Source: Candidatus Gastranaerophilales bacterium
GTDB taxonomy: Bacteria > Cyanobacteriota > Vampirovibrionia > Gastranaerophilales > UBA9971
DNA length: 36,074 bases
Direction: 5' to 3'
Assembly (NCBI GenBank): GCA_028278605.1
Contig: JANQEB010000140.1
Span: 1-36,074 of the forward strand
Every line of letters starts with the position of its first letter. Position 1 is the first letter of the stretch. A program made the position numbers and the translations under genes. The notes under the pieces were generated by a model that was not told where the DNA came from, did no database searches, and was given only the letters and a program-made list of their open reading frames with translations. Shown here piece by piece: positions 1 to 36,074 of this stretch.

Positions 1-596
1 CAAACCCTCGTTTTTACTTCTGCATATATAATGTTCAAACATAAAAAAAATTGCCGTATTTTTTATAAATTATAAACCTACATATTTTCTGTTTTATAAC
101 AAATTTTTTGGTAATGATCAAATAATGACTGGTAGAACTTGTAATTTTCTTCGTCATTGCGAGGGCTTTAGCGAAAATGAGTTGCAAAGCAACTCCTGCT
201 TCGCAAGCCCGTGGCAATCTGTGGTCCCCCGTGTCATAGCTTACTACGATGTTGCTCAGATTCCCACGTCGCTTCGCTCCTCGGAATGACAATACGACGA
301 ATTTTGTCATATTAAGTAGGTAATAAAAAATTTGGCAGTGGTATAAAAATACGTGATTTGTCATTGCGAGCCCGGTACCCGCCATGGGCGGGGCGGGCGA
401 AGAATCTCATTGTTTTAGACCTTGAGGTCCTTCGACACAGCTCGCTCTGCGAGCTGGCTCAGGATGACGTAAAATACAAAACAGATGTAAAACTTTTTGT
501 TTGTTCCTTAATTTATCCCGGGCAGTGAAATAGTAATATTGTCTCCAAAAAGGAATGCTATTGGGAAAATTAACATTAAAAACAGGTTTAATGACT
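1..596. repeat. Gene-free repeat cluster at left edge
   Basis: No credible gene was found here. The stretch is packed with interspersed repeat pieces. At 153-290 an inverted pair (gtcattgcgagg at 153-164, cctcggaatgac at 279-290, one mismatch) brackets a small hairpin-rich unit. At 331-370 lies half of the element found complete at 12247-12380 (tttggcagtggtat, then gtcattgcgag). At 413-510 is the inverted partner of the window's last 99 bases. A 116-residue minus-strand open frame at 35-385 is a translation of these repeats and is not called. Confidence 0.8.
413..510. repeat. Inverted-repeat copy, left (partner at right edge)
   Basis: These 98 bases are the reverse complement of 35976-36074 with only about two differences: one base in a T run and one C/T change. 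The unit carries an internal palindrome around agctcgctctgcgagct (438-454). The outer flanks of the two copies differ, so the shared block ends near 510 on the left and at 35976 on the right. It belongs to the same general repeat class as copies inside the flg and nusG operons. Confidence 0.85.
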
Positions 597-1382
597 TTAC
601 AAACGCAGCCCTAAAGCTAATGTTATGAATTTTCTTACTTTATCCCTGGTTTTGCCGCTTTGAATATTTCTAAGCAAATGCAAAATAAAGCGCATAAACC
701 TGTATCCAAATTTACCATAATATTTTTGCGATATTTTATGCACCTGCCGGGAAGTATTTTTGATATTATCCCGGTTTGTGCTGTATCCGCCCATTGCAAA
801 GTTGCAAATTACTACAGGAACATATTTTGCTCTTATCTTATGCTTGATTAATGCTCTGAGGTTAAGCTCATGGTCTGCACATATTGTGTAATTCCGGTCA
901 TAACTGCCGATTTTATCAAAAACTTCTTTTCTATACAGCACTGCCTGGTGGCAAAGGCAATTTGAAACCAGTGTTATTTTGTCTGTATTCCTGAAGGTCT
1001 TGGTCCAGCCGGCCCCGTTTAGTTCAATTACGTTTATGTCTCCGTAAAAAATTCCTGCTTTTGAGTTACCTATAGCCTTAACAGCCTGCTCAAGCGATTC
1101 GGGATAATAAAAGGAATCACCGGCGTTCATAAAAATCAGGAAATCCCCGCTTGCACGGTTTATAGCTTTGTTCATCCCGTCATAAATCCCGTTATCTTTT
1201 TCCGAGAGGAAAATAGCTATTTTTTCTCTATATTTATCAATAATTCCCGGTGTTGAATCAGTTGACCCACCGTCAATTACTATATATTCAATGTTATTAT
1301 ATGTCTGGGACAAGACAGAATTAATCGTTGTCTCAATTTTATCCTGTGCATTAAAACATACTGTAACAACAGATATTTTCAT
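597..1382 (-). CDS. Family 2 glycosyltransferase
   Basis: Probable cytoplasmic sugar transferase (GT-A fold, GT2) that moves a sugar from a nucleotide donor to a cell-surface glycan. Visible: N-terminal MKISVVTVCFNAQDKI, the nucleotide-binding IDGGSTDST at about 37-45, DNGIYDGMNKA, and FMNAGDSF, where NAGD stands in for the usual DXD metal motif. CHQAVLYR and the later ADHELNLR fit the acceptor side of WcaA-like enzymes. At 261 residues it is the normal length for a soluble single-domain GT2. GGTGAG five bases upstream supports the ATG. It is the last gene of the minus-strand run that starts with the amino-acid transporter and lies 11 bases after the small Rossmann protein. The sugar and acceptor cannot be told from sequence. 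Confidence 0.88.
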   Translation of the reverse strand: MKISVVTVCFNAQDKIETTINSVLSQTYNNIEYIVIDGGSTDSTPGIIDKYREKIAIFLSEKDNGIYDGMNKAINRASGDFLIFMNAGDSFYYPESLEQAVKAIGNSKAGIFYGDINVIELNGAGWTKTFRNTDKITLVSNCLCHQAVLYRKEVFDKIGSYDRNYTICADHELNLRALIKHKIRAKYVPVVICNFAMGGYSTNRDNIKNTSRQVHKISQKYYGKFGYRFMRFILHLLRNIQSGKTRDKVRKFITLALGLRL

Positions 1383-1393
1383 CAGCTCACCGG

Positions 1394-1813
1394 TTAATCA
1401 CCAAAACTAAACAGCTCTTTTAAGGATTCAAAGAAACTTTTTTTAATCAGCGGCTCATATTCAAAGTCTCCAAACTTTGGAATTAAAACGTCTTCAAAAA
1501 AATACTCGGCAACTTCGCTTTCAAGCATACCTATCAGGACTACATCAGGTTTTTCATTCAGGAATGTATATGAATTATACGTTTTCCAGCCTTCATAACC
1601 TTCCTGTTCTTCACCGTCATTGAACCTTATATCTGCAATTCCTATTATATTTAAACCGCTAAGCCCATAATTCTGTTTGATTATGTTAAAAGCCATACTG
1701 GCTCCATAGATCATAATTTTTTTATCTTTATACTTCTGTACAAGCTTATCTATTCTTTTTTGAAAATTTTTATTCCTTAAATAATCTTCTATTTCGCTGT
1801 AGTTTTTGCCCAT
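1394..1813 (-). CDS. Small Rossmann-like protein, function unknown
   Basis: A 139-residue protein I do not recognise by name. After a charged helical N-terminus (1-30) comes KKIMIYGASMAFNII (about 31-45), a strand-turn-helix with GAS that resembles a dinucleotide- or nucleotide-sugar-binding Rossmann start. Then follow NIIGIADIRF and KPDVVLIGMLESEV, the second and fourth strands of such a fold. There is no signal peptide or membrane segment. Similar modules occur in glycan-biosynthesis loci, alone or at the C-terminus of sugar methyltransferases. Its neighbour is a GT2 gene 11 bases downstream, so a role in nucleotide-sugar or glycan modification is plausible. That role is inference only. Confidence 0.7.
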   Translation of the reverse strand: MGKNYSEIEDYLRNKNFQKRIDKLVQKYKDKKIMIYGASMAFNIIKQNYGLSGLNIIGIADIRFNDGEEQEGYEGWKTYNSYTFLNEKPDVVLIGMLESEVAEYFFEDVLIPKFGDFEYEPLIKKSFFESLKELFSFGD

Positions 1814-1851
1814 GCCCCTGCTATTCTCCTAAGTTGCTGTGCTTACGGTCA

Positions 1852-2532
1852 TCAACACAAGACTTCTCTTGATTCAGAAACCATATACGGTTTTGCTTCA
1901 AGTAACCTGCTCAGTCTTGAGAGGCTGAAGCATATTACAAAATACACAAACGCAATAAACACAAGTACTTCAAACTCATGATAAGTTCTCTCATATACAA
2001 TCTCGCCCGCTCTTGTAAGTTCAATAAGCCCGATTGTTGAGGCTAACGAAGTATCCTTTATCAACGCAATAAACTGGCTGACCAGCGCAGGGACCATTCT
2101 CTGTACCGCAAGCGGTAATATAATTAGCTTTAAACGCTGGTTAGTAGTGAAACCCAAACTAACAGCAGCATCTACAACCTCTTTTTCTATAGAACCAAGG
2201 CCGCCCCTTATGATTTCAGCTATATATGCTGAAGTAAACACTATCAAAGCGCTGCACGACGAAACAAAAAAGGAAGACTGGGTCCCCAGGATAAGCGGCA
2301 GTAAACCAAAGTGGAAAAAGCATATAAATATTACTAAAGGAGTGCTTCTTACGATTTCAATATAAACCACGGCAACAAAGCTGAATAAAGGCAGTTTTAA
2401 ATACCTGATAATTCCCAGGAACGTACCAAGAACCAGGCTTCCTGCTATAGATAAAAAAGCCAGCTGAAAAGTTATTGCAAGGCCCTTCATCAGGAACCCA
2501 AAGTTATTTGGTATTACTTCCCAGTCAATCAT
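1852..2532 (-). CDS. Polar amino-acid ABC transporter permease (HisM/GlnP type)
   Basis: Integral inner-membrane subunit of a polar amino-acid importer, 226 residues, with about five hydrophobic helices. Family marks are EIVRSTPLVIFICFFH near the first third and the cytoplasmic coupling (EAA-like) loop VDAAVSLGFTTNQRLKLIILP, which docks on the ATPase. SQFIALIKDTSLASTIGL is the signature C-terminal block of the His/Glu/Gln/Arg permease family. Its start overlaps the preceding permease stop by four bases (ATGA at 2529-2532), so the two are probably translated together and form a heterodimer. Substrate is not predictable beyond a polar amino acid. Confidence 0.93.
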   Translation of the reverse strand: MIDWEVIPNNFGFLMKGLAITFQLAFLSIAGSLVLGTFLGIIRYLKLPLFSFVAVVYIEIVRSTPLVIFICFFHFGLLPLILGTQSSFFVSSCSALIVFTSAYIAEIIRGGLGSIEKEVVDAAVSLGFTTNQRLKLIILPLAVQRMVPALVSQFIALIKDTSLASTIGLIELTRAGEIVYERTYHEFEVLVFIAFVYFVICFSLSRLSRLLEAKPYMVSESREVLC

Positions 2533-3203
2533 ATCATTGCTTCCCTTCCATGAACCTTTGTAAACCTCTCTATCAAATTAGAAATAAGGGCTATAAATCC
2601 TGTTATTAGCATATAAATAAACGCACCGAGGATAAAAAACTCAAAAAAGCTGAAATCGTCTACGGCTCTTTTGTATATGACATAGAATAAGTCAGATACC
2701 GAAATAAAACTCACAATGGATGAGTTCTTAATAAGGTTTATAAACTGGCTTCCCAGGGGCGGAATTACGATTCTTATTGCCTGCGGGAATATAACAAGGC
2801 CAAAAGCCTGAATTCTCCCAAATCCCAATCCTCTTGCTGCCTGGTATTGCTCTGAAGTAATAGAATTAACTCCTGAGCGCAGAACTTCCGATATATAAGC
2901 CCCCGTATAAATACTCAGGGCGATTATTCCGCAGGTAACAGGACTCAGGTGTACCCCAAAGCCGGGAAGGGCTTTATAAACAAAATAAAGAAGTATAAGA
3001 AGAGGAATGTTTCTTATGATTTCTACATAAACTGTACCTGCAGCCCTGAGAAACCATGTTCCCATTGTCCTAATAAACACAATAACCAGCCCAATCGCAA
3101 AAGCAAACAGCGAGCTGGTTAAAGAAATAAAAAGAGTGGTCTTTATTCCTTTAATCAGCTGTGGAAGGACATTTATAATAACATTAAAATCAACTTCATA
3201 CAT
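2529..3203 (-). CDS. Polar amino-acid ABC transporter permease (HisQ/GlnP type)
   Basis: Second membrane subunit of the same importer, 224 residues. It shows the same architecture as the downstream permease: EIIRNIPLLILLYFVY, the coupling loop AARGLGFGRIQAFGLVIFPQ, and SQFINLIKNSSIVSFISV. The pair probably arose by duplication and forms the heterodimeric pore. It follows the binding-protein gene by 12 bases and overlaps the next permease by four. A typical substrate set for this family is glutamine, glutamate, arginine, histidine or cystine. No residue seen here narrows that list. Confidence 0.93.
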   Translation of the reverse strand: MYEVDFNVIINVLPQLIKGIKTTLFISLTSSLFAFAIGLVIVFIRTMGTWFLRAAGTVYVEIIRNIPLLILLYFVYKALPGFGVHLSPVTCGIIALSIYTGAYISEVLRSGVNSITSEQYQAARGLGFGRIQAFGLVIFPQAIRIVIPPLGSQFINLIKNSSIVSFISVSDLFYVIYKRAVDDFSFFEFFILGAFIYMLITGFIALISNLIERFTKVHGREAMI

Positions 3204-3215
3204 TTTTATTCCTGA

Positions 3216-4019
3216 TTATTTTTTATTTAAATCACTTGTCCATTTTTCTTCAAGCCCGGTTATAGTCCCATCTTCCATCATTTCTTGCAGTGTAAAGTTA
3301 ATGGTTTCAATAAGAGAGCTTACTTCTTTGCCTTTTTTAAAACCAAGCCCGTAGGATTCTCTTGTAAGCCTTTCATCCAGCATTTTAAACCCTTTATTTT
3401 CAGATATAAAACCGTAAATGATAGTATCATCCGTTGTTAAAGCATCTCCCCTGCCGTTTTTTAAAGCGGAAAAAGCGTCTGTATATGTTCTAAAACCCAG
3501 TACCATTGCTGCCGGAAAAAGTTCTCTTATATTTTTTTCACTGGTTGAACCCAGGACAACTATTATTTTTTTGCCGGAAAGATCGCCAATTGACTGTATA
3601 TTGCTATTTTCAGGAACCATTACTGCCTGTCCCGCAATATAATATGGTATACTGAAATCTATTATTCTTTCACGCTTATTGGTAATTGTCATTGTTGCCG
3701 CCGCAAAATCCACTGTTCCTGATGTTATAGAAAAAATTCTATTAGAAGAAGTTACCTGCTGGAATTCTATAGCGTTTTCATCTCCCAGAATTCTTTTTGC
3801 CAGTTCTTTACAAAGGTCTACATCAAACCCTTTAACTTCTTCTTTTTCATTGATAAATCCAAAAGGCTTGGTGTCATATCTTACGCCGACAATCATCTTC
3901 CCTCTTGATTGAATAGTTTGAAGAAGTTCTGTTTCCTGTTTTTTTGTACACCCGTTAGCCAGGATGGGTATGAACAGTAAACCTGTAAAAATAATTAAGA
4001 ATTTTTTCAGGTTATTCAA
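3216..4019 (-). CDS. Amino-acid ABC transporter substrate-binding lipoprotein
   Basis: Extracytoplasmic solute-binding protein of family 3, 267 residues. The N-terminus is a lipoprotein signal: hydrophobic 7-20, then lipobox LANGC with the lipidated cysteine at 24 (Asn at -2 is slightly unusual). The mature part opens with [20 protein letters not shown], then [16 protein letters not shown], the family signature. [20 protein letters not shown] and SYGLGFKKG follow as expected. Length is normal. It sits between the ATPase gene, which it overlaps by eight bases (4012-4019), and the first permease. It should deliver a polar amino acid to the membrane complex. Confidence 0.94.
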
Positions 4020-4785
4020 TTATTCCACCTCTCTTGTTAGCGCTTGCAAACTGTTTTTGAGCATTAAGAATACTCTGGACAAATTCTTCTGTAGCCGGTT
4101 TTTCAGGATTGTCAAAAATTTGGGAAGGTGTTCCTTCCTCAACAATCCGGCCTCTGGAAATAAATATGATTTTATCTGCCACTTCTCTTGCAAAACCCAT
4201 TTCATGGGTTACTACAGCCATTGTCATGCCGTCTTTAGCCAGGTCTTTAATTGTATCGAGGACTTCCTGTTTCATTTGAGGGTCAAGTGCGCTTGTCGGT
4301 TCATCAAAGAGCATTACTTTCGGCTGCATTGCAAGGCTTCTTGCTATGGCAACCCTTTGTGCCTGGCCGCCTGAGAGCTGGGCCGGGTATTTATCGATTT
4401 TATCCAGCAGCCCTACTTTTTCCAGAAGGTACATTGTCTGGACTTCCGCGTCGTTTTTTGACATTTTTTTAACTTCAATAGGAGCAAGGTTTATGTTTTG
4501 CCTGATTGTTAAATGCGGGAATAAGTTAAATTGCTGAAATACAATTCCGACTTCTGACCTGAGTTTATTTAAATTTGTCTCTTTGGAAGTTACTTCAACT
4601 TCATCAATAAATATTTTTCCGTCGGTAACAGGCACAAGTCCGTTGATGCACTTTAAAAAGGTGCTTTTACCGCAACCGGAAGGGCCAATTAGTGCTATAA
4701 TGCTGCCTTTATCTATAGTTGCGCTTATATCTTTAAGCACGCATAAATTTTTATAGTATTTGCTTACGTTTTTCAGTTTTATCAT
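4012..4785 (-). CDS. Polar amino-acid ABC transporter ATP-binding protein (GlnQ-like)
   Basis: Cytoplasmic ATPase that powers the importer, 257 residues. All ABC motifs are intact: Walker [10 protein letters not shown] (34-42), Q-loop Q84 in [10 protein letters not shown], signature LSGGQAQR (137-144), Walker [14 protein letters not shown] (157-169) and switch histidine H194 in [21 protein letters not shown] near the C-terminus is typical of the GlnQ/HisP/ArtP group. It is the first gene of the minus-strand operon. The ATG is preceded by GGAAAG. Order ATPase, binding protein, permease, permease gives a complete importer. Confidence 0.95.
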
Positions 4786-5307
4786 TTTCTTTCCAGCATG
4801 TACTTTATATTTTTCAATAAGAGTATGAACAACTTATTATTTTACAGATATTCAAAGTTTTCGTCTATCAGTTCTTTAATATATTTTCAAATTTAAAATT
4901 AATATATTGTGTTTTAACCGGGTAAATTCAACTCGTAGTGGCCGAATCATTATATAAGGAAGTAATAAAAAATTCTTACATAAAATTTTTCAAAAACCGG
5001 TAGTGTCCCGATATCGTGTTATACCTCCCGAAGTGTCATTACGAGAAAGCCTGCCCCGTGCTTGACACGGGATGGTAATCTGTCTAAATGGGGTGAGAAA
5101 GCACATAATGTTATTTGGCCAGATTGCCACGGGCTCTTAAATTGTCATTGAGCCCTCGCAAGAATGACAGATGTTTGTTGATTATAAAAATATTTTCCGG
5201 ATAGGCTCTAAGCTATAATTTTTTTTTAGCTAACCCGAAGAAATTTTGAAATATTAACCGGGTTTCAATTAAAATATATATAAATAATACTTAGCTGGAG
5301 AAAAAGT
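4786..5307. repeat. Intergenic region with degenerate inverted repeats
   Basis: This 522-base gap separates the divergent importer and racemase units. A copy of the gtcattgcgag-type repeat occupies about 4997-5170: aaccggtagtg and gtcattacgag on the left, ctcgcaagaatgac on the right in inverted orientation. At 5196-5236 is ccggataggctct followed by agctataatttttttttagctaacccg. That second part nearly matches 15669-15691 upstream of the aminopeptidase gene and contains a TATAAT. No gene is visible. Confidence 0.65.
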
Positions 5308-5991
5308 ATGAAAACAATAGGCCTTATCGGGGGCATGAGTTTTGCGTCTACCGTAGAGTATTACAGGATGATAAACTGCGAAGTCCAAAAAAGACTTGGG
5401 GGAAATAACTCAGCTAAAATTATACTTTATAGTATGAATTTCCAGGAAATAAAAGAGCTTCAATTCAAGAGCGAATGGGAAAAGTTAGGAGAAATCCTAT
5501 CCGGCGCTGCTATACAACTGGAAAAAGGCGGCGCTGATTTTTTGTTAATTTGCACAAATTTAATGCATAAAGTTGCGCCGCAGGTAGAAAAAAAAGTTTC
5601 TATACCTCTTCTTCACATTGTTGATGCAACCGCGCAGAAAATAAAGTCTCAAAATATAGACAAAGTAGGACTTTTAGGGACTGTATTTACTATGGAAGAG
5701 GAATTTTATACACAAAGACTAAAAAAACACGGTATAGAAGTTGTGATTCCTGAACAACAGGAACGCCAAGAGGTCAGCCGGATTATTTATGACGAGCTGT
5801 GCAGGGGAATTTTCCTTGATGAGGCCAGGAAAAAATACCGCCAGGCCATAAGGCAAATGAAAGAAAACGGCGCCCAGGGAGTTGTGCTGGGCTGTACAGA
5901 AATACCTTTATTGTTGGAAAAAACAGAGATTCCCGCTTTTAACACTACCCAGATTCACGCAATGGCAGCTGTTGAAATGTCTTTTAATTAA
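5308..5991 (+). CDS. Aspartate/glutamate racemase family protein (RacD/YgeA-like)
   Basis: PLP-independent amino-acid racemase of 227 residues, which interconverts L- and D-forms (usually aspartate) by a two-cysteine mechanism. It starts MKTIGLIGGMSFAST, the family N-terminus. The two catalytic cysteines are present: C82 in LLICTNLMHK and C196 in VVLGCTEIPLL. VGLLGTVFTMEEEFY (120-134) and FNTTQIHAMAAVE near the end are also typical. C82 sits in CTN rather than the common CNT context, so substrate could differ. A GGAG ribosome site lies upstream of the ATG. The formyltransferase gene follows nine bases later. D-aspartate could serve peptidoglycan cross-bridges, but no ligase is nearby. Confidence 0.88.
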   Translation: MKTIGLIGGMSFASTVEYYRMINCEVQKRLGGNNSAKIILYSMNFQEIKELQFKSEWEKLGEILSGAAIQLEKGGADFLLICTNLMHKVAPQVEKKVSIPLLHIVDATAQKIKSQNIDKVGLLGTVFTMEEEFYTQRLKKHGIEVVIPEQQERQEVSRIIYDELCRGIFLDEARKKYRQAIRQMKENGAQGVVLGCTEIPLLLEKTEIPAFNTTQIHAMAAVEMSFN

Positions 5992-6000
5992 AGGTTTAAA

Positions 6001-6930
6001 ATGCTTAGAGTAGTAGTTTTAGGATATGGTGAACTTGCCCAGTCTGTTGTTTTGGGGATTTTGCAGACAAAACATAAACTCGCAGGCATTATGAGGTGGC
6101 GTCATTCAAAAACTAACAGGCTGGCATCATTCTTGCAGGATACTTTTGCCCCTGACCACTTACTTTCAATAATCAGGTCTCAGGACTTAAAGGAAATTAA
6201 AGCAGTAAGGGCAAATACCGGTAAGTTTACAGACCAAATGAAAAAGCTCAGGCCCGATGTGATAATTGTTGCTTCCTGGGGTGAAATCCTGAAAAGCGAA
6301 GCTATAGACCTGCCTAAAGTGGCCTGTATCAACTGTCATCCCTCTTTACTCCCAAAACACAGGGGCAGCAATCCGTATGCTTCCGCTATAAGACAGGGTG
6401 AAACCAAAACAGGGGTTACTTTTCATCTTATGAATGAAAAAATAGATGCCGGAGATATTCTATTGCAGTCAGAAGTTGAAATTTCCGAAATTGATACAGG
6501 AGAAACCCTTAAAAGAAAGTGTGCTTTTACGGCAAAGGAAGCTGTAAAAATCCTTCTTGACAGGCTTGAAAGAGCAGAGGCGGTTCCTGTAGCCCAGGAC
6601 GAATCTAAAGCCAGTTATTTTCCCGCTATATCAGCTGATGATGCCTATATTAACTGGGAAAACCCGGCTGAGTCCATACATAATCAGGTCAGGGGGCTGC
6701 ATCCGTGGGTTCAGTGCTATACCCGGTATAAAAACGGCTTTTTATTCGCAAAATCATCTGAAGTCGTAAAGCTTGATAAACCAGCAGGCAAGCACGGGGT
6801 TTTAATAGAAAAGAGTGAAAATGAGCTTGTTATATCAACTGCCAGCCCTGATAAAGCTATCAGGCTTAAAGGTGTTGAACCTTACAGCTTTTTTTATGAA
6901 CTCAGGCGCTGGCTTGGGCTAACAAGGTAA
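6001..6930 (+). CDS. Fmt-family formyltransferase (methionyl-tRNA formyltransferase-like)
   Basis: Two-domain formyltransferase of 309 residues, the size and layout of methionyl-tRNA formyltransferase, which uses 10-formyl-tetrahydrofolate to formylate initiator Met-tRNA. Catalytic residues are visible: N111 and H113 in INCHPSLLPKHRG, and D149 in NEKIDAGDILLQ. After about 205 comes YFPAISADDAYINWENPAE and IHNQVRGLHPW, the Fmt C-terminal tRNA-contacting domain. The usual N-terminal GTPxFA motif is replaced by LGYGELAQ, so it may be a divergent Fmt or a relative acting on another amine. It is probably co-transcribed with the racemase and ends one base before the convergent phosphatase gene. Confidence 0.82.
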   Translation: MLRVVVLGYGELAQSVVLGILQTKHKLAGIMRWRHSKTNRLASFLQDTFAPDHLLSIIRSQDLKEIKAVRANTGKFTDQMKKLRPDVIIVASWGEILKSEAIDLPKVACINCHPSLLPKHRGSNPYASAIRQGETKTGVTFHLMNEKIDAGDILLQSEVEISEIDTGETLKRKCAFTAKEAVKILLDRLERAEAVPVAQDESKASYFPAISADDAYINWENPAESIHNQVRGLHPWVQCYTRYKNGFLFAKSSEVVKLDKPAGKHGVLIEKSENELVISTASPDKAIRLKGVEPYSFFYELRRWLGLTR

Positions 6931-6931
6931 G

Positions 6932-7723
6932 TTATCCCGCGGTTTTTTCAGGCAAAGACCGGATTAGCAGTATTCGCTCAAGTATTAAAATTACCAGCAA
7001 TGAATAAAGCCCGGCAAGTATAACATCGCTTAAAAAGTGCGCACCGGTTGCTACCCGCATAATTGCAACTGACGCCGCAAAAAGCGTTATCACCCAAAAC
7101 CAAATTTTCCTGTGTTTTCCGGCAAGTAAAGCCAGGGATAAAAAGCAAACGGCAAGTGAAGTTTCCCCGGATACAAATGAGCAATTCCCCCGGCACTGGT
7201 CTGAAATTACACCTGCAGCGGTAAATTGCTTTGTACCGTGGAATTCCATGATATCTCTTGGTCTTGCCCTGCCCCAGTGGCTTTTCAGTATAAAACCCGT
7301 CATAAAACCTGCTGCAATAGCAAAAGAAAGAATAATGAAAAAAAATCTTCTCCTGGTTAAAGTCCAGACGGGTTTTTTGTGAAATTCCCCGACTATATAA
7401 GCTAAACTAATTATAATAAGAGAAAAACCCATCATAAGCACAAGGATTTTATGGTAAAAATAGTTAACAGGCGAACCTGCCATTAAAAACTTCCCGTCTC
7501 CCATGTAGAACAATTTTGTAAATTCTATATCTACATTTGGAAAGAAGTAAAAAAACGCTGTTAACACAACGCAAAGAATACCTGTGATTATGATTGCTGG
7601 TTTGTTAGACAGAAAATCCGTTTTGCCGGGAAGATTTTTTCGGTTTTTCTCTATATCACCCGGCCCATCCAGGAAATTTTTTGCTTTTTCATTAAAAATT
7701 ATATTTTTCATCAAAAACCTCAT
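6932..7723 (-). CDS. PAP2-family membrane phosphatase
   Basis: Membrane phosphatase of the PAP2 superfamily, 263 residues, with about six hydrophobic helices after a polar N-terminus. The three motifs are seen: K147-x6-R154-P155 in KSHWGRARP; SGE at 185-187 in SFVSGETS, where most relatives have SGH; and R223-x5-H229-x3-D233 in RVATGAHFLSD. The active site should face the periplasm and act on a lipid phosphate such as undecaprenyl pyrophosphate, phosphatidylglycerophosphate or lipid A. The SGE form resembles some lipid-phosphate phosphatases, but substrate is open. An alternative start at codon 5 (7711) is possible, because ATGAGG lies just before it. Confidence 0.88.
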   Translation of the reverse strand: MRFLMKNIIFNEKAKNFLDGPGDIEKNRKNLPGKTDFLSNKPAIIITGILCVVLTAFFYFFPNVDIEFTKLFYMGDGKFLMAGSPVNYFYHKILVLMMGFSLIIISLAYIVGEFHKKPVWTLTRRRFFFIILSFAIAAGFMTGFILKSHWGRARPRDIMEFHGTKQFTAAGVISDQCRGNCSFVSGETSLAVCFLSLALLAGKHRKIWFWVITLFAASVAIMRVATGAHFLSDVILAGLYSLLVILILERILLIRSLPEKTAG

Positions 7724-7914
7724 AATACCTTCTTATCCGGTAAAATAAAATTTTATAGACCTGATATTAGCATAAAAATATCAGGAAAGATGTTAAAGTA
7801 TAATACAAAAACTCAAGGTAACTACTCAGAGTGATCAATTAATGACTGATAAGAATTTTTCCTTGTCGCTTATTGCTTATTACCGGATAGGCTCTTAATA
7901 CTGTTCAATAATCT
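7724..7914. repeat. Repeat fragments between genes
   Basis: Short gap with pieces of two repeats. ggtaactactcag at about 7818 matches the end of the element at 30827. tgatcaattaatgactg at about 7832 matches about 116-133. ccggataggctct at about 7884 recurs at about 5196. No gene is visible. Confidence 0.5.
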
Positions 7915-8994
7915 TTATTTTTTAGCAAGCATGTAATCGTAAATCTGTGTTCTCTGGAGCCTGTTTGTTCCTCCTTTAACACGGGCATCTATGCTTCTTT
8001 GCACAAGCGGCGCAAAATCTGAATTTGCCAGGAAACCAACATTTCCAAATATGTTTAATACTTCCATTGTTACGTTGCTTGCGGCTTCACTTGCTTTAAC
8101 TTTTGCCATTGAAGCGATTTTTACATTTGGTTTGGTTTTATCCATACAATCTGCGCTATAGTATGTCAGCATTCTTGCGGATTCCGCCTCGCTAAACAGA
8201 TCCGCAAGCGTAAACTGTAAATTCTGGCTTGTGGAAATGCTTTCTCCTGTAGCAGACTTGGTTTCTTTTACTATTTCAATTCCCTTTACTAACGCGCTAT
8301 GGGCAATACCAATTGAAACAGCAGCAACTAAAGTCCTTGCAACTGCCATTGTGCTTTCTAAATTATCGGATATAACAGCTATACATTGATCTTCTTTAAA
8401 TGAATGATTAATTTGTATCTGGTTATAAGGGATTTTAACTGAAGAAATTGTTTTTGCGCTTTCTTCAATCCTAACTTCATTCTCGTGGACTAAGAATAAA
8501 CGGATCTTATTTTCTTCGTCTTTAGCATAAATTATGAATTTATCAGAATAAAGCTGCTCGTTACTTACCAGCTTGGTTCCTTGCACACTCCAGCCCTCAG
8601 CAGTTTTTGAGGCTTTTGTCCGGATATCGCAAAGTCCTGTATAGCCAGGCTCCATGCACAGCAGGCTAACTGTTTCACCTTTTTCAAGGAGGTTTTCAGC
8701 TTTAATACTTGTGTAAGCTTTTAGTATTTCCCTGAAAACAATTTGGTCAGCAAGAATATATGCGGATAAAGAATCATTTTTTGAAATTTCTTCCAGGGAA
8801 ACTGTCATGCCAAGGTAATCATCATAAATTTCATTTTCTGAGGGTAGTGAACCTAGGGACATAGAAAGATAGCTTGTAATTACCTGCTTGGGGTTTCTAT
8901 CGTCCTGAAGATTTTTTTCAATTCTTGAAATCAACTCTTTTGTTTTTTGGATACACTCAAGGTGCTTGTTGCCCAGTTCAAATTGTCCACTCAT
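7915..8994 (-). CDS. Divergent acyl-CoA dehydrogenase homologue, probably not a dehydrogenase
   Basis: Acyl-CoA dehydrogenase fold, 359 residues. MEPGYTGLCDIRTKASK (114-130) and WSVQGTKLVSN correspond to the substrate/flavin region normally reading TEPGAGSD and WxINGxK. The C-terminal helices EVLNIFGNVGFL and RVKGGTNRLQR (338-348) correspond to the YGGxGY and IYEGTxxIQR blocks. The catalytic glutamate before GT is glycine here (G341). The alternative site used by isovaleryl-/long-chain enzymes, before R220, is alanine. The RxxFG that contacts FAD is TKSATG. The N-terminal helical domain is also short. The protein stands alone, preceded by a 527-base gap. A structural, regulatory or non-canonical role is inferred. 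Confidence 0.78.
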   Translation of the reverse strand: MSGQFELGNKHLECIQKTKELISRIEKNLQDDRNPKQVITSYLSMSLGSLPSENEIYDDYLGMTVSLEEISKNDSLSAYILADQIVFREILKAYTSIKAENLLEKGETVSLLCMEPGYTGLCDIRTKASKTAEGWSVQGTKLVSNEQLYSDKFIIYAKDEENKIRLFLVHENEVRIEESAKTISSVKIPYNQIQINHSFKEDQCIAVISDNLESTMAVARTLVAAVSIGIAHSALVKGIEIVKETKSATGESISTSQNLQFTLADLFSEAESARMLTYYSADCMDKTKPNVKIASMAKVKASEAASNVTMEVLNIFGNVGFLANSDFAPLVQRSIDARVKGGTNRLQRTQIYDYMLAKK

Positions 8995-9299
8995 AATTTA
9001 ATCCTCGTCCTTATAATAATAAATTAAACTACCACAAACATTTCATATAAGCTATAAAAGAATTTAAACCGGCTAAGTTTCAATGATAGATTAAATTTTA
9101 GTCTAAAATATTAAAATTTATAAATAAACTTATTAAGTATTGTTAAATTATGACAATTTTTTTAAAAGTATATACTTTATATATATACAAGGCTCAAGAA
9201 ATTTTAAAAAATATCTCATAAAGCACCACATAAATAAAAACCTTACAGAACCCGCTATAAATTTTAAAAAATTACACATAACACTCTAATTTTTAATTT
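8995..9299. other. AT-rich intergenic leader region, no gene seen
   Basis: Very AT-rich divergent gap between the acyl-CoA dehydrogenase homologue and ilvE. A plausible plus-strand promoter core (tatgaca then tatact, about 15 bases apart, near 9147-9175) could start the transcript that ends at the terminator at 9300-9333. No open frame with a ribosome site, T-box or recognisable riboswitch core was found. Confidence 0.35.
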
Positions 9300-9333
9300 A
9301 AAGAGACTATTTTCAAATGGTCTCTTTTTTTTT
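9300..9333 (+). terminator. Rho-independent terminator without an upstream gene
   Basis: Perfect 8-bp stem aaagagac (9300-9307) / gtctcttt (9320-9327) with a 12-base loop, followed by further T residues to 9333. The T tract lies on the plus-strand side only. No plus-strand gene precedes it, so it must end a short non-coding transcript or act as an attenuator in the ilvE leader. Confidence 0.7.
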
Positions 9334-9363
9334 ATAAATTTTGAAAAATTTTGATTTTTACAA

Positions 9364-9430
9364 TTAACCTGAGTCGCCTGCTTAGTGATTTAATCAAAAA
9401 GAAAATCACTAAGCAGGCGACTCAGGTTAA
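9364..9430 (+). repeat. Perfect 28-bp stem hairpin upstream of ilvE
   Basis: Arms 9364-9391 and 9403-9430 are exact reverse complements over 28 bases, with an 11-base loop at 9392-9402 and no mismatch. The arms contain cctgagtcgcctgcttag. There is no T tract after it, so it is not a simple terminator. It stands 92 bases before the ilvE start and 31 bases after the terminator. Confidence 0.85.
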
Positions 9431-9521
9431 GTTAGAGATTCGGGTTATATAGCAAAGTAATATTTTTTTACTTTTTTGTTTATTAATTGTATCCTTTCTA
9501 TAGGAAGAAAGGAGATTTTTT

Positions 9522-10442
9522 ATGAGTACCCAGTACGTTTTTATGGACGGCAAGTTTGTTCCTGAGCAGGAAGCCAAAATTAGCGTAAAAACTCATGCTT
9601 TTTTGTATGGAACTTCTATTTTTGAGGGAATCCGGGGATACTGGAACCCACAGGAGAAGCAGATATATATATTCAGGATGAAAGAGCATTATGAAAGAAT
9701 GCACAAAAACGCAAAAATAATGCACATGGTCCCTGAATACTCCATTGATGAAATGTGCGGTTTAACTGTTGAACTTATGAAAAAAAACGCTCCTGAGGGA
9801 GATATTTACATAAGACCGACTCTATATAAAAGCGAATGTGAGATTGGCCCAAAACTTACAGGGAAGGACTCTTTTCTGATATTTACCTGTATAATAGGTG
9901 ATTATATAGATATTTCAAAAGGGTTAAGCGTGTGTGTTTCCAGTTGGAACAGGCTTGATGACAACACAATTCCCCCCAGGGGAAAAATTTCAGGGGCTTA
10001 CGTAAATACCGGCCTGGTAAAAACAGATGCTATGAATGCCGGTTTTGATGAAGCGATTGTTCTTAGTAAAGACGGGCTTGTTACAGAGGGCAGCGCAATG
10101 AATGTTTATCTTGTTGAAAACGGCCGGTTAATTACTTCAAGGGCAGTTGACAATATTCTTGTGGGAATTACCCGTAATACCATAAAAGAAATGGCTCAAG
10201 AGGAATTGGGACTTGAAGCGGTCGAAAAAGCAATAAACAGAACAGAGCTTTATATGGCGGATGAAGCGTTCTTCTGCGGGACAGGAGCGCAGGTAAGCCC
10301 GATTACAAGTATAGATCACAGGACTATAGGGGACGGAAAAGTCGGCCCTATAACTAAAAAGCTTCAGGATCTGTACTTTGACATTGTAAAAGGAAAAGTA
10401 GAGAAGTATAAGCACTGGTGCACACCGGTTTATGATAATTGA
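9522..10442 (+). CDS. ilvE: Branched-chain amino-acid aminotransferase
   Basis: PLP-dependent fold-IV transaminase for the last step of leucine, isoleucine and valine synthesis and the first step of their breakdown. At 306 residues it is the usual length. Visible: GTSIFEGIRGYWN (30-42), DIYIRPTLYKS with the substrate-side arginine, PPRGKISGAYVN with the PLP lysine K155, and LVTEGSAMN with E189. GTGAQVSPITSID near the end is also typical. Some D-amino-acid transaminases share this fold, but the EGIR and RP motifs favour BCAT. AAAGGAG seven bases before the ATG is a strong ribosome site. It overlaps the mlaE-like gene by 11 bases. The hairpin and terminator upstream suggest a structured leader. 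Confidence 0.93.
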   Translation: MSTQYVFMDGKFVPEQEAKISVKTHAFLYGTSIFEGIRGYWNPQEKQIYIFRMKEHYERMHKNAKIMHMVPEYSIDEMCGLTVELMKKNAPEGDIYIRPTLYKSECEIGPKLTGKDSFLIFTCIIGDYIDISKGLSVCVSSWNRLDDNTIPPRGKISGAYVNTGLVKTDAMNAGFDEAIVLSKDGLVTEGSAMNVYLVENGRLITSRAVDNILVGITRNTIKEMAQEELGLEAVEKAINRTELYMADEAFFCGTGAQVSPITSIDHRTIGDGKVGPITKKLQDLYFDIVKGKVEKYKHWCTPVYDN

Positions 10443-11166
10443 TTTCATTGGTTTTTGCATAATAAACCTGTTTAAGGCAGCTCAAAAGATAGTTAAAGGC
10501 GATATCAGCCTGAAAAACACCATTAACCAGGCTGCTATAATCGGCTATGACTCGCTTCCAATTTCCCTGACAATATCTCTTGTTGCCGGGGCGGTACTTT
10601 CGATGCAAGTGGCCGAGGGTTTCATTATCTCAGGCGCTGATGCCTATATTGGGGGGTTGGTTTCCGTTGCTTTAATAAGGGAAATGGCTCCGATTTTTGC
10701 AAGCCTGGCCATAGGCGCCAGAGCAGGTACTGCTATAACCGCAGAAATCAGTAATATGGTTATTACAGAACAGGTTGATGCGCTTAAAGCCCTGAAAGTA
10801 GACCCTATAGAGTATTTGCTAATTCCAAGGTTAATCGCGGCGGTGATTGTGGTCCCGCTTGTTACTATACTTGCTGAATTGATAGGTATTATTGGGGGGA
10901 TGTTTGTTACAAATATTACGGTTGACTTGCATCCCAGGTTGTATATACAGTCTGTCTGGCTGTATACAGACACTTATGATATCCAGGTAAGCCTTGTTAA
11001 AGCAGCGGTTTTTGGGCTGCTAACCGCGCTTATCTGCACCTGTCATGGCTTAAGGACAAGGGGCGGGGCAAAAGAAATCGGGGTTTCCACCACAAAATCC
11101 GCAATCTGGACAGCTGTTACAATTCTGCTGGCTGACTTGCTTTTGAGCTGGATATTCTTTGCTTAG
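10432..11166 (+). CDS. mlaE: MlaE/YrbE-family lipid ABC transporter permease
   Basis: Inner-membrane permease of the Mla-type phospholipid transporter, 244 residues, with about five hydrophobic helices. Family marks: LTISLVAGAVLSMQVAEGF, VALIREMAPIFASLAIGARAG, the conserved EISNMVITEQVDALKALKVDP loop, and a late GLRTRGGAKEIGVSTTKS block. The partner ATPase (MlaF) and MCE substrate-binding protein (MlaD) are not in this window. The ATG lies inside the last codons of ilvE (11-base overlap) with no clear Shine-Dalgarno sequence, which suggests translational coupling. Coupling to ilvE is unusual functionally and may reflect only shared transcription. Confidence 0.92.
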   Translation: MIIDFIGFCIINLFKAAQKIVKGDISLKNTINQAAIIGYDSLPISLTISLVAGAVLSMQVAEGFIISGADAYIGGLVSVALIREMAPIFASLAIGARAGTAITAEISNMVITEQVDALKALKVDPIEYLLIPRLIAAVIVVPLVTILAELIGIIGGMFVTNITVDLHPRLYIQSVWLYTDTYDIQVSLVKAAVFGLLTALICTCHGLRTRGGAKEIGVSTTKSAIWTAVTILLADLLLSWIFFA

Positions 11167-11178
11167 AGGGATTTTATA

Positions 11179-11427
11179 ATGACTAAAGACAGGATTAAAC
11201 TTGAATTTCAACATTTGATTAACAAAAGAAACAATCTTATAGCAATCATTTTGGTTATATCTACAGGTATAGTCGGATTAATTTATACTCTTGATAATCC
11301 TATTAGTTCTGTTTTGTTGATTATAGGCATACCTGTTATAATAATATTTGTAAAAGGACTTTTAAATATAGAAGACCAGATTAAATGCCTTATAAAGGAG
11401 ATAGATAATGCCTCAGATAATTTATGA
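11179..11427 (+). CDS. Small two-helix membrane protein, unknown
   Basis: An 82-residue protein I do not recognise. It has a charged N-terminus (1-19), two hydrophobic stretches (about 20-38 and 43-62) separated by TLDNPI, and a charged C-terminal helix. AGGGA about eight bases upstream supports the ATG. It starts 12 bases after the MlaE permease and overlaps the next 35-residue frame by 20 bases. Position suggests a small partner of the lipid permease, but this is only inference. Confidence 0.65.
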   Translation: MTKDRIKLEFQHLINKRNNLIAIILVISTGIVGLIYTLDNPISSVLLIIGIPVIIIFVKGLLNIEDQIKCLIKEIDNASDNL

Positions 11428-11515
11428 CATTTTAACCGTTGTTGGCACAGTTTTTATTTCCGGTTTTTTTCTTTACTTTGCTTATAAATTTTCCAAGACG
11501 GAAAAAAGTTGTTAA
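11408..11515 (+). CDS. Very small single-helix membrane protein, 35 residues
   Basis: Short frame starting MPQIIYDILTVVGTVF and ending KFSKTEKSC. Residues about 6-25 form one hydrophobic helix, followed by a basic/polar tail. The ribosome site is excellent: AAAGGAG seven bases before the ATG, inside the previous gene, which it overlaps by 20 bases. That site and the coherent topology argue it is translated. It may be a subunit or regulator of the neighbouring MlaE-type permease or of the 82-residue protein. No family is recognised. Confidence 0.55.
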   Translation: MPQIIYDILTVVGTVFISGFFLYFAYKFSKTEKSC

Positions 11516-11521
11516 CCTCTT

Positions 11522-11647
11522 TTATTTGAGCATATTTTTTTCATCAAGGTAATTTAAAACCCATTTTTCAATCATTGGAGTGGGTTTGGTATTGTCTTTT
11601 TCACATGCCTGTTTAAATAATTCCCATAGCTTAGGGTTATACCGATT
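11522..11647 (-). pseudogene. 3' fragment of a small ribbon-helix-helix-like gene
   Basis: Open frame without a start, reading NRYNPKLWELFKQACEKD then NTKPTPMIEKWVLNYLDEK and a TAA. The pattern (LWxxFKxAC, turn with KPT, then IEKWVLNYL) resembles the two helices of a ribbon-helix-helix DNA-binding protein, whose strand would come just before. A stop lies directly upstream, where the repeat at 11648-11784 begins. The likely 5' part is at 11785-11862. This is an inference from sequence pattern; an internal ATG start (17 residues) is unlikely to be functional. Confidence 0.45.
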
Positions 11648-11784
11648 TCAATAAGCATCCGTTAAATGAAAATAATATTCATAAATCGGTAGGCGAAAAT
11701 GAGCTAAAGCTCCTGCATTCGCAAGCGAAGCAGGAGCGACGTTTTCGGTAAAATCCGGCTTTGCCGGTTTTATCGAAAACTAAC
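11648..11784. repeat. Hairpin-rich repeat interrupting a small gene
   Basis: Contains aaatcggt (inverted partner of accgattt at about 11641), a strong hairpin around ctcctgc-attcgcaagc-gaagcaggag, and a second at aaaatccggctttgccggtttta. The piece gaaaatgag plus cttcgcaagc also occurs in the cluster at about 172-208. It lies between two minus-strand frames that look like halves of one gene. Confidence 0.55.
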
Positions 11785-11862
11785 TCATTTTAGTATAAAC
11801 ATTAATGTTGTCCTTTTGGTTTTATTGCTGGTCAGTTCAAGAATTATGTCGGTTTTAGACAT
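11785..11862 (-). pseudogene. 5' fragment of the same small gene
   Basis: Starts MSKTDIILELTSNKTKRTTL and runs into a stop after 25 codons, exactly where repeat sequence begins. It follows the XRE gene by 24 bases on the same strand. Together with 11522-11647 it would give a protein of about 65 residues, a normal size for a small DNA-binding protein. It could alternatively be a genuine micro-protein. Confidence 0.35.
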
Positions 11863-11886
11863 TTTTATACCTGTAATAGAATTTAA

Positions 11887-12105
11887 TCAATCAAATTTTA
11901 AAAGTTTATAAGGCTCGATATCCAGGGCTTTTGCAATTTTATATAAAGTTTTCATAGTTAAATCCTGCTTACCAATCTCTGCCATGCTAATTGTTGAAAT
12001 TCCGGTTTTAGCCGCATTAGCCAGGTCAAGCTGGCTTAATTTTTTGCCTTTTCTATATTTTTTTAAATTTGCGCCAAATTTAGTCAATATTTCTTGTTTA
12101 TTCAT
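11887..12105 (-). CDS. Small XRE-family DNA-binding protein
   Basis: A 72-residue Cro/C1-type helix-turn-helix protein and nothing else. Helices 2-3 are LSQLDLANAAKTGISTISMAEIGK, the recognition helix region. IAKALDIEPYKLL closes the five-helix domain. It probably represses its own promoter or a neighbour. Such proteins often act as antitoxin-like or phage-type regulators. The interrupted small gene downstream on the same strand could have been its partner. Confidence 0.85.
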   Translation of the reverse strand: MNKQEILTKFGANLKKYRKGKKLSQLDLANAAKTGISTISMAEIGKQDLTMKTLYKIAKALDIEPYKLLKFD

Positions 12106-12402
12106 TTTAACACTTAATTTTAATTCATAGCGTTCATAATTCTATGTTTATTTTTAATATTTTTGCCAATTTTTAACAAGCGGTGATGTTGGCAAAATAT
12201 GTTAATAGTAAAGAATAAAGGAAAGTATTATATGCAAGATAAAAAATTGGTAGTGGTATTTTTTGACATGACGTCATTGCGAGGAGTGAAACGACGAAGC
12301 AATCCACTTGAGTTTACTTGATGATGGATTGCTTCGCTTCGCTCGCAATGACAAATCAAGTATTTTTATACCACTACCAAAAAATATCACTTGTCAAAAA
12401 AG
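12106..12402. repeat. Gap holding a complete MITE-like element
   Basis: Most of this gap is the inverted-repeat element at 12247-12380. The remainder, 12106-12246, is AT-rich upstream sequence of the XRE gene with no visible gene. Confidence 0.6.
12247..12380. mobile_element. MITE-like element, complete copy (family 1)
   Basis: A 134-base unit with perfect 13-base terminal inverted repeats ttggtagtggtat (12247-12259) and ataccactaccaa (12368-12380). Inside is a second inverted pair: gtcattgcgag...gaagcaatcc against ggattgcttcg...ctcgcaatgac, so the whole unit can fold as one long hairpin. There is no coding capacity. Half or degenerate copies lie at 331-370, about 4997-5170 and about 31002-31056. 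Lack of coding sequence and terminal inverted repeats fit a non-autonomous element; no transposase is in the window. Confidence 0.7.
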
Positions 12403-12432
12403 GAAAGGACGGGAATTTCTTCCCGCCCTTTA
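12403..12432 (-). terminator. Terminator of the SLH-protein gene
   Basis: On the minus strand, gggcggga (8-bp stem with one G-U pair) / tcccgtcc encloses agaaat and is followed by tttccttttttg. It begins about 20 bases after the stop codon at 12453. Confidence 0.8.
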
Positions 12433-12452
12433 TATTGAGATTTGGTGAGTTA

Positions 12453-14786
12453 TTATTGTTGTGATGCAAATGCAACTGAAAGTATTTCATCAGGGTTAAT
12501 CTGAGCAACTCTTGAGCCGTCAGGCTTAACAACGTAAGCAATTTCATCACCTGATACTTTAAGTATACCAACAGTACCGCTAAGCGCTGTCCTGGCTGTA
12601 TCGAATACTCCAACGAACGGGTCTGTAAGCGCCATTAAGTAGCTTCTTCCTGCTGCCGGGATTTCTCCGTTGAATAATTCGTTTGTACCGTTACCAATGT
12701 TACACAGGAAGTTTTCAACTGTGTTACCGGCGATAATAGCTGCTCCACCAGCGGTTCTGCCTGCAACACCGGCGACTTTACCGGGCCAGCTGAATGGCCA
12801 TGCCAGGAACCTGCCGATGATGTTAGGATTATCTTCCTGAACAACTGTTGCAGAAAGGATTTCTCTAGGAAGGGTAGTTTTGCAGCCGTCGTTTCCCATA
12901 GAAGTAAATTCTACCCTGATAGCTCCGGACTGGCCTATTCCTGGTCTTACGACTTCGGAGACTTTACCTCTTACTACTGTTCCTGCCGGGTAGAAAACGC
13001 CGTCCATATTTACAGGTTCTGTTGTTTTCGCAACAATTCTATCGCCAACTTCACTGGTTCTGGCTGAAACTATATCTTCAAACTGCATTTTAAGAGTTGG
13101 TATAGTTGTTGTTACGACCTGCGGCTGTAACTGGGCTGCCGCGCCTGTTGGTTGCGGGCATGGCGCAAGAGCCAGTACTTCTCTTAATTCATCGACCATT
13201 GAAGCAACTTCTGACCTTGAAGCAATATCATTAGGCCTTATACAATTACCGTCAGGAAGATCACAAAGGATTCCCGCCTTAAGTGATTCTGCCACATGTG
13301 ATGCAGCCCAGGCTGGTATCTGGTTAGAATCAGGGTAACAGCTAAGGATTTGTTGTGCTTCACAGGCTGAAATCTCGCCGGGAATTGCCTTGGCTATGCT
13401 GCTTAATGCTTCAGCTCTTGTTACAGGGTCTTTAGGCCTGAACATACAGTTTGGATAGCCTTCCATTACTCCGCTGTTGTAAGCTTTGTCAATATCAGCA
13501 TTTGCCCAGTGGCTTAAAGGTACATCATTGAATATTTGCTGCTGGAAGTCGGGAGTTCCCTCAAGAGCTGCGCCTGCTACGATTGCGCTTGCAAACTCAT
13601 CTCTGAGAATAGCAAGGTTTGGCTTGTAAGTCCTGTCAGGATAGCCTGCAAGAACTCCTTGAGCTGCGAGTTTATTAATATCGCACCCTGAAATCATCTG
13701 GTTGCTTACGTCAGGGAACTGAGGGCCTACCGGGCAGGCTGCTCCTGTAGATTGAGGAATAATCACAGGAACAAGAGCAGTTCTCTGGATTTGAAGACCG
13801 CTTGATGTCTGGATTGTTCTTGGGCAACCGCTTAATTGTGAACCTATACCTGTTGCGCAAGGATCACATGGGTTACATGGGTTCATTGCCATTGGAACCG
13901 CCGGAGCGCATGGATTACATGGGTTTGCCATAGGCTGGCATGGGTTGCAGGGATCACATGGATTTACCGGGCAAGCCGCGCCTGTCGGGAATGGATAAAT
14001 AGGTGCCGCTGCTCCCATTGGTGAGCATGGGTTACATGGGTCGTATGGATATAATGGAACCGCTGCGCCTGTTGGGCATAACGGAGCGCATGGGTTGCAG
14101 GGATCACATGGGTTTACCGGACAAGCCGCGCCTGTTGGGTACATTGGCATTGCAGCGCCTGTCATACAAGGATCACAATATGCTGATTGCAGAACTCTTG
14201 TTGTTCCGGGGATGCTACACCTTAAAATTTCAAGGCCTTGTGCAACCTGTACCGGGCATACAGGACCGCAAGCCCCGCCTGCCTGTCTTGTAGGCATAAG
14301 TGTAAGGGCCCCGGCCTGTGGAACAGCGGAAATACCTGCGCAGTTCGTTGAATTTACAGCTACAGCTTCTTCGTCTCCGCCAATTTGTACCATCTGGCTG
14401 CCTTTTGGAATAACAACGCTTGAGCTTCCGATATCCGGGAATGCATATGCCTGTCTTTTGATAATTTTTGCGTTAGGAGCACAGTTTGGAATTACTCCTG
14501 TAATAGGTTCGCAAACCGGAGCTGCTCCGCCCGGGCATTGGGGTTGTGATAATAATGGTGAGTACACTTCCTGCGGAAGTCCTGCCTGGGGCAGTAAAAT
14601 TGGGACTGCCGCGCCTGTTGGGCATGGGCATGGTTCTACAGGACATGGCGCAGGACATGGCATTTGTACTCTTGGCGGCGGGCAAACAGGTGCTGCTGCG
14701 CCGACCTGATCAGCACGTGCAATACCGCCTAATGTCATGATTCCTATTGACAATGCGGCTGCTACTGATAATTTTTTCAAGTTCAT
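12453..14786 (-). CDS. Cys/Pro-rich exported protein with three SLH domains
   Basis: Exported envelope protein of 777 residues. The start is set at 14786, not the upstream in-frame ATG at 14804, because AAGGAGG lies six bases before it and it gives a clean signal peptide ([20 protein letters not shown], cleavage near ARA-DQ). Residues about 30-310 are low-complexity, with repeated PTGAA-x-P units and cysteine ladders such as NPCDPCNPC (twice) and DPCNPC. About 40 cysteines occur overall. Three SLH domains follow: about 358-408 ([10 protein letters not shown]), 418-467 ([18 protein letters not shown]) and 482-538. The C-terminal ~220 residues include a beta-rich [15 protein letters not shown] region. 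It is probably a disulfide-linked surface or cell-wall-anchoring protein. Its exact role is unknown. Confidence 0.85.
13938..14150. repeat. Direct repeat encoding the Cys-Pro ladder
   Basis: A 53-base unit at 13938-13990 recurs at 14098-14150 with about four changes (160-base spacing). Each encodes [17 protein letters not shown] on the minus strand. Shorter variants (ggatcacatgggtt) sit around 13859-13930 and 14020-14040. This is an in-frame coding repeat, likely to expand and contract by recombination or slippage. Confidence 0.85.
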
Positions 14787-15199
14787 AAAAAACCTCCTTA
14801 ACATCTACAACTAATAAAGAAGTATTAACTTCATGGAATCTAAGTCTTTGCGATTGGATTTTTTCCTATAATTTTCCTCCAATTTCTTGATTAAACAGGT
14901 AACTTTTACATGTGCAAAAAATTTCTCCTCCTTACATAGAATTATTAAACTTTAGTGCTCATATATTCATTACCGGATCTTCTTATTCTTTAAGATAGTT
15001 ATCGGGTAATCTTTTAGCTTTTATTGCTAGTAGTAAAAGACTAGAAATTTTTGCTTTTGTAATTAGTTATAAATTTTTTATAAATTTTAAAAAGTTTTAA
15101 TGTTTTACGTAATTAGCTATCAAGGTTAAATAATTGATCTACCCATGGGTTATCTGATAGTATTAGATAGATTTTGTAGAGTTATTTACAGGAATTGCA
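14787..15199. other. AT-rich leader of the SLH gene, no gene seen
   Basis: Gap between the divergent SLH-protein and toxin genes. On the minus strand it holds three Shine-Dalgarno-like boxes: aaggaggag (14933-14925), ggagg (near 14880) and the gene's own aaggagg (near 14793). The first precedes an ATG-TAA start-stop pair at 14911-14906. No confident promoter was found, and no antitoxin gene is visible before the plus-strand toxin gene. Confidence 0.45.
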
Positions 15200-15493
15200 G
15201 TGTTTGAAATTTTTTTAACTAATTCAGCAAATAAATCCCAGAAAAAACTGGATAAAGCTCTCAGGGTCAAGATTAAAGAATCTATTGAACAAATATCAAA
15301 GGACCCGGAAAATTCCGGGGAAAAGCTTGTTTCTCCGCTTTCTAACGTGTATTCCCGCCATATAAAATACAAAGGCAAGGAAGTGCGGATTGCATACGGA
15401 ATTGACCCTGAGCAAAACACTATTTTTATTTACTTAATTGCTTTTCATGAAAATTTTTATAAAAGGCTTAAAAATATACTGGATGCGGGTTAA
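15200..15493 (+). CDS. RelE/ParE-family toxin-like protein (orphan)
   Basis: A 97-residue protein matching the RelE/ParE toxin pattern: N-terminal FEIFLTNSANKSQKKLDK, helices with IKESIEQISKDPENSG, then KYKGKEVRIAYGIDPEQNTI and IYLIAFHENFYKRL. The late HENFYKRL corresponds to the usual HKKxFYK/R end. Start is GTG at 15200 with a weak AGGA upstream. RelE members cut mRNA on ribosomes; ParE members poison gyrase. Which applies is not resolved. No antitoxin gene is seen just upstream or downstream, so it may be orphaned or regulated in trans. Confidence 0.75.
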   Translation: MFEIFLTNSANKSQKKLDKALRVKIKESIEQISKDPENSGEKLVSPLSNVYSRHIKYKGKEVRIAYGIDPEQNTIFIYLIAFHENFYKRLKNILDAG

Positions 15494-15497
15494 ACAA

Positions 15498-15701
15498 CCT
15501 CAATGACGGGTTAGTTATTTTTAAAAATTCCTTAAAATTTATAGAAAATAGGCGCGCGGCTCTGCGTTAGCGGGAGCATAGCCTCATTCATGCAGCCGCG
15601 CGCCCTCCTCTGGGGTAGGCTTGGAGGAAATGAGCTAAGCAAGGGCGTTTTAAGGAATTTTTATCAAGCTATAATTGTTTTTAGCTAACCCGTCATTCGA
15701 G
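15498..15701. mobile_element. Inverted-repeat element between toxin and pepP (family 3)
   Basis: A 204-base unit. The 17-base ends cctcaatgacgggttag (15498-15514) and ctaacccgtcattcgag (15685-15701) are inverted copies with two differences. Further in, aaaaattccttaaaa pairs with ttttaaggaattttt. The centre has a GC-rich hairpin, ggcgcgcggct (15551-15561) with agccgcgcgcc (15594-15604). No coding capacity. Its right end, agctataatt...tagctaacccg, recurs at 5208-5236. Confidence 0.65.
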
Positions 15702-15719
15702 TTAAATGGCCATGCTTTT

Positions 15720-15728
15720 TGTTATAAT
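15720..15728 (+). promoter_or_regulatory. Putative extended -10 promoter for pepP
   Basis: tgttataat at 15720-15728 is a TG-n-TATAAT extended -10, about 40 bases before the chosen pepP start. There is no good -35; that position falls at the right end of the inverted-repeat element. Confidence 0.4.
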
Positions 15729-15767
15729 AAATCTACAATTCAGAGCAGTAAAAAAGATGAGGTTTTT

Positions 15768-17492
15768 GTGCTTGAAACAAAGAAAATACTGGATTTATTC
15801 CGTTCATTTCTCGTAAAAGAAAACCTGGACTTATTCATTATTAATTCTACTGATGAGTATTTAAGCGAATATGTTTGCCCGCAAAATAATGCCCGTTTTT
15901 TATTAACAGGGTTTTCAGGCTCAGCAGGGGATATCCTGGTAACTCATGATAAAGCCATGCTCTTTGTTGACGGGAGGTATCATATCCAGGCGGAAACCGA
16001 GACTGACCCTGAAGTTATAACCCTTATCAAGGTCGACCTGGGTAAATCCCCGCAAAAAGTCCTTTTTGAAAAACTTGCAGAACTGGCAACTAATGGCTCA
16101 ACTATTGGGATTGTTTCTCCTAAAACAAGCTGTGCAGGCTTCAAGGAATTGTTAAAAAACCTGGAAGGCAAGCAGGACATAAAAATTCTTGAATATGAGC
16201 ATGACCCGATAATTCAGGCAAAGCCGTCAACGCCGGAAGAGTCTTTAAGATATATCCCCGAAGAAATCACAGGTACAACACCCGGGCAAAAACTTGAAAT
16301 TATTAATAACTATAAAAAAGAAAACAATATTGACCTGATGTTGATTACTGACCCTGCTGAAATAGCTTACCTGACAAACCTGAGAGGGCGGGAAATCCCT
16401 TATAGTTCCGCATTTAAAGCAAAAGCAATCATTTTCAGGAATAAAGCCTATGTATTCACTGACCTTGCCAGGCTTCATACAAAAACCCCGGATAATTTTG
16501 TTTTTATGCCCGAAAGTGAGTTTAACGCTTTTATAAAAGGACTTTCCAAAGAAAATAACGTCTCCAGTGTGTATTATCACCCCGGTTCTACCACGCTGTC
16601 CGTGTTCAGGAAAATCGAAAACCTTGCTGAAAAAGTCGTTGAAATCAAGGAAAGCTATATTTCTGAGCTAAAATCCATAAAAAATGAGCAGGAACTTCAA
16701 TATTTATCGCAATGTTATCTTAAAACAGATATCGTAGTTAACCGCATAACCTGCTGGCTTAACCAAAACCTTGAAAGAGGCATCAGGGTTAGTGAAAAGG
16801 ACTTTTCCGACAGGGTAAAAAGCCTGTTTGAAGAAGAAGGTTCGGTAGGCCTTAGCTTTGAGCCTATAACCGCAAGCGGTCAAAATACCGCTATTATTCA
16901 TTATTCAAAGCCGTCTGCCGAGAAGTTTATTGAAAAAGGCGGACTGGTACTGCTTGATTGCGGGGCATACTTTGAAGGAGGTTATGCAACTGACCAGACA
17001 AGGACTTTTCTCGCGGGAGAACACGATATCCCTGCGACCTGCCTGCAAAAAAATGTCTATACAGCGGTTTTAAAGGGTCTTCTTGCAGGCATTAACCTTG
17101 AAATCACCGAAGAAACAACAGGCTATGACCTTGATTTTGCGGTAAGAGAAGTTGTAGACGCCAATAAACCGGAGGGGTTTGCGTTTTCCCATGCAACAGG
17201 GCATGGCGTGGGAATCCCGGTACATGAATCCCCGCCAAGAATCGGGCCTTCCGAGTCTTCCGGCACTCCCCTGAAACCCGGCATGGTTTTCACGGTTGAA
17301 CCCGGTCTTTACAGGGAAGGCTGGGGCGGTGTCCGTATAGAAAACACGGTTATGGCCGTTAATGAAGGGGGAAAAGTCAAAATTAAGACCCTGACAAGGG
17401 CTCCTTTTGATGAAAACCTGATAAACCCCAACATGCTTACAGAACAGGAAAAAACCCGGCTTGAAGAATATAACGGGTGTAAAATAGGCTGA
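15768..17492 (+). CDS. pepP: Xaa-Pro aminopeptidase (M24 family, long APP1 type)
   Basis: Cytosolic metallopeptidase that removes an N-terminal residue preceding proline. All five dinuclear-metal ligands are visible (numbering from the GTG at 15768): D397 in LLDCGAYF, D409 in YATDQTRTF, H479 in HATGHGVGIP, E511 in FTVEPGLY and E525 in GVRIENTV. IIHYSKPS is the substrate-site block. At 574 residues it has two creatinase-like N-terminal domains before M24, as in eukaryotic XPNPEP1 and longer than E. coli PepP. The frame stays open back to a TTG at 15675, but that part is repeat sequence. GTG at 15768 has GAGG upstream and starts where homology begins. The methyltransferase gene follows after one base. 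Confidence 0.92.
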   Translation: MLETKKILDLFRSFLVKENLDLFIINSTDEYLSEYVCPQNNARFLLTGFSGSAGDILVTHDKAMLFVDGRYHIQAETETDPEVITLIKVDLGKSPQKVLFEKLAELATNGSTIGIVSPKTSCAGFKELLKNLEGKQDIKILEYEHDPIIQAKPSTPEESLRYIPEEITGTTPGQKLEIINNYKKENNIDLMLITDPAEIAYLTNLRGREIPYSSAFKAKAIIFRNKAYVFTDLARLHTKTPDNFVFMPESEFNAFIKGLSKENNVSSVYYHPGSTTLSVFRKIENLAEKVVEIKESYISELKSIKNEQELQYLSQCYLKTDIVVNRITCWLNQNLERGIRVSEKDFSDRVKSLFEEEGSVGLSFEPITASGQNTAIIHYSKPSAEKFIEKGGLVLLDCGAYFEGGYATDQTRTFLAGEHDIPATCLQKNVYTAVLKGLLAGINLEITEETTGYDLDFAVREVVDANKPEGFAFSHATGHGVGIPVHESPPRIGPSESSGTPLKPGMVFTVEPGLYREGWGGVRIENTVMAVNEGGKVKIKTLTRAPFDENLINPNMLTEQEKTRLEEYNGCKIG

Positions 17493-17493
17493 T

Positions 17494-18291
17494 ATGCAAA
17501 CTGTTTCCAGTATTCAAAACCCTGTAGTTAAAACTGTTGTTTCGCTTCACCGGAAGAAAAACAGGCAGGAAACCGGCATGTTCATTATTGAGGGCTACAA
17601 GGGCGTTGAAGATGCTATTAATTACGGGGTTAAAATTACTCATATTTTCCTAAGCGAATCAGCAAAGGAAAAAGCCCGAAATTTCTCCGGTGATACCCTC
17701 TACTTAGTAAATGAAAAGGTTTTAAAGAAGATTTCCACCACTGACAGCCCGTGTGAAGTGCTTGCCGTGGCTAAACAGCTAAATTACAGCCTGCATGACT
17801 TAATCCAAAATAAAGCTCCCCTTATTGCGGTTCTGGAAGACATAAAAGACCCCGGCAATCTCGGGACAATAATCAGGACAGCTAAAGCGGCAGGGGTTTC
17901 CGGTATTATCCTTACCGGAGAACCCTCTGATATTTACAATCCCAAGACAGTCAGGTCTTCTGCGGGGAATTTGTGGAAAATACCCGTAATTTATTTTGGA
18001 CAAAAACAGGGGCTAAAGCAGGAACTTCTCAAGTATTGCAAATTTCAGTTTATAAGTACTGCTGTTGCCGGTATAAATGCGAAAAATCATTTTGAAGCTG
18101 ATTATAAACCTGCCACAGTGATATTTTTCGGCTCAGAAGCCGGGGGGTTATCTTGCGAATTAACAGACCAGTCGGATTTCAGCGTAAAAATCCCCATGCA
18201 TAAAGAGGTTGAGTCGCTGAACCTCAGTGTTTCAGCCGGAATTATCCTGTATGAAGCATTTTCTCAGCGGTCTTTTGAAATTTCAACCTGA
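17494..18291 (+). CDS. SpoU/TrmH-family RNA 2'-O-methyltransferase (RlmB-like)
   Basis: SAM-dependent ribose methyltransferase of 265 residues, acting on rRNA or tRNA. An N-terminal substrate-binding domain (about 1-95, with FIIEGYKGVEDAI) precedes the trefoil-knot SPOUT domain. The three motifs are visible: DPGNLGTIIRTAKAAG (119-134), FFGSEAGGLS (211-220) and IPMHKEVESLNLSVSAGI (233-250). The family members RlmB, TrmH and TsnR cannot be separated from this alone. It begins one base after pepP and overlaps the convergent nitrilase gene by 28 bases at its 3' end. Confidence 0.92.
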   Translation: MQTVSSIQNPVVKTVVSLHRKKNRQETGMFIIEGYKGVEDAINYGVKITHIFLSESAKEKARNFSGDTLYLVNEKVLKKISTTDSPCEVLAVAKQLNYSLHDLIQNKAPLIAVLEDIKDPGNLGTIIRTAKAAGVSGIILTGEPSDIYNPKTVRSSAGNLWKIPVIYFGQKQGLKQELLKYCKFQFISTAVAGINAKNHFEADYKPATVIFFGSEAGGLSCELTDQSDFSVKIPMHKEVESLNLSVSAGIILYEAFSQRSFEIST

Positions 18292-19091
18292 TAGGCATGC
18301 GGTCTTATATCTTCCAGAACAGAAAATTCCTGTCTTGTCCTTCTAAGCATTTCAAGGTCAATTTCCGCCATCATAACCCCTTCTTCCCCGCCGACTGAAG
18401 CCACAACTTCACCCCATGGGTTTATCACCATTGACATGCCAAGGTTCTGGCGTTTTATATTCACTCGCCCGCACTGGTTTACAGTAACCACATAAGCCAG
18501 GTTCTCAATAGCGCGGGCTTTATTAAGGGTTACCCAGTGGTCAAGCTTGGGGTAAGGAAAAGCAGCAACATTAGTGATGATTTCCGCGCCGGCAAAAGTA
18601 AGGGCCCTGTATAATTCCGGAAACCTTACATCAAAACATATGGAAAGCCCGATCTTGCCGATATCAGTTTCCACCAGCACAGCCTTACTTCCTTCTGTTA
18701 CAAATTTTGATTCCTCACTGCCATGGTAGTTAAATAAATGGACTTTCTCGTACCTGGCTATAATTTCGCCCTGCCTGTCTATTACTATTGAAGTATTTTT
18801 ACAGTCCCCGCCGGGTTTTTTTTCAACATAGCTGCCTGCGACTATGTTGGTGTTGAGTTTTTTAGCCAGTTCCATCATCAACCCGGTCGTAGGCCCGTCC
18901 GGAATATGTTCCGCAAGCGCGCAAAGGTCATTATGGTCAACACCGGAATTAAAGACCTCAGGCAGCACCACCAAGTCCGGTTTAAACCATGCGTATTGCT
19001 CAATAAAATTCCGGGCTTTTTCCAGGTTAACCTTTTTATTGCCCGGTTCAGGCCGGATTTGGACCCCTATTACTCTTGGTTTTGTATTCAT
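18264..19091 (-). CDS. Nitrilase-family carbon-nitrogen hydrolase (omega-amidase-like)
   Basis: Cytoplasmic amidohydrolase of 275 residues. The Glu-Lys-Cys triad is intact: E45 in VVLPEVFNSG, K116 in ARYEKVHLF and C152 in LSICFDVRFPELYRA. CFDxRFPE is typical of the Nit2/omega-amidase and deaminated-glutathione amidase branch, which releases ammonia from 2-oxo-acid amides and so does metabolite repair. It is not the aliphatic nitrilase type. Preceded 12 bases upstream by the GNAT acetyltransferase gene, probably in one transcript. Confidence 0.9.
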   Translation of the reverse strand: MNTKPRVIGVQIRPEPGNKKVNLEKARNFIEQYAWFKPDLVVLPEVFNSGVDHNDLCALAEHIPDGPTTGLMMELAKKLNTNIVAGSYVEKKPGGDCKNTSIVIDRQGEIIARYEKVHLFNYHGSEESKFVTEGSKAVLVETDIGKIGLSICFDVRFPELYRALTFAGAEIITNVAAFPYPKLDHWVTLNKARAIENLAYVVTVNQCGRVNIKRQNLGMSMVINPWGEVVASVGGEEGVMMAEIDLEMLRRTRQEFSVLEDIRPHAYQVEISKDR

Positions 19092-19103
19092 ATTTATTAC
19101 CTT

Positions 19104-19583
19104 TTAGATTGACTTAATCATATAGACTGAACACCCGACATAACCGGTATTCCCAACCGGCCTAGAAAGTATTTCAAAGCCGTTTTTTTTATAGAACCTG
19201 ATTGCTGGTTTAAGCCTGGGCATAGTTTCCAGGTATATTTTTTCAAAACCTTCTTTTCCGGCTCCTTGTATTATTTTATCAAGAAGAGCTTTTGCAGCGC
19301 CACATCCTCTTGCCTCAGGAAGCAGGTACATTTTTTGAAGTTCACAAATTTTACTTTCCAGGGGGGCATAACCTGCACAGCCTATGATTTTATTGCTTTC
19401 CCGGTTTTCCACGACCCAAAACCTGATTTCTTCCTGTGTATATTGTGAGTATAAGTCTTTTAATCTTTGCGGGTCAGTTAAGTTCACTGATTCAAAACAT
19501 TTTTGCTCGGTCAATGTTTTCTGAATTACAACTTTAAGTTGCTCATTATCTTCGGGTAATATGTCTCTTACACAGTAATTCAT
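19104..19583 (-). CDS. GNAT-family N-acetyltransferase
   Basis: Acetyl-CoA-dependent acetyltransferase of 159 residues. The core is FWVVENRESNKIIGCAGYAP, then the beta-4 strand ELQKMYLLPEARGCGAAKAL (81-100) with the acetyl-CoA pyrophosphate loop RGCGAA. EKIYLETMPRLKPAIRFYKKNGF follows, a typical motif B. Acceptor is unknown; small amines, amino acids or protein N-termini are all possible. First gene of a two-gene unit with the nitrilase homologue. Confidence 0.88.
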   Translation of the reverse strand: MNYCVRDILPEDNEQLKVVIQKTLTEQKCFESVNLTDPQRLKDLYSQYTQEEIRFWVVENRESNKIIGCAGYAPLESKICELQKMYLLPEARGCGAAKALLDKIIQGAGKEGFEKIYLETMPRLKPAIRFYKKNGFEILSRPVGNTGYVGCSVYMIKSI

Positions 19584-19731
19584 ATTTACTATATTATAAT
19601 AAAATCAATGTTTTAAAAGACAGCTTTAATATGGACCGGCAAGATTTTAAAAAACAAAATGCTTTGAAGAACAGGTTTTGAGAAAAAGACCCTGCTTAAA
19701 ATCTGAGTGGTGCTTTGATATAATAAGTAGG

Positions 19732-19760
19732 TAATAAAAAGCCGGGCGCAAAAACCCGGC
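19732..19760 (-). terminator. Terminator of the flagellar operon
   Basis: On the minus strand, gccggg / cccggc with a short T-rich loop is followed by tttttatt. It lies about 30 bases after the flgL stop, closing the eleven-gene operon. The adjoining aagtaggtaataaaaa also occurs at about 313-330. Confidence 0.85.
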
Positions 19761-19788
19761 AATATGAGACGGTAGGTAGGATAATTAT

Positions 19789-20751
19789 TTAAATGTAATT
19801 CATTATAGAAGGCTGGATTACTCTTGCGCTGACCGCCAGGGAAGCCTGAAGGACTGTTTCCTGGAAAGTTAAATCAGATATAGCCTCTGCAAGGTCAACA
19901 TCCTGGGCGTCTGATTTTGTTTTTGTAAGGTTAATGAGGTCATCTTCGTGAATTTGCTCTGTAACATCGAGCCTCTCAAGAATTCCTCCCAGGGTTGACT
20001 GGGCCTCAAGGAGTGTTCCCAGGTCAGTATCCAGGTCGGCCAGTTTCTGGTTTATAACATCTTTATCCTGGTTTCCGGCGCGGAGCTCTTCCCTGAGGGT
20101 TACCAGCGTTTGAAGCAAGCCCTGTCCTTCCAGTGTATCAGGAGTTGCGCCATCCTTGTCGTGATCTCCCGTATAGTAATAACCAAAAACATCGTCTCCA
20201 TTGAGGTTTACATCAATAAAGACGCCCTCAGCGATTTCTATTTGTCTTGCACCGCTCCCGTCCTTTGACCCGTTATACTGAATTTCCCCTGTATTTGGCC
20301 CGTCCGTAAACGGTGCTGTACCTGTAACCTGTCCTCCAAAAATGTATTTCTGGCCGTATTTAGTGTTTGCCAGGCTTTTAACCTGTTCAATTAACTGTTC
20401 TACCTGCTCTCCTATGAGGACCATTTCATCCTCCCCGGAAGTCAGGTTTAGTGCCTGAACCGTAAGCTCCCTTGTCTTATGCACCGAGTCAAGAGTGGTT
20501 AACAATGCTTTATCAGCGGTTTCCAGCTCGGATTTTGCATTATTTATATTCGTAAGGTAAGTATTTATTTTGTTCATTGAAGCATTGGTATTTATAACAG
20601 TTGTAGCGGAAAAAACATCCTCGGAAGCCTTGTTAAATTCCTTGCCGGAAGCTATTTTTGTCTGCAAGTCCACTAACAGGTCCCTGTTTATAAAAAGGTT
20701 GTTTAGCACGCTGCTATACATATAACCACTGGTAATCCGCTGAGTATACAT
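19789..20751 (-). CDS. flgL: Flagellar hook-filament junction protein FlgL
   Basis: Second hook-associated protein (HAP3), 320 residues, sitting between hook and filament and exported by the flagellar type III system. The flagellin-like N-terminus RITSGYMYSSVLNNLFINRD and KASEDVFSATTVI (about 57-69) form the D0/D1 coiled coil. The C-terminus ISDLTFQETVLQASLAVSAR ends as a matching helix. GQKYIFGGQVTGTAPF is the HAP3 mid-region mark that separates it from flagellin. It is the last gene of the operon, after flgK. Confidence 0.93.
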   Translation of the reverse strand: MYTQRITSGYMYSSVLNNLFINRDLLVDLQTKIASGKEFNKASEDVFSATTVINTNASMNKINTYLTNINNAKSELETADKALLTTLDSVHKTRELTVQALNLTSGEDEMVLIGEQVEQLIEQVKSLANTKYGQKYIFGGQVTGTAPFTDGPNTGEIQYNGSKDGSGARQIEIAEGVFIDVNLNGDDVFGYYYTGDHDKDGATPDTLEGQGLLQTLVTLREELRAGNQDKDVINQKLADLDTDLGTLLEAQSTLGGILERLDVTEQIHEDDLINLTKTKSDAQDVDLAEAISDLTFQETVLQASLAVSARVIQPSIMNYI

Positions 20752-20796
20752 ATTAAAATCCTCTTATAATGTTAATTGTACTGACTTTATTAATTT

Positions 20797-22389
20797 TTAA
20801 CTGACCATATTAATTATTGTCTTTATATTCTGGTTAACCACATCAAAAATCCTTGCAGCGGCTTCGTATGACTGCTGAAACCTGATTAAGTCGGTTATTT
20901 CCTCGTCAAGGTTAACTCCTGTTATAGATTGTCTTTTCAGATCTACCTGCTGGAAAACACTGCTTTTTATATCAAGGTTGTTTTTTATAGAGCTTGCCTT
21001 ACTTCCGATTTCTCCGGCTATATTAGCTATAAACTGCTCTGTTGTAGAATTTCCAAGTCCTGAAATAAGGATATCCCTTACCTTAGACATAAGCAGCGCG
21101 TTGCTTCCATCTCCTGTTTCGGTAAGGTCAGGAGCATCAGACGGCACAACCGGCGGAGCAGACTCAGGCGGGGAAGAGGCAGCAGCTATTTTATAAGGAT
21201 CATCAATTATATCCTGGCTAATTGTAATATTCCCTGCCGTGATGCCTGTTGTATTACCTGAATCATCCACAAAAAAGCTTGGAGGCTCAGGATCTCCGTT
21301 CGCAAAGTCAGAAAGCCGCCCGTCAATAATATATCTTGGCTCATTATCCGGATTAACGGGAGGAGACGCCGGATCAAATGTCTGTATGGAGTTAAGGGCT
21401 GATGCAAGTTCCTGTGCAATGGTATCCAGGTTATCTATTACTGATTTTACAGTTAATTCATTAGCGTCAGAGCCTCCCATTTTGAGAATAGCGCCTATTT
21501 GCCCGGAATCCAGCAGGGAATAAGCATCTGAGACAGTTGTCCCGCCCGCATCATTTTTAATTTCCACTATTGAAGGGTTATTTATGTCTCCCGCAACAAC
21601 CTCAAACGTCCCGGCCAGCTCTGCCCCGCTTACAAGGTTAATATTGCTTATGGACAGAGTTGCTGAACCGTTTTCATGATAGGTTACTTCAACCGGAATT
21701 AAGCTTGAAATTTCATCAATAAGTATGTCTCTCTGGTCAAGCAGGTAATTAGGAGCATTCCCCTGAGAAGACGATATTACAATAGCATCATTCAGGTCAG
21801 CTACAGAGCTTAGCTTGTTATTAAGGTCTTCTATAGCTGTATTTAGTTTACTGATTTCAATTGAGGAAGGATTGGTATAATCCCCCACGAGACTGACTCT
21901 TAAATCGTTCAGCCTCTCATAAGTGGAATTAAGATTTGTTGTTAATTCCAGCGCTTTTTGCACAACGTTATTTCTGGTAACAATATCTTCAGGGCCCAAC
22001 GCTAACTGGTTTAGCGCATCGTAAAATTCCGCGAGTGACTGGTTAATGCCCACACCGTCCAGTTCACTGGTTATATCTTCAATTAAATCAGAATTCGTAC
22101 TTAATTCTTTATAATAATTAAGCTGGGAATTTTCACTTCTGTACAAGTTGTCAAGGTAAATATCCCTGTTTCTGGAAATATCGCTTATAACCGCACCCAG
22201 CATATCATAAACTTCTTGTTGAGGGTTAGTTGATATATCGCCGCTTGTTAATTGTGATATTTCCAGCCGCTGCTTACTGTAGCCCTTGGTGTTCATATTT
22301 GCTATGTTGCTGTTTATCAGGTCAATTGCAGCCTGGTTTAAAGATAACGACCTTTGTGCACTGTATATACTGGATAGGGTTCCTCCCAT
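20797..22389 (-). CDS. flgK: Flagellar hook-associated protein FlgK
   Basis: First hook-filament junction protein (HAP1), 530 residues. The N-terminal rod/hook motif is LINSNIANMNTKGYSKQR (about 23-40), with GVGINQSLAEFYDALNQLA near 114, a HAP1 hallmark. The C-terminus GVNLDEEITDLIRFQQSYEA followed by AARIFDVVNQNIKTIINMV is also typical. The middle is variable, with a Pro/Ser-rich stretch near 405-420. Exported by the flagellar apparatus, probably with the FlgN-like chaperone encoded 35 bases upstream. Confidence 0.95.
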   Translation of the reverse strand: MGGTLSSIYSAQRSLSLNQAAIDLINSNIANMNTKGYSKQRLEISQLTSGDISTNPQQEVYDMLGAVISDISRNRDIYLDNLYRSENSQLNYYKELSTNSDLIEDITSELDGVGINQSLAEFYDALNQLALGPEDIVTRNNVVQKALELTTNLNSTYERLNDLRVSLVGDYTNPSSIEISKLNTAIEDLNNKLSSVADLNDAIVISSSQGNAPNYLLDQRDILIDEISSLIPVEVTYHENGSATLSISNINLVSGAELAGTFEVVAGDINNPSIVEIKNDAGGTTVSDAYSLLDSGQIGAILKMGGSDANELTVKSVIDNLDTIAQELASALNSIQTFDPASPPVNPDNEPRYIIDGRLSDFANGDPEPPSFFVDDSGNTTGITAGNITISQDIIDDPYKIAAASSPPESAPPVVPSDAPDLTETGDGSNALLMSKVRDILISGLGNSTTEQFIANIAGEIGSKASSIKNNLDIKSSVFQQVDLKRQSITGVNLDEEITDLIRFQQSYEAAARIFDVVNQNIKTIINMVS

Positions 22390-22424
22390 TTTTTTCTCCC
22401 CTTATTTAATTAATTAATTTTTAT

Positions 22425-22907
22425 TTAAGCTTCGTGAACAATTGAGCTTATTGTTTGTGCGCTTTCATCTTTTATGACCTTACCCCTGCTGTTATAAGAG
22501 GAATTTTCAGGCACCAGCACGTTTACTATTGACGTAATGGAGCTCTCGATTATTTTCAGGGAATGTTTTATAAGCTCAGCGCTATGATAGTTTTGTTTTT
22601 GAGTGTTTTTAAGGACTTCATTCAGTTTATCCTTTAATTTTTCTATATCCTGAGCCTTTTTTTTCTCTTCAATTGTTTCAATAATCTCGGAAAGGGTTTT
22701 TTTATCAGGATAGAGCTGTAATCTTTTTTCCTCCAGCTCTTCCAGTGCGCAATTGTATTTTTCCAGCTCGCAGTCAACTTTCATGACGCCTTCTATATCC
22801 CCTTTAATAAGGTATTCTTTTTTATGGCCGATATATTGCTCAAGTTTTGAGCAAGCATCTATTTCCTGTTCCAGTATTTTTTCAAGTTCCAGTATTTCTT
22901 TTTGCAT
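22425..22907 (-). CDS. flgN: FlgN-like export chaperone
   Basis: A 160-residue, highly charged, almost wholly helical protein with heptad-like spacing (EKILEQEIDACSKLEQYIGH, ELEEKRLQLYPDKKTL). It has the size and shape of FlgN, the cytoplasmic chaperone for FlgK and FlgL. Direct motifs are weak. The call leans on fold character and on its place between the FlgM-like gene and flgK, the usual FlgN position. Confidence 0.7.
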   Translation of the reverse strand: MQKEILELEKILEQEIDACSKLEQYIGHKKEYLIKGDIEGVMKVDCELEKYNCALEELEEKRLQLYPDKKTLSEIIETIEEKKKAQDIEKLKDKLNEVLKNTQKQNYHSAELIKHSLKIIESSITSIVNVLVPENSSYNSRGKVIKDESAQTISSIVHEA

Positions 22908-22930
22908 TGCCCTTAAAAACCTCCCGTTTT

Positions 22931-23269
22931 TTAAGCTGTATAGTCAGCTAAAAGACTTGTCCCATACTTTAAAGCCTCTTCTATTTCCTGGTCTTCAATA
23001 TCAGTTATGTTATATTTATTTGCAAATTCCCTGATTTCGCTTATGTATGGGTCTTTGCGTTCCTGAACCCGCTTCATGGTTTCATGGGGGTCTGAAACAG
23101 CTTCTTTATTTATATTTTTTAAGGAAATTGAAACTTTTACATCCTCTTGCTGAGGTAGTTTTCCGGTTTTTTGAGATTCCTCAATATTTTTAATAGTCTT
23201 CTGAAAGGCATTTTGAGCCCTTAATACCTGTAAGCTATTCTCCTGAAAACCAATACCACTAATTGCCAT
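22931..23269 (-). CDS. Putative anti-sigma-28 factor (FlgM-like)
   Basis: A 112-residue soluble protein. The C-terminal half (VKVSISLKNINKEAVSDP, then RKDPYISEIREFANKYN and EEALKYGTSLLADY) resembles the FlgM pattern of a disordered segment, an R-x-x-x-I-x-x-I helix and a final helix. In many bacteria flgM stands just before flgN-flgK-flgL, as here. If correct, it would hold sigma-28 until the hook is complete and FlgM is exported. Similarity is faint, so this is a synteny-supported guess; a small rod or export accessory protein is the alternative. Confidence 0.5.
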   Translation of the reverse strand: MAISGIGFQENSLQVLRAQNAFQKTIKNIEESQKTGKLPQQEDVKVSISLKNINKEAVSDPHETMKRVQERKDPYISEIREFANKYNITDIEDQEIEEALKYGTSLLADYTA

Positions 23270-23281
23270 ATTCTTTGACCC

Positions 23282-23605
23282 CTATACCAAATCTTTCATC
23301 TGTTCATAAACCTGTTTTGCAAAACCAAATGAAGTTTCCGGGCTGGAAGCAATGTTTTTTGCGATTTCGTCGTAAAACATTGACCTGAACATTTCTTCGC
23401 CCCTGCCGCCTGAGAACATACCGTCCCTTTCAATAGTCGCGTCCATCGACTTAAAAAACTGGTTAATAAAGACAGCTTCAAACTGGGATGCGGCTTCCAT
23501 CAGCTGTTTGTCGGTTTTATTGCTGAAATTAATGCCTGAGAGCTTGTCAATCCTGTTCTGGGCTGAATTTATATCTATTTGCTGCTGTGCATTTGGTTCT
23601 ATCAT
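23282..23605 (-). CDS. flgJ: FlgJ rod-binding domain protein (no hydrolase domain)
   Basis: A 107-residue protein equal to only the N-terminal half of enterobacterial FlgJ. The core is AASQFEAVFINQFFKSM, then MFSGGRGEEMFRSMFYDEIA and FGFAKQVYEQM, the rod-binding family signature. It caps or scaffolds the growing rod in the periplasm. The muramidase half is absent; a separate lytic transglycosylase gene opens the same operon. It follows flgI after a repeat-bearing gap. Confidence 0.88.
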   Translation of the reverse strand: MIEPNAQQQIDINSAQNRIDKLSGINFSNKTDKQLMEAASQFEAVFINQFFKSMDATIERDGMFSGGRGEEMFRSMFYDEIAKNIASSPETSFGFAKQVYEQMKDLV

Positions 23606-23625
23606 TTTTGTTTTCCTTTTCCCGT

Positions 23626-23700
23626 GTCATTCCTGGTTTTTTCGTCATTCCGAGATATTTCACAGAGGCTGTGCCGAGCGAAACAAAGTGCTCAGGATGA
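23626..23700. repeat. Interspersed repeat inside the flagellar operon
   Basis: Starts gtcattcctgg, contains gtcattccgag, and ends tgctcaggatgaa in inverted sense. It lies between flgI and flgJ, without coding capacity. Confidence 0.55.
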
Positions 23701-23712
23701 AAACATGTATAG

Positions 23713-24816
23713 TTAAATAATTTCCAGCTGTGCCTGAAGGCTTCCGGCTGCTTTAAGGGCCTGAAGTATTGATATAAGGTCATAAGGTGTTACCCCAATG
23801 GAGTTTAACGCCCTTACCAGCTCGCTTAAGTTAGCGTTTGGAGCAACTTCTACCAGCCTGCCCTCTTCTTCAACCACTTCAATTTCTGAGTTGACTACAG
23901 GTAAAGTTTCTCCAACCGTTGCAAATTCAGTAGGCTGGGAAATCTCGTTGGTAGTCCTTACGGTAACACTGAGGTTTCCGTGTGCAACAGCTGCCGGCAG
24001 GAGTTTTACATTGTTACCTATGACTATAGTGCCTGTTCTTTCATTAATTACAACTTTTGCTATAGAATCAGCACTGCGTAGAGTCAAATTTTCCAGTATT
24101 GATACAAATTTTATCCTGTCATCATTGAATTTTGGCGGTATTACAATTCTGATTGCACTGCCGTCTATTGCTTTTGCCGGCGCAATTTTGTCATTTACAG
24201 TTTCAGCAATTCTTGCTGCCATTGTGAAGTCCGGTCTATGCAGAACCAGCTTAAGCCCTAACTCATCGCCTATGTCTGAAGTTATATCCCTTTCAATGAT
24301 CGCACCGTTAGGAATTCTTCCTGAAGTTACTATGCTTGTCCTTACAGAGCTTCCGCCTGCTGATGCACTTGTCCCGCCTACGCTAATAGGTCCCTGGGCT
24401 ACGGCAACAACTTCTCCATTGGGCGCCATCATATGTGTCTGGATAAGTATACCGCCCTCAAGACTTGAAGCATCAGCCATTGAAGAGACAGTAACATCGA
24501 TTCTGTCGCCGTTACGGGCAAAAGGCGGGGCCATTGCCGTAACTATTACTGCGGCAGTGTTGCCATTCTTGATATCATTAGGAGAATCTATAACAGTACC
24601 AAGGTTTTTCAATAATGAAATATTAGTAATCTGTGTTGATCTACTGTTATCGCCTGTTCTAGGAAGGCCAACAACAACGCCATAGCCGACAAGCTGGTTT
24701 TCGCGGATGCCGTCAATATGTGTAACGTCTTTTATACGTACTTTGTTGGCATAAGCCGGCATATAGCCTGAGTTAAAGACCATTAAAAGTGATAAAATTA
24801 AAATTAGCTTTTTCAT
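23713..24816 (-). CDS. flgI: Flagellar P-ring protein FlgI
   Basis: Periplasmic protein of 367 residues forming the peptidoglycan-layer ring round the rod. Signal peptide at 1-23 (hydrophobic LILILSLLMVF, cleavage near AYA-NKV). VRIKDVTHIDGIRENQLVGYG and VVVGLPRTGDNS open the mature protein. NTAAVIVTAMAPPFARNGD, GEVVAVAQGPISVGG and the C-terminal PYDLISILQALKAAGSLQA are strongly conserved. Its presence marks a diderm cell plan. It lies 60 bases after flgH. Confidence 0.96.
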   Translation of the reverse strand: MKKLILILSLLMVFNSGYMPAYANKVRIKDVTHIDGIRENQLVGYGVVVGLPRTGDNSRSTQITNISLLKNLGTVIDSPNDIKNGNTAAVIVTAMAPPFARNGDRIDVTVSSMADASSLEGGILIQTHMMAPNGEVVAVAQGPISVGGTSASAGGSSVRTSIVTSGRIPNGAIIERDITSDIGDELGLKLVLHRPDFTMAARIAETVNDKIAPAKAIDGSAIRIVIPPKFNDDRIKFVSILENLTLRSADSIAKVVINERTGTIVIGNNVKLLPAAVAHGNLSVTVRTTNEISQPTEFATVGETLPVVNSEIEVVEEEGRLVEVAPNANLSELVRALNSIGVTPYDLISILQALKAAGSLQAQLEII

Positions 24817-24876
24817 CCTGTATATCCGTCCCCTTTTTTACCTGATTGTCATTAATTTATATCCAAAAGCATCTTT

Positions 24877-25527
24877 CTAGAAAATATATCCAAATATCCT
24901 GTTAATTAAGCCTTCTGAGTCATGCCTTGATACTGTCCCGTTTCCGACGACTGCCAGCTGGAAGTTAGCGATGTTTGTAGACTGTACAGTACCTGCATTG
25001 GTAATAAAGCGGGGGTCAACTATTCCGCTTAGTATTACCTGTGTTTTTTCCCCGGCATTTATAGCAAGCTTCTTGCCCTGTATAACAAGGTTTCCGTTCG
25101 GCAAAACCTGTACAACCTGGGCTGTCATTGTATCTGTAATCTGAATGGTTCTTTCGGCGTTGGCCTGGTTTTGTGTAGTGGAAGCCCCCCCAAAGTCGTC
25201 CATATTGGGGATATCAACCCTTATACCTTCTCTGGCGCTGCTGAAAAGGTCATTTATTATTGTGCTAAAACTATCCTCCAGGCTGGAGTTAGAGTTTACA
25301 TTGAGAGAAAGGTCGTTTGTTATCTGTGCATCCTCGCTTATAACAACGGTTATAACATCCCCGATGGTTTTTGCGCGGACTGTGCTAAAAAGCGATTTTG
25401 GCTGCATTGGGTACACTGCCTGGGAAACTCCTGCTTGAAATAGAGATTCTGCTGATACACCCTGGCTTATTAGTGTTAGTGCTGCTAAGTATATTAATAT
25501 TTGTGATGATTTTTTGCTTTTAATCAT
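24877..25527 (-). CDS. flgH: Flagellar L-ring protein FlgH, without lipobox
   Basis: Outer-membrane ring of the flagellar basal body, 216 residues. Conserved marks: AKTIGDVITVVISEDAQITN (about 53-72), VVQVLPNGNLVIQGKK and VILSGIVDPRFITNAGTVQS, ending GLINRIFGYIF. The signal peptide (about 9-26, LIYLAALTLISQGVSA-ES) appears to be the signal-peptidase-I kind. The lipid-modified cysteine found in most FlgH proteins is missing, and the mature part has none near its start. The protein would therefore not be anchored by acylation. Neighbours flgA and flgI are in normal order. Confidence 0.94.
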   Translation of the reverse strand: MIKSKKSSQILIYLAALTLISQGVSAESLFQAGVSQAVYPMQPKSLFSTVRAKTIGDVITVVISEDAQITNDLSLNVNSNSSLEDSFSTIINDLFSSAREGIRVDIPNMDDFGGASTTQNQANAERTIQITDTMTAQVVQVLPNGNLVIQGKKLAINAGEKTQVILSGIVDPRFITNAGTVQSTNIANFQLAVVGNGTVSRHDSEGLINRIFGYIF

Positions 25528-25558
25528 TGTTTATCTCTCCTACCTTTGTCTTTTACCC

Positions 25559-26263
25559 CTAAATGTTTACTAAAACCAGGTTCTTGCCTATGATTTTACC
25601 TGTATAGTTTTTTTTGAACTTTTTACTTTTTACTTTTATAAAATCCCCGGTTTTACCGCTGGTAACTGCTGTACACGGAATTGTAACAGACACTGAGGGT
25701 GTTTTGAATATGACTGAGACCGGGCTGTTCCTGACTATTGTCGGAAGCGCCTGAATATCGTTGAGTTCTATGACTTCTCCGGGCTTAATATTTCTTCTTG
25801 CCATATACTGAGCAGGTTTGAAGTTCCTTCCCGGTAGTTTGGCCGGAGATAGAGTAATCTCCTGTTTTTCCTTTTTAAGGCTAGTCAGGGTTTCACCGCG
25901 TTTTATCCAGTCCCTGGCCACCCAGACACTGTCTTTAATAATTGTTATTTCGGCTCTTACACCAAAAGTTTTAACCTTTTTATTATTTACGTAAATACCT
26001 GCTTTTACGATTGATACTGTACTTAAGCTATTGATATTAGTCTTTATTTCGATTTTACCGTCAGGGATTTCTACTGTTTTATAGGGTATTGATTTGATAT
26101 TAACTTCTATATTGCCTTCATATTTATCTTTCAGGTTTTCAATAATGCTGTTTTTAACCTGTTCAGAGATAAATTGAGAATTCAAAACAGTGCTGTATGC
26201 CCCCGGATTGAATCCAAGAAGCATAATTGTTGAAAAAATGACTATGTTAAATAGTTTTCTCAA
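25559..26263 (-). CDS. flgA: P-ring assembly chaperone FlgA
   Basis: Periplasmic protein of 234 residues that helps FlgI assemble. Signal peptide at 1-24 (IVIFSTIMLLGF, cleavage near AYS-TV). The C-terminal SAF-like domain is visible in KPAQYMARRNIKPGEVIELN (about 147-166). VSVIFKTPSVSVTIPCTAVTSG and DFIKVKS follow, the usual end. It lies between flgG and flgH. Confidence 0.9.
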   Translation of the reverse strand: MRKLFNIVIFSTIMLLGFNPGAYSTVLNSQFISEQVKNSIIENLKDKYEGNIEVNIKSIPYKTVEIPDGKIEIKTNINSLSTVSIVKAGIYVNNKKVKTFGVRAEITIIKDSVWVARDWIKRGETLTSLKKEKQEITLSPAKLPGRNFKPAQYMARRNIKPGEVIELNDIQALPTIVRNSPVSVIFKTPSVSVTIPCTAVTSGKTGDFIKVKSKKFKKNYTGKIIGKNLVLVNI

Positions 26264-26280
26264 TTTGTCTTCTCCTTTTT

Positions 26281-26345
26281 ATCGTCATCCTCAGCAAAGC
26301 GAAGGTTCTCAGAGATTTTTCAGGGATAACCCCCTCAGAATGACC
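26281..26345. repeat. Interspersed repeat between flgG and flgA
   Basis: atcgtcatcctcagcaaagcgaagg at the left and ctcagaatgacca at the right form an inverted pair. It sits inside the operon, within the 98-base flgG-flgA gap. Confidence 0.55.
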
Positions 26346-26361
26346 AAAGTGATGTTAGCTA

Positions 26362-27147
26362 TTAACTCATGCGGTTAAGGATCTGGAGCAGGTTGTTTGA
26401 AGAGCTTATCAACTTGGAATTAGACTCAAAAGCACGTTCTGCCTGAATAAGATTAATTAATTCCTCTACCACATGGACATTTGAACCTTCCAGGAACCCC
26501 TGCTGAATTGAACCTAAACCATCCTGGCCCGGTTGGCTCTCAATAGGATTGCCGGAAGCTGAAGTTTCCGTATAAAGGTTTTTACCGATAGAGCTCAGGC
26601 CTGAGGGGTTTGGGAATTTAGTCAGGGTTAGTGCGCCTATTTCTGTCTGGGCTGGCTCGCCTGCTACCAGTACAGAAACTCTTCCGTCAGGTGTTACTGC
26701 TACTTCTGTTGCATCTATAGGAATAGCAACCTGAGGCTGGACTATCAACCCGTCACTGGTCGTTAATTGACCGTTTGAGTCAACTTTAAAGCTGCCGTCG
26801 CGTGTATATGCCGTTGAACCGTCATCGAGCAATACCTGGAAAAATCCGTCGCCTTCAATAGCAAGGTCAAAAGTTCCGCCTGTAGTCTTTAACACGCCTT
26901 CGCTAAACTCTTTCATTGTAGCTGATGGTTTTGTGCCGAGGCCTATCTGGATTCCCACGGGCTGTGTTGTACCCTGGAAAATCTGCGCGCCTGCCGGTTT
27001 TATTGTCTGCGACAATAAGTCCTGAAACTCGGCCCTTACTTTTTTATAACCTGATGTATTTACGTTGGCCAGGTTGTTTGATATTACGTCAATGTTTAGC
27101 TGTTGGGCTAACATCCCTGTTGCTGCTGTACTTAAAGACCTTAACAT
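26362..27147 (-). CDS. flgG: Flagellar distal rod protein FlgG
   Basis: Main distal-rod subunit, 261 residues, exported by the flagellar type III system. The N-terminus MLRSLSTAATGMLAQQLNID and NNLANVNTSGYKK (about 24-36) is the rod motif. GIQIGLGTKPSATMKEFSEG, then LKTTGGTFDLAIEGDGFFQV, are FlgG-specific in spacing. The C-terminus QGFLEGSNVHVVEELINLIQ with AERAFESNSKLI is standard. It follows flgF by 40 bases. Confidence 0.95.
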   Translation of the reverse strand: MLRSLSTAATGMLAQQLNIDVISNNLANVNTSGYKKVRAEFQDLLSQTIKPAGAQIFQGTTQPVGIQIGLGTKPSATMKEFSEGVLKTTGGTFDLAIEGDGFFQVLLDDGSTAYTRDGSFKVDSNGQLTTSDGLIVQPQVAIPIDATEVAVTPDGRVSVLVAGEPAQTEIGALTLTKFPNPSGLSSIGKNLYTETSASGNPIESQPGQDGLGSIQQGFLEGSNVHVVEELINLIQAERAFESNSKLISSSNNLLQILNRMS

Positions 27148-27187
27148 AAATTTCCTCCGCGTCTATCCTATTAATAAGCCTGATTTA

Positions 27188-27952
27188 TTACGTTGAAACC
27201 GTTCCCACTTCTGTAACTGTTTTTCTAAGTGTTCCATCACTGTCTCTTATTACTTTTGAAAGCACTTCATAAGTTCTTGAGCCTGTTATTGAGTCAATCA
27301 TGCTTTTTACAACGTTTGCATTTGAGGACTCAAGGTATCCCTGGGCGACATTGGGCCTTTCCATTTCTTCAGGTTTTGAACCCGGGTCGGTATTTTTAAA
27401 AAGACTGTGCCCGAAAGCTTTTAGCTTTGAAGCATCCTCAAAGTTGACTATTTTCAACTTTCCGATCTCTTCATTTCCGTACATTAGCCTGCCGTCTTCT
27501 GCTATGCACAGTTTAGACAGGTTTTGCTCAATGCTGATATTGATTTCACCCCCACTTTCTGATAGGACCTTATCCCCGGTTTTTGTTACTAAATCACCGT
27601 CTTCATTCAGGGTAAAATTGCCGTTTCTGGTATAAAATTCTCCGAGGCTGTTTTCTACAACGAAAAAGCCTTCGCCATTTATTGCAACATCAAGTGTTCT
27701 ATTTGTTTTTTTAAGGGAACCCTGACTAAAATCAAGGCTGGTAGTATCTATCATACTTCCAAGACTTAAGCTGCCTTTTGGAGCTATGTTTTGCCCTTGT
27801 GCGGGAATTTCCGCTTCCTCTATATTCCTGAAAGTAGGTATTAACTGTTTAAATGCAATAGTATTAACATTTGCCAGATTATTGGCAATGATATCGTTCT
27901 GGTCAATTATGCTTGCCATTCCTATTGCTGCTGTATCAATACCCTGAAGCAT
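27188..27952 (-). CDS. flgF: Flagellar proximal/distal rod protein FlgF
   Basis: Rod protein of 254 residues, a FlgG paralogue. NDIIANNLANVNTIAFKQL (about 19-37), then LDFSQGSLKKTNRTLDVAIN, GEGFFVVENSLGEFYTRNG and the C-terminal VAQGYLESSNANVVKSMIDS. It is less conserved and precedes flgG, the usual flgF position, which is why I call it FlgF rather than a second FlgG. Confidence 0.9.
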   Translation of the reverse strand: MLQGIDTAAIGMASIIDQNDIIANNLANVNTIAFKQLIPTFRNIEEAEIPAQGQNIAPKGSLSLGSMIDTTSLDFSQGSLKKTNRTLDVAINGEGFFVVENSLGEFYTRNGNFTLNEDGDLVTKTGDKVLSESGGEINISIEQNLSKLCIAEDGRLMYGNEEIGKLKIVNFEDASKLKAFGHSLFKNTDPGSKPEEMERPNVAQGYLESSNANVVKSMIDSITGSRTYEVLSKVIRDSDGTLRKTVTEVGTVST

Positions 27953-27976
27953 TTTTACCTCCTGATTTGCCGGATA

Positions 27977-28537
27977 TTAAAGATTTTCCCTTAATTTCAG
28001 CACTTTTTTTACATAGTCCTGTGTTTCGCTAAACGGCGGGATTCCCCCGTACTTATTTACATTCTCAGGACCTGCGTTATAAGCTGCCAGGCCCAGTTCA
28101 ACCGAGCCGTATTGACTTATCAATTTTTTAAGATATTTTGTACCCCCTGATATGTTTTGTTCCGGGTCAAACCGGTTTTCTATCCCCAGGCTTGCTGCGG
28201 TTTTTGGCATTAACTGCATTAAACCGCCGGCTCCTGCCGGGGAAACAGCATTTTTGTCAAACGCTGATTCTGCCTGGATTACCGCATTTACAAGACCGGC
28301 ATCAAGGCCGTTTTCCTTTGAGTATTTGTTGATAAGCTGTTTAATGTCTTTTCTGTCAATATTTTCCGGCAGGCCTGGCTTTGTTTCCTCGAGTTTTTCG
28401 TGGAGAACTTTATCAAAAGCCTTTACCTGAGTGTCATTATCAGGATTTAACCGGTCAATTTTTTGCCGGATAATACTGATACGGCTTTCGACTTCCCTAA
28501 TACGGGCCAGAGTTATGTCCAGGCTTTCTATGCTCAT
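27977..28537 (-). CDS. Lytic transglycosylase (SLT domain), first gene of flagellar operon
   Basis: Peptidoglycan-cleaving enzyme of 186 residues. An N-terminal coiled-coil-like segment (1-50) leads to the SLT domain: VNAVIQAESAFDKNAVSPAG with catalytic E90, GLMQLMPKTAASLGI and AAYNAGPENV (151-160). No signal peptide is visible, and the N-terminus is polar. Because it leads the flg operon and FlgJ lacks its hydrolase half, it probably opens the wall for rod passage and may be exported by the flagellar system. GGGGTAGG precedes the ATG. Confidence 0.9.
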   Translation of the reverse strand: MSIESLDITLARIREVESRISIIRQKIDRLNPDNDTQVKAFDKVLHEKLEETKPGLPENIDRKDIKQLINKYSKENGLDAGLVNAVIQAESAFDKNAVSPAGAGGLMQLMPKTAASLGIENRFDPEQNISGGTKYLKKLISQYGSVELGLAAYNAGPENVNKYGGIPPFSETQDYVKKVLKLRENL

Positions 28538-28996
28538 CCTACCCCAATTTTAGTTATAATTACCCACACGTTACTATTTAAGGTACAACATCAGATGTAT
28601 CTTATCATCCATCGCCAGGTGTATATAGAAATTTTGCACTAAATCTGAAGGTTAATTTTAGGGTAAAAAGTATTATAAGTTTAAATTTGGCGTTAAGAAA
28701 AAATGGTTATATCAAAAATGAGTTAGCTTATTTTAGTTTGCGAATGCAAAAGTGTTAGAGGGTGTCTGAAAAGTATGTTACAATATCAAGCTATCATTTT
28801 AAGCAACGCCGCATCCGTCATTGCGAGGCATTATAGCCTTGCTGTTAAGCCGGAAAATCAACATCCGAAGCGAAGCAGGCGGGCTCTGCCGGGAATGAAC
28901 ATTTTTTCCCGCTGGCATATTGTCCGTATTTTAGCAGGTAAAGTCTTGCCAGCACACAAAAGGTTGATGGGTAGAAAATAACAAAATTTTTGTTAC
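28538..28996. repeat. Gap between rplK and the flagellar operon, with repeat
   Basis: No gene is seen in these 459 bases. 28817-28900 is another inverted-repeat unit (gtcattgcgagg left, cgggaatgaac right). tgagttagcttattttagt near 28724 echoes actaactcattttagt at 11780. The flagellar-operon promoter should lie at about 28560-28700 on the minus strand. A tataat at 28677-28672 is present, but no convincing -35 or sigma-28 box was found. Confidence 0.6.
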
Positions 28997-29422
28997 CTAC
29001 TCCTGAACAGTAATACCCATGCTGCGTGCGGAGCCTTTTACCATTTCCATTGCAGCTTCAATTGTAGTTGCGTTAAGATCAGGCATTTTTGTTTTTGCAA
29101 TTTCTTCTATCTGGATTAAAGTTATGCTTCCGACCTTGTCTTTATTAGGTACAGAAGAACCTTTTTCCACACCGGCAGCTTTCTGGATAAGCTGTGAAAC
29201 CGGCGGGGTTTTTGTAATAAACGAAAATGACCTGTCTTCATAAACTTCGATCACAACAGGAATGATGCTGCCTGCCATGTCCTGTGTCTGGGCATTATAC
29301 TGCTTGCAGAAGTCCATAATATTTACACCGTGTTGACCTAAAGCAGGGCCGATCGGCGGTGAGGGATTTGCTTTGCCCGCCGGAATCTGAAGTTTTATAA
29401 GCGCCATTACTTTTTTTGCCAT
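28997..29422 (-). CDS. rplK: 50S ribosomal protein L11
   Basis: Ribosomal protein of the GTPase-associated centre, 141 residues, normal length. [20 protein letters not shown], then [20 protein letters not shown], and the C-terminal RNA-binding domain with [20 protein letters not shown] and SARSMGI. It follows nusG after a repeat-filled 114-base gap. The usual next genes rplA, rplJ and rplL are absent downstream. Confidence 0.97.
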
Positions 29423-29453
29423 TTTTATTACCTTTCTTTGTATTTTTTTAGAT

Positions 29454-29535
29454 CGTCATTCTGAGCTTTTTACACGTCATTCTGAGCGAAGCGAAGAATC
29501 TCAATCCTTTTATCAATAGGCCCTTCAGGGTAACG
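29454..29535. repeat. Interspersed repeat between nusG and rplK
   Basis: gatcgtcattctgag at the left and the inverted-like ccttcagggtaacgatc at the right frame cgtcattctgagcgaagcgaag. The right end reaches the nusG stop codon (29537-29539). No coding capacity. Confidence 0.6.
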
Positions 29536-29536
29536 A

Positions 29537-30079
29537 TCAGTCTTGTTTTTGAATTTGATTATATTCCAGCTCCACGGGAGTGTCGCGCCCGAAAATTGAT
29601 ACCATAGCGCGAAGCTTTTCTTTATCAGGGTAAACTTCCATAACATCGCCGACAAAATCAGCAAACGGGCCGGTGATGATATTAACCTTGTCCCCAACCT
29701 TGATATCAAGTTCAACTTTTGTAGGAAGGGCCTGGGTTTTACGCAGGATTTTATTAATCTCAGCGTCCCTGGCAGGGATTGGTTTTCTTTCCGCGCCTAC
29801 AAATTTGGTAACTCCCGGAGTATGTCTTACTACGTACCAGCTATCGTCGTCCATTATCATTTCAACAAGCACATAGCCCGGGAAAATCTTTTCTTCCTTA
29901 TCCTGGCGTTTTCCGTCTTTTACTTTTGTTACCGATTTTTGAGGAACCTCTACCTTAAAGATCTTGTGTCCAAGGTTCATATACTCAACACGTTTTTCAA
30001 GGTTAACTTTAACTTTGTTTTCATGTCCTGAGTAGGTGTGAACTATATACCATCTCTTCTTTTTTTCCTGTTGATTCAT
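29537..30079 (-). CDS. nusG: Transcription elongation/antitermination factor NusG
   Basis: RNA-polymerase-binding factor, 180 residues. The NGN domain opens with KRWYIVHTYSGHENKVKVNL. KIFPGYVLVEMIMDDDSWYV and RHTPGVTKFVG follow. The KOW domain is DIKVGDKVNIITGPFADFVG with the ribosome/Rho-contacting face. Downstream of secE by five bases, as in most bacteria. Confidence 0.97.
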   Translation of the reverse strand: MNQQEKKKRWYIVHTYSGHENKVKVNLEKRVEYMNLGHKIFKVEVPQKSVTKVKDGKRQDKEEKIFPGYVLVEMIMDDDSWYVVRHTPGVTKFVGAERKPIPARDAEINKILRKTQALPTKVELDIKVGDKVNIITGPFADFVGDVMEVYPDKEKLRAMVSIFGRDTPVELEYNQIQKQD

Positions 30080-30084
30080 AAGCT

Positions 30085-30303
30085 TTATCCACCCGGTATT
30101 AATCCAAACACAAATTCAAAAAGCACATCATAAACGTAGACCAGCAGCGTAAAGAAGAATACAACAACAAGCACAATAATTGTTTCGACTCCGACCTGCT
30201 TTTTTTCGGGCCATGTAATTTTATCCCATTCAGCTCGTACACCTTTAAGATAAGTAGTTACATTTTCTTTAACTGTAAGTTCTTCTTTTTTGGTATCGCT
30301 CAT
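30085..30303 (-). CDS. secE: Protein translocase subunit SecE
   Basis: Single-helix subunit of the SecYEG translocon, 72 residues. VRAEWDKITWPEKKQV (about 23-38) is the conserved amphipathic segment, followed by one transmembrane helix (about 41-66). Short type, as in Gram-positives and many candidate phyla, unlike the three-helix E. coli form. Followed by nusG. Confidence 0.95.
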   Translation of the reverse strand: MSDTKKEELTVKENVTTYLKGVRAEWDKITWPEKKQVGVETIIVLVVVFFFTLLVYVYDVLFEFVFGLIPGG

Positions 30304-30374
30304 TTTTGTCCCTTTTTTTTATATTCAAACTTCTATGAGAGAGTTATTCCCCCTGAAGTAATTTGTTTAAAAAA

Positions 30375-30447
30375 CGCGTCCTGTAGGACTTGAACCCACG
30401 ACATCCGGTTTTGGAGACCGACGTTCTACCAACTGAACTAAGGACGC
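30375..30447 (-). tRNA. trnW: tRNA-Trp (anticodon CCA)
   Basis: 73-base cloverleaf read on the minus strand: acceptor gcgtcct / aggacgc, D-arm gttcagttggtagaac, anticodon loop ctccaaa (CCA), T-arm with gttcaagt, and discriminator G as expected for Trp. CCA is not encoded. Between rpmG and secE, the standard place. Confidence 0.95.
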
Positions 30448-30460
30448 CTGTTTTTAGATG

Positions 30461-30534
30461 CATCCTGAGAAACCATTGCCTTGTTCAGAAGATTCTTTGT
30501 CCACTCCTCTGGTCAGGGTGGTCTCAGAATGACG
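30461..30534. repeat. Interspersed repeat between rpmG and tRNA-Trp
   Basis: catcctgaga at the left and tctcagaatgacg at the right form an inverted pair around a short loop region. Same class as the copies in the flg and nusG operons. Confidence 0.6.
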
Positions 30535-30539
30535 TGCTT

Positions 30540-30710
30540 CTATTTTGTTTCTTTATGGAGCGTGTGTTTTTTGCAGAAAGGGCAGTATTTTTTAAGTTCA
30601 ATCCTTCCGGCCGTATTTTTTTTGTTTTTCCTGGTTGTGTAGTTACGGCGTTTACAATCACTTTCGCCGCAAGCCATAATTGTAAGTCTGTCGTTTTTTT
30701 TCAGTCCCAT
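30540..30710 (-). CDS. rpmG: 50S ribosomal protein L33
   Basis: Small zinc-ribbon ribosomal protein, 56 residues from the chosen ATG at 30710. The C-terminus [20 protein letters not shown] then HKETK is diagnostic. The second cysteine pair (CPFC) is present; the first is C-x4-C (CGESDC) rather than C-x2-C. The frame is open 15 codons further upstream, but AAGG before the inner ATG and family length favour 30710. Starts the rpmG-trnW-secE-nusG-rplK block. Confidence 0.9.
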
Positions 30711-31093
30711 AATTTTCAACCTTGTAATTTTTATGCACACCTGAAAATCAGGCATTTTAAAACAGGGGTATTATCCCTGTTGATTTTATTTTATACCAAA
30801 AACAGTTTTTAAATACAAGTTTTTTCGTAACTACTCAGGTACCTGTACTGCAAAAATTTTTCAAAATCGCCCGCCACGCCCTCCCTGATTGAGGTTAAAG
30901 GACTTCGCCCTTTAACAATTCTATATAGATTTTGAAAAATTTTTAATTTCATAGGCCTGAGCAGTTACATTTTTTCTTTAAGCAGGGTAGGAAAAAGAAA
31001 ATTGCGGCAGTGGTGTTTTTTGTCCTGATATCATTGTGAGAAGTGAAACGAGAGGGAAAACCATTTGATATTGGGGTGTCCGTGTCAAATAAT
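30711..31093. repeat. Gap with a complete inverted-repeat element and a repeat fragment
   Basis: No gene is visible. It holds the element at 30827-30968 and, at about 31002-31056, a degenerate half of family 1 (gcggcagtggtgt, then atcattgtgag). cagggg-tattat-ccctg at 30760-30780 is a small hairpin upstream of rpmG. Confidence 0.6.
30827..30968. mobile_element. MITE-like element (family 2)
   Basis: A 142-base unit with 13-base terminal inverted repeats gtaactactcagg (30827-30839) and cctgagcagttac (30956-30968), one mismatch. A second inverted pair lies inside (aaaaatttttcaaaatc against gattttgaaaaattttt). The centre has a hairpin, gttaaagg-acttcg-ccctttaac. Non-coding. A solo end, ggtaactactcag, sits at about 7818. 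Confidence 0.65.
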
Positions 31094-32332
31094 TCAATAC
31101 ATTTTTTTCATCAAATTAAAATATTTATCGTAATAAACTTCCTGGTTATAGACCTCTTCAACTTTTTTTCTGCCGCTTTTTCCCATATTAATTGCCATTT
31201 CCCGGTCGTTAACAAGGTTAATCATTGCCTGGCTTAGTTGTTGAACATTTTTAGGCTCAAATAAAATGCCATTAACATTATGATCCACAATCTCAGGTAT
31301 AGCAGCAATATTAGTTGCAATTACCGCCTTTCCATATAGGAATGACTCAAGAATCGTTCTTCCAAACGCCTCAAACCAGTTACAGGGAAGAATTACAGCG
31401 TTGCATCCCCTGTAAGCCTCATCAAGGGCCTGCCCGCTCAGGTAGCCTCTAAAAATAACGTTATTCAGCCTCAGCTCAGCAACCAGCTCCTTTAGCCGTT
31501 GCATGTCATAACCGGTTCCTACAATTTGCAGTTTGATATCCTCGGGAATGTTTTGCATGGCTTCTATGAGGGTATTTATGTCTTTTTCACGGTCAACTCT
31601 GCCCACGTAGAGAAAATATCCTGAATTTTCATAACCGGCCTTGATATTAAACTTATCCCTGTCTATAAAATGGCTAATAACGCTGGTTTTTTCCTCAGGT
31701 GCGCCTGCTCTGACTGCCAGGTCTCGTATCGCCCTGCTCGGGCAAATAATTGAGCTGACTTTATCAAAAATTTTTAACTTTCGGTTAAAGAGAAGATTTA
31801 ACGAGGCTAAAACACTTGCTTTCAGGCTGTTTTCCTTGCATTTTCTGGTTATACATGGTATTGGGCTGCCTTTAATGCAGGGTTCATCGTGGCAGTAGTT
31901 TTCTCCGTATGACAAAGTCGCACCCGGACAGAACAGTCTGGGATCGTGAATATATAAAACTGTTGGTATATTTAGCTCTTTACAGGCATCGAGTACTGAA
32001 TAAGTAAGGTGGAACTGAACATTATGAACACTAACAACATCAGGTTTTATGTCTTTTAAGTATTCAATAAGGTTGTTTTTGGCTTTATGGTTATAAAACG
32101 TACTCATAATACCTGTTAAGTCCTTTATAGAAAGACTTCTTTTGTGGAAAAATTCCGGAAAGTACTTTGCATATTGATAATCTTGCTCAAAATAGGATTC
32201 TTTGTCAGTTGAGTAGTAAAAAACCTCGTGGCCTTTTTCCCTCATAAGCAAGCTTATGAGTTGTATGGAGTTCTCGGCCCCGCCGTATGCGGTGAAAAAA
32301 TTATTTACGTACAGTATTTTCAACTTGCTCAT
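31094..32332 (-). CDS. Family 4 glycosyltransferase (third of three paralogues)
   Basis: GT-B glycosyltransferase of 412 residues. An N-terminal acceptor domain starts LKILYVNNFFTAYGGAENS. A cysteine cluster follows near 140-170 (CPGATLSYGENYCHDEPC, then two further cysteines). The C-terminal donor domain has FLYVGRVDREKDINTLIEA and the E-x7-E pair in WFEAFGRTILESFLYG. Substrates unknown; it probably adds sugars to a surface glycan. It overlaps the preceding GT4 gene by 32 bases and is the last of the cluster. Confidence 0.92.
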   Translation of the reverse strand: MSKLKILYVNNFFTAYGGAENSIQLISLLMREKGHEVFYYSTDKESYFEQDYQYAKYFPEFFHKRSLSIKDLTGIMSTFYNHKAKNNLIEYLKDIKPDVVSVHNVQFHLTYSVLDACKELNIPTVLYIHDPRLFCPGATLSYGENYCHDEPCIKGSPIPCITRKCKENSLKASVLASLNLLFNRKLKIFDKVSSIICPSRAIRDLAVRAGAPEEKTSVISHFIDRDKFNIKAGYENSGYFLYVGRVDREKDINTLIEAMQNIPEDIKLQIVGTGYDMQRLKELVAELRLNNVIFRGYLSGQALDEAYRGCNAVILPCNWFEAFGRTILESFLYGKAVIATNIAAIPEIVDHNVNGILFEPKNVQQLSQAMINLVNDREMAINMGKSGRKKVEEVYNQEVYYDKYFNLMKKMY

Positions 32333-33551
32333 AGACCTTTATAAGTTTTTTATAGTGTGCTTCCGGGCTGAATAAGTTTTTTACTTTTTCCTGACCCTGT
32401 TTTCCCATTTGGACAGCTAATTCCCGGTCATTATCCAGTTTTAAAATTGCCTGTGCAATTTGATTAGAGTTAGCTGGTTCAGTCAGGATTCCATTGACAT
32501 CATGCTCGATTATCTCCGGTATTCCTCCGACATTGCTTGCTATTACAGGTTTTGCATAAGCAAAAGCCTCTGCTATGGTAAGTCCAAACGCTTCAAACCA
32601 GTTACAAGGCAGCACTGAAGCTATACAGTTTTTGTATTCATCTTCAAGATCCTTGCCTGTCAGGAATCCCTTGAATTGTATATTGTCATAACCCCTTGCA
32701 AGAAGTCTTAATTCCGCTTCCTGAGCCCCTTTGCCAACTATATGAAGCTCAATGTCCTGCGGTAAAGTTTTCATCGCTTCTATAAGGTAATGTACGCCCT
32801 TTTCTTCGTCTAACCTGCCGATATACAGGAAGTAATCCCCATTTTTAGCTGAACTATTGAGCAAGTTTTCAGGAGGCAGTTCAACCATATTATAAACGGT
32901 TTCCAGCATTTCAGGAGCGACTCCTGCTTCTAATGCAATGTTTTTAATGGCATTACTCGGGCAAATAAATTTTGAAATGTACTTTTCATAACCTAGAACT
33001 CTTCTATTCAGCGTGTAAAAAACTAAATACGGTAGCTGGACGTGCAATCTTCTTTTTGAGCAGTTATGAATCAGGCTTTTAAGGTAATTTCCTTTTAAGC
33101 ATTCGGTTTCATCGCAGATATACTGCTTTTTTTTCATAAACGTACCTGCCGGGCAGAAGAACCCGGGGCCATGTATTGTTGTTACAACTGGAATATCGTT
33201 GTCATGGCAGGCTTTTAGCACAGTATCAGACAGGTGTGGGCCGGTGCCGTGGACATGGACAACATCAGGTTCGACTTTTTTCAGCATTAAGTCAAGTTTT
33301 TGCATTGATTCTTTGTTATATAGCGGCCTTATAGCCTTTGCCAGAAGCACAGGAAGGCTGACTGATTTATAATCAATGTGCCTGGAAAAATATTTTTTGT
33401 ATTTATAGTCCTCATCATAATAAGGGCTTTTATTTGTGGTAAAAAAGAAAACTTCATGGCCGTTTTGCCTGAGCAATTCAGCTTCTGAAAACATCAGCTT
33501 GCCGGAACCTGTCTTAATATGAAAATACGGATGTATAAAAAGGATTTTCAT
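32301..33551 (-). CDS. Family 4 glycosyltransferase (second paralogue)
   Basis: A 416-residue GT-B enzyme built like its neighbours: MKILFIHPYFHIKTGSGK at the N-terminus, the cysteine cluster CPAGTFMKKKQYICDETEC, FLYIGRLDEEKGVHYLIEA, and E-x7-E in WFEAFGLTIAEAFAYAKPV. The N-terminal GSGKL replaces the GGAE of the other two, so it probably recognises a different acceptor. Joined to the short GT2 remnant upstream by an ATGA overlap (33548-33551). Confidence 0.92.
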   Translation of the reverse strand: MKILFIHPYFHIKTGSGKLMFSEAELLRQNGHEVFFFTTNKSPYYDEDYKYKKYFSRHIDYKSVSLPVLLAKAIRPLYNKESMQKLDLMLKKVEPDVVHVHGTGPHLSDTVLKACHDNDIPVVTTIHGPGFFCPAGTFMKKKQYICDETECLKGNYLKSLIHNCSKRRLHVQLPYLVFYTLNRRVLGYEKYISKFICPSNAIKNIALEAGVAPEMLETVYNMVELPPENLLNSSAKNGDYFLYIGRLDEEKGVHYLIEAMKTLPQDIELHIVGKGAQEAELRLLARGYDNIQFKGFLTGKDLEDEYKNCIASVLPCNWFEAFGLTIAEAFAYAKPVIASNVGGIPEIIEHDVNGILTEPANSNQIAQAILKLDNDRELAVQMGKQGQEKVKNLFSPEAHYKKLIKVYEQVENTVRK

Positions 33552-33745
33552 GATTTATGCCTCCAGAAACCTTGCCAGATACCGTTAGTATTATAAATTG
33601 CTCTCATAAACAGTTTTTTATCAAGGGTAATTATGCTTTTAAGAGTTTTAACTGTAGGCGCTGAGATCATTTTTAGTGATTCAAACAGGCGTTTAACTTT
33701 TTTATCTCTATTGAAAGTGATTACTAAAAGGGAAAATTTTGTCAT
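33548..33745 (-). pseudogene. GT2 remnant with internal deletion (65 residues)
   Basis: Starts as a GT2 enzyme (MTKFSLLVITFNRDKKVKRL) and stops matching at about residue 28. The rest (LDKKLFMRAIYNTNGIWQGF) looks like the C-terminal tail of a glycosyltransferase. The nucleotide-binding and DXD regions are absent, so it cannot be an active transferase. Both ends keep four-base stop/start overlaps with the flanking GT4 genes. This looks like an in-frame internal deletion of a former ~250-300-residue gene. Confidence 0.65.
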
Positions 33746-34983
33746 TTTACATATTTCCTGTATATCTCAATGAGCTTTTCATAGTGTATATCAGGGTGAT
33801 AGTTTTCTTCAGCTTTTTTACGCGCGTTTTTACCCATTTCTATAGCTTTTTGCTTGTCATTATATAAGGTTTCAACTGCTCTGGCTATATCTTCAGGGTT
33901 GGCCGGCTCAGTTAGAAGCCCGGTTACTCCAGGTTCAACCATTTCAGGGATGCCGCCGATGTTGCTCCCTATAGCGGGTTTGCCGTTGACAAAGGTTTCA
34001 AGTATTGTTGTCGGGAAATTTTCAAACCAGTAGCAGGTAAGGATACTTGCTATACAGCCTTTATAGATATCATAAAGCTCTTTTCCGGATTTAAAACCAA
34101 GGAACCTAACATTATCAAGACCGTATTCCTTTGCCATTAATTTAAAGTCTTCTTCCTGCGGGCCGGTTCCTACAAGATGAAGCTCAATTTCTTTTGGAAG
34201 CATTGAAAATGCTTTTATCAAGTACTGGACACCTTTGTCATGGGCTAATCTTCCAACATACAGGAAGTAGTTTTGGTTATTATACCGGGGTTCTACGTTA
34301 AAATGATGTCTTTCAAGCAGGTTATTTACCACGCTTATCCTGTTTTCCACAAACCCTGATTTCATTGCTAAATCAGCAAGTGCCCGGCTTGGGGATATAA
34401 AATGGTCAATTTGCTCAACCAGCTTATGTACTTTCCTTGCCGCGAATTCCGCTGCGTAAATTGCACTGTGCTTAAAGTTGCCTTCAAAGCAGTTATTTAC
34501 TATGCAGTGAAGGGAATTACCCTTAGCGCAGTAAACTTCATCACATAAAGATTTACCCTTTAGCATTACTTTTCCTGTTGGGCAGACAAGTCGCGCAGTA
34601 TGAAGAGTCATTATAACAGGGGTATTGTTTTGTTTGCAGGCTTTAATTATTGATGGAGTAAGGTTATAGAAGAACTCATGCATATGGACAATATCAGGCT
34701 TAAACTCTTTGAGGAAGCAATCCAGCTTTTTCTGGGTATCTACGTCATAAACCAGTTTTGGAATGTTCATTACTGCCTGTGCTGCGGGTAATTTAGAATA
34801 CGGTGTGTATTTTGAGAAGTATGAGGCGTACTGGTAATCTTCTATAAAGTAAGGCTGGCGATCACTTGCAAAGAAATAAACCTCATGACCCCTTTCCTGC
34901 AACAACTGCGCCTCGTGGAGCATTATTTTTTCAGCTCCGCCAACAGCACAGAAAAATTTGTTTATATGCGCTATTTTCATCAT
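33742..34983 (-). CDS. Family 4 glycosyltransferase (first paralogue)
   Basis: A 413-residue GT-B enzyme: MKIAHINKFFCAVGGAEKIM at the N-terminus, the cysteine cluster CPTGKVMLKGKSLCDEVYC then two more cysteines, FLYVGRLAHDKGVQYLIKA, and E-x7-E in WFENFPTTILETFVNGKPA. The first of three tandem paralogues in transcription order. It overlaps the truncated GT2 gene before it (34980-34983) and the GT2 remnant after it (33742-33745) by four bases each. Confidence 0.92.
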   Translation of the reverse strand: MMKIAHINKFFCAVGGAEKIMLHEAQLLQERGHEVYFFASDRQPYFIEDYQYASYFSKYTPYSKLPAAQAVMNIPKLVYDVDTQKKLDCFLKEFKPDIVHMHEFFYNLTPSIIKACKQNNTPVIMTLHTARLVCPTGKVMLKGKSLCDEVYCAKGNSLHCIVNNCFEGNFKHSAIYAAEFAARKVHKLVEQIDHFISPSRALADLAMKSGFVENRISVVNNLLERHHFNVEPRYNNQNYFLYVGRLAHDKGVQYLIKAFSMLPKEIELHLVGTGPQEEDFKLMAKEYGLDNVRFLGFKSGKELYDIYKGCIASILTCYWFENFPTTILETFVNGKPAIGSNIGGIPEMVEPGVTGLLTEPANPEDIARAVETLYNDKQKAIEMGKNARKKAEENYHPDIHYEKLIEIYRKYVK

Positions 34984-35666
34984 AAACCTCTTTGTTTCAG
35001 GGGGAGCCTGTATGTCCTGTATAGTTCTTTTCCAAGGATCATATAAAGCTTATGGAACAGTCTTTTTTCCTTAAAATATCTTTCTGCTCTGCCTTTAATT
35101 GTAGAATATGAGACCAGAATGTCATTTAGTGCTTTTTCACTATAATAATGTGCTTCCCTGTTAGCTTTTATTATTTTTTCAAACCAGTTATTTAGCAAAT
35201 CGTAGCTTCCGGGGACCGGTTTAAATGAATGGTCCGCAAGTGCGTCATGAAGCTGCATTTCTTTATCTGTCGGGTTAATCCCGATTTTGCCAAGTTGCAT
35301 ACGCCGAATTTTGGAAGGAATTCTCCGGGTTTCGGCTTTTTTTGAGGTAGCTTGCTCCGGATGGACGCGCCTGAGTATAAGCGGTTTGGTTAAATTATGG
35401 GAATTGGCGCATTCAGCATCCAGCCCCTTGTTCAGGGTTGCCGGAAGCCTCAGGTTTACTTCATTTTGAATAAATACGATTCTGCTGTCGTCAAAGGATT
35501 TTATAATATCAGCAGAGTTATCACTTGAAACGTCATCAATTATGATAAACTCAAAATCCCTAAACGTCTGGTTTAAAATGCTTTCTATAGCTTCTTTTAA
35601 GTATGCCTCACCATTGTAGTTCAGCATTAAAACACTTACCCTGGGGTTGCTCTGGGTTTTTGTCAT
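34980..35666 (-). pseudogene. GT2 gene missing its catalytic middle (228 residues)
   Basis: N-terminal 82 residues are a good GT2 start: RVSVLMLNYNGEAYLKEAIE, IIIDDVSSDNSADII and LPATLNKGLD. The next expected segment (ARGEYIARMDADD, with the DXD metal site) is missing. The sequence jumps to ANSHNLTKPLILRRVHPEQA, a block normally about 130 residues further on, and then continues with the usual helical C-terminus (KIRRMQLGKIGINPTDKEMQ). It is open throughout, with GGAG before the ATG, but is unlikely to be active. A novel short protein is the alternative reading. Confidence 0.6.
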
Positions 35667-35834
35667 TTATGACTCCGGCTTTTAAGTTTTATTAATAGTG
35701 TAAATTCCGGCCAACCGCTTATTTTATAGTATTTATCCGGCTATATGCACATATTTTTTGCTTTTAGCACTTTAAGTGTAAACTGATTTATAATATATTT
35801 TTTACAACAAATACGCTAAAAATGGAAAGAATAT
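35667..35834. promoter_or_regulatory. Divergent promoter region of the glycan cluster
   Basis: A 168-base gap between divergent genes. On the plus strand tataat at 35789-35794 lies about 40 bases before the ATG at 35835, with no good -35. On the minus strand tataaa occurs near 35728, also with a weak -35. No operator or hairpin stands out. Confidence 0.3.
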
Positions 35835-36028
35835 ATGAGGATCGAATATTTTAGTCTTGCAGAAACCATTAAAAATATCTGCCTAATAATCCCATATACT
35901 ATATTGCAAACCCCGGAAACTGGGGAGATGCTCTTATTAGAGCAGGAACAGTTACCAGACATTTTGATGAAATAATAAGGAACAAACAAAAAGTTTTTAC
36001 ATCTGTTTTGTATTTTACGTCATCCTGA
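35835..36028 (+). pseudogene. 5' fragment of polysaccharide pyruvyl transferase, frameshifted and cut by repeat
   Basis: Starts MRIEYFSLAETIKN, then needs a one-base shift in a run of five A (about 35871-35875). After that it reads PIYYIANPGNWGDALIRAG followed by TVTRHFDEIIRN. NPGNWGDALI is the N-terminal signature of polysaccharide pyruvyl transferases, which add pyruvate ketals to surface glycans. After about 45 residues the frame enters the edge repeat (35976 onward) and ends at a TGA at 36026-36028. The unshifted frame stops at 35975. A sequencing or assembly error in the A run cannot be excluded. Confidence 0.6.
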
Positions 36029-36074
36029 GCCAGCTCGCAGAGCGAGCTGTGTCGAAGGATCTCAAGGTCTAAAA
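35976..36074. repeat. Inverted-repeat copy, right edge
   Basis: Reverse complement of 413-510 with about two differences. It runs to the last base of the window and displaces the reading frame of the pyruvyl transferase fragment. Confidence 0.85.

Follow-up and report, generated by a model that had tools for sequence, protein, structure and literature searches.

The perfect hairpin upstream of an ilvE-type aminotransferase gene in a Candidatus Gastranaerophilales bacterium is very probably a MITE, 61 nt in length, that belongs to an IS982-like transposon, lies nested within an older MITE from the same family and stands apart from the likely ilvE promoter on its upstream side. The hairpin lies in a 36,074-nt stretch of DNA (hereafter, the window) from a 2.6-Mb draft genome (G000; 308 contigs, 92.5% complete). 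This reading draws on computed membership in a family of dispersed ends, a 6-bp target-site duplication (TSD) rule, transposase sequences beside such ends, a conserved promoter-like block downstream of the hairpin, the absence of the hairpin from sister species, and a match to the empty insertion site.

We propose that two transposon ends with little else between them would pair into the stem and that the transposase of a full-length relative would act in trans to insert the element. The target, a TAATTA within the right end of an earlier family copy, would have been duplicated on insertion; this older MITE probably also includes a terminator-like stem at 9300–9327 and the AT-rich sequence that follows. 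Replication template switching would then have copied one arm onto the other, leaving the arms free of mismatches.

The hairpin, the terminator-like stem and their surroundings

Comparison with shuffled sequences confirmed that both structures are real and far past chance. Positions 9300–9333 contain a 12-bp stem (9300–9311 paired with 9316–9327) followed by a T run, an arrangement with terminator-like geometry. The stem at 9300–9327 folds at −12.7 kcal/mol (z = −5.3), and the surrounding region (9000–9700) contains two terminator-like sites versus 0.4 expected from shuffles. The hairpin at 9364–9430 (−49.3 kcal/mol, z = −13.0) pairs 9364–9391 with 9403–9430 over 28 bp at 100% complementarity, encloses an 11-nt loop and is the longest perfect inverted repeat in the window. 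The preliminary description of this DNA had claimed a plus-strand terminator and a mismatch-free 28-bp stem with an 11-base loop, and both claims hold.

The same description had raised the question of further copies of the arm, which has a different answer for the whole arm than for its ends. With up to three mismatches allowed, the exact arm occurs at a single place in its own genome and is absent from the other 96 genomes searched; additional collections of genome contigs and viral contigs likewise contained no match. The terminal 14 bases of the arm, by contrast, are part of a family with more than 100 members in G000, at many unrelated places, as sampled through searches and fetched stretches. 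At the gathering threshold, no Rfam family matched except a distant tRNA. Relaxed thresholds added matches to miRNA models from eukaryotes, which score well on any long stem without mismatches, and these were set aside as chance.

The features of the region are as follows.

9300–9327, plus strand: terminator-like stem-loop with T run that probably formed the middle of an older MITE (folding; stem, T run and ATAAATTTTGAARAATTTTRA recur at loci L225 and L227)
9331–9360, plus strand: AT-rich module assigned to the older MITE (G000 and G002 together have 7 copies, the reversed control 0; 30/30 identity to G002:C48)
9361–9366, plus strand: probable relic of the left target-site repeat, CAATTA where TAATTA is expected (position relative to the AC end; 6-bp TSD rule; TAATTA in L079)
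9367–9427, unstranded: 61-nt miniature element, AC...GT (ends set by the TSDs of 32 family members)
9367–9378, unstranded: left terminal inverted repeat ACCTGAGTCGCC, common to the dispersed family
9379–9415, unstranded: inner arms TGCTTAGTGATTT/AAATCACTAAGCA with loop 9392–9402 (matches elsewhere to 9390–9418)
9416–9427, unstranded: right terminal inverted repeat GGCGACTCAGGT, common to the dispersed family
9428–9434, plus strand: probable relic of the right target-site repeat, TAAGTTA where TAATTA is expected, with one extra G (6-bp TSD rule)
9435–9451, plus strand: right end of the older element, GAGATTCGGGT, and a TATATA target-type hexamer (1 mismatch to GCGAYTCRRGTTANNTA; same end in L079)
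9467–9495, plus strand: likely ilvE promoter, TTTACT-17 nt-TATCCT (predicted from sequence; conserved in G001, G002, G006, G007 and G009)
9522–10442, plus strand: class IV aminotransferase, ilvE-type (Pfam Aminotran_4, E 1.2e-38)
10432–11166, plus strand: MlaE permease (Pfam MlaE, E 5.5e-63)

The 61-nt element is the whole hairpin minus a 3-bp flank on each side. On the other side of the block lies a divergent acyl-CoA dehydrogenase-like gene (7915–8994, minus strand). Further along the window, the minus strand at 12453–14804 encodes a probable envelope protein of 783 aa that has SLH-like repeats as well as long repeats rich in Cys and Pro (NPCDPCNPC).

A dispersed repeat family and its IS982-like parent

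Partial blastn matches of the intergenic region are numerous in the genus, and reading these sites led to the identification of a family characterized by the end ...GGCGACTCRRGTTA together with its reverse complement. The sequence GGCGACTNNNGTTA occurs 24 times in G000 versus 2 in a reversed control, and the end motif GCGAYTCRRGTTANNTA (at most one mismatch) occurs 164 times versus 1. Counts of this motif in relatives are 266 (G001), 208 (G002), 254 (G005), 51 (G006), 34 (G008) and 25 (G012), and are near zero in family f2 (38 genomes in the search). The window site alone holds three family ends, at 9361, 9417 and 9435. Several copies are found no more than about 150 bases from the end of a contig, a placement to be expected if such repeats interrupt assembly.

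Elements read from AC to GT are flanked by a characteristic target duplication. Exact agreement between the two 6-bp flanks is seen in 32 of the 54 two-ended elements, while shuffling the partners yields a mean of 11 and never more than 19. The observed fraction describes a sample picked via the end motif and partly via paired hits and is not genome-wide; at 4, 5, 7, 8 or 9 bp, flank identity is seen in none of the 54. Among the non-palindromic hexamers (n = 30), 16 are direct repeats versus 2 inverted repeats, and the target hexamers are mostly of the type TANNTA. Element sizes range from 42 to 227 nt among those read and cluster at 58, 150–170 and about 200 nt, the commonest short class (58 nt) being near the 61 nt of the window element. 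Judged by its sequences, this is a family that moves or has moved.

Some loci carry more complex arrangements. At L169 (G001:C50:103-132), two family ends meet head to head and have one TAATTA in common (TAATTGGCGACTCGAGTTAATTAACTCGAGTCGCCAATTA), forming an abutting-ends junction. At L208 (G005:C13:16400-17900), the stretch between family ends 964 nt apart with the TSD TAAATA appears to contain at least two shorter elements, which would make it a composite or nested insertion. The window also holds a different, second MITE-like element at 30828–30967, with ends TAACTACTCAGG ... CCTGAGCAGTTA and a central stem of the AAAGGACTTCGCCCTTT type; its sequence CCTGAGYAGTTA occurs 26 times in G000 and never in the reversed control.

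A full-length relative is found at G003:C16 (L189), where ends 871 nt apart, read AC to GT and bordered on both sides by the TSD TAGTTA, enclose a 264-aa open frame. The best NCBIfam match of this frame is the IS982 transposase family NF033520 (107.3 bits, E 9e-31, against a curated cut-off of 130), the next family scoring 38.5 bits, and Pfam assigns it to DDE_Tnp_1 (3.5e-11). We call the parent 'IS982-like' because the transposase scores under the curated cut-off. Described IS982 members have AC ends of the form 5'-AC(N)6T(N)5TT, direct repeats of 2–10 bp and lengths of 845–1282 bp (PMC7335449). The ends of L189, ACTCGAATTGCTAAAT and ACTCGAATTGCTAGTT, fit this consensus, and its 871-nt length and 6-bp direct repeat fall within these ranges, whereas the GCGACTC sub-class of family ends departs from the consensus at position 9. 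A second relative, at G006:C33, is 893 nt long with the TSD TAAATA and appears to be rearranged, since its transposase matches lie on opposite strands.

Within G000 we identified five transposase remnants, three of which (on C46, C60 and C62) are followed by family ends within about 30 bases. The remnant on C62 is adjoined by TAATTCGCGACTCGGGT, which is of the GCGACTC sub-class, the same as the hairpin. No intact transposase was found in this fragmented, 92.5% complete draft. The dispersed ends, the 6-bp TSDs, the IS982-like full-length relatives (871–893 nt) and the remnants beside the same ends thus point to the hairpin as a MITE of an IS982-like transposon. Its features are those of a MITE: terminal inverted repeats, a 61-nt length without a transposase gene, and membership of a dispersed multi-copy family with a putative autonomous parent that shares its ends.

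Probable nesting and a proposed origin of the perfect arms

The empty counterpart of the insertion site can be recognized elsewhere. When the window flanks are joined without the hairpin, they align across the join to G000:C18 (L078) at 86% over 49 nt and to G002:C48 (L079) at 85% over 41 nt, and the latter locus contains TTTTGAAGAATTTTGATTTTTATAATTAGAGATTCGAGTTA uninterrupted. These alignments and the uninterrupted L079 sequence suggest that the hairpin interrupts one end of an older element. Before insertion the site would have read TTTTTAYAATTAGAGATTCGGGTTA. The TSD of the window copy itself is decayed (CAATTA / TAAGTTA), so that insertion at this site rests on the empty-site match; the target TAATTA probably acquired a single substitution and an extra G at a later time.

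The terminator-like stem probably has its place in the same older element. The AT-rich module TTATAAATTTTGAARAATTTTRA that follows it is present in seven copies in G000 and G002, counting the window copy, and in none in the reversed control. At L225 and L227 the module comes after a G+C-rich perfect stem and T run, while at L223 and L229 it comes after CCTCATTTTT, apparently the remainder of such a stem. As the module follows a stem and T run at other loci too, the window stem is likely the centre of the older element. Two candidates for the left end of this element (near 9243 and 9280, located by eye or alignment) were not significant, since 545 of 2000 shuffles did as well; how far the element extends and where the stem falls in it are therefore given as the likely reading.

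These observations bear on whether the terminator could instead end a small RNA gene, with the hairpin an unrelated insertion. The good terminator geometry and some 300 bases of non-coding DNA upstream fit such a gene, but the plus strand near 9100–9250 has no sigma-70-like promoter above chance, 9000–9300 is not conserved in relatives past AT-rich chance matches, and the unit of stem, T run and ATAAATTTTGAARAATTTTRA recurs within dispersed elements. Because the terminator is joined to a module that recurs beside other stems within such elements, no separate small RNA gene is needed, and we consider one unlikely.

The perfection of the arms calls for a separate explanation. In a comparison of 50 distinct short elements, the terminal stem within the element is perfectly paired over 25 bp in the window copy and over 17, 16 and 13 bp in the next three. 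The 13-bp inner arms are absent from the common 58-nt class. The loop and right inner arm (TTAATCAAAAAGAAAATCACTAAGCAGGC; 9390–9418) match one-sided copies elsewhere (97% over 29 nt at G002:C88, 94% over 31 nt at G002:C94 and 92% over 25 nt at G000:C208), which suggests that the right half is probably original and the left inner arm its copy. Replication template switching is reported to be able to make and maintain such hairpins (PMC8794818), and homogenization by this route is most likely how the mismatch-free arms arose. Hairpin length alone is unremarkable, as L239, elsewhere in G000, has a perfect hairpin of equal length whose loop is 4 nt.

Two other accounts of the pairing carry less weight. 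It is very unlikely that the element is a minimal, still mobile two-end transposon whose palindrome is kept because the hairpin, as single-stranded DNA or RNA, is recognized by the transposase or a host factor. A false palindrome created during library preparation or assembly as a fold-back chimera is highly improbable: while the genome is a draft, the perfect copy is single and the reads cannot be inspected, the loop is asymmetric, the right inner arm, loop and both ends occur elsewhere in natural contexts, and, of the two flanks, one leads into the conserved promoter block and the other into an element of known type.

The likely ilvE promoter and relation to known elements

A promoter-like block, TTTACT-17 nt-TATYCT, lies upstream of the orthologous aminotransferase gene in six genomes (G000, G001, G002, G006, G007 and G009). 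In the window, this candidate promoter (9467–9495) sits between the hairpin and the gene, placing the hairpin upstream of it. No hairpin-like feature was found upstream of the ilvE orthologues in the genus-mates G001 and G002 or in the other relatives read. Conservation is thus split, with the promoter block retained in five relatives and the hairpin in none.

This arrangement speaks against an attenuator or other RNA-based leader of the ilvE-mlaE operon, which the preliminary description had offered as one reading of the hairpin. Such a leader could draw on the stable stem about 90 nt 5' of the start codon and on the terminator that precedes it, but the hairpin has no T run after it and no Rfam cis-regulatory match, lies outside the interval between the predicted promoter and the gene, and is missing from the orthologous leaders of both genus-mates. 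Given the likely downstream promoter and the genus-mates without a hairpin, we find it scarcely credible that the hairpin or the terminator stem is an ilvE leader, and T-box and attenuator candidates were rejected on the same grounds of promoter position and missing conservation. The palindromic insertion that the description had listed as another option is the reading that stands, as the hairpin ends belong to a dispersed, TSD-flanked family and the orthologous regions of the same genus lack the hairpin.

Two additional observations concern ilvE. A stem at 9492–9513 (TCCTTTC...GAAAGGA), followed by TTTTTT and mostly kept in G002 and G001, overlaps the −10 box and the ribosome-binding site; it could be an operator or a by-product of a purine-rich Shine-Dalgarno sequence. 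The ilvE matches in family f2 at L017, L018, L020-L023, L026 and L028 have one TAA/TAG inside the matched stretch, which may be the true stop codon a few residues before the alignment end.

Mobilization of a REP-type palindrome by a Y1 (RAYT) transposase is close to negligible as an explanation, since the family members have terminal inverted repeats and 6-bp target duplications, the linked transposase is a DDE enzyme and the exact palindrome is single-copy, even though a short palindrome in intergenic DNA is what REP elements would provide. An integron attC site was considered for the GTT-containing ends and looks unlikely, the stem being without bulges.

Lying among the remnants of an older copy, with the gene's likely promoter further downstream, the hairpin looks like genomic litter rather than an ilvE switch, and we infer that it has no effect on ilvE. 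Its only unusual trait is its perfect pairing; otherwise it is an ordinary decayed MITE nested in another. This assignment removes a false regulatory lead, and stems or terminators upstream of genes in such genomes should be checked against the repeat family before being called riboswitches or small RNAs. The family comes in several size classes with some copies nested, has an IS982-like parent and reaches hundreds of ends per genome; it probably adds to the fragmentation of these assemblies.

The literature searched, with most subscription journals outside its coverage, contained no description of this repeat family for Gastranaerophilales. The G003:C16 parent resembles the IS982 family (PMC7335449; for example, ISNsp1 of Nostoc) in its AC ends, inverted repeat type, 6-bp direct repeat, length and DDE transposase, and differs in its transposase, which does not reach the NCBIfam cut-off and shares about 30% identity with IS982 transposases annotated on plasmids. 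Among described elements the closest is MITECca01 of Cardinium, a MITE derived from IS982 and present in 169 copies (PMC9769881). It is similarly short and transposase-free, has IS982-family ends, exceeds 100 copies in a single genome and is mostly found in intergenic DNA and within other mobile elements. Whereas MITECca01 is one uniform element of about 240 bp, the Gastranaerophilales family has many size classes and several end sub-classes. The nested MITEs SPRITE, RUP and BOX of Streptococcus pneumoniae, some of which have the shape of Rho-independent terminators (review PMC10969869), provide a parallel in another host, likened here by description alone, for the combination of MITEs within MITEs and terminator shapes at the window site.
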